From Parvibaculum sedimenti (GTDB lineage: Bacteria; Pseudomonadota; Alphaproteobacteria; Parvibaculales; Parvibaculaceae): a stretch of 64,000 nt of DNA. This document shows, in pieces, positions 1-64,000 of the stretch; the stretch's first letter is position 1, and each line of letters opens with the position of its first letter. The stretch lies in NCBI RefSeq assembly GCF_009184905.1, contig NZ_WESC01000001.1:1-64000 (forward strand), read 5' to 3'. The notes below the pieces were generated by a model. That model saw only the letters and a program-made list of their open reading frames with translations, was not told where the DNA came from and searched no databases. The translations under genes were made by a program, and so were the position numbers.

Positions 1-81
1 ACTCCCTGCAATCTTCCATCAAAAGGTGATCGCAGATCACGACGCCAGAGGTAATGTGGGGGCAAAACACCGCTTACTATT

Positions 82-372
82 TACCGGGGCGAGAAGGCCA
101 AGATGGGCCTCCATCAGGACCGCGACGAAGCGGCACTGGATGCCCCCGTCCTCTCGGTCTCTCTGGGCGACACATGCGTCTTCCGCGTCGGCGGCTACGA
201 GCGCCGCGACAAGTCGAAAAGCTTCCGCCTTTCGAGCGGCGACGTGCTGGTTCTGGGCGGCGCCTCCCGCCTGCGCTTCCACGGCGTCGACCGGATCATC
301 CCCGGCTCGTCGCAACTGGTGGAAGGCGGAGGGAGGCTGAATTTGACTCTGAGGCGGGTGAGGAATGTATGA
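82..372 (+). pseudogene. alkB: 5'-truncated AlkB dioxygenase (C-terminal catalytic half)
   Basis: The frame reads the 2-oxoglutarate/Fe(II) dioxygenase core of AlkB, which repairs alkylated DNA bases by oxidative demethylation. Visible are MGLHQDRDE with the HxD iron ligands (codons from 103), a GGASRLRFHG stretch carrying the distal His, and RLNLTLRR carrying the two Arg that bind 2-oxoglutarate. This matches only roughly the last 95 residues of a ~215-residue protein. The frame is closed upstream by TAA at 52-54, and bases 1-80 in no frame look like the AlkB N-terminus with its nucleotide-recognition lid. The piece is therefore probably a remnant, next to a low-GC accessory patch. An extra T in the run near 79-82 could be a frameshift, but even the alternative frame gives no convincing N-terminus. 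Without the lid it is unlikely to be active. Confidence 0.75.
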
Positions 373-481
373 GAGGATGAGCGCCTTTTGATCATGGTTA
401 GCTTTGATCGCTGGCTGATCGAACCAAAAGTTTATCGAGCAGGTACGCTTTAAAAAGTCAGTAGGGAGATAATTTGGTGCG

Positions 482-1075
482 TCATCGCGGAAGAAAAATC
501 CCTTTAATGCAGTCTGTGTTTCTCACGGCAATTTGAGAGTGAGTTTTGTCTTTAAAGCCGCTTCCCGGGAAAAGTTCGATTCCCTCGCCAAATAGACCTC
601 GCACAGTGTCAAATGGTTCAACACCTTCTGGTCGGTTTGGGCCCTCAATAATTGAATGAAGATGATTAACTACCGCGCAGTCGAGGTAGCGCAACACCAG
701 ATCTGGACTTGGGTCCTTAGGCGCTTTTGCGTTAACGGGCATTGGATAGCCGGAGGCCTTCTGAACCTCTGCAAAGGAATTCGCAGCGTCTTTGACCAAT
801 TCAAGATTCTCTCGGACGAGCAGATCGAGGCAATTGCCTAAGTCGATTACCGCTCCTATTACAAATGGCTCTTTGTAATCACTGCGGGCGGCTTTTGCCT
901 CTGCCCATTCCCACGCTCTGCGCGGATCGCCCTCCCAAAAATAAATTCCGGAGCCAAGCCAATCGAACGCTGTCTTGCTATGTAAAAGGTCTATCTCTCC
1001 GGTGACGGCCTGCTCACCAAGAGTTTTGTCGCAACCGTGATAGCCGAGGACGAAAGATGTTTGAAGCCGGCTCAA
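482..1075 (-). CDS. PARP-like ADP-ribosyltransferase domain protein, putative toxin
   Basis: 197 residues, no signal peptide or membrane segment. The N-terminal third carries an ADP-ribosyltransferase-like signature: a YHG motif with His13, then WLGSGIYF with Tyr45 and an RRAWEWA helix. The order HG...G-GIYF-x-x-A resembles the NAD-binding core of PARP/diphtheria-type transferases. The C-terminus ends in an AVRNTDCIKGIFLP segment typical of a family of uncharacterised bacterial proteins of about this length that I recognise only as hypothetical. The start is TTG at 1073-1075, overlapping the stop of the upstream 57-residue gene as TTGA, so translation is coupled. Small partner first, enzyme second suggests antitoxin-toxin order. 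GC is near 48%, unlike the neighbours, suggesting transfer. ART assignment is motif-level; the toxin role is inference. Confidence 0.6.
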   Translation of the reverse strand: MSRLQTSFVLGYHGCDKTLGEQAVTGEIDLLHSKTAFDWLGSGIYFWEGDPRRAWEWAEAKAARSDYKEPFVIGAVIDLGNCLDLLVRENLELVKDAANSFAEVQKASGYPMPVNAKAPKDPSPDLVLRYLDCAVVNHLHSIIEGPNRPEGVEPFDTVRGLFGEGIELFPGSGFKDKTHSQIAVRNTDCIKGIFLPR

Positions 1076-1245
1076 CGCGCGTTAATAACCTTCTGACCAC
1101 CATAATCGGGAGATAGCTTTCCCTCGTTGGTGTACACGCCTTCTTTAACGAGTGATTGTTGGGCTGTCTTAGCGCTAGCTGTGACGTTTTTTGTGTGTTG
1201 GGCGATCATCTTTTTGATCGCAGCACGCTTTGCGTCATTTGTCAT
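1072..1245 (-). CDS. small 57-residue protein, putative antitoxin partner of the ART protein
   Basis: Encodes a basic, Lys/Ala-rich helix-prone N-terminus (MTNDAKRAAIKKMIAQHT) followed by a LVKEGVYTNEGKLSPDYGG tail. The tail resembles short bacterial proteins that end in a TKDGKL..YGG-like segment. ATG at 1245 is preferred over a longer reading from 1275 because an AAGGAAG ribosome-binding site lies about 7 bases upstream. Its TGA overlaps the TTG start of the ADP-ribosyltransferase-like gene. A palindrome TAGTCGGACTA lies just upstream (1258-1268). Size, order, coupling and operator-like site fit an antitoxin, but no direct evidence of function exists. Confidence 0.6.
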   Translation of the reverse strand: MTNDAKRAAIKKMIAQHTKNVTASAKTAQQSLVKEGVYTNEGKLSPDYGGQKVINAR

Positions 1246-1257
1246 GATCGTCTTCCT

Positions 1258-1268
1258 TAGTCGGACTA
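1258..1268. promoter_or_regulatory. operator-like palindrome upstream of the putative TA pair
   Basis: TAGTC-G-GACTA is an 11-bp perfect inverted repeat around one base, lying 13 bases upstream of the 57-residue gene's ATG and overlapping the edge of its ribosome-binding site. A degenerate copy, TAGTCCGAT, lies at 1365. On the minus strand a plausible promoter is TTGTCA (1307-1312) with TCTATC (1284-1289), 17 bases apart. Autoregulation by the small protein is inferred from the arrangement only. Confidence 0.35.
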
Positions 1269-1384
1269 CAGCCAATCAAAATTGATAGACCATCTCATGG
1301 TGGCATTGACAAATGATAATTTTTAAGGTAGAAGCTCATTGCTTCCTTGGTGAGCAACGAGCTTAGTCCGATTTCGTGATATCT

Positions 1385-1401
1385 AAACTTTTTCAAAGTT
1401 T
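1385..1401. repeat. A/T-rich inverted repeat
   Basis: AAACTTT-TTC-AAAGTTT is a perfect 7-bp inverted repeat with a 3-base centre, in the low-GC spacer between the putative TA pair and the nnrU-like gene. It could be a protein-binding site or a weak hairpin; there is no adjacent U tract on the plus strand. Confidence 0.35.
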
Positions 1402-1461
1402 GAATCCGAATGGCCACGGGTCGTGATTTCGTTGACCGGTCACGCGCTTAGTCTTCTTATC

Positions 1462-2169
1462 TCAATAAGGCTTCCAGCCCGGGATCGGCGAGACCTCGAA
1501 AAGCCAGAGATGGACATAGAGCATCAGCGCGAAGGCGATGAGGCTGGCGAGGATGCGCCACCAGCCGTGCCTCGTGAAACGGAACTTCGTCCGCTTTGAG
1601 AAGATCGCCGCGAAGGGAAGGTTTGAGGTTTTGGCCGCGAAGGCGTCCCACTTCGCGCCGAGCTTGCGGCGGCGCTTTTCGTCGATGGAGAGCGTGCCCA
1701 GCGCCGCGACCAGCAGGAAGGTTCCGAAGAAAAGGATCGAGGCCTTGTCGCCCTTCATGGCGATGTGAAGCGTCGACCAGATCATCACGCCCCAGAGGAA
1801 CGGATGACGCGTGATGTGGACGATGCCCAGCGCGTCGTCGCCTTCGGTGTCGAGCACGCGCTCCGAGCGGAAGGCGGTCGGGTTCGGTGTGGTGAGGCCC
1901 ACCACCGCGAAAAGGAAGGCGATCAGCATGACCGGCGGCGCCATGTGCTTGAGCCCGACGGGCGCAACCCAATAGAGCCGGTCGGGCTCCATCACGGCTT
2001 CGTTGTAGCCGATGATAAGCCAGACGAGCCCGCCCACAGAGGCGAGCGCGAAAGCGCCGAGATAGGGCCATTCGCCGACAGCGCCGACGACTGCATCGCG
2101 CAGACGCGTCCCCGAAACGCCAATGTGAATAGCCAGAAAGAAGGCCGCCGCCGCCCACAGATTCGCCAT
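1462..2169 (-). CDS. nnrU: NnrU family integral membrane protein
   Basis: 235 residues with about six hydrophobic segments. It matches the NnrU family, which includes isoprenoid/cyclopropane-type membrane methyltransferase-like folds and a protein linked to nitrite/NO reduction in alphaproteobacteria. The HITRHPFLWGVMIW segment is the family hallmark and resembles the HPxYxG region of isoprenylcysteine methyltransferase-type membrane enzymes. ATG at 2169 is chosen because GGGGAG sits 6 bases upstream; longer readings to 2229 add a non-conserved segment. No denitrification genes are visible nearby, so the NO link is not supported by context. Confidence 0.8.
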   Translation of the reverse strand: MANLWAAAAFFLAIHIGVSGTRLRDAVVGAVGEWPYLGAFALASVGGLVWLIIGYNEAVMEPDRLYWVAPVGLKHMAPPVMLIAFLFAVVGLTTPNPTAFRSERVLDTEGDDALGIVHITRHPFLWGVMIWSTLHIAMKGDKASILFFGTFLLVAALGTLSIDEKRRRKLGAKWDAFAAKTSNLPFAAIFSKRTKFRFTRHGWWRILASLIAFALMLYVHLWLFEVSPIPGWKPY

Positions 2170-2361
2170 GAAACTCCCCTGCCTCGTACCAAACGCGATT
2201 GAAAATCGTTCTTGCCCCCTCCCGAACAAGGGCTTTTCTCAGCATGCCTCAATTCGCCCGAACGTCAAAAAAGAACATCAAAAACAAAGCCTCGCTCCGA
2301 ACCCGTTTCAACGAGGTCGAATGATAAGCGCTGGCGATGGGGCGGGGATAAGCGGTGGTGC

Positions 2362-2388
2362 TGTCTCCCCGCTTAACGCAGGGAGACA
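2362..2388 (-). terminator. hairpin downstream of grpE
   Basis: TGTCTCCC and GGGAGACA form a perfect 8-bp stem around an 11-base loop, about 50 bases past the grpE stop on the minus strand. No run of U follows, so it may be an mRNA 3'-end stabiliser rather than an intrinsic terminator. Confidence 0.4.
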
Positions 2389-2439
2389 TTGCTTTTCGGG
2401 GATGTGTGCAGGTCGGCCTGCGATCAGGCCGGGATGGCT

Positions 2440-3063
2440 TTACGCCCTGGTATCGACATGGGTGCCGCTGGGCGCAGCCTCATCCGCCTTGGCGACGCCG
2501 ACGCGGGCGGCGCGCAGCAGGCGGTCGCCGATCATGTAACCGGCCTCGACGACATGGACGACCGTGCCCGCCGGCTGGCCGGTGCCGGGCACTTCGAACA
2601 TGGCTTCGTGCAGATTGGCGTCGAAGCGGTCGCCGGGGGCAGGCGTGATTTCCTTGATGCCGTGGCGTTCGAAGGTCGCAAGGAGCTGGCGCTCGGTCAT
2701 CTCCACGCCTTCGATCAGCGCCTTCACCGTCGCGGAGGCGGCTTCGCGCTCTTCGGGGTTCAGCGTGGCGATGGCGCGGCGCAGATTGTCCGACACCGGC
2801 ACCATGTCGCGGGCGAAATTCTGCGCGCCATAACGCGCCGCATCCTGCCTGTCGCGCTCGGCGCGGCGGCGGACATTTTCGGCCTCGGCGACGGCGCGAA
2901 GGAGCTTGTCCTTCAGATCGGCATTTTCGGCCTGAAGCGCCTGCAGCACGACGAAGGGGTCGCCCTCGCCTTCGACGCCCTGGGGTTCAATGGCGCCTTC
3001 GGTTTCCGGCTGGGGCGCAATGCCCATGGCCGCCGCTTCGTTTTCGTTGTTCTGATCGCTCAT
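2440..3063 (-). CDS. grpE: GrpE nucleotide exchange factor
   Basis: 207 residues. GrpE releases ADP from DnaK in the DnaK-DnaJ-GrpE chaperone cycle in the cytoplasm. The acidic, disordered N-terminus leads into the long coiled coil (QALQAENADLKDKLLRAVAEAEN), then the four-helix part and the C-terminal beta wing with the family signature (HEAMFEVPGTG...GTVVHVVEAGYMIGDRLLRAARVGVAK). ATG at 3063 gives MSDQNNENEA; an in-frame ATG at 3069 adds two residues and cannot be excluded. It lies 84 bases downstream of hrcA on the same strand, the usual heat-shock pair. Confidence 0.96.
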   Translation of the reverse strand: MSDQNNENEAAAMGIAPQPETEGAIEPQGVEGEGDPFVVLQALQAENADLKDKLLRAVAEAENVRRRAERDRQDAARYGAQNFARDMVPVSDNLRRAIATLNPEEREAASATVKALIEGVEMTERQLLATFERHGIKEITPAPGDRFDANLHEAMFEVPGTGQPAGTVVHVVEAGYMIGDRLLRAARVGVAKADEAAPSGTHVDTRA

Positions 3064-3147
3064 CGTCATATCCACTGGATGTGAGCCCCGCATGTGCGCG
3101 TTCGGGCCCCGTCTGTCAACCTGGGTGCTTCGAATTGCCGTCCTGCC

Positions 3148-4209
3148 TCAGTTGATGAGGCGCCCGACGAGTTTCGCCGTGTAATCCACCATCGGGATCA
3201 CGCGGGCGTAATTGAGCCGTTTGGGCCCGATCACGCCCAGCACGCCGACCACGCGCTGGCGCTGGTCCATATAGGGGCTGATGATCAGCGATGAGCCCGA
3301 CAGCGAAAAGAGCTTGTTCTCCGAGCCGATGAAGATGCGCACGCCATCCGCCTGCTCGGCGAGGCCGAGAAGCTGCACCAGCTCGCGCTTGTTCTCGATC
3401 TCGTCGAAAAGCAGCCTGACGCGCTCCAGATCCTCCATCGCATGCACATCTTCGAGAAGCCGCGCACGGCCACGCACGATCAGCGACTTCGACAGCGGAT
3501 CGTCGGATTGCGCGACCTTCGATCCCGACCATGTGGCAAGGCCCGACGCGATGACGCGCGAGGTCAGTTCGTTGAGTTCCGCCCGCTGCGTTTCCATCTC
3601 GCTGGCGAGAATGGTTTTCGCTTCCTCGAAGGTTTTGCCGCGAAGCCGCGCATTCAGATAATTGGTCGCTTCCACCAGCGTCGAAGGCGGCAGGCCCATC
3701 GGAATTTCGATGACGCGGTTTTCCACCTCGCCGCCTTCGGTGACGATGACGACGAGCGCCCGGCCCGGATCGATGGGCACGAACTCGATATGCTTCAGCG
3801 AGGCTTCATATTTCGGCGCCAGCACGAAGCCTGCCGCATGGCTGAGGCCGGAGAGCATTTTCGACGCCTCGTCGAGCACGTCCTCGACGCTCTTGTGCTG
3901 GCCCGACACCTGCCGCTCGATGGAGCGGCGCTCCTCCTCCGAGAGGTCGCCGATCTCGAGAAGCCCGTCCACGAACATGCGCAGGCCCGCTTCGGTCGGA
4001 ATGCGGCCCGCGCTCGTATGCGGTGAAAAAAGCAGGCCGAGTGCCTCCAGATCCGACATCACATTGCGGATCGAGGCAGCCGAAAGCGATATGGGAAGAT
4101 GGCGCGACAGGAAGCGGGAGCCAACCGGATCGCCGGTCTCAAGATAGCTCTCCACGACACGGCGCAATATCTCGCGCGAGCGATCGTTGAGATCCTTGAC
4201 GGCAACCAT
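3148..4209 (-). CDS. hrcA: HrcA heat-inducible transcription repressor
   Basis: 353 residues. HrcA binds CIRCE operators and represses chaperonin genes; its activity depends on GroEL. The winged-helix N-terminus is clear ([20 protein letters not shown]...[16 protein letters not shown]), followed by the [14 protein letters not shown] linker and the GAF-like dimerisation domain ending [17 protein letters not shown] at 4209 is preferred over the upstream 4290 because the conserved N-terminus begins a few residues later and a GGAG lies upstream. It is first in an operon with grpE and divergent from rph. I see no CIRCE element (TTAGCACTC-N9-GAGTGCTAA) in 4210-4415, so hrcA itself is probably not autoregulated through CIRCE here. 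Confidence 0.96.
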
Positions 4210-4415
4210 GGGTTCTTGCGTCTCCGCTATCTGTCTGAATTTGGCGCTAAAATTCGAGGTAAATCTAGGAAGTGTGGCCTCCCCCGTCAATTGCGGCAGT
4301 CCACGGCCTCCCGCAACCTTTGCCTTTGGGCCCTGCCCGCGCTACTAAACCCGCGGTCCCCGGCGCGTCCGGCATCGGCGGGCCAACAGCAATTTTGACG
4401 GAAGAGAAGGTTTCC

Positions 4416-5132
4416 ATGCGTCCATCTGGTCGTGCGCCCCATGAGATGAGGGCTGTCAGCCTCGAACGCGGCGTCACCAAGCATGCCGAGGGCTCCTGCC
4501 TCGTCAAATTCGGCGACACCCATGTGCTTTGCACGGCGAGCCTTGAAGAGCGCGTGCCCCCCTTCCTCAAGGGCAAGGGCGCCGGCTGGGTCACGGCCGA
4601 ATATGGCATGCTGCCCCGCTCCACCCATGAGCGCATGCGCCGCGAGGCCGCTCAGGGCAAGCAGTCCGGCCGCACGCAGGAAATCCAGCGCCTGATCGGC
4701 CGTTCGCTTCGCTCCGTCGTCGACATGAAGCTTCTCGGCGAGCGTCAGATCTCGATCGACTGCGACGTGCTTCAGGCCGATGGCGGCACCCGTACGGCCT
4801 CGATCACCGGCGCATGGGTCGCGCTTTACGACTGCATCGAGTGGATGAAGGCCCGCAACATGCTGACCGTCTCCCCGATCAAGGATCACGTGGCGGCGAT
4901 CTCCTGCGGTATCTATCGCGGCGTTCCCGTGGCCGATCTCGACTATCCGGAAGATTCCGAGGCCGAGACGGATGCGAATTTCGTCATGACCGGCAAGGGC
5001 GGCATTTGCGAGATTCAGGGCACGGCGGAAGCCGAACCCTTCAGCCAGGAAGAGCTGATGTCGCTTCTCGGCCTCGCGCGGACTTCCATCGCCGATCTCG
5101 TGGAGCTTCAGAAGAAGGCCGTCGGCCTATGA
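4416..5132 (+). CDS. rph: ribonuclease PH
   Basis: 238 residues, the usual length. RNase PH is a phosphorolytic 3'-5' exoribonuclease that trims tRNA 3' ends. The family signatures are intact: MRPSGR start, [48 protein letters not shown], and [19 protein letters not shown] with the catalytic Asp. ATG at 4416 follows GAAGAGAAGG. Its TGA overlaps the rdgB ATG (ATGA), so the two are co-translated. Confidence 0.97.
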
Positions 5133-5737
5133 GCCGCAAGTTTGCCGAAAAGACACTGGTTGTTGCCAGCCACAATGCGGGCAAGGTCCGGGAGATCCGC
5201 GAATTGCTCGCGCCTTTCGGTATCGAAACCGTGTCCGCCGGCGATCTGGGCCTCGATGAGCCGGAAGAAACCGGCGAGACTTTCCGCGCCAATGCGGAGC
5301 TGAAGGCGCTCGCCGCCGCGAAGGCCAGCGGCAAGCCCTCGCTTGCCGACGATTCCGGCCTTTGCGTCGAGGCGCTGAGCGGTGCCCCCGGCATCTATTC
5401 GGCGCGCTGGGCGGGTCCGCAGAAGGATTTCGACTTCGCGATGGAGCGCGTTCGCCTCGGTCTCGTCGAGGAAGGCACGCTCGATACACGCGCCTATTTC
5501 GTCTGCGGCCTTGCGCTTGCCTGGCCCGATGGCCACATCGAATATTTCGAAGGCCGGGTCGACGGCGAACTCGTCTGGCCGCCGCGCGGGACGAAAGGCT
5601 TTGGCTACGATCCCATGTTCGTGCCGAATGGCTACGACGAAACCCTCGGCGAGATGGAGCCCGAGCGCAAACACGCGATGTCGCATCGCGCCGACGCCTT
5701 CCGGCAAATCGTCGATAGCTGCTTTGGACAGAAATAG
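5129..5737 (+). CDS. rdgB: RdgB/HAM1 non-canonical purine NTP pyrophosphatase
   Basis: 202 residues. It hydrolyses ITP, dITP and XTP to monophosphates, keeping deaminated purines out of DNA and RNA. The signatures are the N-terminal [13 protein letters not shown] nucleotide-binding loop, [23 protein letters not shown] with the metal-binding Asp pair, and [10 protein letters not shown]...MSHRADAF at the C-terminus. It starts with ATG overlapping the rph stop and is followed directly by hemW. Confidence 0.97.
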
Positions 5738-6914
5738 TCTGAATACGGACAAAAGAAATATAGTTCAGGGAGAGGACGAGGCCGGTTTCGGCGTCTATGT
5801 CCACTGGCCCTTCTGCCTGTCCAAATGCCCCTATTGCGACTTCAACTCCCATGTCGTCGCCAATGTCGATCAGCGCCAATGGGCGGATGCCCTGACGCGC
5901 GAACTTGAGCACATGCGCGGCCTCACCGGCCCGCGCGAGCTGCGCTCGATCTTCTTCGGCGGCGGCACACCTTCGCTGATGGAGGTCCCGACCGTCGAAG
6001 CGGTGCTCTCTGCCATCGACCGGCTCTGGGGCATCCATCAGGGCGTCGAGATCACACTTGAAGCAAACCCCACCAGCGTCGAGGCGGAGCGCTTTCGCGG
6101 CTATCGCGCGGCGGGCGTCAATCGCCTCTCGCTCGGCGTGCAATCGCTCGACGACCGCGAACTGAAGTTTCTGGGCCGCCTTCACAGCGCGGAAGAAGCG
6201 TTGAAGGCCATCGGCCTTGCACGAGAAATCTTTCCGCGCCTCTCTTTCGATCTCATCTATGCGCGACCGGGACAGACGGCTGAGGCCTGGGCGCGCGAAT
6301 TGCGTCTCGCTTTGTCGCATGCCGCGGATCATCTCTCGCTCTATCAATTGACCATCGAGGAAGGCACGGCCTTCGCGCGTCTCTATGAGCGCGGTGCCTT
6401 CCGTCTGCCCGAGGAAGAAGACGCAGCCGAGCTCTATCGCCTGACCGGCGAGATCGCGGCGGAAGCCGGAATGTCCGCCTATGAAGTGTCGAACTACGCC
6501 AGGCCCGGCGCGGAGGCGCGGCACAATCTCGTCTATTGGCGCTATGGCGATTATGCGGGCGTCGGCCCCGGCGCGCATGGGCGCATCTCTGGCGACGGAA
6601 AGAAGCTCGCGACCCAAACGCTGAAAATGCCGGGCGAATGGCTCGCCGCCGTGAACGCGGAAGGCCACGGCATTGCGGCGCTCGAAGACGTGAGCACGGC
6701 CGAACAGGGCGACGAGATGATGCTGATGGGTCTCCGCCTCGAGGAAGGCGTCTCGCTTTCGCGCCACGCCCACCTTACCGGCCACGCGCTTGACGACGCG
6801 CGCGTCGACGACCTCGTGCAGAAGGGGCTCCTGCTGCGCGAGGGCGATCGCATCGCTACCACCCAGCGCGGCCGCCTCGTCCTCGATGCGCTCCTTGGCC
6901 GGTTGCTGGCGTAA
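5724..6914 (+). CDS. hemW: HemW, radical SAM heme chaperone (HemN-like)
   Basis: About 396 residues. The radical-SAM cluster motif is [16 protein letters not shown] (CxxxCxxC), followed by GGGTPS, LEANPTS, GVQSLDD and [10 protein letters not shown], the last typical of HemW rather than the oxygen-independent coproporphyrinogen oxidase HemN; the HemN N-terminal extension is absent. HemW binds heme and delivers it to respiratory proteins. The start is unresolved: no ATG or GTG precedes the conserved region. TTG at 5724 inside the end of rdgB, or CTG at 5739, are the only candidates, and neither has a good ribosome-binding site. It is third in the rph-rdgB-hemW operon. Confidence 0.9.
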
Positions 6915-6931
6915 AGGTACCCACCTCAACT

Positions 6932-6960
6932 GTCACCCCGGGCTACGTCCCGGGGGTGAC
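6932..6960. repeat. REP-like palindrome, copy 1
   Basis: Arms GTCACCCCGGG and CCCGGGGGTGAC around CTACGT form a GC-rich hairpin between hemW and maiA (convergent genes). A sister copy with the same architecture is at 59321-59348. Dispersed intergenic palindromes beginning GTCATCCCGG are common in alphaproteobacteria. Here it may also act as a transcript end for hemW. Confidence 0.7.
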
Positions 6961-6997
6961 AATCGCTTTTTCAGTCGTCAGAAAAGTGCGCTGCCAA

Positions 6998-7645
6998 TTA
7001 CCGGTCGTCGTAATCCGGCTGCGCTTCCGGCGCTGCCTTCTGGAACGCGGGCAGCGCTTCGCAGCGGGCGACGATTTCGCCAAGGCGCGGATAGGCGCTC
7101 AGATCCATCTTGATGCGGCGCAGATTGTAATATTGCGGCACCAGAAAAATATCGGCCACCGTCGGATAGTCGGCATAGGCGAATTGCGTGTCCGGCCCAT
7201 TTCGCAGCATCGATTCGAGGGCTGAAAAGCCTTTATGCGCCCAATGCGCATACCACTTGTCGCGGTGGGCCTGCGGCAGCGCCAGTTCCTTGTCGAGGAA
7301 CTTGAAGACGCGCATGTTGAGCAGCGCATGGGTCTCGGCGGCGACGGAGGCGGCGAAGGCGCGCGATTGCGCCCTGAGAACCGCATCCTTCGGGAAGACG
7401 GATGGCTCGGGGAAAAGCTCCTCGAGATATTCGATGATCGCGGAAGACTGCGTGATGATCTTGCCGTCATGCTCCAGCGCCGGGATCAGCGCCAGCGGAT
7501 TGACCTTGCGAAACTCTTCGGAGAATTGCGCCTCGACCGGCGGGCGAATGTCGATCGAGACATGCTCGTAGGGAATGTTCTTGAGGTTGAGGACGGCGCG
7601 GACGCGATAGCCTGCCGAATTTCGGAAGAAATTATAGAGACGCAT
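6998..7645 (-). CDS. maiA: maleylacetoacetate isomerase / zeta-class glutathione S-transferase
   Basis: 215 residues. The zeta-class signature is present: a Ser-containing SAGYRVRAVLNLK glutathione-binding segment, VNPLALIPALEHDG, ITQSSAIIEYLEE, and the C-terminal YPTVADIFLVPQ helix. The family isomerises maleylacetoacetate to fumarylacetoacetate in tyrosine breakdown using glutathione. No homogentisate genes are adjacent, so a general GST role is possible. ATG at 7645 is used; an in-frame GTG at 7660 lies 5 bases after the upstream lipoprotein stop and could be the coupled start. Confidence 0.85.
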   Translation of the reverse strand: MRLYNFFRNSAGYRVRAVLNLKNIPYEHVSIDIRPPVEAQFSEEFRKVNPLALIPALEHDGKIITQSSAIIEYLEELFPEPSVFPKDAVLRAQSRAFAASVAAETHALLNMRVFKFLDKELALPQAHRDKWYAHWAHKGFSALESMLRNGPDTQFAYADYPTVADIFLVPQYYNLRRIKMDLSAYPRLGEIVARCEALPAFQKAAPEAQPDYDDR

Positions 7646-7665
7646 GGACCGGGAACTCACAGAAC

Positions 7666-9057
7666 CTAGAGGGATGGCGGCACGCTGAAGCTGGTTGGCG
7701 CGGGATCGATGACGACGGGCCCGGAGCCATGCATTTCGAGAATGGCGAGGCCGCGTTCCGTCCGTCCGTCGGGCAGAAAACGGAAAATGCCGTCGACGCC
7801 CGCAAAGCCATCCGGCTCGGTGAGCGATTGCGCGGTGAAGCGCTCGCCCTCGGGCTTCGAGGCGAGCGCCACCGCGAGGCTCACGGCGTCATAGGCAAGG
7901 CTCACGATGCGCGGCGGCGTCGAGCCGTAGACGCGGGCATAGCGCGCGACGAACTGCGCATGCGCCTCGGGCGGCGGCGCGGGATACCAGCCGCCGTCGA
8001 GCGAGGGTTCGCTCTGCAGCGAAGGATCGTCCCAGAGGCCGGTGCCGAGGAACTTCACCTTGCGCGGGTCGACATCGTAATACGGCAGCAGTGGCGCAAG
8101 CGCGCGCAGCCGCGCGCCTCCTTCCGGCACGAAGACGGCCTGAAAGTTCACATCGCCGATCGTGTCCTGCTTTTCGATTTCCTTGAGGCCTTGCACGTCA
8201 TTGGCCTTCTTCAGTTCGCTGCGCTTGGCGAGCAGCGCGCCATGGCGGGCGCCGTAATTGGCCAGTTGCTGCACCGGCCCGTTCATGCCCAGGCCATTCG
8301 CCGGATAAGTCTCGACGGCCGCGATATGGGCTCCATGGTCGGCGACCGCCTGCTCGAAGGCCGCGCGCACACGGATGCCGTAATCGTTCTGCGGGAAAAG
8401 CGCCGCGAAATTGGTGATGCCGTGCAACGCCGCATAGTCGACGATGCGGTTCACGTCCGCGCTCGGCAGGAAGGAGAGGAGATAGACCCCGTTGCCCGCG
8501 ACAGTGGAGTCCGTCGAAAAGGCGACGACCGGCACATTGGCGCCATGGGCGACTGGTGCCACCGCGCTCACCTCTTCGGCGAAGAGCGGCCCGATGATGA
8601 GATCGGCGCCTTCCTTCACGGCCTCGGTCGCCGCCGTCTGCGCGCCGAGCGCGCTGCCGCCGGTCGCTTTGGGGATGAGCAGGATGTTCGGATTGTTGAA
8701 CTCGAACAGTGCGAGCTGCGCGGCGTTGTAGAGCGAGTTCGACAGCGCCCGCACATCGGGTCGCGAGGAATTGAACGGCAGCAGCAGCGCCACGCGGATG
8801 AGCGGGCGCCCCTCCATCTGCTTCGGCGTGTAGAAGCCGCCGGTCTGGCGCGTCGCCTGCGGCTCGACCTTTTGCGGCGGCGGCTGCACGGCGATGGGCG
8901 GCGACTGGAGGACCGGGCGCGGTGGCGGCGCTTCCTCGGCGCCGCCGAATCCGGCGCAGCCCGCAAGGCTCAAGCCTGCACCGAGAAAAACAAGCGCCCC
9001 CAGAACCGAACGGAAGCCAGAAGGAAGATGCGAGGCGAGGCGCTGCATGCGAACCAT
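7666..9057 (-). CDS. LpoA-like penicillin-binding protein activator lipoprotein
   Basis: 463 residues. A lipoprotein signal peptide ends in LSLAGC with Cys34, followed by a Pro-rich linker and a periplasmic-binding-protein fold (IRVALLLPFNSSRPDVRALSNSLYNAAQLALFE..., IIGPLFAEEVSAVAPVAH). This is the YraM/LpoA-type family; in gammaproteobacteria LpoA activates the peptidoglycan synthase PBP1a from the outer membrane. The divergent position from rsmI and yraN is the same as in many proteobacteria. ATG at 9057 is used because longer readings place non-conserved sequence before the signal peptide. The exact partner enzyme is unknown. Confidence 0.85.
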   Translation of the reverse strand: MVRMQRLASHLPSGFRSVLGALVFLGAGLSLAGCAGFGGAEEAPPPRPVLQSPPIAVQPPPQKVEPQATRQTGGFYTPKQMEGRPLIRVALLLPFNSSRPDVRALSNSLYNAAQLALFEFNNPNILLIPKATGGSALGAQTAATEAVKEGADLIIGPLFAEEVSAVAPVAHGANVPVVAFSTDSTVAGNGVYLLSFLPSADVNRIVDYAALHGITNFAALFPQNDYGIRVRAAFEQAVADHGAHIAAVETYPANGLGMNGPVQQLANYGARHGALLAKRSELKKANDVQGLKEIEKQDTIGDVNFQAVFVPEGGARLRALAPLLPYYDVDPRKVKFLGTGLWDDPSLQSEPSLDGGWYPAPPPEAHAQFVARYARVYGSTPPRIVSLAYDAVSLAVALASKPEGERFTAQSLTEPDGFAGVDGIFRFLPDGRTERGLAILEMHGSGPVVIDPAPTSFSVPPSL

Positions 9058-9193
9058 ATGTCCCAGAAATGAAGGCTGGAGCCTAATCTCGCTCCCGGCC
9101 CAAGTAAACGCCAAGGCTCCCCCGATGCGGCCCGGCATTGCCAAATAAGGCGGTCCGGCGCAAGGTCGCCACACCCCCGAAACCGGAAGTCTC

Positions 9194-10069
9194 ATGTCGA
9201 AACCTGCTCCCGATCGCTCTCTCAATGCCCTTGCGCCCGGCCTTTATGTGACGGCGACGCCTATCGGCAATGCCTCCGACATCAGCCTGCGCGCGCTCGA
9301 CGTGCTGCGGGGTGCCGATCTTGTCCTTTGCGAAGATACGCGGGTGACGGCAAAGCTTTTCGCCATTCACGGGATCGACACGAAAATGGCGCCCTACCAC
9401 GACCATAACGCCGCGGAGATGCGGCCGAAGGTTCTGCGCCGTCTCGAAGCGGGCGAACGCATTGCGCTGGTGTCGGACGCGGGTACGCCGCTCATCTCCG
9501 ATCCCGGTTACAAGCTCGTGCGCGAGGCGGTGGAGGCCGGCCACAATGTGACAACGCTGCCCGGCGCCTCCTCCGTCATGGCGGCGCTGACGCTGGCGGG
9601 CCTGCCCACGGATCGTTTCTTCTTTGCGGGGTTCCTCTCCGCAAAGCAGGAGGCGCGGCGCAAGGAGCTGGCCGACCTCGCCGCCGTTCCGGCGACGCTC
9701 GTCTTTCTCGAAAGCGCGAACCGGCTCGATGCCTCGCTCGCCGATATGGCGATGGCGCTTGGGCCCCGGGAGGCGGCCGTCGCCCGCGAACTGACCAAGC
9801 GCTTCGAGGAGGTGCGCCGCGGGCACCTCTCCGACCTTGCCGCGCATTATGCCGAAGCGGGCGCGCCCAAGGGCGAGATCGTGGTGGTGGTGGGCCCGCC
9901 GGCCGCACGCGCGCCCCTTTGCCAGGGAGAAGTCGATGCCATGCTCGAAAACGCCCTGAAGCGAACGAGCCTCAAGGACGCGGTCGCCGAAGTCACGGCC
10001 ATGACCGGGCTTCCCCGGCGCGAGGTCTATGCTCGCGCCCTGACGCTCTCGGGCGACGACGGCGAATGA
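9194..10069 (+). CDS. rsmI: 16S rRNA (cytidine1402-2'-O)-methyltransferase RsmI
   Basis: 291 residues, tetrapyrrole-methylase fold. RsmI methylates the ribose of C1402 in the decoding centre, using SAM. Visible signatures are GLYVTATPIGNASDISLRAL, CEDTRVTAKLF, HDHNAAE, LVSDAGTPLISDPGYKLV and LPGASSVMAALTLAGLPTD, all typical. The start ATG is at 9194. Its TGA overlaps the yraN ATG. It is divergent from the lpoA-like gene. Confidence 0.97.
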   Translation: MSKPAPDRSLNALAPGLYVTATPIGNASDISLRALDVLRGADLVLCEDTRVTAKLFAIHGIDTKMAPYHDHNAAEMRPKVLRRLEAGERIALVSDAGTPLISDPGYKLVREAVEAGHNVTTLPGASSVMAALTLAGLPTDRFFFAGFLSAKQEARRKELADLAAVPATLVFLESANRLDASLADMAMALGPREAAVARELTKRFEEVRRGHLSDLAAHYAEAGAPKGEIVVVVGPPAARAPLCQGEVDAMLENALKRTSLKDAVAEVTAMTGLPRREVYARALTLSGDDGE

Positions 10070-10434
10070 GGGGCGATGCGGCGCGGGGCCGCGCGGCCCA
10101 TACCTCCGGCCTTCGCGCCGAGGCGCTGGCCGCTCTTTTCCTTCAACTCAAGGGTTATCGCATCCTGGCGCGGCGCATGAAGACCCGGGCGGGCGAAATC
10201 GACCTCGTGGTTCGGCGCGGGCGTAGCCTCGTCTTCGTGGAGGTCAAGGCCCGGAGCGATCTGGAGGCTGCCGCCGAAGCGCTTCAGATGCGCCAGCGCG
10301 CCCGCCTCGCCCGCGCGGCGGAGCTGTTCGTCGGTGCCCGTCCGGCGCTGATGGATCTCGACATGCGGTTCGACCTGGTTCTGGTGGCACCACGCCGCTG
10401 GCCCCGCCATTTGCCCGATGCCTGGCGGCCCTGA
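10066..10434 (+). CDS. yraN: YraN/UPF0102 family nuclease-like protein
   Basis: 122 residues. The family has an endonuclease-like (Holliday-junction resolvase-type) fold; the conserved motif is GEIDLVVRRGRSLVFVEVKARSD, with Glu, Asp and the ExK pattern of PD-(D/E)XK nucleases, preceded by GLRAEALAALFLQLKGYRILARR. The in vivo role is unknown. ATG at 10066 overlaps the rsmI stop (ATGA), the usual arrangement. Confidence 0.93.
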   Translation: MRGDAARGRAAHTSGLRAEALAALFLQLKGYRILARRMKTRAGEIDLVVRRGRSLVFVEVKARSDLEAAAEALQMRQRARLARAAELFVGARPALMDLDMRFDLVLVAPRRWPRHLPDAWRP

Positions 10435-10527
10435 ACCGCAGCGGCCCAACTATCGTCATAATATCGCCGCATGGCCGGGGTCTTTTTGCGTGATGGTTCG
10501 TTTCGATGGCTCGAAAGGCTGAGCATA

Positions 10528-11127
10528 ATGCGACATCTCACGACGGCGCGGCTTCTTCCGGCGCTTCTCATCTCGGCTCTCTCCTTGTCCGGATGCATCC
10601 CTCTGGTCGTGGGCGCGGGTGCGACGGGCGCTGTTGCTGCTGCGCAGGATCGCGGCCTTGAACAGGGCGTCAACGACAACGAAATCGCCTTCGAGATTAA
10701 TCGCAGGCTTGCGGACAAGAATGGCGATCTCTTCCGTCGCGTTTCGACGCAGGTGAACCGGGGCCGCGTCGTACTCATCGGCACGGTCGCCAGGACAGAG
10801 GATCGCCTGACCGTTGTGGAGATCAGCCGCAAGGTCGATGGCGTGAAGCAGGTCATCGACGAACTTCAGGTTGGACAGCCCCTGAGCTTCTCCGAGAATA
10901 CCGACGACACGGTGATTACGACCAAGCTTCGCGGCGAGATCACGGGCGACTCGAAAATTTCAAGCATCAACTACTCGATCGACACTGTGCGCGGCACGGT
11001 TTACCTGATGGGCATAGCCCAGAACCAGTCCGAGCTTGATCGCGTGATCGCGCATGCGCGCGGGGTCTCCGGCGTCCGCAACGTCGTCTCGAATGTCGAG
11101 GTCAAATCCTCCATAACGCAGCAGTAA
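10528..11127 (+). CDS. BON-domain lipoprotein (DolP/OsmY-like)
   Basis: 199 residues. The signal peptide ends in SLSGC with Cys23 as the lipidation site. Two BON domains follow (about 45-112 and 120-195), with the VLIGTVARTEDR and VYLMGIAQNQSEL strands and the VRNVVSNVEV end. BON lipoproteins such as DolP bind phospholipid and support outer membrane integrity. It follows yraN by 93 bases, mirroring the yraN-dolP neighbourhood of gammaproteobacteria. ATG at 10528 has AAAGG upstream; a longer reading to 10471 would bury the signal peptide. Confidence 0.9.
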   Translation: MRHLTTARLLPALLISALSLSGCIPLVVGAGATGAVAAAQDRGLEQGVNDNEIAFEINRRLADKNGDLFRRVSTQVNRGRVVLIGTVARTEDRLTVVEISRKVDGVKQVIDELQVGQPLSFSENTDDTVITTKLRGEITGDSKISSINYSIDTVRGTVYLMGIAQNQSELDRVIAHARGVSGVRNVVSNVEVKSSITQQ

Positions 11128-11205
11128 ATCCTTCCGCTCATTTCTTCGGCCATGATGGCGAGAGGTGTCTTGCCGTCATGGCGCTTCCCGCGCCATGATC
11201 GACAC

Positions 11206-12063
11206 ATGGGCAAGGCTGAGGCTGACATCGAAGCCGAACTGAGAGCCGCGGGCGAGACGCCTGACGACGCGCTCGACATCGCGCGTCTGGCGCTCGCCTT
11301 TGCAGCGCTTGACCGCCCAGGCATTTCGCTGGCGCCCTATGAAGAACATCTGAAGGAACTCGTCCGCAGCCTGCGCGTGAGGCTCAGCCCCGATCCGTCG
11401 CGAAGCGGCGACAGCGCGGAGGTCGTCGCCGGCGCGCTTGCGGCCATCGTCGCCGATCGTTTCCTCTATCGAGGTGATAATGCGACTTACGACGATCCGC
11501 AGAATGCGAACCTGATGCATGTGATAGATCGGCGCAAAGGCTTGCCGGTGACGCTCGGCATTCTCTATCTGCATGCCGCCCGGTCGCTCGGTCTCGATAT
11601 TTGCGGGCTCAACTTTCCCGGCCATTTCGTGCTGCGTCTTCGCGTCGGTCAAACCGCCGCGATCATTGATCCGTTCAATCGGGGCGAGCTTCTTTCCACC
11701 GCCGATCTTCTTCGCCTTCTTCGCAGTATCGAGGGCGAGGAAGCAAAGCTGACGCCGGAGACTCATGCGTCGGTGAGTGCGCGTGACATTCTGCTCCGAC
11801 TACAGAATAATATTCTGAGCCGCGCCATTCGCGCCAATGAGCTGGATCGCGCGCGAGACGTCGTCGCCCGCATGATATGGATCGCGCCGCGCCGCGCCGG
11901 ATTGCATTTCGAGCTTGGCCGCCTCGAGGTCCATGCGGGCCATATGGGTGCGGCGGCCGAAGCTTTCGAAATCTGCCGCAACATGGCGTCGGGCGATGGT
12001 GAAATGCGCATCGCAGGCATGGCCGAAGAGGCGCTGCGTCGCCTCAAGACACGCCTGAATTAG
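11206..12063 (+). CDS. SirB1 family transglutaminase-like / TPR protein
   Basis: 285 residues. The N-terminal half is the SirB1 transglutaminase-like domain: NLMHVIDRRKGLPVTLGILY, GLDICGLNFPGHFVLRLR and IIDPFNRGELL are the family motifs. The C-terminal part (about 195-285) has TPR-like helices. The biochemical role is not established. ATG at 11206 is preferred; in-frame ATGs at 11152 and 11155 add an unlikely leader. It sits 78 bases after the BON lipoprotein. Confidence 0.85.
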   Translation: MGKAEADIEAELRAAGETPDDALDIARLALAFAALDRPGISLAPYEEHLKELVRSLRVRLSPDPSRSGDSAEVVAGALAAIVADRFLYRGDNATYDDPQNANLMHVIDRRKGLPVTLGILYLHAARSLGLDICGLNFPGHFVLRLRVGQTAAIIDPFNRGELLSTADLLRLLRSIEGEEAKLTPETHASVSARDILLRLQNNILSRAIRANELDRARDVVARMIWIAPRRAGLHFELGRLEVHAGHMGAAAEAFEICRNMASGDGEMRIAGMAEEALRRLKTRLN

Positions 12064-12064
12064 C

Positions 12065-12751
12065 TCAAGGCCGGGGCATGGGGATTGACTGCACCGAGTG
12101 CAGGAAGTCGCGCATGGCGTCTCCCGCGCCGGTCAGCACCATTTCCACACCGATGGTCGCGACGATGAGGCCCATGAGCCGCGTCACCACGGTGAGATTG
12201 GTTTCCCCCAGAAAGCGCACGATGCGCGGCGCCTGCATGAACATGAGATAGGTGACGCCTGCGATCACCGTGAAGGCTGCGATCGAGACGGCTGTATAGA
12301 GAACTCCCGGATTGGCCGCGAAGCCGACTGCGGTCGCGATGGTGCCGGGGCCCGCGATCATCGGCATGCCGAGCGGCGATACCGCGATCGAAAGTTGGGC
12401 GCGGATAATGTCGGCGCGCGGTTCCTCGCCCTCGACCTGCTGAGGCACCTGCACGGAAGAGGACCGGCCTTGAAGCATCTCGTAGCCGACAATGGCGACC
12501 AGGATTCCGCCCGCGATCCGGAGCGCGGCCATGGTGATGCCGAACATTTCGAAAATGACCTTGCCCGCAACGCTGAAGAGGATGACGACGAAAAGCGCGG
12601 TCAGCACCGCGTTGCGGGCGATGGCGCGGCGCACCGGCGGCCGGTCGCCTGCCGTCAGCGCGATGAAGATCGGCGTCGCTGAAATCGGGTTCGCAATGGC
12701 GAAATAGCCGGCCAGCGCCGTCAGGCCGAAGGTGATGAGTTCGTTGGTCAT
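12065..12751 (-). CDS. MarC family inner membrane protein
   Basis: 228 residues with six hydrophobic segments. MarC/UPF0056 signatures are visible: FAIANPISATPIFIALTAG near the N-terminus, GGILVAIVGYEML, and SPLGMPMIAGPGTIATAVGF. The substrate is unknown; the old link to multiple antibiotic resistance is not supported experimentally. ATG at 12751 follows GGGAG. It is convergent with the SirB1 gene, with one base between their stops, and divergent from gshB. Confidence 0.93.
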   Translation of the reverse strand: MTNELITFGLTALAGYFAIANPISATPIFIALTAGDRPPVRRAIARNAVLTALFVVILFSVAGKVIFEMFGITMAALRIAGGILVAIVGYEMLQGRSSSVQVPQQVEGEEPRADIIRAQLSIAVSPLGMPMIAGPGTIATAVGFAANPGVLYTAVSIAAFTVIAGVTYLMFMQAPRIVRFLGETNLTVVTRLMGLIVATIGVEMVLTGAGDAMRDFLHSVQSIPMPRP

Positions 12752-12948
12752 GTGCTCTCCCGTCGAAGCAACAGGGTCGTGCCTTCGGCCCAAAACTGCA
12801 AGCATGGACCGCCGGCCCTCTGGTCTTTTGCCTGCCCCCTTCCCATGTCGAGGGCAAAATGGGCTAAAACAACTGGCCCGCTTAAAACGCGGACCGCGAG
12901 ACGCCACATTCGACGCCAGAAGAAACCAGCCTCAAGACCGGAGCCCCC

Positions 12949-13887
12949 ATGAGCCTCAAAGTCGCGATCCAGATGGACCCGATCCATACGATCAACATCA
13001 ACGCGGATTCGACCTTCGCACTCGGTCTGGAAGCGCAGGCGCGCGGGCACAGGCTCTTCTATTACGAGCCGAAAGAGCTTTCGATGCGCGACGGCCGCGT
13101 CTATGCGCGTGGCCGCTCCATGACGCTCCGCCGCGAGATCGGCAATCATTCGACGCTGGGCAGCCTCGAAAAGATCGACCTTCACGAGGTCGACGTGGTG
13201 TTGATGCGGCAGGACCCGCCCTTCGACATGAGCTACATCACCGCGACGCATATGCTGGAGATGGTCCATCCCAAAACGCTCGTCGTGAACGATCCGGCGG
13301 AAGTCAGGAACGCGCCGGAGAAGCTTTTCGCGACGCGCTTCGAGGGCTTGCTGCCGCCGACGCTCATCAGCCGCGACCCGGAAGAGATCCGTGCCTTCCG
13401 CAGGGAGTTCGGCGACATCATCGTGAAGCCGCTTTTCGGCAATGGCGGCATGGGCGTCTTCCGCATCCGCGAGGGCGACGAGAACCTGAACTCGCTGCTC
13501 GAAATGTTCGGCCAGATGAACCGCGAACCGGTCATCGTGCAGAAATATCTTTCCGATGTGCGCAAGGGCGACAAGCGCATCATCCTTGTCGACGGCAAGC
13601 CCGTGGGCGCGATCAACCGCGTACCGGCCGAGGGCGAGGCGCGGTCCAACATGCATGTCGGCGGCCGTCCCGAGCAGTCGAAGCTCACAAAGCGCGAGCA
13701 GGAAATCTGCGAGATCATCGGTCCGGACCTGAAGAAGCGCGGACTGATCTTTGTCGGCATCGACGTCATCGGCGATTATCTCACCGAGATCAACGTCACC
13801 TCGCCGACCGGCATTCAGGAGATCGACCGCTTCGACCAGACCAACATTGCGGCGCTCGTCTGGGATGCGATCGAGGGAAGAAAATAG
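12949..13887 (+). CDS. gshB: glutathione synthetase
   Basis: 312 residues, ATP-grasp fold. GshB joins gamma-glutamylcysteine and glycine to make glutathione. Signatures: [68 protein letters not shown] (ATP-grasp loop), [20 protein letters not shown] and the metal-binding [14 protein letters not shown]. The last ~295 bp, from about 13591, recur at 15012-15311 at about 97% identity, so this gene's 3' end has been involved in a duplication or integration. The gene itself looks intact. Confidence 0.97.
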
Positions 13888-13949
13888 CGACGGGGATTGT
13901 GGTGAGGGGCACGCCGCAATCATCCCGTCTGAGGTGGTGGGAGGCTTCG

Positions 13950-14978
13950 ATGAACCATGTCGTATTGGACAAAGTTGACGAAAAGACCATTCGGAATTTT
14001 CAGAACCGATTTCTGGTCGTGCTGCTTCTCCTCGTGCCGCTGAATGCCTACCGGCTTTACCCCATGAATATGGCTGTTCCCGGGATTCAGGCTCTTGCGG
14101 TCGTCTTTCTCTTTGTCGTGAACAACTTTGCGAGGCAAAGGGTCTTTCTCACCTTCCTGATCCTTGTGACCCTCGTCAATCTCGTCGCTCAATTTTTTGG
14201 TCAGAGGCAGGATGTGATAGTCGGTGCTTTCATGCCGCTCACCTGCATGACGCTTTACTGGCATTCGGACAAGAGCTGGATTGGCGCCTTTCTCGGGTCT
14301 TATTTGCTGCTGGCGACCGGCCTCAATATCTATGAGTGGAGCGAGGCCCGAGGGCCTTACGATTTTTATGCGATGGAGCTCAAGTGCCTTCTGGCTGTCG
14401 TCTCGGCAGGCATGGTCGTTTATTACCTGGACTATGTGCACAAGCAAATGAACCAGCAGCTTGTCTTTATCAAACGTAACCGCGACTACTACAAAAGCGT
14501 CGCCGGCAGGGATTATCTGACCGGCTTGCGAAATCGCAGCGCCCTCACCGAGCTCTTCAACGCGGCGGAGAGGCGGTTCAACTCCGTCATCCTTATCGAC
14601 CTCGATGACTTCAAATCGATCAACGATCTCTACGGACACGCGATCGGCGATGACTACCTTCGTTCCGTCGCCGACGTGCTGCGCAAGCTTGAGAATGACG
14701 ATCTGGTTGCAGGGCGGCTTGGTGGCGATGAGTTCCTCGTCATGGCCTCATGTCGTGACGAAGCCGATGTCGAGGCGCTTGGCGAGAAAATCGGCGATAT
14801 GATTGCGGCAATTCGTGTTCCGTCCGCGCAGACTTTTACCGGCAGCACGGCCAGCATCGGCATGTGCTTCAGCCTTGCGGAGATAGATCTTCTGGACGCC
14901 ATCAAAGTGGCCGACAAGGAGATGTATGAAAACAAGAAGGCGCGCGCCGGCAGGTCGACGCTCACGCAGCTATACTAA
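13950..14978 (+). CDS. membrane-anchored diguanylate cyclase (GGDEF)
   Basis: 342 residues. About five or six hydrophobic segments lie in residues 24-160, with no recognisable sensor family, then a short helix and a GGDEF domain with the canonical GGDEF active site at 258-262 (RLGGDEF). It should make cyclic di-GMP from two GTP. The product-inhibition RxxD site is not seen at its usual spacing upstream of GGDEF. ATG at 13950 follows GGGAGGC. A counted line is about 47% GC, clearly lower than gshB, and the gene lies between a full gshB and a second copy of the gshB 3' end, indicating insertion. Confidence 0.9.
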   Translation: MNHVVLDKVDEKTIRNFQNRFLVVLLLLVPLNAYRLYPMNMAVPGIQALAVVFLFVVNNFARQRVFLTFLILVTLVNLVAQFFGQRQDVIVGAFMPLTCMTLYWHSDKSWIGAFLGSYLLLATGLNIYEWSEARGPYDFYAMELKCLLAVVSAGMVVYYLDYVHKQMNQQLVFIKRNRDYYKSVAGRDYLTGLRNRSALTELFNAAERRFNSVILIDLDDFKSINDLYGHAIGDDYLRSVADVLRKLENDDLVAGRLGGDEFLVMASCRDEADVEALGEKIGDMIAAIRVPSAQTFTGSTASIGMCFSLAEIDLLDAIKVADKEMYENKKARAGRSTLTQLY

Positions 14979-15011
14979 TGTCGTGAAGGCCGGCGGACGA
15001 TTCAACGGAGA

Positions 15012-15311
15012 GACGGCAAGCCCGTGGGCGCGATCAACCGCGTACCGGTCGAGGGCGAGGCGCGGTCCAACATGCATGTCGGCGGCCGTCCCGAGCAGTC
15101 GAAACTCACAAAACGCGAGCAGGAAATCTGCGAGATCATCGGTCCGGACCTGAAGAAGCGCGGACTGATCTTTGTCGGCATCGACGTCATCGGCGATTAT
15201 CTCACCGAGATCAACGTCGCCTCGCCGACCGGCATTCAGGAGATCGACCGCTTCGACCAGACCAACATTGTGGCGCTGGTGTGGGACGCGATCGAGGCGC
15301 GGCGTAGCTAG
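15012..15311 (+). pseudogene. duplicated 3' fragment of gshB
   Basis: From 15012 the sequence repeats the last third of gshB (13591-13887), offset by 1421 bp. It keeps the frame for about 98 residues and ends in its own TAG. By eye I count about eight or nine base differences over ~285 bp, clustering toward the 3' end; they change Ala to Val, Thr to Ala and Ala to Val. It lacks the substrate and ATP-binding N-terminal parts, so it cannot be a synthetase. It is either the displaced original gshB end or an imported one. Confidence 0.93.
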
Positions 15312-15379
15312 AGTCTCTATCCCCTCGACTCGCTTCGTTCAAACAGGTTGAATACGGACAAAACTGAGTAACGGGGGCT

Positions 15380-16030
15380 GTGGTGATTCATTTCAGAATA
15401 ATCCGGTATGTCACTCTGGTCTGTGGGTTCTTTCTCGCAGGCTGTGCGCCAAAAAATATCGACCAGAGCTATGCTTTTTCCCAGACCGCGGGAAAGGGGG
15501 TAGTAATTGGTTCGATTACCTATGTGGGTGCATCCTCGGCCTGTACGGTCGTTTACCGAAAGATCGGCGATACCAATATTAGCTATTTCAGCGCCGGACA
15601 TTCCGACATGCTGGTCTCGTTGGTTGCGGGTAATGACATAGAGGGGGGTGCGGACAAAGGCGATCTCTTCGCTGTTGAAGTGCCCGCGGGAGACTATGAG
15701 ATCGTGCGTTGGGCGGCTAGCAGCGGCTATGCACATATGGGATCAGCGGAGGATTTCAGTATCCACTTCCACGTGGAGCCGGGCAAAGCTGTCTATCTCG
15801 GCAATTTTTATTTCGAGGAGGCTGACAGGTTTGGTGCCACAACGACGGGTATGATCATGGATTATAGGGACCGTGCGGAGCGGGACATGAAGGTTTTTGT
15901 GAAGAAGTATCCCGGGTTTTCCAACATCAAAATTGCTTCGAGTATCGAGACGGGCCGCGTTTACAAGAATTTGGGACAAGGATCCAACGTCTCGATCGAG
16001 ATTCCGCCCATAATGGTTATCACACATTGA
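15380..16030 (+). CDS. hypothetical lipoprotein
   Basis: 216 residues starting with GTG at 15380 after a CGGGGG ribosome-binding-site-like stretch. A lipoprotein signal peptide ends in FLAGC with Cys22. The mature part is beta-rich and contains VEVPAGDYEIVRWA and VEPGKAVYLGNFYFE, a pattern seen in DUF2846-like or carboxypeptidase-regulatory-like folds; I do not recognise a specific family. GC is low (about 48-57% in counted lines). It lies in the odd patch between the gshB fragment and a dipeptidase remnant, with no partner genes. Confidence 0.65.
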   Translation: MVIHFRIIRYVTLVCGFFLAGCAPKNIDQSYAFSQTAGKGVVIGSITYVGASSACTVVYRKIGDTNISYFSAGHSDMLVSLVAGNDIEGGADKGDLFAVEVPAGDYEIVRWAASSGYAHMGSAEDFSIHFHVEPGKAVYLGNFYFEEADRFGATTTGMIMDYRDRAERDMKVFVKKYPGFSNIKIASSIETGRVYKNLGQGSNVSIEIPPIMVITH

Positions 16031-16065
16031 GCAATGCTTCGTGGTTGTGCTCCGATGGCAAATAG

Positions 16066-16479
16066 CCGGCGCGATCGACCACCTCCCTGCCGAAGGAGAA
16101 AAAGGCAGCGCGCCGCAAGCTTGCGAAGTCGCTCGGCCTTACGAGCCTCGACGCGTTCTTCGCTGCGAGCCCGGATGTGAGGACAAAATTTCGAACGGGT
16201 GTCGGGGCGATCAACAGGAAATATCCGCCTGCCACCGTCTCCGATCTCGTCGATCACGTCGACTATGCGGTGAAGCTGATCGGCATCGACCATGTCGGCA
16301 TCGCGTCGGGCTTCCAGGGCGGTGGCGGCGTCACGGGCTGGGCCAATGCGGGCGAAACCTTGAACCTGACGAAGGATCTCGTCCGCCGTGGCTATTCGCA
16401 GGACGGTATTGCCAGGTTCTGGGGCGGCAACATCATGCGCGTCATGGACGAGGTTGCCGCCGCGCGGAAAGCGCCATAG
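16066..16479 (+). pseudogene. 5'-truncated membrane dipeptidase (peptidase M19)
   Basis: The open frame after a TAG at 16063-16065 reads the last ~138 residues of an M19 (renal dipeptidase-like) zinc peptidase: TVSDLVDHVDYAVKLIGIDHVG, GGGGVTGWANAGETLNLT and RGYSQDGIARFWGGNIMRVM are family hallmarks. M19 enzymes are ~330-400 residues with metal ligands in the missing N-terminal part. The usual GSDFDG motif reads ASGFQG here, so a conserved Asp is lost too. The first plausible start is GTG at 16177. It is a dead remnant, probably left when the adjacent insertion was acquired. Confidence 0.8.
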
Positions 16480-16545
16480 GCCGCTCACTCCGGCACTCGC
16501 CTACCCGCATTGTCTGCGTCATGATGCGTCGAAACGGAGTGCGAC

Positions 16546-17670
16546 ATGGCCGAGAGCAAGAGCGAGCGCTACAAGGAAAACCTCCAGGGCGAGATTGACG
16601 GCGCATCGCTTTATCGGTCGTTGGCGGATGTCGAGCCGGATGCGAAGCTTGCGGAGGTCTATCGGCGCCTCGCCGCGGTGGAAGAGAGCCACGCAGAATA
16701 CTGGAAGAAGCAGCTCGGCAAAGTTGGCGCGCGCGTACCCGGGCTGAAGCCGGGCTTTCGCACGCGGGCCCTCTCCTTCCTGGCGCGTCGCTTCGGCCCC
16801 GCTTTCGTGCTTCCGGTCATCAACACGCTCGAACAGGCCGATAGCGGGGTTTATGACAAGCAGCCCGAAGCCGTTGCGGGCGGCCTGCCGCAGGCCGAGC
16901 GTTCCCATGCGCGTATTCTCTCGGCCATCGCGAGCCCCAAATCCGGCCTCGAAGGTGGCACCATTGCCCGGCTCGAGGGACGCCACCGCGCCATGGGCGG
17001 CAATGCGCTCCGCGCTGCGGTGCTGGGCGCCAATGACGGCCTCGTCTCCAACATGTCGCTCGTCATGGGCGTCGCCGGAGCAGAGGTCTCGAACAGCACC
17101 ATCGTGCTGACGGGCCTTGCCGGCCTTGTCGCCGGCGCCTGTTCCATGGCCATGGGCGAGTGGCTCTCGGTCAATTCCTCGCGCGAACTCTACGAGAAGC
17201 AGATCGCGACCGAAGCGATGGAGCTGGAAGAGGTGCCCGAGGAGGAAAAGGAAGAGCTCGTCCTCATCTATCAGGCCAAGGGGCTGAGCGAGCCCGAGGC
17301 GAAGGCATTGGCCGACAAGCTTCTCTCCGACAAGAGCACAGCCCTCGATACGCTGGTGCGGGAGGAGCTTGGCATCGACCCGGATGAGCTCGGCGGATCG
17401 GCTTGGGGGGCGGCGGGAACGTCCTTCCTGCTCTTCTCCTTTGGGGCGATCTTTCCGGTGGCGCCCTATTTCTTCCTCTCCGGCTGGTCGGCGCTCATCG
17501 TCAGCCTCACCCTCAGTGGACTTGCCCTTGTGGGCATCGGTCTTGGCACCTCGCTCTTCACCGGGCGTAGCGCCGTCTTCTCCGCCATGCGGCAATTGCT
17601 GATCGGCTTTGCCGCCGCCGGCGTCACCTATGGTGTCGGGGCACTGGTCGGCGTCAGTCTCGCGGGCTGA
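16546..17670 (+). CDS. ferritin-like / VIT1-CCC1 fusion membrane protein (MbfA-like)
   Basis: 374 residues. Residues ~1-130 are a ferritin/rubrerythrin-like helical domain with GEIDGASLYRSLAD and the ExxH-type VEESHAEYW diiron motif. Residues ~145-374 are a VIT1/CCC1 iron/manganese transporter: ALRAAVLGANDGLVSNMSLVMGVAGA is the first transmembrane segment with its ion-path Asp, followed by ACSMAMGEWLSV and three C-terminal membrane segments. The closest described protein is rhizobial MbfA, an iron exporter with the same layout. I see no Irr box immediately upstream. RBS is weak (CGGAG). Confidence 0.85.
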   Translation: MAESKSERYKENLQGEIDGASLYRSLADVEPDAKLAEVYRRLAAVEESHAEYWKKQLGKVGARVPGLKPGFRTRALSFLARRFGPAFVLPVINTLEQADSGVYDKQPEAVAGGLPQAERSHARILSAIASPKSGLEGGTIARLEGRHRAMGGNALRAAVLGANDGLVSNMSLVMGVAGAEVSNSTIVLTGLAGLVAGACSMAMGEWLSVNSSRELYEKQIATEAMELEEVPEEEKEELVLIYQAKGLSEPEAKALADKLLSDKSTALDTLVREELGIDPDELGGSAWGAAGTSFLLFSFGAIFPVAPYFFLSGWSALIVSLTLSGLALVGIGLGTSLFTGRSAVFSAMRQLLIGFAAAGVTYGVGALVGVSLAG

Positions 17671-17749
17671 GTTCTCATTTCGTTCTTGCTTCGCCCTTGC
17701 CGCTTCGCTAGGGTCCTCTGTGGGCTGAGTGAGTGCGGGGGCGCGGGGC

Positions 17750-19300
17750 ATGGTTGCGCATATCGAGACGGTCGCCTTTCTGGGTGTGGAGGCGCGGCCC
17801 GTCGACGTGCAGGTTCAGATCGCGGGCGGCGCGCCCGCCTTTTCGGTCGTGGGGCTTGCGGACAAGGCGGTTGGCGAAAGCCGCGAGCGTGTTCGCGCGG
17901 CGCTCTCGGCCATCGGGCTCGGTCTGCCGCCCAAGCGCATCACCGTCAATCTCGCTCCCGCCGATCTGCCGAAGGAAGGCAGCCATTATGACCTGCCGAT
18001 TGCGATCGGCCTCCTTGTCGCCATGAATGTCATGCCCGCGCAGGAGCTTGAGCGCTTCGTCGTCATCGGTGAACTCTCGCTCGACGGCGCGATCAATGCC
18101 GTGGCGGGCGCGCTTCCGGCAGCGATTGCCGCGAATGGCAGGTCCAAGGGCCTGATCTGCCCCGAGGCTTGCGGGCCCGAGGCCGCGTGGGCAGGCATGG
18201 GCGCCGACAATCCGGGCGGCGTTCTCGCGCCTCGTTCCATCATCCAGCTCGTCAATCACTTCAAGGGAACGCAGGTTCTCGCCGAGCCCGCGCCGATGCG
18301 CGCGGTGGAAGGGCGGGCTCTTCCCGATCTTCGCGACATCAAGGGGCAGGAAAGCGCCAAGCGTGCCCTCGAAGTGGCTGCTGCGGGCGGCCATAATCTG
18401 CTGATGGTCGGTCCTCCGGGCTCCGGCAAGTCGATGCTCGCCTCTCGCCTTCCCGGCATTCTGCCTCCGCTCAATCCCCGCGAAATGCTCGAAGTCTCGA
18501 TGATTGCGTCGATCGCGGGCGAGCTGACGGCGACGGGCCTTGGCCGCGCCCGCGCCTTCCGCGCGCCCCATCATTCCGCCTCCATGGCGGCGCTGGTCGG
18601 CGGCGGCCTTCGAGCGAAACCGGGCGAAGTGTCGCTTGCTCATCGCGGTGTTCTTTTTCTCGACGAATTGCCGGAATTCCCGCGCCAGGTGCTCGACAGT
18701 CTTCGCCAGCCCATCGAAACCGGCGAGGCGGTGGTCGCGCGCGCCAATGCGCATGTCACCTATCCGGCGCGTTTTCAGCTCGTCGCCGCCATGAATCCCT
18801 GCCGCTGCGGACATGCCGGAGACGCCTCCCGCGCCTGCCCGCGTGTGCCGCGCTGCGTCTCCGATTACCAGTCGAAGCTTTCAGGGCCGCTCCTCGACCG
18901 CATCGACATCCATGTCGAGGTGCCGCCCGTTTCGCCTGCCGATCTTTCCCTGCCACCCGCCGCAGAGGGCTCGGCGGAAGTGGGTGCCCGCGTCGCGGCG
19001 GCGCGCGCGGTGCAGGAGGCGCGTTACGCGGAGCATGCGGCCCATGGCGGCCCAAGCCTCAATTCGCAGGTCGAGGGCGAATTGCTCGACAAGGTGGCCG
19101 CGCCCGACGAGGCGGGCGTAAGGCTCCTCACCGAGGCGGCGGAGCGCATGCGCCTTACCGCGCGGGGCTATCATCGTGTGCTCCGTGTTGCCCGTACGCT
19201 TGCCGATCTCGACGGCTCGGATTGCGTTCGCCGCATCCATGTCGCCGAGGCGCTGGCCTATCGCGAGCCCGTTGCCGGACGTCTTGGGGCGCATGCCTGA
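17750..19300 (+). CDS. comM: YifB/ComM family Mg chelatase-like AAA+ ATPase
   Basis: 516 residues. ComM is a helicase that drives branch migration during natural transformation in Vibrio and Haemophilus. The N-terminal Lon-protease-like S5 fold (FSVVGLADKAVGESRERV, GSHYDLPIAIGLL) leads into the AAA+ module with Walker A GPPGSGKS, the PHHSAS motif, Walker B LFLDELPEF, and the zinc-type NPCRCGHAGD...CPRVPRC segment. ATG at 17750 opens MVAHIETVAFLG, the family start. The final codons GAHA-stop are the first unit of a 19-bp tandem repeat. Confidence 0.94.
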   Translation: MVAHIETVAFLGVEARPVDVQVQIAGGAPAFSVVGLADKAVGESRERVRAALSAIGLGLPPKRITVNLAPADLPKEGSHYDLPIAIGLLVAMNVMPAQELERFVVIGELSLDGAINAVAGALPAAIAANGRSKGLICPEACGPEAAWAGMGADNPGGVLAPRSIIQLVNHFKGTQVLAEPAPMRAVEGRALPDLRDIKGQESAKRALEVAAAGGHNLLMVGPPGSGKSMLASRLPGILPPLNPREMLEVSMIASIAGELTATGLGRARAFRAPHHSASMAALVGGGLRAKPGEVSLAHRGVLFLDELPEFPRQVLDSLRQPIETGEAVVARANAHVTYPARFQLVAAMNPCRCGHAGDASRACPRVPRCVSDYQSKLSGPLLDRIDIHVEVPPVSPADLSLPPAAEGSAEVGARVAAARAVQEARYAEHAAHGGPSLNSQVEGELLDKVAAPDEAGVRLLTEAAERMRLTARGYHRVLRVARTLADLDGSDCVRRIHVAEALAYREPVAGRLGAHA

Positions 19301-19376
19301 CCCGGGGGCGCATGCCTGACCCGGGGGCGCATGCCTGACCCGGGGGCGCATGCCTGACCCGGGGGCGCATGCCTGA
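19289..19376. repeat. 19-bp tandem repeat, 4.6 copies, spanning the comM stop
   Basis: The unit GCGCATGCCTGACCCGGGG occurs at 19289, 19308, 19327 and 19346, then a 12-base partial copy at 19365-19376. The copies are perfect. Copy 1 encodes the last comM codons and its TGA, so copy number can vary without changing the protein. The unit contains the palindromes GCATGC and CCCGGG. It has no spacers, so it is not a CRISPR. Confidence 0.97.
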
Positions 19377-19544
19377 AATGGCGCCTGTACCATGATTGTC
19401 CGGGTACAGGCACGGATTGTTCAGCTGCAATTTGTGTGGGTGGCAATAATTGTCCGCTCACGGTCTTGATTGCGAATAAAAATCAAATGAGGATGGCGCC
19501 CGAAACGGCCGAGGCAATTATCCGGCCTTGAAGGGGAACATCTC

Positions 19545-20528
19545 ATGTCGCTGAAACGCATTGCCCTCCGGGCTGGTGCCGCCATTGTTGCGCTTGTCGT
19601 GCTGGTCGTAGCCGCCGTCTTTCTGATCTTTCCGCGTGTCTCGTCCGCGCCCGAGCTCAAGGTCGAGACGACGCCCGAGCTCGTCGCCCGTGGCAGCTAT
19701 CTCTTCAACAGCCAGTTCGCCTGTGGCGCCTGCCACACGCCGGAAATGGAGCCGCACCGCTTCTCCCGCGTCGCCGACGAGGCGCGCATCGGCGCGGGCC
19801 GGCACATGGGTGGCGTGCCCGATTTCCCGACCGATGTCTACGCGCCGAACCTGACGCCGACGGCGCTTGGCGACTGGACGGATGGCGAGCTTTATCGCGC
19901 CATTGTTTCGGGCGTGGATCGCGACGGCAAGCCACTCTTCCCGGTTATGCCCTATCCCTTCTACAAGAGCCTCGATCCTCAGGATGTGAAGGCGGTCATA
20001 GCCTATATCCGCTCGCTGCCGCCGCAGCCGATCACGATGCCGCGCACAAAGCTGCCCATGCCGCTTCCGATCTTCATGCGCCTGGTGCCCGCCGATGCGA
20101 CGCCGCAAACGCGCCCGGACGGCAAGGACGAGGTCGCGCTTGGCAAATATCTGGCCTTCACCTCTTCCTGCTTCGAATGCCACACCAAGCGCAATGAGCG
20201 TGGCGAGCCGACAGGTACGCCCTTCGCCGGCGGAAACCCCTTCGGGCTGCCCGGCGGTGCCATGGCCATTTCGGCCAACATCACGCCGGACAACGAGACG
20301 GGTATCGGCGGCTGGTCGCGCGAGGAATTCATCGCTCGCTTCCGTTCCCGCAACGCGGAGGCGGACGCCAGGATCACGCCCTCTGGCCATGACTTCGATA
20401 CCGAAATGCCCTGGAGCTATTTTGCCGGCATGACTGACGCCGATCTCGGCGCGATCTATGCCTATCTCCGAACAGTGCCGCCCATCGACTCGAAGGTCAC
20501 CCTCTTCACGCCGGCCAGCGAGAAATAA
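19545..20528 (+). CDS. diheme c-type cytochrome, membrane-anchored
   Basis: 327 residues. An N-terminal hydrophobic segment (about 11-30) anchors or exports it; two heme-binding sites are CGACH (60-64) and CFECH (209-213), with late Met residues as possible axial ligands. This layout matches the cytochrome subunits that accept electrons from periplasmic alcohol, aldehyde or sugar dehydrogenases. No dehydrogenase is next to it, so the donor is unknown. ATG at 19545 has AAGGGG upstream. Confidence 0.88.
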   Translation: MSLKRIALRAGAAIVALVVLVVAAVFLIFPRVSSAPELKVETTPELVARGSYLFNSQFACGACHTPEMEPHRFSRVADEARIGAGRHMGGVPDFPTDVYAPNLTPTALGDWTDGELYRAIVSGVDRDGKPLFPVMPYPFYKSLDPQDVKAVIAYIRSLPPQPITMPRTKLPMPLPIFMRLVPADATPQTRPDGKDEVALGKYLAFTSSCFECHTKRNERGEPTGTPFAGGNPFGLPGGAMAISANITPDNETGIGGWSREEFIARFRSRNAEADARITPSGHDFDTEMPWSYFAGMTDADLGAIYAYLRTVPPIDSKVTLFTPASEK

Positions 20529-20630
20529 ACCGAACCGGAGACACCGCCTCCCTCGGCAGGGAGGCGGTAACCGAATGGAAAGCATGTTCGTCGCAGTTTA
20601 GGGGCCGGTTTGCCCTTCACTGCGAGAACC

Positions 20631-22832
20631 ATGTTCGCCGTCTTCGATCATCAAGCGTTTGCGGTCCTTTTGGGGTTCGCCGCGGTCCTCCTGCTCGGTC
20701 TCGAGGCCTGGCGGCGCGCGGCGGCGCGCGCCCGCGTCCTGGCGCGGGAAACCGATCGCGTTCATACGGTCGTCGAGACGCTCCGCGACGAGAACTGGCA
20801 CCTTGCCGAACGCGAGGAGCGCTTTCGCGATCTCGTCCGCACGCAGGGCGATGTCGTGCTGCGCCGCGATCTTCTTGGCCGCATCACCTATGCGAACGAA
20901 GTTTTCTGCCAGACCTTCGGCAAGACACCAGCCGATGTGCTGGGCGCCGCCTTCGCGCCCGAATTGCCCGAAGGCGAGAGGCCGCGCCTTGCCTCCTTCG
21001 CCGGGCTGCACTTGCCGCCCTATCGCATCCAGTTCGACCAGCGTGTCGTCACCGTGCATGGCCCCCGCTGGTTCGTGTGGGAGGAATTCGCGCTCCGCGA
21101 CGACGAGGGCAAGCTCCGCGAGATCCAGACGGTGGGCCGTGACATCACCGAGCGCAAGGCGGTGGAGGAACGACTGGCCGAAGCGCTGGACGAGGCGCAG
21201 GCCGCGAACCGGGCCAAGAGCCAGTTTCTCGCCGCCATGAGCCACGAGATCCGTACACCCATGAACGGCGTGCTCGGCATGACGAACCTGCTTCTCGATA
21301 CCAAGCTCACGCCCGCCCAGCGTTCCTATGCCGAGGCGGTGAAGCGTTCTGGCGAGGCGCTGCTCTCGATCATCAACGATATTCTCGACTATTCGAAGAT
21401 CGAGGCTGGGAAGGTTCATCTCGAAGAAGCGCCGTTCGACCTTCGGGCGACGCTGGAAGGCGTCTGCGAACTTCTGAGTCCGCGCGCCTTTGAAAAGGGG
21501 CTCGAAATCATCTCCGAGGCCGAGCCGCAGATTCCGACGCGCCTGATGGGCGACGAGACGCGCATCCGGCAGGTCCTGATCAATCTTGTCGGCAATGCGA
21601 TCAAGTTCACGGAAAGGGGCGGCGTCCTTCTCCGCGCTCGCCTCGAATCCGGTCCCGGCGCGGAAGAGAAGGCACAGATCGTCATCGAGGTCGAAGATAC
21701 CGGCATCGGCATGGATGAAAGTGTCCTCGAACTCATCTTCGAGGAATTCCAGCAGGGCGATCAGGGCCATGCACGGCGCTATGAAGGCACGGGGCTTGGC
21801 CTCGCCATCAGCCGTCATCTCGTGACCGCCATGGACGGTACGATCGAGGTCGAGAGCCGTCCGGGTGCGGGTTCGCTCTTCCGTGTGAGCATCGCCCTCC
21901 GTGTTGTCGAGTCTGCCGCGCAGAGCCGCGATCCGCTCTCCGGCGTCAGTATCGTCATTTTCGATGACCACCCCATTCTCGGGTCTTCGCTCGCCCGCAT
22001 GGCGCGCGCTGCAGGCGCCGATGTTCGCCTCGTGCGAAATGCTGGCGAACTTCTCGACGCATTGAAGGCCCAGCCCGCCGATATTCTGATTTGCCCTATC
22101 GATACGGCCGAAGGCCCCGGCGCGGAACTCGTGGCGCGCGCGCGGGGGTTGGCCCCCGATCTCGGTGCCATCGTGATGCTGCGACCGCAGGATCGCGATC
22201 GCCTGCCCGGCCTGATCGCGCAGGATGACGCGCTTTCCGTTTTTCCGAGCATGTTCGACGCCTACCTGGTGCGCCCCGTCCGCGCCTCCTCGCTGCTGAC
22301 AAGGCTTGAAGTGCTGGCGAAATCCGAAAGGTATGTGGGAAGCGCCGATGCAGAACCCGATATCGACGAGCGTGTTGCCGAAATCGTCGCGCCGTTCCGC
22401 CGCCCGCTGAACATCCTTGTCGTCGAGGATAACGACATCAACGCGCTGCTTGCCCGCACACTTCTTGAACGCGACGGCCATAGCGTCATCCTCGCGCGCA
22501 ACGGCGAGGAGGCGCTGGCCAGCCTCGAAAGGCGCGACGCGTTTGATCTGGTGCTGATGGATCTCCACATGCCGGGCATGGATGGTTTTGAGGCGACGCG
22601 CCGCATTCGGGCGCTGGCCGATGAACGCTCCAACCTGCCGATCATCGCGCTGACGGCCAACGCCATGGCCGAGGACCGCCAGACCTGCCTTGCTGCCGGC
22701 ATGGACGATTACCTCTCCAAGCCCATCATGCCCGACGCGCTGGCCCGCTCGCTCGCCTTCTGGTCGTCGCGCCGCAGTGCGCTGGGCTATGTCCCGCAAG
22801 ACACGACTGGCGAAAGAACAAATCTCGCCTAA
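20631..22832 (+). CDS. hybrid sensor histidine kinase with pseudo-receiver and receiver domains
   Basis: 733 residues. Order: N-terminal hydrophobic helix (about 8-22), short coil, PAS (about 58-175, ending in TVGRDITERKAVEERL), HisKA with phospho-acceptor His205 in SHEIRTPMNG, HATPase with NLVGNAIKFT, DTGIGM and GTGLGLAIS, then two receiver-like domains. The first (about 440-560) has DD at its start but no phospho-acceptor Asp (ILICPID) and Arg replaces the conserved Lys. The second is intact, with DLVLMDLHMP, Asp644, and SKPI. ATG at 20631 is chosen; TTG at 20610 is in frame. No cognate regulator gene is adjacent. Confidence 0.9.
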   Translation: MFAVFDHQAFAVLLGFAAVLLLGLEAWRRAAARARVLARETDRVHTVVETLRDENWHLAEREERFRDLVRTQGDVVLRRDLLGRITYANEVFCQTFGKTPADVLGAAFAPELPEGERPRLASFAGLHLPPYRIQFDQRVVTVHGPRWFVWEEFALRDDEGKLREIQTVGRDITERKAVEERLAEALDEAQAANRAKSQFLAAMSHEIRTPMNGVLGMTNLLLDTKLTPAQRSYAEAVKRSGEALLSIINDILDYSKIEAGKVHLEEAPFDLRATLEGVCELLSPRAFEKGLEIISEAEPQIPTRLMGDETRIRQVLINLVGNAIKFTERGGVLLRARLESGPGAEEKAQIVIEVEDTGIGMDESVLELIFEEFQQGDQGHARRYEGTGLGLAISRHLVTAMDGTIEVESRPGAGSLFRVSIALRVVESAAQSRDPLSGVSIVIFDDHPILGSSLARMARAAGADVRLVRNAGELLDALKAQPADILICPIDTAEGPGAELVARARGLAPDLGAIVMLRPQDRDRLPGLIAQDDALSVFPSMFDAYLVRPVRASSLLTRLEVLAKSERYVGSADAEPDIDERVAEIVAPFRRPLNILVVEDNDINALLARTLLERDGHSVILARNGEEALASLERRDAFDLVLMDLHMPGMDGFEATRRIRALADERSNLPIIALTANAMAEDRQTCLAAGMDDYLSKPIMPDALARSLAFWSSRRSALGYVPQDTTGERTNLA

Positions 22833-22881
22833 ACTCCGGGCCCATCCTGGAGTCGGTTTCAAGGGCAAGGTCGTGGCGGAG

Positions 22882-24318
22882 ATGACGGAAAAGCGAAGCT
22901 TCGCGGCGCGGTTCGCCAGCGCGATTTCGATTTATGGCGAGCGGCGTGTCCTCATCATGCTGCTACTCGGTTTTTCTTCCGGCCTTCCCTTCATGCTGGT
23001 CTTCGGCACCATGTCGGCGTGGTTGCGCGAGGCGGGCGTCAGCCGCACCGAAATCGGCCTGATGAGCTATGTGGGCCTTGCCTATACGATCAAGTTTCTG
23101 TGGGCACCGCTGATCGACCAGATCCGCCTTCCCTGGCTCGCATCGCGCCTTGGCAAACGCCGCGCCTGGATGATCGTGGCGCAAGCGCTTGTCGCGCTCG
23201 CTCTGGTCGGCATCTCGTTCTGCGATCCCCATGTGGCGCTGACGCCCATCGCGCTTTTTGCGGTCATGCTCGCCTTCGCTTCCGCGACGCAGGACATTTC
23301 GGTCGACGCATGGCGCATCGAGGCGGCGTCGGACGAAAAACAGGGTGCGATGGCTGCCGCCTATCAGCTCGGCTATCGCCTCGCCATCATCGCGTCGGGT
23401 GCAGGCGCGCTCTATCTCGCGCAATTCGTTTCATGGCATGCCGCCTATCTCGCCATGGCGGCGTTGATGTGCATCGGCATCGGCGCGGCGCTCGCAGCAC
23501 CCCGTCTGGCCGACGCGCAGCTTGCCGTCCTTGGCGAAGCGGCGGTGAAGGCCTTTGCGGGCCGTTTCGCGCTCCACGGGCCGCTGAAGGACGCCGTCAC
23601 ATGGATCTATCGTGCGGCCGTTGCACCCTTCGTCGACTTCTTCGGCCATCGCGGCTGGCAGGCGCTTGTCATTCTGGCGTTGATCGGACTCTATCGCCTG
23701 CCGGACTTCGTCATGGGCGTCATGGCGAACCCGCTTTATATCGATCTCGGCTTTTCGCTCGCCACCATCGCGACCGTGGTGAAGGTTTTCGGCGTCTGGA
23801 TGACGATTGCGGGCGCCATTGTCGGCGGCGTCTCCATTGCGCGGCTCGGCATACTGCGCTCGCTGCTGATCGGGGCCAGCGCTGTCTCGCTCACCAATTT
23901 CCTCTTTGCCTGGCTTGCGACTCGAGGCGGCGACGTCTCGGCGCTCACCATCGCCATCGGCGCGGAGAATTTCTCGGGCGGCTTCGCGGCCACCAGCCTC
24001 ATCGCCTATATGTCGAGCCTGACCAATCACGAATTCACGGCGACGCAGTACGCCTTGTTCAGCTCGGCCTATGCATTGCCGGGCAAGCTCCTCGGCGGCA
24101 TGTCCGGCATCATGGTCGACTGGTACGGCGCGCAAGGCACCCTGCGGGACGTCCTGATCGGCTATGCTCCGACATTGACGGCCAAGACGGCGGGCTATGT
24201 ACCCTTCTTTGTCACCACGGGGCTCCTCGGCCTCCCGGCCATTCTGCTGATCTTCTACCTGCTTCGGCGCGAAACCGGGACGCCGGGGCAAGTCGAATCG
24301 ACGGCAGCGGCATCGTGA
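22882..24318 (+). CDS. AmpG-like major facilitator permease
   Basis: 478 residues, about 12 transmembrane segments. N-terminal signatures of the AmpG/PAT family are visible: LLLGFSSGLPFMLVFGTMSAWLREAGVSRTEIGL, then YTIKFLWAPLIDQ and FASATQDISVDAWRIE. AmpG imports anhydromuropeptides from cell-wall turnover. ATG at 22882 is used; GTG at 22873 is in frame with a better-spaced GGGCAAGG. It begins about 50 bases after the hybrid kinase gene. Confidence 0.85.
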   Translation: MTEKRSFAARFASAISIYGERRVLIMLLLGFSSGLPFMLVFGTMSAWLREAGVSRTEIGLMSYVGLAYTIKFLWAPLIDQIRLPWLASRLGKRRAWMIVAQALVALALVGISFCDPHVALTPIALFAVMLAFASATQDISVDAWRIEAASDEKQGAMAAAYQLGYRLAIIASGAGALYLAQFVSWHAAYLAMAALMCIGIGAALAAPRLADAQLAVLGEAAVKAFAGRFALHGPLKDAVTWIYRAAVAPFVDFFGHRGWQALVILALIGLYRLPDFVMGVMANPLYIDLGFSLATIATVVKVFGVWMTIAGAIVGGVSIARLGILRSLLIGASAVSLTNFLFAWLATRGGDVSALTIAIGAENFSGGFAATSLIAYMSSLTNHEFTATQYALFSSAYALPGKLLGGMSGIMVDWYGAQGTLRDVLIGYAPTLTAKTAGYVPFFVTTGLLGLPAILLIFYLLRRETGTPGQVESTAAAS

Positions 24319-24365
24319 CTGCTTTTTAACGTTTCAAATAAACAATGCCTTTCAAGGGCTTATGA

Positions 24366-24383
24366 CTGTCATACTCGTGACGC
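24366..24383 (+). promoter_or_regulatory. possible partial Pho box upstream of olsB
   Basis: CTGTCAT at 24366-24372 is a perfect Pho-box half, followed after 4 bases by GTGACGC, a poor second half (3 of 7). Ornithine-lipid genes are PhoB-regulated in Sinorhizobium. The match may be chance. Confidence 0.2.
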
Positions 24384-24458
24384 AATATGACGTCACAAAG
24401 TGACAAACCCCTCGCCCTTTTCTTGGCTTCCGGGCGTGATAATGAAAGGATGGCTAAA

Positions 24459-25460
24459 ATGGCCAGCCACACGTTGATGGCCAAGGTTGAGGCAGATCGG
24501 CTCAGGGCCGGGCTGCCGGGTGTTGCCACGCGCGGAAGCGCCGGGGCACGAGCGATAACGGGGTTCGAACATATGACGTTGCCGCATTCGGATGCGACCG
24601 TCACCCAATTGCCCGAGGCTCAGGCCCGCGCAAAAGCGGCGGCGAGCCCCTTGAGCTTTGCGCGCAAGGGTACGTTTGAGGTGCGTCTTGCGCGCACACC
24701 GCGCGAGATCGACGCGGCGCAGTCGCTGCGCTACCGCGTCTTCTATGAGGAAATGTCGGCCCAGGCCGATGCGCAGACGCGCGCGAGCAAGCGCGACGTC
24801 GACCGCTTCGACGAATTCTGCGACCACCTTCTCGTTTTCGATCATGCGCTGGCCAAGGGCGCGGAAGGCGACGATCTGCCGCTCGATGCGGTGGTCGGCT
24901 GCTACCGTTTGCTGCGTCAGGATGTGGCGGAGCGCCATGGCGGTTTCTACACGGCCAGCGAATACGACATCGCGCCGCTGCTCGCCCGGGTGAACAAGGA
25001 TCTTCGCTTCCTTGAGCTCGGCCGCTCCTGCGTGCTGGCGCCCTATCGCAACAAGCCCACCGTGGAGCTTCTCTGGCACGGCATCGCGCAATATGTGGCG
25101 CTGCATAATCTCGATGTGATGTTCGGCTGCGCGAGTTTCGAGGGCACGGACCCGGCGAAGCTCAAACTGCCGCTCTCATATCTCTATCACTACCATCTGA
25201 CGCCGTCGGAGTGGCATGTGCGCGCGCTGCCCGATCGCTATGTCGAGATGAATCTCATGGCGAAGGAAGATATCGACCAGCGCGAGGCGTGGCGCATGCT
25301 GCCGCCCATGATCAAGGGTTATCTCCGCGCAGGCTGCTATATCGGCGACGGCGCGGTGGTGGATCAGCAATTCGGCACCACCGATGTGCTGATCCTTTTC
25401 CCCGTGACGCAGATTGCCGAGCGCTATCTCACCAAGTTCGGTTCGAGCAAGCCGGCCTGA
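24459..25460 (+). CDS. olsB: L-ornithine N-alpha-acyltransferase (ornithine lipid synthesis)
   Basis: 333 residues. OlsB transfers a 3-hydroxyacyl group from acyl-ACP to ornithine, the first step of ornithine lipid synthesis; OlsA then adds the second acyl chain. Family motifs: LRYRVFYEEMSAQAD, DRFDEFCDHLLV, VGCYRLLRQDVAERHGGFY, LELGRSCVLAPYRNK, FGCASFEGTDP, LPPMIKGYLRAGCYIGDGAVVD and QFGTTDVLI. ATG at 24459 is preferred over 24387 and 24450 because GAAAGGA lies 8 bases upstream. No olsA-type gene is adjacent; the plsC at 43907 is a candidate partner at a distance. Confidence 0.92.
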   Translation: MASHTLMAKVEADRLRAGLPGVATRGSAGARAITGFEHMTLPHSDATVTQLPEAQARAKAAASPLSFARKGTFEVRLARTPREIDAAQSLRYRVFYEEMSAQADAQTRASKRDVDRFDEFCDHLLVFDHALAKGAEGDDLPLDAVVGCYRLLRQDVAERHGGFYTASEYDIAPLLARVNKDLRFLELGRSCVLAPYRNKPTVELLWHGIAQYVALHNLDVMFGCASFEGTDPAKLKLPLSYLYHYHLTPSEWHVRALPDRYVEMNLMAKEDIDQREAWRMLPPMIKGYLRAGCYIGDGAVVDQQFGTTDVLILFPVTQIAERYLTKFGSSKPA

Positions 25461-25489
25461 TCCCGCCTCGACCGCCAATTCACGCCAAG

Positions 25490-25948
25490 TTACTTCACAA
25501 CCGTGATCGTGATCTTCTCGGATGTGACCGGCGGATTATGCGGAACGTGGTTCGCATCGCCCATGACCAGCTGCAGCGTGTGCTTGCCCGGCGCGAGTTC
25601 GATCGTGGCTTCCGTCTGGCCGCCGCCGAAATGCATGTGATGCTCATCCTTCGGCAGCGGATCGTTGAGTTCTTCGCCCTTCGGCAGGTCGGCATCGATC
25701 AGCAGGTGGTGATGGCCGGTCTTGGCCTTGTCCACGCCGGCGGGCGCGACGCCGAGACCTTTCAATCCAAACACCACGGTGACGGGGCTCTTCACCTTGG
25801 CGCCGTTTTTCGGCGAGATGATGTAGGCTTTGGCCTCGGCGGGCCATTGGGCCGTCGGCGCAGCGGCTTCTTCCGCCCAGGCAGGCGCGGCGCTTACGCC
25901 AGCCAGCATGAGTGCGGCAGCGAGTGTTGCTGTTCGGATCGAAGACAT
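25490..25948 (-). CDS. DUF4399 periplasmic protein
   Basis: 152 residues with a cleavable signal peptide (MSSIRTATLAAALMLAGVSAAPAWA). The mature domain is DUF4399: YIISPKNGAKVKSPVTVVFGLKGLGVAPAG, HHHLLIDADLP, HMHFGGGQTEATIELAPGKH and a final VTSEKITITVVK strand. The His-rich HHHL and EHHMHFG stretches may bind metal; the function is unknown. ATG at 25948 has GGGAG upstream. It is convergent with olsB. Confidence 0.88.
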   Translation of the reverse strand: MSSIRTATLAAALMLAGVSAAPAWAEEAAAPTAQWPAEAKAYIISPKNGAKVKSPVTVVFGLKGLGVAPAGVDKAKTGHHHLLIDADLPKGEELNDPLPKDEHHMHFGGGQTEATIELAPGKHTLQLVMGDANHVPHNPPVTSEKITITVVK

Positions 25949-26045
25949 GATGGGCTCCCTCATTTGCAGACGGCTGATAGTCATTCGCAAATGAGGGAGA
26001 AGCAAGGCCTGTCGCCGGGGCGGAAAGCTCCGCGTCGGCGTCTGC

Positions 26046-28316
26046 TCAGCGGCCGAGATTATAGGCCGCGAGCGCCGCAATATTGACGAGCTCCGACACG
26101 TTGGCGCCGATCGGAGCGATCTGCACCGAACGCTTCAACCCGACGAGGAGCGGGCCGATCAGCGTTGCCTGACCGAGCGACTTCAACAGCTTGGTCGAGA
26201 TCGACGCGGCATGGATCGCCGGCATGACGAGGACGTTCGCCGTATCCGAAAGGCGGCAGAAGGGATAGAGCGCCATGGCTTCGCGGTTCAGCGCGACATC
26301 GGGCGCCATTTCACCGTCATACTCGAAGTCGACGCCGCGGCGGTCGAGGATCTGGATCGCCTCGCGGATGCGTTCCGAGCGTTCGGCCATCGGATTGCCG
26401 AAGGTTGAATAGGCGAGCATGGCGACGCGCGGTTCGTAGCCGAGGCGGCGGGCTACATCCGCCGACTGCTCCGCAATGTCGGCGAGTTCTTCCGCCGTCG
26501 GCATTTCATGCACGTTGGTGTCGGCGACGAGCACGGTCTGGCCCTTCGCGACGGCAAGCGTCACGCCGATGGCGCGGCGGCCTTCCACCGGGTCGATGAC
26601 GCGCAGCACGTCCTCGAGTGCGACGGCGTAGTTGCGGGTCACGCCCGTCACCATCGCGTCCGCATCTCCCAACTCGACCATGATCGCGGAGAAGATGTTG
26701 CGGTCGTTGTTCACGAGGCGCGCGCAGTCGCGAAGCAGATAGCCCCGTCTCTGCAGCCGCTTGTAGAGGAAGTCCGTATAGGCCGGGTTGCTGTCCGAGA
26801 GCCGCGCATTGCGGATATCGAGATCGGTATTGGGATCGAGGCCGATATTGCGCAGCGTCTCGCGCACCAGCTCCTCGCGGCCGATCAGGATCGGATGACC
26901 GAGGCCGGTATCGCGGAAGGTGATGGCGGCGCGGATCACGCGCTCTTCCTCGCCCTCGGCGAAGACGACGCGCTTCGGGTCGCGGCGCACCTTGTCGGTG
27001 ATGACCTGGAGCATGCCGGCCGTCGGCGAGAGACGCGCCGAAAGCTGGTTCTTGTAGGCATCCATATCGACGATCGGATGACGCGCAACGCCGGAATCCA
27101 TCGCCGCCTTGGCGACTGCCGGCGGGATTTCGCGGATGAGGCGTGGATCGAAGGGCACCGGGATGATGTAGTTGCGGCCGAAACGCGGACGCTCGCCATG
27201 ATAGGCGGCGGCGACTTCGTCAGGCACATCCTCGCGGGCAAGCTTGGCGATCGCGCGGGCGCAGGCGATCTTCATATCCTCGTTGATCGAGGTTGCGCGC
27301 ACGTCGAGCGCACCGCGGAAGATATAGGGGAAGCCGAGGACGTTATTGACCTGGTTGGGGTAGTCGGAGCGGCCCGTGGCGACGATGGCGTCGTCGCGGA
27401 CGGTGGCCACCTCTTCCGGCGTGATCTCGGGATCGGGATTGGCGCAGGCGAAGATGATGGGCTTCGGCGCCATCGACTTGATCATGGCGGGCGTGAAGGC
27501 GCCCTTGGCCGACAGGCCGAGCACGATGTCGGCGCCTTCCATCGCTTCTTCGAGCGTGCGCAGCTTGGTGGCGACGGCATGGGCCGACTTCCACTGGTTC
27601 ATGCCCTCGGTGCGGCCCTGATAGATGACGCCTTTGGTGTCGCAGAGGATCGCGTTCTCATGCGGCAGGCCCATCGCCTTGACCAGCTCAAGGCAGGCGA
27701 TGCCCGCCGAACCCGCGCCATTGACGACCATCCTGGCGTCTTTGATGTCGCGGCCCGTGAGATAGAGCGCATTGATGAGGCCGGCCGCCGTGATGATCGC
27801 CGTGCCGTGCTGATCGTCATGGAACACCGGGATGTTCATGAGTTCGCGCAACCGGCTTTCGATAATGAAGCAGTCGGGCGCCGAAATGTCTTCGAGGTTG
27901 ATGCCGCCGAAGGAGGGCCCGAGATAACGCACCGCGTTGATGAAAGTGTCCGGGTCCTTCGCCTTGACGTCGATTTCAAGATCGATCGAGTCGACATCGG
28001 CGAAGCGCTTGAAGAGAACGGCCTTGCCTTCCATGACCGGCTTCGAAGCCAGCGCGCCGAGGTCGCCGAGGCCGAGGATCGCCGTGCCGTTCGAGATGAC
28101 CGCGACCAGATTGCCCTTGGCTGTGTAGTCATAGGCCGCGTCCGGGTTTTCCGCGATGGCGCGAACCGGTACCGCGACGCCGGGCGAATAGGCGAGCGAG
28201 AGGTCCCGCTGCGTCGCCATCGGCTTCGTCGCGTTGATCTCGATCTTCCCGGGCTTTCCCTGGGAGTGGAAGAGGAGCGCTTCCTCGTCGGTAAACTGGC
28301 TGCGTTTTTTGCTCAT
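26046..28316 (-). CDS. maeB: NADP-dependent malic enzyme with phosphotransacetylase-like C-terminus
   Basis: 756 residues. It decarboxylates malate to pyruvate with NADP. The malic enzyme part (1-430) shows [42 protein letters not shown] and [12 protein letters not shown] (nucleotide-binding loop). The C-terminal part (440-756) resembles phosphotransacetylase, a regulatory acetyl-CoA-sensing module in this long class. ATG at 28316 starts [17 protein letters not shown], the family start. It is divergent from mutS. Confidence 0.95.
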
Positions 28317-28498
28317 GATGGCTTCGATCCGGGCGCGGGCGACAAGTTGTCCACAGGGGGGCTGGCAGGCCCGCTTTTTAGGCCCCTGAAGGTCCAATAA
28401 CAAGCGAAGTTGGTTGATTTAAGCCGAAGAACCAATTTAAGGGCGCTCTTTTTTGGCTCCCTCTTTTCGGGAGAGGCCGATCTGTTAGGCTCCGCCCC

Positions 28499-31276
28499 AT
28501 GTCCGAACCTGCACCCAACTCAATGCCCAGCCCGCTCGACGGCGATGCCGCCGAAGTCGGGGAATACGCCGCGGAATCCGGGGCAGCCCCCGCCATTCCG
28601 GCGGATGCCACGCCCATGATGGCGCAATATCTGGAGATCAAACACGCCTATCCGGACGCGCTGCTCTTCTACCGCATGGGTGATTTCTACGAGATGTTCT
28701 TCGACGACGCCGTGAAGGCTGCCGAGGCGCTCGACATCGCGCTGACCAGGCGCGGCAAGCATCTGGGCGAAGATATCCGCATGTGCGGAGTCCCCGTTCA
28801 TTCCCATGAGAGCTATCTCGAACGGCTGATCCGTGCGGGCTTCAAGGTCGCCGTCTGCGAGCAGACCGAGGATCCGGCGGAGGCGAAGAAGCGCGGTTCG
28901 AAGTCGGTCGTTCGCCGCGAAGTCGTCCGGCTGGTGACGCCGGGCACCCTCACCGAGGACACGCTGCTCGATGCCCGTGCCCATAATTATCTCGCCGCCC
29001 TCGCCCGCACGGGCGCCGATCAGGGCTTCGGCCTTGCCTGGGCCGATGTCTCGACCGGCGAATTCGAGGTAACGAATGTTTCGGAAGCGACGCTGGGGGC
29101 GGAGCTTGCCCGTCTCGATCCGGGCGAGCTTCTGGTTGCCGACAGCTTCTTCCGCGACGAGATGCTCTCAGGACTCATCGCCCAGCATGTGGGCTCGGTG
29201 ACGGCGCTTCCGGGCGCCCGCTTCGACTCGGGCGCGGGCGAACGACGCCTGAAATCCCGTCTCGGTGTCGGCGCGTTGGACGGCTTTGGCAGTTTCACGC
29301 GGCCCGAAATCGCGGCTATGGGCGCCCTGCTCGATTATGTCGAACTCACGCAGGTGGGCCGCATGCCCGCCCTGCAGACGCCGCGCCGCGTCGCGACGGG
29401 CTCGGCCATGGCCATCGACGCGGCGACGCGGGCCAATCTCGAACTCATGAAGACGTTGAAGGGCGAGACCAGAGGCTCTCTCTTTTCGACCATCGACCGC
29501 ACGGTGACGGGCGCGGGCGCGCGCGAACTCGGCGCGCGGCTCGCCGCACCCCTTACCGATCCCCATGCGATCAATGAGCGGCTCGACGCGGTTGAATGTT
29601 TTGGCGAGGCGCGCGACCTGCGTGGGCGGCTTCGCGCGGAACTTCGCGCTGCGCCCGACATGGCCCGCGCATTGACGCGCCTTTCGCTCGGTCGCGGGGG
29701 TCCGCGCGATCTTGCCGCGATCCGCGACGGGCTCGGAGCGGCACATGAGCTGGCGCGGCTCATCGACCAGGCACCACCCTCTCTCATGCCGCTGCCGCGG
29801 GAAATCACCGACACAGCGGATGCGCTCAGAAGCGTTGCGGCGGCGCTGCGCGATCGCCTCGCCGCCATGCTCGCGCAGGACCTGCCGCTCATCGCGCGCG
29901 ACGGCGGGTTCATCGCTGCGGGCGCTTCCGCGCCGCTCGACGAGTTGCGGATGCTGCGCGATGAAAGCCGCCGCCTCATTGCGGGGCTCCAGTCGAAATA
30001 TGCCGATGAGACGGGCGTTTCCGTCCTGAAGGTTCGGCACAACAATGTGCTGGGCTATTACATCGAAGTCGGCCCGAAACATGCCGAGCGCATGATGGCG
30101 GCGCCGCTTTCGCAGAACTACATTCATCGCCAGACCTTGGCGAACGCCGTCCGCTTCACCACGGGCGAGCTAGCCGATCTCGCGAGCCGCATCGCCGAAG
30201 CCGCAGGCCGCGTTCTCGAAATCGAGCTCGGTCTTTTCGACGAACTCGTCGCGGCAACGCTGGAAAAGGCGGATGTGATTTCGCGAGCGGCTTCCGCGCT
30301 GGGTGCTCTCGACGCGACGGTGGCGCTCGCCGAACTTGCGGTTGAGCGGCGCTACGCGCGTCCCCGTGTTGATGACAGCCTCGCCTTCCGCATCAGGGGC
30401 GGGCGTCACCCGGTGGTCGAAGCCGCGCTGGAGCGCGAGACGAGCGCGGCACCCTTCGTGCCCAATGATTGCGATCTGACCGGTGAAGGCGAGGAAGCTC
30501 ATCGCCTCTGGCTGCTCACCGGCCCGAACATGGCCGGTAAATCGACCTTTCTCCGGCAGAATGCGCTGATCGCCATTCTCGCCCAGATGGGAAGCTTCGT
30601 GCCTGCCGAGGACGCGCATATCGGCACGGTGGACCGTCTGTTCTCACGCGTCGGCGCGGCGGACGATCTTGCACGGGGCCGCTCGACCTTCATGGTCGAA
30701 ATGGTCGAGACGGCGGCGATCCTCAACCAGGCGGGCCCCCGCGCGCTCGTCATCCTCGACGAGATCGGACGAGGCACGGCGACCTTTGACGGCTTGTCCA
30801 TCGCCTGGGCGGCGGTCGAACATCTGCATGAGGTGAACCGCTCGCGCGCCCTCTTCGCCACGCATTATCACGAGCTGACGGCGCTTGCCGAAAAGCTGCC
30901 GCATCTCGCCAATGCGACGATGAAGGTCAAGGAATGGGAAGGCGACGTCGTCTTCCTGCATGAGGTGGGGCCCGGCGCCGCCGATCGCTCTTACGGCATT
31001 CAGGTGGCAAAGCTCGCAGGACTCCCTGCCGCCGTCATCCATCGCGCCCGCGAGGTGCTGACCGCGCTCGAAAAGGATGGTTCGAGCGACCGCGCCCATG
31101 TGCTGATCGACGATCTGCCGCTTTTTTCCGCGGTGGCGAGGTCGGCGCCGCCGGCGCCACAGAAAAGCGCAGTCGAGGAAGCTCTGAACGGTGTCAGCCC
31201 TGACGAGCTGACACCGCGCGAGGCGCTCGATCTTCTTTACAGGCTGAAGGCGTTGATGCCTTCAGCCGGAGTCTAG
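28499..31276 (+). CDS. mutS: DNA mismatch repair protein MutS
   Basis: 925 residues, MutS1 class. The mismatch-binding N-terminus has the Phe-x-Glu wedge region ([14 protein letters not shown]), then connector, lever and clamp domains, and an ATPase with Walker [10 protein letters not shown] at 675-683, Walker [16 protein letters not shown] and the ATHYHEL motif. The C-terminus carries the small helix-loop-helix domain ([25 protein letters not shown]). About 40 variable residues precede the core. Its stop overlaps that of the convergent small gene by four bases. mutL is not in the window. Confidence 0.97.
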
Positions 31277-31569
31277 AGCGTATCCGGCTTGACGTAGAGG
31301 TCGGAGATCGCGGCCTGCATGTCGTGGGCGCCGTCGATCGCCTTGCCGTTCTTGCAGGCTGTCTCGCCCTTCTGCGCCTCGGTACTTGCCGCCTTCCAGT
31401 AGGGCAGGCCCTCCTTGAAGGGCGTCAGGAACTGGTATTGCGCGTCGAGCTTGCTGCATAGCTCCCGGGCATCACTCGACGACAGACCGTTGTCGGTTGC
31501 GGCGAAAGCGGGAGCGGCCGAGCTTGCCAGAAGGGCAACGAATGCGGCCGAAAACAGAAGGCGGTTCAT
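31273..31569 (-). CDS. small secreted protein, unknown
   Basis: 98 residues with a signal peptide cleaved near Ala23 ([12 protein letters not shown]). The mature ~75 residues are helix-prone and have two Cys (ELCSKL, ETACKNG) that could form a disulfide. I do not recognise a family. ATG at 31569 has AAAGGAG upstream, so it is likely a real gene. Its stop overlaps the end of mutS by a few bases. A 9-bp inverted repeat lies 72-98 bases upstream of its start. Confidence 0.7.
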
Positions 31570-31640
31570 GGTCTTCTCCTTTCTGCAATGTTGCCCCCCA
31601 ACGGATAGAAGATAGGGCCGGAGGCGGCGACGAAACAGAG

Positions 31641-31667
31641 AGCATTGCCTTAAACCTCGGCAATGCT
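31641..31667. repeat. inverted repeat between the small secreted gene and glnD
   Basis: AGCATTGCC at 31641-31649 and GGCAATGCT at 31659-31667 are perfect 9-bp arms around TTAAACCTC. The repeat lies in the 301-base gap between divergent genes (31570-31870) and could be an operator for either, or a hairpin in the leader. The rest of the gap is unremarkable. Confidence 0.6.
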
Positions 31668-31870
31668 GCGTTCAGGGTCCCGTCATGCTTTAAAAGCGGA
31701 ATGCCCCGGTGCGAAATCGGAGCTGGCGATGCATTCATGGCGATGACGGACGCGGCGCACCTGCAAAAAACCGGTGCGCTCCGTTGCGATCAACACCATA
31801 TTTGATGCGCAGCCTTGCTATATGATGCATTGACCCGCCGGGTTTCCGGCTCCCAAGGAGTGGCCCTTTC

Positions 31871-34666
31871 ATGGCCCGCATGTTGCCGAGCCTTCTCGAA
31901 ATCGTCGACCCCGCCCGTCTGGCCGCAGAGCTTGATGAGGTCGCCGTCCGCAATGGGGGCGACGAAGTCGCGCTGAAGCGCGGGCTTGTTTCCGTTTTGA
32001 AGCAGACGCTCGCCGCCGGCAGGGCCAAGGCGCGCGAAAGGCTGGAACAGGGCGCCCATCGGGGCCGGGTCTGCGCCGAGAGCCTTTGCTACCTTCAGGA
32101 CACGATCATCCGCGCGCTGCATGATGTGACGGTCACGCGCGTCTTTCAGGTTGCCAATCCGAGCCAGGCGGAAAAGATCTGCATCGCGGCGGTTGGCGGC
32201 TATGGCCGGGGAACGTTGGCACCCGGTTCCGACATCGACCTTCTGTTTCTGCGACCCTACAAGCAGACTCCCTGGGGCGAGAGCGTCGTCGAATACATGC
32301 TCTATGTCCTCTGGGATCTGGGCCTGAAGGTCGGCCATTCCACGCGCTCGGTCGCCGATTGCGTCCGGCTCGCCCGCGAGGATTTCACCATCCGCACCGC
32401 GCTCCTTGAATCGCGCTATCTCCATGGCGATCAGGCCCTCTTCGACGAATTCGAAAAGCGCTTCGACGCCGAGGTGGTGAAGGGCACGGGCAATGAGTTC
32501 GTCGATGCGAAGCTCGCCGAGCGGGACGGTCGTCATGCCCGTGCGGGCGAGAGCCGCTATCTCGTCGAGCCCAATGTCAAGGAAGGCAAGGGCGGGCTTC
32601 GTGACCTCAACACGCTCTTCTGGATCGGCAAATATATCTACCGCGTGAAGCAGCCCTCCGATCTCGTCGGTGTCGGCGTCTTCACCCGCTCGGAATATGC
32701 GACCTTTCGCAAGGCTGAGGATTTTCTCTGGGCGGTGCGCTGCGAGCTGCACTTCCTCACCGGTCGTGCCGAGGAGCGCATCACCTTCGATCTTCAGACC
32801 GAAATGGCGGACCGTCTCGGCTATCAGGGGCATGGCGGATTGAAAGCCGTCGAGCGCTTCATGAAGCACTACTTTCTCGTCGCGAAGGAAGTGGGCGATC
32901 TGACGCGCATTTTCTGCGCTGCGCTTGAGGAACAGGAAAAGAAGAAGAAGCCCGGCATTGGACGCTTCATGCAGGTGCTGCGGCGCAAGAAGAAGATGAT
33001 GAAGGGCTTCAAGCTCGAGGGCGGGCGCCTTGCGTTCCAGAGCGACAAGATGATCGAGCAGGATCCGGTCAACATCATCCGCATCTTCCATCTTGCGGAT
33101 GCGCATACGCTCGAGCTTCACCCCGATGCGTTGAAGCTCGTCACGCGCTCGCTCAAATATATCGGTGCGGATCTGCGCGCCAATCCGGAAGCGAACCGCC
33201 TCTTCCTCGAAATCCTGACTTCGGAAAAAGACCCGGAACATACGTTGCGGATGATGAACGAGGCGGGCGTGCTCGGCCGCTTCATTCCGGATTTCGGGCG
33301 GATCGTCGCGCTGATGCAGTTCAACATGTATCACCACTACACGGCGGACGAGCACCTTCTGCGCGCCATCGGCATTCTTTCCGAGGTGGAGAAGCGGCAG
33401 GAGGAAGACGATCATCCGCTTGCGAATGAATTGATTCAGAAGGTGCAGAGCCGTGCCGCGATGTACATGTCCGTCTTTCTGCACGACATCGCCAAGGGCC
33501 GCGACGAAGACCATTCGGATGCCGGCGAGCGCATTGCAAAACAGCTCTGCCCGCGCCTCGGCATGAGCGAGGGCGAAACGGAGTCGGTCGCCTGGCTCGT
33601 CAAGAATCATCTCGTGATGAGTGACGTGGCTCAGAAGCGCGATATCTCCGATCTGCGCACAATCCGCGACTTCGCAAGCCTCGTGCAGAGCCCCGAACGG
33701 CTGAAGATGCTCTTCATCCTTACCGTGGTCGACATCAAGGCGGTGGGTCCAGGCGTCTGGAACGGCTGGAAGGGGCAGTTGCTGCGCGAGCTTTATTACG
33801 AGACGCTCGCCGTTCTTCAGGGCGGAGACGCGTTGCTCAATCGCGCGAACCGTATCGCGGCGGCGAAGGACGCGCTGCGCGAACGCCTGTCGGACTGGCC
33901 AGCGGAAGACTGGGGCGCCTATCTCGCGCGACACACCGAAGCCTACTGGCTGTCCTTCGACACCAATGTGCTGGAGCGTCAGGCGCGATTGATTTCGGGC
34001 GCGAAGGACGCGCTCACCATCGCCGCGCAGTCGGAACCAACGCGCGACGTTACCGAGATTACGCTTTACGCGCAGGACCATCCGGGCCTCTTTTCGCGCT
34101 TCGCCGGCGCCTGCGCCATTCTCGGCATGAACATCGTCGACGCGAAGATTTTCACCACACGCGACGGCATGGCCCTCGACACGCTCTGGGTGCAGGATCA
34201 GCATGGCGGCGCGATCGGCGAAGAGCGCCGCGTGAAGCGCCTCGAAGAAACGATGCGCAAGGTGCTCTCGGGCGAGGTACTGCCGCCCGACGCGATCGAG
34301 CAACGCTTCAAGGGCGAAAACCGCACGGACGCCTTCAGCGTCGCGCCGCAGGTCTTCATCGACAATGAAGCCTCGGATGCCTTTACCGTCATCGAGGTGA
34401 ACGGTCTCGACAGGCCGGGCCTGCTCCACGCGCTCACCAAGGCGCTGTTCCATCTGGGCCTTACCATCGGTTCCGCCCATGTCGCGACCTATGGCGAACG
34501 AGCCGTCGACGTGTTCTATGTGAAGGACGTGATCGGCCATAAGGTCACCAACGCCAACAAGAGGAAGGCCGTCGAGCGCCATCTGCTCGAGGCGCTGGCT
34601 GATCCCATGGCAAAGGCGCGGCCCGCGAAGCCGCGCCGCCGCGAGGAAACGGCGGCGGCGGAATGA
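31871..34666 (+). CDS. glnD: bifunctional uridylyltransferase / uridylyl-removing enzyme GlnD
   Basis: 931 residues. GlnD senses glutamine and adds or removes UMP on PII proteins. Domains: nucleotidyltransferase with GGYGRGTLAPGSDIDLLF from residue 109, linker helices, an HD phosphohydrolase (FLHDIAKGRDEDHSDAG), and two C-terminal ACT domains (EITLYAQDHPGLFSRFAGA and VIEVNGLDRPGLLHALTKAL). All key motifs are intact. A basic stretch near residues 355-380 (EKKKKPG, RRKKKMMKG) sits in the linker. murJ starts 20 bases after its stop, an arrangement common in alphaproteobacteria. Confidence 0.97.
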   Translation: MARMLPSLLEIVDPARLAAELDEVAVRNGGDEVALKRGLVSVLKQTLAAGRAKARERLEQGAHRGRVCAESLCYLQDTIIRALHDVTVTRVFQVANPSQAEKICIAAVGGYGRGTLAPGSDIDLLFLRPYKQTPWGESVVEYMLYVLWDLGLKVGHSTRSVADCVRLAREDFTIRTALLESRYLHGDQALFDEFEKRFDAEVVKGTGNEFVDAKLAERDGRHARAGESRYLVEPNVKEGKGGLRDLNTLFWIGKYIYRVKQPSDLVGVGVFTRSEYATFRKAEDFLWAVRCELHFLTGRAEERITFDLQTEMADRLGYQGHGGLKAVERFMKHYFLVAKEVGDLTRIFCAALEEQEKKKKPGIGRFMQVLRRKKKMMKGFKLEGGRLAFQSDKMIEQDPVNIIRIFHLADAHTLELHPDALKLVTRSLKYIGADLRANPEANRLFLEILTSEKDPEHTLRMMNEAGVLGRFIPDFGRIVALMQFNMYHHYTADEHLLRAIGILSEVEKRQEEDDHPLANELIQKVQSRAAMYMSVFLHDIAKGRDEDHSDAGERIAKQLCPRLGMSEGETESVAWLVKNHLVMSDVAQKRDISDLRTIRDFASLVQSPERLKMLFILTVVDIKAVGPGVWNGWKGQLLRELYYETLAVLQGGDALLNRANRIAAAKDALRERLSDWPAEDWGAYLARHTEAYWLSFDTNVLERQARLISGAKDALTIAAQSEPTRDVTEITLYAQDHPGLFSRFAGACAILGMNIVDAKIFTTRDGMALDTLWVQDQHGGAIGEERRVKRLEETMRKVLSGEVLPPDAIEQRFKGENRTDAFSVAPQVFIDNEASDAFTVIEVNGLDRPGLLHALTKALFHLGLTIGSAHVATYGERAVDVFYVKDVIGHKVTNANKRKAVERHLLEALADPMAKARPAKPRRREETAAAE

Positions 34667-34685
34667 ACGGCGGGCTGTTCATCCG

Positions 34686-36227
34686 ATGAATCTCCTGCGT
34701 TCAGCCGCGACCGTCGGCGGCACGACTTTTCTAAGTCGTGTTCTCGGCTTCCTGCGCGACATGATGGTGGCATCGGCTCTCGGCACGGGTCCGATTGCAG
34801 ACGCCTTTTTCGTCGCCTTCCGTTTTCCAAACATGTTCCGCGCCATCTTCGCGGAGGGCGCCTTCAACTCGGCCTTCGTGCCGCTCTTCGCCAAGAAGCT
34901 CGAGGGCGAAGGCGAGGCGTCCGCGCGGCGCTTTGCCGAGGATGCGACCTCGGTGTTGCTGACGGGGCTTCTCGTCTTCACGATCCTCGTCGAGATTTTC
35001 ATGCCCTGGCTGATGTGGCTTTTTGCGCCGGGATTCGGCGACGATCCGCAGAAGCATGAATGGGCCGTGCAGTTCACGAGGGTGAACTTCCCCTATCTGC
35101 TCTTCATTTCGCTGACCGCCGTCCAGTCGGCGATCCTGAATTCGCTCGGCAAGTTCTTCGCGGGCGCCGCCGCGCCGGTGATGCTCAACATCACCATGAT
35201 CGTCGCGCTCTGGTTCGTCGTGCCGCTTGCCACCAATCCGGGTCTCGCGCTTTCATGGGGCGTCATGGCGGCCGGCATCATCCAGTTCGTTTGGCTGGCG
35301 ATCTCCTGCCACCGCGCGAACATGTCGCTGGGCCTGCGCTTGCCGAAGCTCACGCCGGAGGTGAAGCATCTGCTGCTTCTCGCCGTGCCGGGGCTCATTT
35401 CGGGTGGCATCGGCCAGCTCAATCTCACCATCGGCACGATCATGGCGTCGTGGCAGGAGGGCGCGGTGTCGTGGCTCTATTATGCCGACCGCATTTATCA
35501 GTTCCCGCTCGGCGTCATCGGCATTGCCATCGGTGTGGTGCTGCTGCCCGATCTGTCGCGGCGCTTGCGTGCGGGCGATGGCGACGGCGCGCATTGGAGC
35601 CAGAACCGCGCCATCGAATTCTCGATGCTGCTGACGGTGCCGGCCGCCGTGGCACTGGCGATTATCCCCTATGAGATCATCAAGGTGCTGTTCGAGCGCG
35701 GGCGCTTCCACGAGGTCGATACGCATGCGACCTCGCTTGCGCTGCTGATCTATGCGGTGGGCCTGCCCGCTTTCGTGCTCAACAAGGTCTTCTCGCCGGC
35801 TTTCTATGCGCGTGAGGACACGAAGACGCCGCTGCAATTCGCCGCCGTCTCCATTGCGGTCAACATCGCGTCGAGCATTACGCTCTTTCAGTTCTTCGGC
35901 TATGCGGGCATCGCGGCGGGAACGTCGATCGCGGCCTGGGTGAATACGGGCCAGCTTGGACTACGTCTCTGGAAGCATGGTCATTTGGTGCCCGACGCGC
36001 AGTTGATGAAGCGCTTGCCGCTTACCCTCCTTGCTTCGGTCGGCATGGGGGCAGTGCTTTATGTAGGCGCGCATTTCCTCGCGCCCTGGTTCGGGCTGCG
36101 CTTCATCTGGAGTGTTTCGGTGCTGACGGGCCTCGTTGCGGGCGGCATGGGCGCCTATGCGATCTTCTGCCAGTTCACCGGTGCGGCGCGCTATTCGGAC
36201 GTCATGCGCCTGCTGCGAAGGCGCTGA
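34686..36227 (+). CDS. murJ: MurJ lipid II flippase
   Basis: 513 residues, about 14 transmembrane segments. MurJ moves lipid II across the inner membrane for peptidoglycan synthesis. Signatures: TFLSRVLGFLRDMMVASALGTG, ADAFFVAFRFPNMFRAIFAEGAF, LYYADRIYQFPLGVIGIAIGVVLLPDLSR and VFSPAFYAREDTKTP, with the essential charged residues of the cavity visible in these motifs. It follows glnD closely and is followed by a GC-rich hairpin. Confidence 0.96.
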   Translation: MNLLRSAATVGGTTFLSRVLGFLRDMMVASALGTGPIADAFFVAFRFPNMFRAIFAEGAFNSAFVPLFAKKLEGEGEASARRFAEDATSVLLTGLLVFTILVEIFMPWLMWLFAPGFGDDPQKHEWAVQFTRVNFPYLLFISLTAVQSAILNSLGKFFAGAAAPVMLNITMIVALWFVVPLATNPGLALSWGVMAAGIIQFVWLAISCHRANMSLGLRLPKLTPEVKHLLLLAVPGLISGGIGQLNLTIGTIMASWQEGAVSWLYYADRIYQFPLGVIGIAIGVVLLPDLSRRLRAGDGDGAHWSQNRAIEFSMLLTVPAAVALAIIPYEIIKVLFERGRFHEVDTHATSLALLIYAVGLPAFVLNKVFSPAFYAREDTKTPLQFAAVSIAVNIASSITLFQFFGYAGIAAGTSIAAWVNTGQLGLRLWKHGHLVPDAQLMKRLPLTLLASVGMGAVLYVGAHFLAPWFGLRFIWSVSVLTGLVAGGMGAYAIFCQFTGAARYSDVMRLLRRR

Positions 36228-36246
36228 GCTATCGCCAAAATAGCAA

Positions 36247-36275
36247 CGGCCCCGGCTTTTCCCTCGCCGGGGCCG
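36247..36275. terminator. bidirectional hairpin between murJ and katA
   Basis: CGGCCCCGGC and GCCGGGGCCG form a perfect 10-bp stem around TTTTCCCTC, between the convergent murJ and catalase genes. T-rich stretches on each side are short, so termination strength is uncertain. Confidence 0.6.
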
Positions 36276-36328
36276 CATTTCGCAAGGTGATCGCTGAGGA
36301 AGGAGACTAGCCCAGCGGCCTCGCGATC

Positions 36329-37798
36329 TCAGGGTTTCAGACCGAGCCGTGCCGCCACGCCTGCGCCATAGGCCGGATCGGCCTTGGAGAAGTGGCCGAT
36401 CTGGCGGCGCTGGATCTCTTCCGGCACGGTCTTCATCGCGCCAGCGATCGAGTCCATCAGCGCCGCCTTCTGTCCCTCCGACATCAGGCGGAAGAGATCG
36501 CCCGCCTGGCTGTAGTCGTTGTTGCCGTCGCGGTGGTCGTAGCGGTCGGCATCGCCTTCGATCTTCAGCGGCGGCTCCTTCACGCTCGGGTCTTCCTTCG
36601 GACCGCCGAAGGAGTTCGGCTCGTAGTTCACCGACCCGCCGCCATTGCCGTCGAAGCGCATCGCTCCGTCGCGGTGATAGGTGTGGACCGGGCAGCGCGG
36701 ACGGTTGACCGGCAGCGCGTCCGCATTGGTGCCGACGCGATGGCGATGGGCATCCGCATAGGAGAAGATGCGGAATTGAAGCATCTTGTCCGGGCTGTGG
36801 CCGATGCCGGGAACGACGGTTGCCGGCGAGAAAGTCGATTGCTCGACCTCCGCGTGATAGTTCTCCGGGTTCTTGTTCAGCGTCAGCACGCCCGCCTCGA
36901 TCAGCGGGAAATCCTTATGCGGCCAGACTTTCGTCAGGTCGAAGGGATTGTAGGGCGTCTTTCCGGCCTGCTCTTCCGTCATCACCTGCACCATGACGCG
37001 CCACCTGGGGAAGTCGCCGCGCTCGATCGATTCGTAAAGATCGCGCTGATGGCTCTCGCGATCCTCGCCGATGAGCTTCGTCGATTCCGCATCGGTCAGG
37101 TTTTCGATGCCCTGCATCGACTTGAAGTGGAGCTTCACCCAATGGCGCTCATTCTTCGCATTGATGAAGCTGTAAGTGTGCGAGCCGAAGCCATGCATGT
37201 GGCGCAGCGTTTTGGGGATGCCGCGATCGGAGAAAAGGATCGTGACCTGATGGAGGCTTTCCGGCGAGAGCGACCAGAAATCCCACATCGCTGTCGGGTT
37301 GCGCATGTTGGTGCGCGGGTCGCGCTTCTGCGTGTGGATAAAGTCCGAGAACTTGTAGGGGTCGCGCACGAAGAAGACAGGCGTGTTGTTGCCGACGAGG
37401 TCCCAGTTGCCCTCTTCCGTATAGAACTTCACCGCGAAGCCGCGCACGTCGCGCTCGGCGTCCGCAGCGCCGCGTTCGCCCGCGACGGTGGACATGCGCA
37501 GGAACACCGGCGTCTCCTTGCCATTATGCTCGAAGAGCTTCGCCTTGGTGTATTTCGTGATGTCATTGTTGACGCGGAAGACACCGAAGGCGGCCGCGCC
37601 CTTGGCATGCACCACGCGTTCGGGGATGCGCTCGCGATTGAAATGGGCGTGCTTTTCGAAGAGCTGCCAATCCTGAACGAGGAGCGGCCCGCGTGGGCCG
37701 GCGGTCAGCGCATTCTGGTTGTCGGGGACGGGGATGCCGGCAGCGGTCGTCAGGCGGACGGGTTTGCCGGTCGGATCGCTCTTTTTCTGGTCGCTCAT
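36329..37798 (-). CDS. katA: monofunctional heme catalase
   Basis: 489 residues, the small-subunit (clade 3) size. It converts hydrogen peroxide to water and oxygen. The active-site region has [12 protein letters not shown] with catalytic His64, and [13 protein letters not shown] near the distal Asn; the heme-ligand Tyr is in [17 protein letters not shown] at 37798 has AGGAGG 8 bases upstream. A strong promoter (TTGACA with a 17-base spacer) is flanked by two Fur-family-like sites, suggesting iron or peroxide control. Confidence 0.97.
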
Positions 37799-37811
37799 GG
37801 CGCCCTCCTAG

Positions 37812-37828
37812 GTTAGAATAGTTCCAAC
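37812..37828. promoter_or_regulatory. Fur-family (Irr/PerR-like) operator, promoter-proximal
   Basis: GTTAGAATAGTTCCAAC resembles the TTTAGAAnnnTTCTAAA pattern reported for Irr boxes in rhizobia, with three mismatches. It covers the region just downstream of the inferred katA -10, where binding would repress. Confidence 0.4.
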
Positions 37829-37854
37829 TTAGAAATCGAGGACTGGCCTGTCAA
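37826..37854 (-). promoter_or_regulatory. katA promoter
   Basis: On the minus strand TTGACA (37849-37854) and TAAGTT (37826-37831) are 17 bases apart. The -35 is perfect and the -10 weak, which suits a regulated promoter. Confidence 0.55.
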
Positions 37855-37859
37855 GATAG

Positions 37860-37876
37860 TTTAGAATAATTCTCAA
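37860..37876. promoter_or_regulatory. Fur-family (Irr/PerR-like) operator, upstream
   Basis: TTTAGAA-TAA-TTCTCAA matches the TTTAGAAnnnTTCTAAA pattern with a single mismatch. It lies just upstream of the katA -35. The spacing between the two sites is 48 bases. Confidence 0.5.
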
Positions 37877-38003
37877 ATACTGGGCTTCGATTTACGTGTT
37901 CCCCTGCCGAAATGCCTCCGCCGCCATTGCCAAGCGGGTGCCCTCCGCCGCATAAACCTCGCGGAACGGCCCGCCATCGGGGCCGGGGTTACGGACGATT
38001 TGA

Positions 38004-39023
38004 ATGGAAAAGCCGACCAACCGCGTTTTCTCGGGCGTGCAGCCCACGGGCAACCTGCATCTGGGCAATTATCTGGGTGCGATCCGCAATTTCGTCGGGC
38101 TCCAGGACACGCATGAATGCCTCTACTGCGTCGTCGACATGCACGCGATCACCGTCTGGCAGGATCCGAAGGAACTTGCGGCGAACACGCGCGAGGTCGC
38201 TGCCGCCTATATCGCCGCCGGTATCGACCCGAAGAAGCATGTCATCTTCAACCAGTCCAAGGTTCCGGCCCATGCTGAGCTTGCCTGGATCCTGAATTGC
38301 GTCGCCCGCATCGGCTGGCTGAACCGGATGACCCAGTTCAAGGACAAGGCGGGCAAGGACCGCGAAAAGGCGTCCGTCGGCCTCTATTCCTATCCGGTGC
38401 TGATGGCCGCCGACATTCTCGCCTATCGCGCCACCCATGTGCCGGTCGGCGAGGACCAGAAGCAGCATCTGGAACTTGCCCGCGACGTGGCGCAGAAGTT
38501 CAACAACGACTACGCGGAGACGGGCGGCACCGATTTTTTCCCGCTCCCCGAGCCGCTCATCATGGGCCCGGCGACGCGCGTCATGAGCTTGCGCGACGGC
38601 ACCAAGAAAATGTCGAAGTCGGACCCGTCGGACTATTCGCGCATCACGCTGAAGGATGACGCAGACGCCATCGCGCTGAAGATCCGCAAGGCGCAGACCG
38701 ATCCGGAGCCCCTGCCGGAAACTGTCGAAGGGCTCGAAGGCCGCGCCGGCGCGGACAATCTTGTCGGCATCTATGCGGCGCTGTCGGGGCTTTCCAAGGC
38801 CGAAGTGATTGCGAAGTTCGGCGGCCGGCAGTTCGGCGTCTTCAAGCCGGCGCTTGCCGAGCTTGCGGTCGAAAAACTTTCGCCCATCACCGGCGAAATG
38901 AAGCGCATGCTGGATCAGGATCGCAGCTATATTGACGCGGTGCTCGCAAGCGGTGCCGAGCGCGCCAATGCCATCGCAGCGCCGATCTACAGCCGCGTCC
39001 GCGAGATCGTTGGGTTTATCTGA
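38004..39023 (+). CDS. trpS: tryptophanyl-tRNA synthetase
   Basis: 339 residues, class I synthetase that charges tRNA-Trp. The HIGH-type motif is [18 protein letters not shown] follows, and KMSKS is at 202-206. [34 protein letters not shown] is the family substrate-binding region. ATG at 38004 fits the conserved N-terminus. It is divergent from katA; its promoter shares the 205-base gap with the katA operators. Confidence 0.97.
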
Positions 39024-39120
39024 AGACCAGGCGGAACGCAGGCGTCTTGACCGGAAGGCCTTACTTCCCATCTAGTTGAAGCGATCTGGTCAAGGCGACA
39101 ATCGACAGGAGCCGGAGAAA

Positions 39121-40203
39121 ATGTCCTTTCGTGAAAATGTTGCGCGGATGCGCGACTGGGGGAGGGACAGGTTTGATGGCGCGACGGACTGGCTGCGTCA
39201 CCGCTGGATGTACCGCAAGGGCGCTTCTTCCGAGGGCGCTGGAAATGGCGGCGCGCTGTTCTCGAAGCTCGATGAGCCGGGCTGGGGCGGTATCGTCTGG
39301 CGCGCGCTCGTCGCTCTTGTTGTCGTCGTTCTTCTCTACTATCCCATCGGCATGCTGATGGTGAGCCGGATCGACGACGATCCGGACTTCAAGCCTACGG
39401 GTGCCAACGCGATCGGCGAAGGCGGCAGCCAGGCCGTCGCCATGATGGCCGCCTTGATCGACCGAGAGGTCAACGAGAACAGCTGGACGGCGAACGACCC
39501 CTTCTTCCAGCCCGGCGCGCTGCTCGACAACATGCCGAACTATCAGATGGGCATCGTCAGCGCGTTGGCCCGCTTTTCCTTCGAGATGACGGATCAGGTC
39601 GGGCGTTCTCGCGGGAGCAGCGAAGCGGATCCCGATCTGCAGAAGGCAGCGGGGCTTCTTCAGTATCCCGGCGACGTCTGGATCTGGAATCCGACCGTTT
39701 CGCTCGCGATCAAGGCGAGCTCGGAATCCCAATACCGCGCGGCGCGCCTGGCACTTATTCGCTACAACAAGCGACTTGCCAAGGGCGACGCGACCTTCGA
39801 GCGTCGTGCCGACAATCTGATGGCGACGCTCGATCGCTTCGCCAGCGATCTCGGCTCGCAGTCGGCTGTGCTCGATACTGAAGTGCGGGAGCATTCGAGC
39901 TACTTCATCGACACCAATGCCGATGACGTCTTCTACAACACCAAGGGCAAGCTTTACGGCTATTACCTGCTGACCAAGGGCCTCGGCGAGGATTTCGCGC
40001 CGGTCATCAAGGAGAAGGGTTTGCAGAAGAACTGGGCGCAGTTGCTCGACACGTTCCGCGAGGCCGCCGCGCTTTCGCCATGGGTCGTCGTCAATGGCGC
40101 ACCCGACGCCCAGTTCGAACCGAGCCACCTTGCGGCACAGGGCTTCTACCTCCTGCGTGCCCGCACACAGCTGCGCGAAATCACCAACGTGCTACTGAAA
40201 TAG
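39121..40203 (+). CDS. DUF2333 family membrane protein
   Basis: 360 residues. One transmembrane helix (about 58-80, LVALVVVVLLYYPIGMLMV) follows a ~55-residue cytoplasmic segment; the rest is periplasmic. Family motifs are GGSQAVAMMAALIDREVNENSWTANDPFFQPGALLDNMPNYQMG and YPGDVWIWNP. The function is unknown. ATG at 39121 follows AGGAGCCGGAG; longer readings to 39076 add sequence before the ribosome-binding site. It is 97 bases after trpS. Confidence 0.88.
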   Translation: MSFRENVARMRDWGRDRFDGATDWLRHRWMYRKGASSEGAGNGGALFSKLDEPGWGGIVWRALVALVVVVLLYYPIGMLMVSRIDDDPDFKPTGANAIGEGGSQAVAMMAALIDREVNENSWTANDPFFQPGALLDNMPNYQMGIVSALARFSFEMTDQVGRSRGSSEADPDLQKAAGLLQYPGDVWIWNPTVSLAIKASSESQYRAARLALIRYNKRLAKGDATFERRADNLMATLDRFASDLGSQSAVLDTEVREHSSYFIDTNADDVFYNTKGKLYGYYLLTKGLGEDFAPVIKEKGLQKNWAQLLDTFREAAALSPWVVVNGAPDAQFEPSHLAAQGFYLLRARTQLREITNVLLK

Positions 40204-40247
40204 GCCCGGTCTTGCCGCTGGTTCCCGGCGGTGGCAGCATGCGCCCC

Positions 40248-40724
40248 ATGACAGAACGGGCCACAGCGAAGCGCCGCAAATTCCTCGTCGTCGCCGACGG
40301 GACGCCGGAATCCGAGGTGGCGATCCACTTCGCGAGCCTGCGCGCCCAGCATACGAATGGCGTCGTGACGCTGCTTGCAGTCATTCCGCCCGCCGACAGC
40401 GCGGGGCAATGGCTCGGCGTTCAGAACCTCATGCGCGAGGAAGCGCGGGCCGAGGCGGAGGCCACGCTCCACAAGCTTGCCGCCCATGTGAACGAATATG
40501 CCGGGATCATGCCCGAACTCGTGATCCGCGAAGGGCTGCTGGCCGACGAGCTGCACCGGTTCATCGCGCAGGACAAGGACGTCGCGATCCTCGTTCTCGC
40601 CGCAGGCACCGGCAAGGACGGCCCCGGCCCCCTCGTTTCGACGGTTGGTGGCAAGGGTTTCCCGATCCCCGTCACTGTCGTGCCGGGCACGCTCACCGAA
40701 GAGGCGATCCGGGCGCTGGCGTGA
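40248..40724 (+). CDS. universal stress protein (UspA family)
   Basis: 158 residues. The N-terminal KFLVVADGTPESEVAIHFAS with its Asp, and the C-terminal LVSTVGGKGFPIPVTVVPG, fit the UspA nucleotide-binding fold, though the usual G2xG9xGS signature is not cleanly present, so ATP binding is uncertain. ATG at 40248 or 40239 are both possible. It starts 44 bases after the DUF2333 gene. Confidence 0.8.
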   Translation: MTERATAKRRKFLVVADGTPESEVAIHFASLRAQHTNGVVTLLAVIPPADSAGQWLGVQNLMREEARAEAEATLHKLAAHVNEYAGIMPELVIREGLLADELHRFIAQDKDVAILVLAAGTGKDGPGPLVSTVGGKGFPIPVTVVPGTLTEEAIRALA

Positions 40725-40842
40725 GTTCTCTCGCGGCCTTGGGTCGCGGTTTCTCGGGCATGCTTGATTCCCGCGGCGCGACGGTCCATTTATGAGCCAG
40801 ATAGAGCGCGGCAAGCCTGCGTTTTTAAAAGGGTTTTTCGAG

Positions 40843-41400
40843 ATGTTCATCCAGACCGAAGCCACGCCGAATCCGGCGACCCTGAAGTTTCTGCCCGGCC
40901 GCGAGGTTCTGGGCGAGGGCCGCGCCGCCGATTTTCCGGATGAGGAAGCTGCCCGTCGCTCGCCGCTGGCTATGCGGCTTTTCGCGGTGGACGGCGTTTC
41001 GGGCGTCTTTTTCGGTTCGGACTTCATCACGGTGACGAAGAGCGAAGGCGAATGGCAGCATCTGAAGCCCGCCCTTCTCGGCGCCATCATGGAGCATTTC
41101 ACCGGCGGCGCGCCGATCCTGTTCGGTGATCTCGCGGCGGGCGACGCTCATGCAGCGCATGAGGGCGAGGACGCCGAGATCGTGCGCGAGATCAAGGAAG
41201 TTCTCGACACGCGCATCCGCCCTGCCGTCGCGCAGGATGGCGGCGACATCACTTTCCAGGGCTTTGAGGACGGCGTTGTCTTCCTTGCCATGCAGGGGGC
41301 TTGCTCGGGCTGCCCCTCCTCGACCCTGACGCTGAAAAAAGGTGTCGAGAACACGCTGAAGCATTACGTCCCTGAGGTCAGGGAAGTCCGCGCGATCTGA
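40843..41400 (+). CDS. Nfu/NifU-like iron-sulfur cluster carrier
   Basis: 185 residues. The N-terminal Nfu-N domain begins [19 protein letters not shown], the family start, which decides ATG at 40843 over upstream 40792. The C-terminal NifU domain has the CxxC cluster-binding motif in [21 protein letters not shown]. Nfu proteins carry 4Fe-4S clusters to targets such as lipoyl synthase or aconitase. It is a mitochondrial NFU1-type arrangement. Confidence 0.94.
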
Positions 41401-41513
41401 TTGTTTCATCGGCGCGTCATATTGTTTCACCGCCGGGGCTAGCGCCCGCGCGAGGCGGCGCTATCCTGTGCGCCCTTCAATATTCCTTTCGTACCTCCCG
41501 AGGAGTCAGCTTC

Positions 41514-42107
41514 ATGAGTGGTATCCTGAGCGAAGATGCGCTCGACACGCTGTTCCGCCATGCGCGCACGCATAATGCCTGGCAGGACAAGCCGGTCTCC
41601 GACGAGACCCTGTACAAGCTCTACGATCTCATGAAGTGGGGCCCCACCAGCGCCAATTGTTCAGCCGCTCGCATCGTTTTCGTGAAGTCGAAAGAAGCGA
41701 AGGAAAAGCTGAAGCCCGCGCTGTCGGCCGGCAATCTCGAAAAGACCATGGCCGCGCCCGTCACTGCGATCATCGGCTATGACGTCGAGTTCTATGAGCG
41801 CCTTCCCGAACTTTTCCCGCATGCGCCGGAAGCCAAGACCTGGTTCAACTGGTCGAAGGAATGGGCCGAGCAGACGGCCTTCCGCAACGGCTCGCTGCAG
41901 GGCGGCTATTTCATTCTCGCCGCGCGTGCCCTTGGCCTCGATTGCGGTCCGATGTCGGGCTTCGACATGAAGAAGGTCGACGAGGCTTTCTTCGCCGGCA
42001 CCACTGTGAAGGTCAATTTCCTCTGCAATCTCGGCTATGGCAACCCGGACGGGCTTTTCGGCCGCAGTCCACGCCTGCCCTTTGCCGATGTCTGCCAGAT
42101 CGTCTGA
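41514..42107 (+). CDS. RutE-like nitroreductase family flavoprotein
   Basis: 197 residues. Motifs match RutE along the whole length: [70 protein letters not shown] and [14 protein letters not shown]. RutE reduces malonic semialdehyde to 3-hydroxypropionate in uracil use via the Rut pathway. No other rut genes are seen, so a broader oxidoreductase role is possible. It overlaps the tsaB start by about 20 bases if the ATG at 42088 is used. Confidence 0.85.
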
Positions 42108-42816
42108 CAACGGAGCATCTGTTCTGACCCTTCTCGCATTCGATACGGCGCAAGGCGCCCTTTCCGCCGCCATTCTTGGGCGGGAGGGCGTCGTCGCGTA
42201 TCGCTTCGAACCGCGAACGCGTGGCCACGCCGAAAATCTGATGCCGATGCTGGAGGCCGTGATGGCGGAGGCAGGCCTGGGCTTCGCCGATCTCGACGCG
42301 CTCGCCGTCACCATTGGCCCCGGCACTTTCACCGGGCTACGCGTCGGCCTTGCCGCCGCGCGTGGTCTGGCGCTTGCCCGTTCGCTGCCGCTTGTCGGCG
42401 TGACCACGCTTGAAGCGCTGGCAGAGCCTGTGAGAGCCGAGCCCGGCGAAGCGATCGTTGCTGCATTCGACGCCAAGCGCGGCGAGATCTATCTCCAGAC
42501 TTTCGATGCGAACCATGTGGCGCTGAGCGAGCCCATGCTCGTCTCGCTCGAAGAGGCGCTGACCCATGTTCATGGCGACGCTTTCGTCTGCGCCGGCACG
42601 GGTGCCGGTCTTCTTGCCGCCGCGCTCGCCGCGAAGGGCATCGTGGCCCGCCTTTCGGACGCGCCCGCCCAGCCCGATGCGCGTTCGGTCGGTCGCCTCG
42701 CCGCCGCCCGCCTCGCCGCGGAGGGCGTGGATGCCTTTCGCATTGCGCCTGCCCCCCTCTATTTGCGCGCGCCCGATGCGAAGCTGCCGGGCGGCATCGA
42801 CCCCTTCGCCGCATGA
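42088..42816 (+). CDS. tsaB: TsaB, tRNA t6A37 synthesis protein
   Basis: 242 residues. TsaB is the ASKHA-fold partner that binds TsaD in making threonylcarbamoyl-adenosine on tRNAs reading ANN codons. Motifs: [57 protein letters not shown], and [14 protein letters not shown]. The start is uncertain; ATG at 42088 lies within the nitroreductase end, and a better start near 42120 is not obvious. ATGA overlap with rimI. Confidence 0.92.
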
Positions 42817-43289
42817 GCGGGCCTGACCATATCGATATTCGACCCGTTACGAGCGGCGTCGCGCCTCAACTCGCCCATGTCCATGCGACGGGATTCGATG
42901 AGCCCTGGGGCACGGAGGCGATCAGGGACATCATCGCCATGCCGGGCACATTCGGCCTGATGGCGAAGGCCGGAGAGCATATTCCCGGCTTCGTGCTGGC
43001 CCGCGTCGCAGCCGGCGAGGCTGAAATTCTCACCATTGCGGTGGCCGAAAGCCATCGCCGCCGGGGCCTCGGCCGGCGTCTCATGGAAGAAGCGGCCGCT
43101 GCTTCGCTCGCAGGCGGCGCGAGCGTCCTTTTCCTCGAAGTGGCCGAGGATAATCCTGCAGCGATCGCCCTTTACCGGAATCTCGGCTTCACGACGGTCG
43201 GCCGCCGTCCCGGCTATTACCGCCGCAGTGGCAGCGCGTCGGTGGCGGCCCTGACCATGCGTCTCGACCTCGCGGATCAGCCGCAATAA
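42813..43289 (+). CDS. rimI: RimI-type N-acetyltransferase
   Basis: 158 residues, GNAT fold. The acetyl-CoA site is VAESHRRRGLGRRLMEE, and EVAEDNPAAIALYRNLGFTTVGRRPGYYR is typical of RimI, which acetylates the N-terminal Ala of ribosomal protein S18. It overlaps tsaB by ATGA, the usual pair. Confidence 0.92.
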   Translation: MSGPDHIDIRPVTSGVAPQLAHVHATGFDEPWGTEAIRDIIAMPGTFGLMAKAGEHIPGFVLARVAAGEAEILTIAVAESHRRRGLGRRLMEEAAAASLAGGASVLFLEVAEDNPAAIALYRNLGFTTVGRRPGYYRRSGSASVAALTMRLDLADQPQ

Positions 43290-43409
43290 CCATTGTGACC
43301 AAGTGGGTGCGCCGTCGCAAAACGGTTATAATTCAGGTGCTTAGTGTGTTAAGAAGGGTGAAGCGGATGTTCTGCTTGTCCGTGACAATGAGGCCTCTCT
43401 AGAGCTATT

Positions 43410-43910
43410 ATGACACCGATGACGACAAACCCTTCCGCCAACGGCCATACAGAGACCGACGCGAACGATGCTGACCGCATCGAGAATCTTTGCGTCGAAA
43501 AAGGCATGCGCATGACAGAGCAGCGGCGCGTCATTGCGCGCGTTCTGTCGAGCGCCCATGACCATCCGGATGTTGAGGAGGTCTATCACCGGGCCTCGAA
43601 GATCGATAACAAGATCTCGATCGCGACGGTCTATCGCACGGTTCGCCTTTTCGAAGAGGCTGGCATTCTTGAGCGCCATGATTTCCGCGATGGCCGCTCG
43701 CGCTACGAGCAGGTGCCGGACGAGCATCACGATCACCTGATCGATTTGTCGACTGGCAAGGTGATCGAGTTCCACAGCGACGACATTGAGCGGTTGCAGC
43801 ACATCATCGCGCGCGAACTCGGCTTCGATCTCGTCGATCATCGCCTCGAGCTTTATGGTGTTCCGCTCGGCAGGGACAAGAAAGCCGCCGACTCTCGCAA
43901 GAAAGAATGA
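43410..43910 (+). CDS. fur: Fur family metal-dependent repressor (Fur/Mur)
   Basis: 166 residues. The winged helix is clear (MRMTEQRRVIARVLSS, HPDVEEVYHRAS, ISIATVYRTVRLFEEAGIL), followed by the metal-binding DEHHDHLID and the Glu/His-rich dimerisation part. C-terminal Cys pairs for structural zinc are absent, as in alphaproteobacterial Fur/Mur. It is more Fur-like than Irr-like, as the HxH heme motif of Irr is not seen. Its stop overlaps the plsC ATG. It could be one regulator of the katA sites, but that is inference. Confidence 0.92.
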   Translation: MTPMTTNPSANGHTETDANDADRIENLCVEKGMRMTEQRRVIARVLSSAHDHPDVEEVYHRASKIDNKISIATVYRTVRLFEEAGILERHDFRDGRSRYEQVPDEHHDHLIDLSTGKVIEFHSDDIERLQHIIARELGFDLVDHRLELYGVPLGRDKKAADSRKKE

Positions 43911-44833
43911 AGGCACGAGGCCTCGACCTCGCGCATAAGGGAATGGAAGACGGGACAAGGGAGACGCTCATGGGTCGCTTGCGCGCGGGTTTCCTCCTCG
44001 CCGGTTTCATTTTGTCGGCCATGGTTCTGATGCCGGTTCAGGCGCTTGCGCTCAAAATGAACTGGCCGCTCGCCAAGCGCCTTCCCAATTTCTATCACCG
44101 CTTCCTCTGCAAGCTCGTCGGCATCCGGGTTGTGACCCGCGGCGAGCCCTATCAGGGTGGCGCCTGTCTTATCGCGGCGAACCACACCTCCTGGCTCGAC
44201 ATTCCGATCATGGCTTCGTTGCAGCCTTCGTCCTTCGTGGCCAAGAGCGAGGTGGCGGGCTGGCCCTTTTTCGGCACGCTGGCGCGCCTTCAGCAGACGG
44301 TCTTCGTGGAGCGCGAGCGACGCACCCGCACGGCGGAGTCGCGCAACGAAATCCACGCCCGCATCGCCGGCGGCGACCGGCTGATCCTCTTCCCGGAAGG
44401 TACGTCGAGCGACGGCAACCGGGTGCTGAATTTCAAATCCGCGCTGATGAGCGTCGCCCAGCTCACCATCGTGAATGGCGAGGAAGATCGCGAGGACGAT
44501 CTGGTGGTTCAGCCTGTTTCCGTCGCCTATGTGAAGCTTCACGGCCTGCCCATGGGCCGTCAGTTCCGGCCCTTTTTCGCCTGGTATGGCGACATGGATC
44601 TCTTCCCCCATCTCTGGGAAGCCTTTTCGCTCGGGCCGATCGACGTGATGGTCGAATATCACAAGCCCGTCACGATCCGCGAAATCGGCAACCGCAAGGC
44701 GCTGGCCATGTATTGCGAGGAAGCCTGCCGCAGTGGCGTCATCCGCGCGATCAACGGGCGTTTTGACGAAGAGTCCGAGGCGCCTGACGCCGGAACGATC
44801 GAGTTGCCGCCTCGCCTCGCTGCCGCGCTTTGA
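43907..44833 (+). CDS. plsC: 1-acyl-sn-glycerol-3-phosphate acyltransferase
   Basis: 308 residues. One or two N-terminal hydrophobic segments (about 25-50) anchor it. The acyltransferase motifs are ANHTSWLDIP (HX4D), FVERERRTRTAE, and FPEGTSSDG. It makes phosphatidate from lysophosphatidate; OlsA-type activity on lyso-ornithine lipid is possible, since plsC homologues do this. ATG at 43907 overlaps the fur stop. Confidence 0.92.
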   Translation: MKARGLDLAHKGMEDGTRETLMGRLRAGFLLAGFILSAMVLMPVQALALKMNWPLAKRLPNFYHRFLCKLVGIRVVTRGEPYQGGACLIAANHTSWLDIPIMASLQPSSFVAKSEVAGWPFFGTLARLQQTVFVERERRTRTAESRNEIHARIAGGDRLILFPEGTSSDGNRVLNFKSALMSVAQLTIVNGEEDREDDLVVQPVSVAYVKLHGLPMGRQFRPFFAWYGDMDLFPHLWEAFSLGPIDVMVEYHKPVTIREIGNRKALAMYCEEACRSGVIRAINGRFDEESEAPDAGTIELPPRLAAAL

Positions 44834-44888
44834 GCGCGCCTCGCATTGGTGGATGCGGAACGGCACTTCTGCCTGCTAGTATGACGCA

Positions 44889-46301
44889 ATGGCGCTTGCC
44901 GCCAGAATTGGCCCTGCTTTGAGTTCCCACGTGCCGCAGAAGAAGATTTTCGTAAAGACCTATGGCTGTCAGATGAATGTCTATGACAGCGAGCGCATGA
45001 TCGACGTCATGGCGCCGGAAGGTTATGTCGAGGCCGCCTCGCCAGAGGAGGCCGACATCGTCGTGCTGAATACCTGTCATATCCGCGAGAAAGCCGCCGA
45101 AAAGGTCTATTCGGAACTGGGCCGCCTGCGCGAGCTCAAGGCCGAAAAGGCCGCGCGGGGCGAGAAGCTCGTCGTCGGCGTCGCGGGTTGCGTCGCCCAG
45201 GCCGAGGGCGAGGAAATGCGCCGCCGCGCGCCCGTGGTCGATATCATCGTGGGCCCGCAGAATTATCACCATCTTCCCGACCTCGTGGCACGCAGCGGCA
45301 ATGGCGGCCCCGCCATCGTCGAGACGGAATTTCCGACCGAGGACAAGTTCGAAAGCCTCCCCGCGCCGGACCGGCGCAAGACGCTGGCCCGCGGCCCCAC
45401 GGCCTTCCTCACCATTCAGGAAGGTTGCGACAAGTTCTGCACCTTCTGCGTCGTGCCTTATACGCGCGGCAGCGAATTCTCACGGCCCGTGTCGCGCATC
45501 CTCGACGAAGCGCGCGGCCTTGCCGATGCGGGCGTGCGCGAAATCACGCTGCTCGGTCAGAACGTCAACGCCTATCACGGCGAAAATGCGAAGGGCCGTC
45601 CCGCGACCCTTGGCGCGCTGCTGCGCGCGCTGGCCGACATCGACGGCATCGAACGTCTGCGCTACACGACGAGCCATCCGAGAGACATGGACGAGGAATT
45701 GATTTCCGCCCACGCGCAAGTCGAAAAGCTGATGCCCTATCTGCATCTTCCGGTGCAGTCGGGTTCGGACCGCATCCTCGACCTGATGAACCGTCAGCAC
45801 ACGGCGGAGACCTATATCGAGATAATCGCCCGCATCCGCGCCGCGCGTCCCGACATCGCGCTGTCGTCGGATTTCATCGTCGGCTTCCCCGGCGAGACGG
45901 AAGCGGATTTCGAGGCGACGCTCGATCTCATTCGCGAAGTGAAGTTCGTGCAGGCCTATTCCTTCAAATACAGCCCCCGTCCCGGCACGCCCGCCTCGAC
46001 GCGCGGCGAGCAGATCGCGGAAGAGGTGAAGACCGAGCGGCTTCATCGTCTGCAGGCGCTTCTCTCGGAGCAATCGGAAGCCTTCAACGCCTCCTGCGCG
46101 GGGAAGGTCATGCCGGTCCTCTTTGATCGCCGTGGCCGCGCGCCCGGCCAGCTTCTGGGCCGCAGCCCCTATCTTCAGCCCGTTCATATCGATGCAGGCC
46201 CTGACGATCTTCTAGGGCGTATCGCGCCTGTCATCATCGAGCAGGGTTTTGCGAATAGTCTTCGTGGACGACTCGCGGAAAGCGAGAAGGTGATTGCCTG
46301 A
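44889..46301 (+). CDS. miaB: tRNA-2-methylthio-N6-dimethylallyladenosine synthase MiaB
   Basis: 470 residues. The N-terminal UPF0004 domain has [20 protein letters not shown] and GCVAQ Cys ligands for the auxiliary cluster; the radical SAM motif is [18 protein letters not shown]; a TRAM domain is C-terminal. It adds the methylthio group to A37 of tRNAs. Start ATG 44889 has no clear ribosome-binding site; a TTG at 44919 is an alternative. Confidence 0.96.
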
Positions 46302-46360
46302 TGAGTGACGAGCCGGATGCCGGTATTTCCATGACCAGTATTTGAAAGGACAGGGAGCAG

Positions 46361-47416
46361 TTGGGCGCATCGGGAGGGATGAAGACCTTCGGAAGGAATG
46401 GTGGTGCAGGCGGTGGCCGGGCAGCGCCGGGCGATAGCGAGAGCCTCGTCATCGCCTTTGACGACAACCGGCTTCTTACAGAGCTTTTTGGCGAGCACGA
46501 TCGAAACCTCGCCCGCATCGAGGAAGGCCTCGGCGTTCTGGCCAGTTCCCGCGGCAACAAGCTTGTCATCACAGGAAAACCGGAAGCCCGCGCGCAGGCC
46601 GACCGCGTTCTCCGCGAACTTTATCAACGCCTGAAATCGGGCCTCGACGTGAATGCCGGCGAGGTCGATGGAGCCATCCGAATGTCGAAAGCTCCGGAAG
46701 AAGAAGCAGGCCGGGCTGCCGGCGGCGCCCGCCAGATCCAGACCAAGCGCCGCGTCATCGGGCCGCGATCGCCGACACAGGCGACCTATATCGACGCGCT
46801 GATGAAGCATGAACTCGTCTTTGGCATCGGCCCGGCGGGCACCGGCAAGACTTATCTCGCCGTCGCCGTCGCCGTGCAGATGCTTCTCCAGAAGCGTGTT
46901 GACCGCATCATCCTGTCGCGTCCCGCCGTCGAGGCGGGCGAGCGGCTGGGCTTCCTTCCCGGCGACCTCAAGGAAAAGATCGACCCCTATCTGCGTCCGC
47001 TTTACGACGCCCTTTATGACACGCTACCGGGCGAACAGGTGGTGCGCGAGATCGAGTCGGGCGAGATCGAGGTGGCGCCGCTGGCCTTCATGCGCGGCCG
47101 CACCCTCGCCAATTCCTTCGTCATTCTGGACGAGGCGCAGAACACCACGCCCGTTCAGATGAAGATGTTCCTGACCCGCCTCGGCGAGAACAGCCGCATG
47201 GCGATCACGGGCGATCCCTCGCAGGTCGACTTGCCCTTGGGCGCGAAATCCGGCCTCAAGGACGCACTGGAAACGCTGGGCGGCATCGAGGGCATCGGCG
47301 TGGTGCGCTTCACCGATGCCGATGTCGTACGTCATCCCCTCGTGACCCGCGTGGTTAAGGCCTATAATGCCCGCGACCGGGGCCTTCTGGACGCCCGCGG
47401 AGAGGACAAGGAATGA
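46361..47416 (+). CDS. phoH: PhoH family ATPase
   Basis: 351 residues. A short Gly-rich leader, a KH-like region, then the PhoH ATPase core: FGIGPAGTGKTYLAVAVAV (Walker A), LSRPAVEAGERLGFLPGDLKEKIDPY, VILDEAQNTTPVQMKMFLTRLGENSRM and TGDPSQVDLP. PhoH-like proteins act with YbeY in RNA metabolism. The start is TTG at 46361, with AGGGAG 5 bases upstream; ATG at 46379 lacks good spacing. It overlaps ybeY by ATGA. Confidence 0.94.
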   Translation: MGASGGMKTFGRNGGAGGGRAAPGDSESLVIAFDDNRLLTELFGEHDRNLARIEEGLGVLASSRGNKLVITGKPEARAQADRVLRELYQRLKSGLDVNAGEVDGAIRMSKAPEEEAGRAAGGARQIQTKRRVIGPRSPTQATYIDALMKHELVFGIGPAGTGKTYLAVAVAVQMLLQKRVDRIILSRPAVEAGERLGFLPGDLKEKIDPYLRPLYDALYDTLPGEQVVREIESGEIEVAPLAFMRGRTLANSFVILDEAQNTTPVQMKMFLTRLGENSRMAITGDPSQVDLPLGAKSGLKDALETLGGIEGIGVVRFTDADVVRHPLVTRVVKAYNARDRGLLDARGEDKE

Positions 47417-47979
47417 GCCCGAGCCGACAATCGAAAACGCTGGAAGATCAGAGCCCCGTTTCCGGGCTTGAGATCGACATATTGCGCGAGGCGGGAAACT
47501 GGGCGGCGGACGCGGAAGAACTGGTGCGCCGCGCCGCCGAGCATGCCTATGTCGTGGCGGGGCCTGCCGAAGAAGCGGAACTTTGCGTCGTTCTCGCCGA
47601 CGATCCCTTCGTTCAGGCCCTGAACAAGACCTGGCGCGGCAAGGACAAGCCGACCAACGTACTGTCCTTTCCGACCGGCGACATGCCGCAGGCCGAACCG
47701 GTGCAGACGCAGCTTCTCGGCGATGTCGTGCTGGCGCTCGAAACCATCGAGCGCGAGGCGAAGGAACAGGGCAAGACTTTTCCAGATCACCTGTCTCACC
47801 TCGTCGTGCATGGGGTGCTGCATCTTCTCGGTCACGACCATGAGGTCGATGCCGAGGCCGAAGAGATGGAAGCGCTCGAACGCGACATTCTCGAGGATCT
47901 CGACATAACGGACCCTTACTCGCCGAGCGACGGTTCCGACGACTCGCGCAAGCGTTCTCCCCGCGGCCCCGATGTCTGA
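47413..47979 (+). CDS. ybeY: YbeY rRNA maturation endoribonuclease
   Basis: 188 residues. The three-His zinc site is HGVLHLLGHDH; NKTWRGKDKPTNVLSFP is the family motif upstream. YbeY matures 16S rRNA 3' ends and takes part in ribosome quality control. The last ~25 residues are a disordered acidic/basic tail. It overlaps the corC ATG at 47972. Confidence 0.96.
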   Translation: MSPSRQSKTLEDQSPVSGLEIDILREAGNWAADAEELVRRAAEHAYVVAGPAEEAELCVVLADDPFVQALNKTWRGKDKPTNVLSFPTGDMPQAEPVQTQLLGDVVLALETIEREAKEQGKTFPDHLSHLVVHGVLHLLGHDHEVDAEAEEMEALERDILEDLDITDPYSPSDGSDDSRKRSPRGPDV

Positions 47980-48955
47980 CGCGCAGAAAATATCCGACCG
48001 AACCGACACGGCCTCATTGGCCGACGAACCGAAACCGCGCGCGAGCTTCGCGCGGCGTCTCCAGACGCTCTGGCGCAATGTTCTCGGTGCGCCCTCCGCG
48101 AGCGATCCGACGCTGCTCGAAAGTCTCGAGGAAGCGCTGGAAGGCCGCGACGAGGAAGGCCGTGCGCTTGCCCCCGAAGAGCGCCACATGCTGGCGAATA
48201 TTCTGAGCTTCGGCGAACTTCGCGTCGATGACGTTATGGTGCCGCGCGCCGATGTCGTCGCGGTGGAGGAAAGCGACACGCTGGAAGAGATACTGCGCCT
48301 CTATCGCGAGTCGACCCATTCGCGCATGCCGATCTATCGCGAGACGCTGGACGATCCGCTGGGCATGGTCCACATCAAGGATGTGGTCACCTATCTCGCG
48401 ACAGACGGAACCGGCGCACCTCGCGACCCCTTCTCGCTCAAGGCGGTCCGGCGCGAGGTGCTTTTCGTACCGCCTTCCATGCCGGCGCTCGATCTGCTCC
48501 TGAAGATGCAGGCGACGCACATCCACCTCGCTCTCGTCATCGATGAATATGGCGGCACCGACGGTCTCGTCACCATCGAGAATCTGGTCGAGGAAATCGT
48601 CGGCGACATCGAGGACGAGCATGATACCGATCAGGGCCCTTTGCTCGTGAAGCGCGACGACGGCACGATCGATGCTGATGCCCGCGCGCCGATCGAGGAA
48701 CTCGAGGATATGATCGGGTTGAAACTCGTCGACGAGGAAGGCGATGACGATATCGAGACGCTGGGCGGCCTCGTCTTTTCGTTGGTCGGGCGCGTGCCTG
48801 TGCGCGGCGAACTCATCAAGCATCCGCTCGGCCTTGAATTCGAGGTGAAGGACGCCGATCCGCGCCGCATCAAGAAACTCCGCATTCACAAGGTCGAAGC
48901 CGCCGCGTCATCGGACGAGGATGGCACGGACGATGACAAGCGGGCGGCAAGCTGA
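47972..48955 (+). CDS. CorC/HlyC-type CBS-domain protein
   Basis: 327 residues. Two CBS domains lie at about 80-205 (VDDVMVPRADVVAVEESDTLEEILRLYRESTHSRMPIY; VPPSMPALDLLLKMQATHIHLALVIDEYGGTDGLVTIEN), followed by a CorC_HlyC transporter-associated domain. There is no membrane part, so it matches CorC rather than the full CorB. The family is linked to Mg/Co export and adenosine-nucleotide sensing. It sits between ybeY and lnt, the same order as in E. coli. Confidence 0.92.
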   Translation: MSDAQKISDRTDTASLADEPKPRASFARRLQTLWRNVLGAPSASDPTLLESLEEALEGRDEEGRALAPEERHMLANILSFGELRVDDVMVPRADVVAVEESDTLEEILRLYRESTHSRMPIYRETLDDPLGMVHIKDVVTYLATDGTGAPRDPFSLKAVRREVLFVPPSMPALDLLLKMQATHIHLALVIDEYGGTDGLVTIENLVEEIVGDIEDEHDTDQGPLLVKRDDGTIDADARAPIEELEDMIGLKLVDEEGDDDIETLGGLVFSLVGRVPVRGELIKHPLGLEFEVKDADPRRIKKLRIHKVEAAASSDEDGTDDDKRAAS

Positions 48956-48958
48956 CGC

Positions 48959-50656
48959 ATGAATGCCGATCGCGGCTTGACCGCCCTCTTTTCCGCCCTG
49001 GAGCGGGTTGCGCGGGAGGTCGCGCTGCTGAGAAGCTGGCGACGGTTGCTCGCGGCCTTCTTCGCGGGCTCGCTCAGCGTGCTGGCGCTGCCCCCCATCC
49101 ATTTCCTGCCGATCCTCTTCGTCACCTTTCCCGTGCTCGTCTGGTTGCTGGACGGGCTCGGTGGTCCGGCTTCGGTCGTTCTCGGTGAAGACGCCACGGC
49201 CACGCGGCGGCGCATGCTGCGCGGCGGCGCGGCCATCGGCTGGTGGTTCGGCTTTGGCTATTTCCTCTTCGGCCTTCACTGGATCGGCTATGCCTTCATG
49301 GTCGAGGCGGAGAAGTTCGCGATCTTCATGCCCTTCGCGATCACGCTGTTGCCTGCGGGCCTGGCGATCTTCACAGGGGCCGCGACGGCGCTCGCCCGCG
49401 CCGTCTGGCTTCCGGGCTATCTGCGCATCGTTTCGCTCGCGATCAGCTGGTGCATCTTCGAATGGTTGCGCGGCCATGTGCTGACGGGTTTTCCCTGGAA
49501 CCTCATTGGCGAGAGCTTCACGGCGTCCGACGCGCTGATGCAATGGGCGGCGCTTACGGGGGCCTATGGACTTTCTTTCATTGCGATCCTGATCGTCGCG
49601 GCGCCTGCCTTCTTCGATCCGCATGCGCGCGCGGCCGATATTCATTCGGTGCGGCTCTCGATCCGCGAAGTGCTGGTCGTGCCCTTCGCGGCGCTCGCCG
49701 CGCTCGTGCTTCTCTGGGCGGGTGGCGCGATGCGCCTCGCGGCGGCGGAGCCCCATGTGGCCAGCCCCGACGATGTCATGCTTCGGATCGTGCAGCCCAA
49801 TATTCCGCAGACACAGAAATGGCGGCCTGAAAGCCGCATCGCCATCCTCGGCCAGTTTCTCCGCATGAGTTCCGACCCGACGCCCGAGGCGCCGCAAGGC
49901 CTTGGTCCCCATTCGATCGTCGTCTGGCCGGAGTCGGCGCTCTCGATCTTTCTCGCCCGCGAGCCCTACGTGCTCTCCGCGATCTCCCGCATGCTGCCCA
50001 AGGGCGCGCTTCTCATCACGGGAAGTGTGCGCGGCGAGCCCTCTCCAGATGGGCCAGCCGACAAGCTCGAGCGTTTCTACAACAGTCTCTACACGGTCGA
50101 TTCAGACGGCAAGATCATCGCCACCTACGACAAGTTCCACCTTGTTCCCTTCGGCGAGTATCTGCCCTATCACCGCTGGCTCGAAAGCATCGGCCTGCAC
50201 AAGCTGACCAAGCTTCAGGGGAGTTTCGATGTCGGCCCCGGCCCGATAACGATGCCGTTGCCCGGCGCGCCGTCTGCAAGCCCCCTCATTTGCTACGAGA
50301 TCATCTTCCCGGAAGCCGTGGTCAACGCGACGAAGAGGCCGGGCTGGATTGTCAATGTGACCAACGACGCATGGTTCGGCTCGTCGAGTGGCCCCTACCA
50401 GCACTTGTCTCAGGTGCGCCTCCGGGCGGTCGAACAGGGCCTGCCCATCGCGCGCGCCGCCAATACCGGCATTTCCGCGGTCATCGACCCCTATGGCCGC
50501 ATTCTCGCCCAAAGGGCGCTCAATACGGCGGGCGTCATCGACTATCCGCTCCCCCATGCCCTTGCGCCCACGCCCTATGCCCGTTTCGGCGACTGGCTCT
50601 TTGGGCTTTTGCTCCTTGCCGGCGCCGGCTTTCTTTACGCTTTCAGGCCGCGCTGA
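48959..50656 (+). CDS. lnt: apolipoprotein N-acyltransferase
   Basis: 565 residues. About seven transmembrane segments flank a nitrilase-type domain. The catalytic triad sits in VVWPESALS (Glu), YDKFHLVPFGEYLP (Lys) and SPLICYEIIFPE (Cys). Lnt N-acylates the lipoprotein N-terminal Cys, the last maturation step before Lol export; the lipoproteins in this window are its likely substrates. The start is ATG at 48959. Confidence 0.96.
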   Translation: MNADRGLTALFSALERVAREVALLRSWRRLLAAFFAGSLSVLALPPIHFLPILFVTFPVLVWLLDGLGGPASVVLGEDATATRRRMLRGGAAIGWWFGFGYFLFGLHWIGYAFMVEAEKFAIFMPFAITLLPAGLAIFTGAATALARAVWLPGYLRIVSLAISWCIFEWLRGHVLTGFPWNLIGESFTASDALMQWAALTGAYGLSFIAILIVAAPAFFDPHARAADIHSVRLSIREVLVVPFAALAALVLLWAGGAMRLAAAEPHVASPDDVMLRIVQPNIPQTQKWRPESRIAILGQFLRMSSDPTPEAPQGLGPHSIVVWPESALSIFLAREPYVLSAISRMLPKGALLITGSVRGEPSPDGPADKLERFYNSLYTVDSDGKIIATYDKFHLVPFGEYLPYHRWLESIGLHKLTKLQGSFDVGPGPITMPLPGAPSASPLICYEIIFPEAVVNATKRPGWIVNVTNDAWFGSSSGPYQHLSQVRLRAVEQGLPIARAANTGISAVIDPYGRILAQRALNTAGVIDYPLPHALAPTPYARFGDWLFGLLLLAGAGFLYAFRPR

Positions 50657-50862
50657 AGCCTGCCCACCGGAGGTTGGTTCCGGCTGAATGAAACTTTTGT
50701 TGCAGGGTTTGCCGCCTGACGGTTGTATTTCTTGCCGAAAGGCGGCATCGGTTGCATATCGTCGGAACGGGCCTCAAGTCCTCTCCGGCGCGGCCGCCGG
50801 GGCGATGTGGTCCGGTTTGCTGGTTCTGCCGGTTCGCGCCGGTTGCGGTTAAGAGGTGCGCC

Positions 50863-51330
50863 TTGCCAAGGAAATCGCCCAATCCAATCGACGTCTATGT
50901 CGGCGGCCGGGTTCGCATGCGGCGCATGCTCATCGGCATGAGCCAGGAAAAGCTTGGCGAAAGCCTGGGGCTCACCTTCCAGCAGGTGCAGAAATACGAG
51001 AAGGGCGCTAACCGGATCGGGGCGAGCCGCCTCTATCAGATCGCCCGCGTGTTGAATGTTCCGGTGGAGTTCTTCTATGAGGGCATTCAGGTCGACGATG
51101 CGGTCGAAACCGAAGGAATGGCCGAAGCCGAGCCGTCCAATTTCGATTTCGACATGCTTTCGACCTCCGAGGGCATCCAGCTCAACAGCGCCTTTTTCGC
51201 CATTCGCGACCCGAAGGTCAGAAAGCGCGTGCTCGAACTCGTCAAGGCGCTGGGCGAGACCGAAGCTCCCGGCCTTTCGGATGGGGCGGACGGCGCCGCT
51301 GCGGACGGCGAATTGGTCGATGAAACCTAA
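50863..51330 (+). CDS. XRE family transcriptional regulator
   Basis: 155 residues. The helix-turn-helix is VRMRRMLIGMSQEKLGESLGLTFQQVQKYEKGANRIGASRLYQIARVL, typical of the alphaproteobacterial family with a PNPIDVYVGGRV leader. A C-terminal ~80-residue tail has no known domain. TTG at 50863 is chosen because AAGAGG lies 6 bases upstream; longer readings to 50752 include Cys-rich, non-conserved sequence. It lies just upstream of metK, a conserved position in alphaproteobacteria, so it may affect metK. Confidence 0.9.
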   Translation: MPRKSPNPIDVYVGGRVRMRRMLIGMSQEKLGESLGLTFQQVQKYEKGANRIGASRLYQIARVLNVPVEFFYEGIQVDDAVETEGMAEAEPSNFDFDMLSTSEGIQLNSAFFAIRDPKVRKRVLELVKALGETEAPGLSDGADGAAADGELVDET

Positions 51331-51353
51331 GACCGCGACATTACTGTGAAAAA

Positions 51354-51372
51354 GGGTCACGGGAGTTGACCC
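51354..51372 (+). other. hairpin between the XRE gene and metK
   Basis: GGGTCA-CGGGAGT-TGACCC is a perfect 6-bp stem with a 7-base loop, 22 bases past the XRE stop and ~100 bases before metK. It could end the upstream transcript, serve as an operator or belong to a metK leader. No U tract follows. Confidence 0.4.
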
Positions 51373-51469
51373 AATGGGCTTTCCTTGCAAAAACCTTTGA
51401 CGCTCGACGGCCCGGTTTCGCCGCGTTTCGTCGATATGACATCAACACCGAACTTCCTCTGACGGGAGC

Positions 51470-52645
51470 ATGACATTGGCCCGGTCCAATTATCTCTTCA
51501 CCAGCGAATCCGTTTCCGAAGGCCATCCCGACAAGGTCTGCGACCGGATTTCCGATGCTGTGCTCGACCTTTACCTGTCGGCCGACCCCTTCGCGCGCGT
51601 CGCCTGCGAAACGCTGACGACGACGAACAAGATCGTTCTCGCGGGCGAAGTTCGCGGTCCCGCCTCGATCACGAAGGAAAAGATCGAGGAAACGGCGCGT
51701 AACGCGGTGCGTGAGATCGGCTATGAACAGGCCGGTTTCCACTGGAAGCATGCCGATGTGGAAGTCCTGCTTCACGCCCAGTCGGCGGACATCGCCCAGG
51801 GCGTCGACGCCGCGGGCAACAAGGATGAAGGCGCGGGCGACCAGGGCATCATGTTCGGCTATGCCTGCACCGAAACCGACGTGCTCATGCCGGCGCCCAT
51901 CATTTATGCGCACCGTATCCTGAAGCGCATGGCGGAAGACCGCCATTCGGGCAAGCGCCCCGAATTCGAGCCGGACGCGAAGAGCCAGGTCACGCTGCGT
52001 TATGAAGGCGGCAAGCCGGTCGGCGTCACTTCCGTCGTCGTCTCGACGCAGCACAAGGAGCACGTCTCGCAGCCGGAATTGCGCGAACTGGTGCGCGCCT
52101 ATGTGAAGGAAGTTCTGCCCGAGGGCTGGTTCCCTTCCGAAGAAGAATTCTACGTGAACCCGACCGGCAAGTTTGTCATCGGCGGCCCGGACGGGGACGC
52201 CGGCCTCACCGGCCGCAAGATCATCGTGGACACTTACGGCGGCGCGGCGCCCCATGGCGGCGGCGCCTTCTCCGGCAAGGATCCGACGAAGGTCGACCGT
52301 TCGGCGGCTTATGCCGCGCGCTATGTGGCGAAAAACGTCGTTGCCGCAGGCCTTGCGGACCGTTGCACGCTCCAGCTTTCCTACGCTATCGGCGTTTCGA
52401 AGCCGCTGTCGATCTATGTCGATCTGCACGGCACCGGCAAGGTGGACGAGGCGGCGATTGAACTCGCGATCCCGCGCGTCATCGACCTTTCTCCGCGTGG
52501 CATCCGTGAGCATCTCCAGCTCAACCGCCCGATCTACACGCGCACCTCGTCCTACGGCCATTTCGGCCGTATCCCGGAAGCCGATGGCGGCTTTTCGTGG
52601 GAAAAGACGGACCTTGCCGAGAAGCTCAAGGCGGAGATCCGCTGA
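51470..52645 (+). CDS. metK: S-adenosylmethionine synthetase
   Basis: 391 residues. MetK makes SAM from methionine and ATP. Motifs: [37 protein letters not shown], and [27 protein letters not shown]. The start is ATG at 51470, preceded by ACGGGAGC. SAM feeds several methyltransferases in the window (RsmI, TrmB) and the radical SAM enzymes MiaB and HemW. It is followed by trmB with 3 bases between stop and start. Confidence 0.97.
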
Positions 52646-52648
52646 AGC

Positions 52649-53380
52649 GTGACTGCGCGAACCATAGACCAGAAAGAAAATGCCCGGCGCCGCCATGTCT
52701 ATGGCCGGACGCATGGCAAGACGCTGAAGCCCCGGCAAGCGAACCTGATGGAGACCCTGGCACCCAGGGTCTCCATTTCGCTTGAGGATGGCGAGGTGGA
52801 CCCCCTGACGCTCTTTCCGGCGGGGACCGAAGAGGCCTGGCTCGAGATCGGCTTCGGCGGCGGCGAACATCTTGCCTGGCAGGCCGAGCACTACCGTCAG
52901 GTCGGCTTTATGGGCTGCGAGCCCTTCATCAACGGCGTGGCGAAGCTCGTCTCCGAGATCGACGAGCGCGGGCTACAGAATGTCCGCATTCATGCCGACG
53001 ACGCGCGCTTCCTGCTCGAAAAGCTCAAGCCCGGCACGCTTTCCCGCGTCACCATCAACTATCCCGACCCCTGGCCGAAATCGCGCCACCACAAGCGCCG
53101 CTTCGTGAATGCCGAGACGCTGGCGCTCATTTCGCGGGTCATGAAGGATGGCGGCGAGCTGCGTTTCTCAAGCGATATCCCCCATTACGTCGCCTGGACG
53201 CTCGCCCATATCCGCCGTCACAATCTTGAGGAAAAAGGCCGGTTCGAATGGTTGGCCGAACGCCCTGCCGACTGGCGCGAGCGGCCCGTCGACCAGCCCC
53301 GCACCCGCTATGAGGCCAAGGCCATCCGCGAGGGCCGGACTCCCGCCTATTTGCGCTTCCGTCACGTGGTTTCGGCCTGA
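52649..53380 (+). CDS. trmB: tRNA (guanine-N7-)-methyltransferase
   Basis: 243 residues. TrmB methylates G46 of tRNAs. Motifs: LEIGFGGGEHLAWQAE (SAM binding), GCEPFINGVAKL, and NYPDPWPKSRHHKRRFVN, the family hallmark. The start is GTG at 52649, three bases after metK. Confidence 0.95.
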   Translation: MTARTIDQKENARRRHVYGRTHGKTLKPRQANLMETLAPRVSISLEDGEVDPLTLFPAGTEEAWLEIGFGGGEHLAWQAEHYRQVGFMGCEPFINGVAKLVSEIDERGLQNVRIHADDARFLLEKLKPGTLSRVTINYPDPWPKSRHHKRRFVNAETLALISRVMKDGGELRFSSDIPHYVAWTLAHIRRHNLEEKGRFEWLAERPADWRERPVDQPRTRYEAKAIREGRTPAYLRFRHVVSA

Positions 53381-53402
53381 CGCCGCCCCATTTTGGCGCC
53401 CC

Positions 53403-53432
53403 TTGCGAAAAACCCCCTAATGGCGCTATATA
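53403..53432 (+). promoter_or_regulatory. promoter of the rimP-nusA-infB operon
   Basis: TTGCGA (53403-53408) and TATATA (53427-53432) are 18 bases apart, giving a transcript that starts just ahead of the leader hairpins. The -10 sits in the TGGCGC-TATATA-GGCGCCA near-palindrome. Confidence 0.5.
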
Positions 53433-53496
53433 GGCGCCAAGTTAGCTAAGACGCTTCTCACATAGCGAAGGTCATCGTCGATCTTCGAACTAAGCG

Positions 53497-53533
53497 AGTG
53501 GGTTGTCTCCGGAAACGGGGGCCCGCTTTTTTT
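53497..53533 (+). terminator. rimP leader premature terminator
   Basis: AGTGGG (53497-53502) pairs with CCCGCT (53522-53527), with inner pairs between TCTCC and GGGGG, followed by seven T. It lies ~36 bases before the rimP start, inside the transcript. A rimP leader with a premature terminator is described in bacteria; this looks like an attenuator that would control the whole nusA-infB operon. Confidence 0.65.
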
Positions 53534-53568
53534 GTTTCTGGAGCGCCATTTTCTTCGAAGAGGGTCTA

Positions 53569-54189
53569 TTGGCGGATATCGAGCTCGAACGACAGACAAG
53601 CGACGCGGCGCCGGCTGAAGAAGCCGATGCGCTCGACACGCATCTTGTCGCCGCAGCCGGTCAGCCGAGACGCATTTTCGAACTGATCCGCGGCGCCTCC
53701 GAGGCGGCCGGTTTCGAGATCGTGCGCGTGCGCTACGGTCTCCATGACGGGCATACGCTTCAGATCATGGCGGAGCGTCCCGACGGCACCATGGTCGTCG
53801 CCGATTGCGAGGATCTGTCGAAGATTCTGTCGGCGATCCTTGATGTCGAGGACCCGATTTCGGGGGAATACAATCTTGAGATTTCCTCGCCCGGCATCGA
53901 CCGGCCGCTCACCAGGCCGAAGGATTTCGACCGCTGGGTGGGCTTCGAGGCGAAGGTCGAACTGCGCGATGCCATCGACGGAAGAAAGCGTTTTCGCGGG
54001 ATTCTGCATGGCTTCCAGGACGGCGAGATCCTGCTGGAGCATGAGGTTGAAGGTTTTGCGGAGAAGCAGGTGATCGGCCTGCCGTTCCGCCAGTTGAGCG
54101 AGGCGAAGCTCACCATGAGCGACGACCTCATCAGGGAAAGCTTGAAGCGAAGGGACCGGGACGCCCCGGCCCCATCCGACGGAGAATAG
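53569..54189 (+). CDS. rimP: ribosome maturation factor RimP
   Basis: 206 residues. RimP helps assemble the 30S subunit. Motifs: VRYGLHDGHTLQIMAERPDG, VADCEDLSKILSAILDVEDPISGEYNLEISSPGIDRPLTRPKDF. TTG at 53569 is preferred because GAAGAGGG lies just upstream; a longer reading from 53503 would start inside the terminator. Three bases separate it from nusA. Confidence 0.95.
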   Translation: MADIELERQTSDAAPAEEADALDTHLVAAAGQPRRIFELIRGASEAAGFEIVRVRYGLHDGHTLQIMAERPDGTMVVADCEDLSKILSAILDVEDPISGEYNLEISSPGIDRPLTRPKDFDRWVGFEAKVELRDAIDGRKRFRGILHGFQDGEILLEHEVEGFAEKQVIGLPFRQLSEAKLTMSDDLIRESLKRRDRDAPAPSDGE

Positions 54190-54192
54190 ACA

Positions 54193-55827
54193 ATGGCTGT
54201 TAGCGCCAACCGGCTTGAACTGTTGCAGATCGCCGATGCGGTCGCGCGCGAGAAATCGATCGAGCGCGAAGTCGTCCTCGAGGCGATGGCCGAAGCGATC
54301 CAGAAAGCCGCGCGTTCGCGCTACGGCGCGGAAAATGAAATCCGTGCCCGCATCAATCCGACCACCGGCGAAATTCGTCTGGTGCGCCTGCTCGAAGTCG
54401 TCGAGGAGGTCGAGAACGACGCCGTCCAGATCGAGCTGAGGGATGCGCAGCGCCGCAATCCGGCCGCCCAGCTCGGCGACCTCATCGAGGACGAGTTGCC
54501 GCCTGTCGATTTCGGCCGCATCGCCGCCCAGACCGCCAAGCAGGTCATCGTGCAGAAGGTGCGCGACGCCGAGCGCGAGCGCCAGTACGACGAATACAAG
54601 GATCGCATCGGCGAGATTGTCCACGGCATCGTGAAGCGCGTGGAATATGGCAACGTCATTACCGATCTGGGTCGTGGCGAAGCGATCGTGCGCCGCGACG
54701 AGTTGCTGCCGCGCGAAACCTTCCGCAATGGCGATCGTATCCGCGCCTATATCTACGACGTGCGCCGCGAGCAGCGCGGTCCGCAGATTTTCCTCTCGCG
54801 CACGCATCCGCAGTTCATGGCGAAGCTCTTCGCCCAGGAAGTGCCCGAAATCTATGACGGCATCATCGAGATCAAGGCCGTTGCCCGCGATCCGGGCAGC
54901 CGCGCCAAGATTGCCGTGCTGTCCAACGACAGCTCCATCGATCCCGTCGGCGCCTGCGTCGGCATGAGGGGCTCGCGCGTTCAGGCCGTCGTGAACGAGC
55001 TTCAGGGCGAAAAGATCGACATTATCCAGTGGTCGCCCGATGCCGCGACCTTCATCGTCAACGCGCTCGCGCCTGCCGAAGTCGTCAAGGTCGTGCTCGA
55101 CGAAGATACCAAGCGTATTGAAGTTGTGGTCCCGGATGACCAACTATCGCTTGCGATCGGCCGTCGCGGACAGAACGTGCGGCTTGCCTCGCAACTCACC
55201 GGCTGGGACATCGACATTCTGACCGAAGCCGAAGAGAGCGAGCGCCGTCAGGCCGAGTTTGCGAGCCGCAGCGCGACTTTCGCCGATGCGCTCGATGTGG
55301 ACGAAGTCATCGCACAGCTTCTCGCCTCCGAAGGTTTCTCCTCGATCGAGGAAGTGGCTTACGTGCCGCTCGATGAAATCGCCGAGATCGAAGGTTTCGA
55401 CGAGGATACGGCTCAGGAAATCCAGAGCCGCGCTCTAGATTTCATCGACCGGCAGAATGCCGAATATGACGAGAAGCGCCGTGAACTCGGCGTTGAGGAC
55501 GCGCTCGGCGACATCGAAGGCGTGACGCCGCGCATGCTTGTCGCCTTTGGCGAGAACGACGTGAAGTCGGTGGACGACCTCGCTGGTTGCGCCACCGACG
55601 ACCTGCTCGGCTGGAACGAGACGGTGAACGGCGAACGCAAGCATCAGGCGGGCATTCTCGAAGGCTTCGATATCGACGCCAGCGAGGCGAACGCGCTCAT
55701 CATGCGCGCGCGCGTCAAGGCCGGCTGGATCACGGACGAGGACATGAACAAGGTCGGCCTCACTGCCGATCATGATGTCGATAACCCGACCACCGCCGAC
55801 GAGTTCGAGCAGGACTCGCAGGCCTGA
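54193..55827 (+). CDS. nusA: transcription termination/antitermination factor NusA
   Basis: 544 residues. N-terminal RNA polymerase-binding domain, S1 domain (about 135-200), two KH domains with [10 protein letters not shown] and [24 protein letters not shown], and a C-terminal acidic part with helix-hairpin-helix repeats typical of alphaproteobacteria. NusA controls pausing, termination and antitermination. Confidence 0.97.
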
Positions 55828-55829
55828 CG

Positions 55830-56471
55830 GTGTCGAAAAAGGCGGAGGCCAAAAAGGCCGAAGAGCGCCACTGTATCGTGACGGGCGAGGTGGGGCCTAA
55901 AGAGGGCCTTATCCGCTTCGTCATCGGTCCCGATGGCGCTCCCGTCGCGGATCTCGGCGAAAAGCTGCCGGGACGAGGTATTTGGGTTTCCGCCAGCCGC
56001 GAGGCGCTGGAAACCGCGATCCGCAAAGGTCTTTTCTCAAAGGCCGCGCGGGAAAAGGTCGAGGTGCCGGAAGGTTTCGCCGAGGATGTCGAGCGGCTTC
56101 TGGCAAAAAGGGCAGCCGATGCCCTGGGTCTGGCCCGCAAGGCAGGCGCCCTGGTCCTCGGCTTCGAGAAGGTTTTGTCGGCGATCGGCAAGGGCGAGGT
56201 CGCCTTTCTGGTCGAGGCCCGGGACGGGTCCGAGGATGGCAGCCGCAAGGTAGCAGCCGCCCTCAGGGCCCATAATTCCGGCACCGAAAAGGCCCAGCCA
56301 CCGATCCTGAGGCCGCTTTGGGCGGCTGAAATGGGTTTGGCATTGGGTCGCGCAAATGTGGTACATGCAGCCCTGACCAAGGGCAGCATGAAAGAAAAAG
56401 TCTTCGGCGACCTCGCCAGACTTGAAAGCTATGGGCGCAAAGAGCGCCCCGTACACGAAGGACTGGCATGA
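55830..56471 (+). CDS. YlxR-type RNA-binding protein (DUF448 plus L7Ae-like)
   Basis: 213 residues. The YlxR domain (about 10-85) carries [24 protein letters not shown] and [19 protein letters not shown]; the second half (95-150) resembles an L7Ae-like fold ([24 protein letters not shown]). The conserved cysteine-rich form has one Cys here. The start is GTG at 55830, two bases after nusA. It overlaps infB by ATGA. Role in RNA or nucleoid binding is inferred. Confidence 0.9.
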
Positions 56472-59296
56472 ACGACTCGGCGGATTCGAGTGATCGCAAA
56501 CTGAAGGCTTCGGGCGGCAAGACGCTGAGCCTGAACCGGACGGTCGAGTCTGGCCATGTGCGCCAGAATTTTTCCCATGGCCGTTCGAAATCGGTCGTGG
56601 TTGAGAAGAAGAAGAAGCGCACCATCAGTCCCGGTGGCGCAGCCGCTCCCGCGGCTCAGCCTGCGCCCGAGCCTGCTGCCCCTGTTGCGGTGGCTCCCGC
56701 GCCTGCGCCGGTAGCGCCCGTGGCCGCAGCGCCCGCTCCTGCGCCCCAGCCTGCTCCTGAGCCGGTCGTCGTCGCAAAAGCGCCGGAACCGGTGGAAGCG
56801 CCCGTCGTGGTTGCTCCCGAGCCTCAGCCCGCGGCTCCCGCACCCCAGCCCGAAGCTGTTGTTGAGGTGCCGAAGCCTGCGCCGACGCCGACACCTGCGG
56901 CGGCTGCTCCGGCTCGTCCGGCGGCTCCTGCCGGGCGTCCTGCTGCTCCGGCAGCGCCTGCTCGTGGCGGCCGCCCTGCCCCGCGCCCGACCATGCGGTC
57001 CGGTGTCGTGCTGCGTACGCTGACCGAAGAAGAAAAGAATGCCCGCGCTATGGCGCTCGATCTCGCGCGTTCGCGCGAGGGCGAGGAGCGTAAGCGCGCG
57101 GAGGAAGACACGAAGCGTCGTGCTGCGGAAGATGCGCAGCGCAAGAGGGAACGCGAGGAGGCCGCCGCTCGCGAGGCTGAGGAAGTCTCGCGTCGCGAGA
57201 CGGAAGAACTCGCCCGCAAGCGCGCCGCCGACGACGCGAAGCGCCGTCTGGACGAGGAAGCACGCTCGGGTAGCGCCCCGCGCGGCGCCGCTCTTCTCAA
57301 GGAAGAGGTCGCCGACGACGAGGACAAGCCGAAGCGCGCTCATGGCGCGCCGGGTGCCACGCCCAGCAAGGTTCCGCCCGCGCGTCGCAGCGAGCCCAAG
57401 CGCCGCACCGGCAAGCTCACCATCACCAAGGCTTTTGACGACGAAAGCGAGCGCCAGCGTTCGCTCGCTTCGATGCGCCGCCGCGTGGAGCGCGAGAAGA
57501 AGCGTCTCGCCGGCGTCCATGAAGCGCCGCAGAAGGTCGTGCGCGAAGTTGTCATTCCCGAAGTCATCACCATCCAGGAACTTGCGAACCGCATGGCGGA
57601 ACGCGCCGTGGACGTGATGAAGATCCTGATGAAGCAGGGCATCATGCTGAAGATCACCGACGTGATCGACAGCGACACGGCCCAGCTCGTTGCCGAAGAA
57701 CTCGGCCATACCGTGAAGCGCGTTGCCGAGTCCGACGTCGAGGAAGGACTGGTGGGCGCTGCCGACGAGGACGAGAACCGCGTTCCGCGCGCGCCGGTCG
57801 TCACGGTCATGGGCCATGTCGACCACGGCAAGACCTCGCTTCTCGACGCGCTCCGCAAGACTTCGGTCGCGGCGGGCGAAGCGGGCGGCATCACCCAGCA
57901 TATCGGCGCCTATCAGGTCGATATGGGTTCGGGCGCCAAGATCACCTTCCTCGACACGCCCGGCCACGCCGCCTTCACGGCGATGCGCGCGCGCGGCGCG
58001 CGGGTGACGGATATCGTCATTCTTGTCGTTGCGGCGGATGACGGCGTCATGCCGCAGACCATCGAGGCGATCAACCACGCCAAGGCTGCCGGCGTGCCGA
58101 TGATCATCGCCATCAACAAGATGGACAAGCCGGACGCCGATCCGACGCGCGTCAAGAACGAGCTTCTTCAGCATGAGGTCGTGGTCGAAGATTTCGGCGG
58201 CGACGTCCTTGCGGTTCCCATTTCGGCGAAGACCGGCCTAGGCCTCGACAAGCTCGAGGAAGCCATTCTTCTGCAGTCCGAAATTCTCGACCTGCGCGCC
58301 AACCCCGATCGTGCCGCCGAAGGCATCATCGTTGAAGCCAAGCTCGATCGCGGCCGCGGCCCGGTCGGTACGGTTCTCATCGAACGCGGTACGCTCCGCG
58401 TCGGCGACATCATCGTCGCGGGCGCCGAATGGGGCCGTGTGCGCGCGCTGATCAATGATCGCGGCGAGAATGTCGAGAGCGCGGGCCCCTCGGTTCCTGT
58501 CGAGGTTCTCGGCCTCGGCGGCGCGCCGGAGGCTGGCGACACTCTCTCGGTCGTCGACAGCGAAGCGCGTGCGCGCGAAGTCACCGACTATCGCCAGCGC
58601 GTCCAGCGCGACAAGCGCGTCGGCACCGGTGGGCGCACCTCGCTCGACCAGATGCTCTCGCAGCTCAAGGCGCAGAACGTCAAGGAACTGCCCATCATCG
58701 TCAAAGCCGACGTGCAGGGCTCTGCCGAAGCGATCGTGCAGGCGCTCGAAAAGCTCGGCACCGACGAAGTCACCGCGCGCGTTCTTCATGCGGGCGTCGG
58801 CGGCGTGACGGAAAGCGACATCACGCTGGCGACGGCATCGGGCGCGCCGGTCATCGGCTTCAACGTCCGCGCCAATGCGCAGGCGCGTGAGGCCGCTCGT
58901 CAGGCGGGTATCGAAATCCGCTACTACGCGGTCATCTACGACCTCGTTGACGACATCAAGGCCGCCATGTCCGGCATGCTTTCGCCGGAACTGCGCGAAA
59001 CCTTCCTCGGCAATGCGCAGATCCTCGAGATCTTCAACATCTCGAAGGTCGGCAAGATCGCCGGTTGCCGCGTCACCGAAGGCGTTGTCCGCCGTGGCGC
59101 GAGCGTTCGCCTGATCCGCGACGACGTCGTCGTCCACGAAGGCAAGCTCTCGACGCTGAAGCGCTTCAAGGACGAAGTGAAGGAAGTGCAGTCCGGTCAG
59201 GAATGCGGCATGGCCTTCGAGAACTACCAGGATATGCGCGCCGGCGACGTCATCGAGTGCTTCGAGGTCGAGGTCATCAAGCGCAGCCTCGCTTGA
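56468..59296 (+). CDS. infB: translation initiation factor IF-2
   Basis: 942 residues. An N-terminal IF2-associated domain, a ~120-residue Ala/Pro-rich linker (about 55-175), a Glu/Arg-rich charged helix (about 185-275), then the GTPase with [18 protein letters not shown] (G1), DTPGHAAF (G3) and NKMDKPDA (G4), and the beta-barrel and C-terminal domains. IF-2 places fMet-tRNA on the ribosome. The long disordered linker is common in GC-rich alphaproteobacteria. Confidence 0.97.
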
Positions 59297-59320
59297 TGCG
59301 AGGCTTGTTCAATCAATCTT

Positions 59321-59348
59321 GTCATCCCGGGCTTTGTCCCGGGGTGAC
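59321..59348. repeat. REP-like palindrome, copy 2
   Basis: Arms GTCATCCCGGG and CCCGGGGTGAC around CTTTGT form an 11-bp stem between infB and rbfA. Same architecture as 6932-6960. It may form an RNA hairpin within the operon mRNA. Confidence 0.75.
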
Positions 59349-59396
59349 GAGATGTTTTTGAACGCCAGCCGATATTTTCCGGACGAACCATTCGCC

Positions 59397-59852
59397 ATGC
59401 GCAAGAAAACTCATTCTAAGCCAGGACACCGCGACGCGCGCGGACCGAGCCAGCGTCAGCTGCGCGCGGGTGAACTCGTGCGCCGTGCATTGGCCGAGAT
59501 CGTCGCCCGTGGCGATATTCAGGATCCGGAGCTGAGCAGCCGTCCGATCACGATCTCGGAAGTGCGGATGAGCCCAGATCTGCGTCACGCCGTCTGCTTC
59601 GTCGCGCCTCTGGGCGGCGGCGATGCGGTGGCGCTGGCCGATGCGCTGACCCGCGTTCGCGGTTATCTGCGCGGCCAGCTTTCGCATGAAGTGACATTCA
59701 AGTTCATGCCTGACCTTTCCTTCGAGGCGGATGTATCCTTCGACCGCGCTGAAGCGGTCGACCGGCTGCTGCACTCTCCGAAAGTCGCCCGCGACCTTGA
59801 TGCGGATGATCACGATGAAGACGACAATCCCAACGAAGACAACGGGAACTGA
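59397..59852 (+). CDS. rbfA: ribosome-binding factor A
   Basis: 151 residues. RbfA binds the 30S precursor near helix 1. KH-like fold: RQLRAGELVRRALAEIVARGDIQDPEL, ITISEVRMSPDLRHAVCFVAPLG, LRGQLSHEVTFKFMPDLSFEAD. The acidic tail is Asp/Asn-rich. ATG at 59397 is used; the start follows the REP-like hairpin. Confidence 0.95.
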   Translation: MRKKTHSKPGHRDARGPSQRQLRAGELVRRALAEIVARGDIQDPELSSRPITISEVRMSPDLRHAVCFVAPLGGGDAVALADALTRVRGYLRGQLSHEVTFKFMPDLSFEADVSFDRAEAVDRLLHSPKVARDLDADDHDEDDNPNEDNGN

Positions 59853-59857
59853 CCTCT

Positions 59858-60784
59858 ATGTCCCGGCGCAAGAAGGGTGAGGCGATCTCGGGCTGGGTCG
59901 TCGTCGACAAGCCTTTGGGCCTCACCTCGACGGATGTCGTCTCGCGCGTGCGCCGTCTCTTCAATGCGCAGAAGGCCGGTCATGCCGGCACGCTCGACCC
60001 GCTGGCGAGCGGCGTGCTTCCCGTGGCGCTTGGCGAGGCGACCAAGACCGTTCCCTTCATCCTCGACGCTTCCAAGCGCTACCGCTTCACCGTTCGCTTC
60101 GGCGAGGCGACCGCGACCGACGATGCCGAAGGCGTGGTGACGGCGACGAGCCCCGTCCGCCCCGCCCCCGAAGCTATCGAGGCGGCTCTTGCGGGCTTTG
60201 TCGGCGAGATCGAACAAGTCCCACCAATTTACTCAGCTATCAAGGTTGATGGCGAGCGGGCCTATGATCTGGCGAGGGCGGGCGAAGCGGTGGAGCTCAA
60301 GGCCCGTCGTGTGACCATCCATGAAGCGCGGCTTCTCGGCTGCCCCGACGCCGACCATGCCGAGATCGAAATCCTTTGCAGCAAAGGGACTTACGTCCGC
60401 TCACTGGCCCGCGACCTGTCGCTGGCTCTGGGGACCGTGGGCCATGTCTCGGCGCTGCGGCGCATCGCCCATGGGCCCTTCCGCGAGGAATCCGCAATTC
60501 CGCTGGATAAACTCATGGCATTCGGCCATATTGCGCCCGCTTCCGAAGCCTTTTCGAGGCATCTGCTCCCGCTTGAGACCGCGCTGGACGACATCCCGGC
60601 ACTGGCCCTGAGCGAAGACGATGCCTTCCGTTTGAGGCGAGGCCAGGGAGTTTTATTGCGCGGGCGCGACGCTCCGATCTTGTCGGGGCCGGTTCTGGCG
60701 ACACACCGGGGACACCCGGTGGCTCTGACCGAGTACTGCCAGGGCGAACTGAAACCCGTGCGTGTTTTCAATCTCGATTCATAG
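59858..60784 (+). CDS. truB: tRNA pseudouridine(55) synthase TruB
   Basis: 308 residues. The catalytic motif is GHAGTLDPLASGVLPVALGEATK with the active-site Asp; GWVVVDKPLGLTSTDVVSRVRR and CSKGTYVRSLARDL are also diagnostic. TruB makes psi55 in the T loop. It starts 5 bases after rbfA. Confidence 0.97.
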   Translation: MSRRKKGEAISGWVVVDKPLGLTSTDVVSRVRRLFNAQKAGHAGTLDPLASGVLPVALGEATKTVPFILDASKRYRFTVRFGEATATDDAEGVVTATSPVRPAPEAIEAALAGFVGEIEQVPPIYSAIKVDGERAYDLARAGEAVELKARRVTIHEARLLGCPDADHAEIEILCSKGTYVRSLARDLSLALGTVGHVSALRRIAHGPFREESAIPLDKLMAFGHIAPASEAFSRHLLPLETALDDIPALALSEDDAFRLRRGQGVLLRGRDAPILSGPVLATHRGHPVALTEYCQGELKPVRVFNLDS

Positions 60785-60793
60785 GAGATCCCG

Positions 60794-61063
60794 ATGTCGA
60801 TTACGCCAGAGCGCAAAGCTCAGCTGATCAAGGAATTCGGCGGCAAGGAAGGCGACACCGGTTCGCCCGAAGTGCAGGTCGCGATCCTCACCGAGCGCAT
60901 CACGAACCTTACCGAGCATTTCAAGGGCCACGCGAAGGACAACCATTCGCGCCGCGGCCTTCTGAAGATGGTGAGCCTGCGTCGTTCGCTTCTCGACTAC
61001 GTCAAGAAGAACGACCAGAAGCGTTACGAGTCCCTGATTTCCCGCCTGGGAATCCGGAGGTAA
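60794..61063 (+). CDS. rpsO: 30S ribosomal protein S15
   Basis: 89 residues, exact family length. [33 protein letters not shown] is the signature. S15 binds the central domain of 16S rRNA. ATG at 60794 has AGGAG 8 bases upstream. It precedes pnp, the usual order. Confidence 0.98.
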
Positions 61064-61379
61064 AAACGGGGTGATCACTTCTCCCCATGACCTGAGTTTT
61101 CGTGCGACATGCGCCGGCGTGGTTTCGACCCCGCCGGCCATGGGCGCGTCTCGGTCCGAAGAGACAATCGTCCGTCAACGGAATAAAGCTCGCGTGTGGT
61201 CCTCTCTGCCGTCGTCTCATGGCTTGAGGTCCCTCACGGCTGTGCGCGGCGCCTTTCACGCGCCCTCGCGAGCCTGAACCGTTTATGTCCGGCCGCGACG
61301 TCAGCGGCAGAAATGGGCGCCGTCCGCCTGATGGTGGCAAGAACGCGAAAAACGCGGCGGCGCGGAACAGGAAATAGAT
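61064..61379 (+). other. rpsO-pnp intergenic leader with stem-loop
   Basis: 316 bases without a supported gene. The one clear structure is GCCGGCG (61113-61119) pairing with CGCCGGC (61132-61138), seven perfect pairs plus GGT/ACC pairing inside the loop. There is no U tract. In E. coli an RNase III-cut hairpin in the pnp leader mediates PNPase autocontrol; this may be the counterpart. Short open frames here show no family. Confidence 0.45.
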
Positions 61380-63569
<2,190 letters not shown>

Positions 63570-63597
63570 GCCTTTCGTCAGGCCAAAAAAAGATCAA

Positions 63598-63627
63598 GGG
63601 CGCCGGAGCAATCCGGCGCCCTTTTTA
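63598..63627. terminator. strong intrinsic terminator after pnp
   Basis: GGGCGCCGGA-GCAA-TCCGGCGCCC is a perfect 10-bp stem with a tetraloop, followed by TTTTT. On the minus strand a T-run (from AAAAAAA at 63585-63591) sits six bases past the stem, so it can also end the convergent VOC gene. Confidence 0.95.
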
Positions 63628-63984
63628 TTTCCGCTGCATCAGTTCGATGCGGTTCCCGAAGGGATCGAAAACGAAGATCCGGTCGTACCCATCGATTGGA
63701 GCGTCCTCGACCAGCCGATAACCGCCTGCGCGTGCCCGCGCGACGAGCGTCGCAAGGTCGCTGGTCAGAAAGGCGATATGCGCCTTGCTCGCGGCGTGGA
63801 AATCCTTGTCGACTCCGAGATGGAGCCTGAGCGAACCAAGCTCGAACCAGCCGCCCCCGCGGGCGGCGAGTTCAGCCGGTTTGGGTACTTCGCTGAAGCC
63901 CAGCACATCGATATAGAAACGCCGGGCCTCTTCTTCCCCAAGAGCGGGGATCGCAATCTGAACGTGATCTATACCGGTAAGCAT
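63625..63984 (-). CDS. VOC family protein (glyoxalase-like)
   Basis: 119 residues, one vicinal-oxygen-chelate module pair. GIDHVQIAIP, ARRFYIDVLGF, and FVFDPFGNRIELMQ are the family motifs, with His and Glu as likely metal ligands. The substrate cannot be told from the sequence. ATG at 63984 lies 16 bases from the window end, so its promoter is not visible. Its stop sits in the T-run of the pnp terminator. Confidence 0.85.
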   Translation of the reverse strand: MLTGIDHVQIAIPALGEEEARRFYIDVLGFSEVPKPAELAARGGGWFELGSLRLHLGVDKDFHAASKAHIAFLTSDLATLVARARAGGYRLVEDAPIDGYDRIFVFDPFGNRIELMQRK

Positions 63985-64000
63985 GGAACCTCCGGTTGCG

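Follow-up and report, generated by a model that had tools for sequence, protein, structure and literature searches.

Organization of the gshB locus

We have analyzed the surroundings of gshB in the first 64,000 nucleotides of a Parvibaculum sedimenti contig (NZ_WESC01000001.1, forward strand), referred to below as the window. The features from gshB to the VIT-family gene all lie on the forward strand. gshB (12949..13887) encodes a full-length glutathione synthetase of 312 amino acids that matches the Pfam families GSH-S_N and GSH-S_ATP, and it contains the first copy (copy A, 13591..13876) of a direct repeat. Comparison of the gshB tail with that of the relative G020 and with the genus assigns its terminal codons to a G020-like type that is linked to a GGDEF gene. 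An intergenic region (13888..13949), homologous to that of G020 by sequence comparison, separates gshB from the GGDEF (diguanylate cyclase) gene at 13950..14978. The product of this gene matches PF00990 (1.6e-28), contains the GGDEF motif in its translation and, as judged from hydropathy and the translation, has a hydrophobic N-terminal region. At 54.1%, the GC content of the gene falls below that of the window (62.9%).

The abrupt start of the second repeat copy (copy B) at 15012 suggests that the segment 14979..15011 is an illegitimate joint between the 3' flank of the GGDEF gene and the interior of gshB. Copy B together with its own genus-type terminal codons (15012..15311) is a 5'-truncated and, considering the repeat and the changes specific to B, probably dead remnant of gshB. 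It is followed by a putative lipoprotein gene (15380..16030; 51% GC) without a Pfam match at E <= 0.01 and by a 3' remnant of an M19 dipeptidase gene (16084..16470), which in a protein comparison corresponds to residues 285-413 of the 415 residues of the protein in the relative G015. This remnant is the 3' third only, and the M19 dipeptidase had no match elsewhere in its own genome. The VIT-family gene (16546..17670; PF01988) is the right-hand neighbour in G020 and G015 also. A third, degenerate gshB fragment that appeared to line up with the repeat start at 16031-16084 was dismissed as chance, because 9 of 300 shuffles, and 491 of 4630 real segments of the window, scored at least as high.

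Downstream of the VIT-family gene lies comM (17729-19300), whose 3' end is overlapped by a perfect 19-bp tandem repeat of 4.8 copies at 19286-19376. comM is intact in the window but interrupted in four relatives (loci L114, L142, L159 and L140). The break is near residue 250 in G004 and G003 and near residue 311 in G053; in these three genomes an IS1595-type transposase comes after the break, with other ORFs between. In G001 a large serine recombinase interrupts comM near residue 229. For G003 and G001 the remainder of comM is beyond the stretch read. In Acinetobacter, comM is the target of AbaR islands, of which these breaks are reminiscent.

A direct repeat of the gshB 3' end

The segment 13591-13876 of gshB recurs at 15012-15297, with 8 mismatches over 286 nt (97% identity) and a spacing of 1421 bp. 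The earlier note had described a direct repeat of the last ~295 bp of gshB, bracketing the low-GC GGDEF gene and leaving the full gene with a working 3' end. The repeat is confirmed, and the gene is complete, with both GSH-S domains and the GGDEF ORF next to it. The length given was slightly generous: the repeat reaches near the end of gshB but stops 11 nt before the end of the stop codon. Its onset is abrupt, at GACGGCAAG (13591/15012), and the 50 bases that precede these two positions show no evident similarity to each other. From 13877/15298 onward the copies cease to match.

The mismatches (13628, 13683, 13692, 13798, 13850, 13857, 13860 and 13866 in copy A) lean toward the distal end, as had been noticed earlier. 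Four fall in the final 27 nt against four in the first 259 nt, a contrast with a Fisher p value of 0.0034 for a split that was picked after looking; a change-point permutation on the mismatch positions gave p = 0.026.

In a tree of the first 259 nt, copies A and B form a clade (100/93), which is joined next by G020 (99/94) and then by G015 (98/86). The branch to copy A has zero length and that to copy B a length of 0.015, so that all four changes are on B. Two of these, at 13628 and 13798, replace Ala by Val and Thr by Ala, respectively, and affect bases that do not vary in 29 relatives. The remaining two changes are synonymous; position 13692, where one of them lies, varies among relatives as well. 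Because all the changes are on B and include the two at invariant sites, B looks like a decaying or dead copy of gshB and A like the working gene.

The distal ends of the two copies are of different kinds. Copy A shares with G020 the codon GAT, the ending AAAATAG and the intergenic 3' flank. Copy B ends in GAGGCGCGGCG-TAG, close to the GAGGCGCGGCGCTAG of G015, and GAGGCGCG is found in 17 of 26 rows of relatives and is absent from A and G020. Since the last codons of B are a real genus-type end that A lacks, the locus appears to hold both a GGDEF-linked, G020-like end (A) and a genus-typical end (B), although the evidence is thin and concerns few bases. Raw identities over the last 39 nt are tied, at 0.846 for A with both B and G020 and 0.769 for B with both G015 and G020, so that the case for two tails rests on the last few codons and on the flank of A. 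The 3' flank of copy B (15312-15380) was compared with the G015 locus and with the rest of the window between 8 and 20 kb; the scores obtained were reached by 264 of 300 and 5 of 100 shuffles, respectively, so that nothing in the G015 locus matches the flank better than shuffled sequence does.

Gene order in related genomes

The comparison was made at the level of the genus, with other species. It comprises 26 relatives, several of them incomplete; gshB of G021 is cut by a contig end, leaving 25 genomes in which the end of gshB is covered. No second gshB match at E <= 0.001 was found in any of the 26 genomes, although several, including G020 at 57%, are incomplete, and the repeated arrangement is thus not one that the relatives all carry. 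When 26 loci (25 from the genus and that of G042) were compared with themselves, over stretches that extended 650 to 11,610 bases past gshB, no downstream match exceeded 32 bp.

In 23 of the 25 relatives gshB is followed within 1.5 kb by an M19 dipeptidase gene, and these genomes have the two genes without the repeat; the M19 copy of G010, one of the 23, extends beyond the stretch fetched. The other two, G018 and G020, have no M19 gene in the stretch read downstream of gshB. In G015 the order is gshB-dipeptidase-VIT, with short spacers. In G020, the nearest relative in the tree of gshB tails, it is gshB-GGDEF-VIT, and in the window it is gshB-GGDEF-gshB tail-lipoprotein-dipeptidase remnant-VIT. 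The G020 assembly is 57% complete, and its contig opens within gshB, at codon 207, which leaves 24 bases ahead of the repeat start. To the right of the GGDEF gene in G020 there is no gshB copy and VIT comes directly; on the left, the sequence stops with the contig. A search of this 57% complete assembly for M19 gave no match.

The GGDEF gene and the lipoprotein gene are both rare. Among 40 genomes of the family the GGDEF gene was detected at E <= 1e-30 in two, the genome studied here and G020. The N-terminal part of its product matched one of 289 genomes drawn from the class, its own; G020 was evidently absent from this draw. For the lipoprotein, matches outside its own genome were limited to G044 (28% identity) among the 40 family genomes and to a single genome (27%) among the 289 of the class.

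Divergence and timing

Copies A and B show a synonymous divergence (dS) of 0.035 in their first 249 nt. The values for the window against G020 are 0.49 (gshB end), 0.47 (a cytochrome gene), 0.61 (comM), 0.73 (VIT) and 0.23 (the GGDEF gene). The separation of A and B, or their last homogenisation, is recent; on these divergences A and B either split after the window and G020 did or have been homogenised. The body identities to G020 over the first 249 nt are 0.908 for A and 0.892 for B. Neither body is G020-like, so any donor would have been much closer to the genome of the window than G020 is.

The divergence of the GGDEF gene from its G020 counterpart (L111) is uneven. Between 13977 and 14648, 9 of 106 four-fold sites differ, compared with 12 of 48 between 14649 and 14948 (p = 0.010, with boundaries that were picked after looking); the corresponding figure for comM is 137 of 349. 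Relative to G020, divergence is lower over the initial two thirds of the GGDEF gene than over its last third and in the neighbouring genes. This mosaic suggests homologous exchange between the lineages at the locus. The intergenic region and the end of the GGDEF gene, which flank the low stretch, are about as diverged as the neighbouring genes. Because both sides of the low stretch have diverged in this way, the arrangement linked to GGDEF may go back as far as the split between the window and G020, with a later homologous exchange inside the GGDEF gene.

Searches for mobile elements

No integrase or transposase domain was found in 15 window proteins, from ORFs chosen by eye between 7666 and 22829. 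The N-terminal part of the GGDEF protein and the lipoprotein had no match in a plasmid collection, and the DNA stretch had none among phages. In the viral_contigs collection two loci matched, at 38% and 27% identity, over the region of the GGDEF domain. Inverted repeats were considered as possible transposon ends and rejected: four pairs lie near the GGDEF and lipoprotein genes, and none is placed so as to bound either gene.

Origin of the arrangement

The explanation that we favour, with slightly more confidence than doubt, is that the locus is a recombination scar in which two arrangements of one chromosomal slot have been joined, and not an element. Among close relatives, the slot would have existed in both of these arrangements. 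One would be gshB-GGDEF-VIT, as in G020. The other would have had a gshB with the native tail, the lipoprotein gene and the dipeptidase gene; the order gshB-dipeptidase-VIT is seen in G015, and gshB-lipoprotein-dipeptidase was seen in none of the genomes examined. DNA of one arrangement would have been joined to the other by homologous pairing inside the gshB tail, and the second joint, at about 14979-15012, would have been non-homologous or illegitimate. A circularised fragment that integrated by a single crossover could have given this result, and a linear fragment acting through homology-facilitated illegitimate recombination would give the same product: a complete gshB with the GGDEF-linked end, the GGDEF gene, and then a truncated gshB tail with the genus-type end. 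Copy B would afterwards have drifted as a pseudogene. We infer from the sequence comparisons both parental arrangements, their meeting in one cell and the route by which they were joined. No source was found for the 33-nt joint (14979-15011) in the sequence upstream of VIT in the window or in that following GGDEF in G020, where 268 and 32 of 300 shuffles, respectively, reached the score.

A direct repeat of the target flanking the inserted DNA is a feature of Campbell-type integration, and the 286-nt repeat around the GGDEF gene has this form. The earlier note had proposed that a circle was integrated by a single crossover and that the tail came from another strain. The first proposal is plausible in a narrower form, in that the shape of the locus and the two gshB ends fit it, and the second may apply to the terminal codons and flank of A, which are G020-like. 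The body of the repeat speaks against the earlier proposal as it stands, for it is not foreign, A and B being sisters in the tree. Natural transformation is a possible source of the exchange. Homologues of comEC, dprA and comM are present in the genome, but the comEC and dprA matches do not show transformation, because the same searches also match controls such as E. coli.

The same pattern could have come from an old duplication followed by gene conversion, and the choice between this and the scar is a matter of judgement. Here the GGDEF gene, with a foreign gshB end, would have entered by a single crossover before the split between the window and G020, and the native end would have been left behind as copy B. 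G020 would later have lost B and the dipeptidase gene, and in the window A and B would have been kept alike except near the end. Such a history has the merit that one event accounts both for the GGDEF-linked and native ends and for a left junction common to the two lineages; conversion may also stop before the end of the homology, which fits the leftover distal mismatches. It needs, however, an extra deletion in G020, from just after the GGDEF gene to the start of VIT, and a recent conversion, while the four changes in the first 259 nt are all on B. We consider it the main, though rather unlikely, alternative.

A local origin by tandem duplication, in which the copied gshB 3' end was joined at its own end to other sequence, seems improbable. 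The copies are indeed closest to each other for all but the last ~25 nt, which the earlier note had named as the mark of simple local duplication, and over the last 39 nt A is equally near to B and to G020. Against this, B ends in genus-type gshB codons that are absent from A and that the joining of a copy of A to random sequence would not produce, and there is no second GGDEF gene after copy B.

It is quite improbable that the contig is an assembly chimera of two strain haplotypes from a mixed sample. The structure does read like the fusion of two plausible haplotypes, but the contig has 386,972 bases in a genome rated as 100% complete and 0.4% contaminated, the joint is without a run of N, and the 50 bases ahead of 13591 and 15012 offer no evident similarity for an assembler to jump on. 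Finally, site-specific integration, the other possibility raised in the earlier note, in which a cassette moved by its own or another integrase would have replaced the gshB 3' end as its attachment site, shares with the locus the general shape only (an intact gene, a cargo and a gene-end repeat) and is very unlikely, given the lack of an integrase or transposase domain in the 15 proteins scanned, a repeat that was seen in none of the 26 relatives, the presence of the cargo in G020 with no downstream gshB copy, and the lack of matches in the plasmid and phage searches.

If the locus is a recombination scar, it offers a natural example of a diguanylate cyclase gene placed beside a core gene without mobile-element machinery and with the core gene left intact, and it cautions that a gene-end repeat by itself is no proof of site-specific integration. 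In the same lineage the dipeptidase gene, usual at this slot in most of the relatives examined, has been reduced to a remnant. A more general idea, to which we give little credence, is that the slot 3' of gshB recurrently serves as a docking place in the genus, where single genes would be swapped between strains without a recombinase, anchored in the gshB tail, and where GGDEF, lipoprotein and dipeptidase alleles would compete.

Comparison with known systems

This instance is new, while the kind of recombination product is already known. Excerpts of the literature on genomic islands and horizontal gene transfer in Parvibaculum, and on partial gene duplication with single crossover, contained nothing on this locus. 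A close parallel comes from E. coli lacZ: in one experiment, the PCR product that marks a lacZ duplication was obtained from 56 of 60 clones (PMC3240628). In 14 sequenced clones the duplications measured 109-950 bp and were ascribed to single crossovers by circles that were missing part of the homologous end (PMC3240628). As at gshB, where the repeat is 286 bp, a few hundred base pairs of the target gene were duplicated around the insert; unlike that laboratory system with a plasmid, the present case is natural, its second copy has drifted and the DNA inserted is a relative's chromosomal gene.

According to the same paper, homology-facilitated illegitimate recombination has been described in Streptococcus pneumoniae, Acinetobacter baylyi and Pseudomonas stutzeri (PMC3240628). 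It resembles the reading preferred here in having one homologous anchor and one illegitimate joint. It differs in that a deletion in the recipient is predicted there (PMC3240628), whereas we see a duplication, and the anchor and donor are not observable at gshB.

Merodiploids of the pneumococcus, as described in PMC3784515, carry duplications produced during transformation, including one clone with a 3,276-bp duplication that has no flanking repeats. There, as would be the case at gshB, unequal exchange leads to a tandem duplication, but mostly with ~100-900 kb between the repeats (PMC3784515); the duplicated segment at gshB is less than 300 bp. For the T6SS clusters of Vibrio, one-sided exchange has been suggested as the origin of leftover genes (PMC5361080). 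The gshB locus has no toxin-immunity genes and no array, but it shares with the Vibrio immunity arrays, a case of sequential displacement for which those authors suggest a similar mechanism, a new gene beside a conserved anchor with the ends of older genes remaining downstream (PMC5361080).
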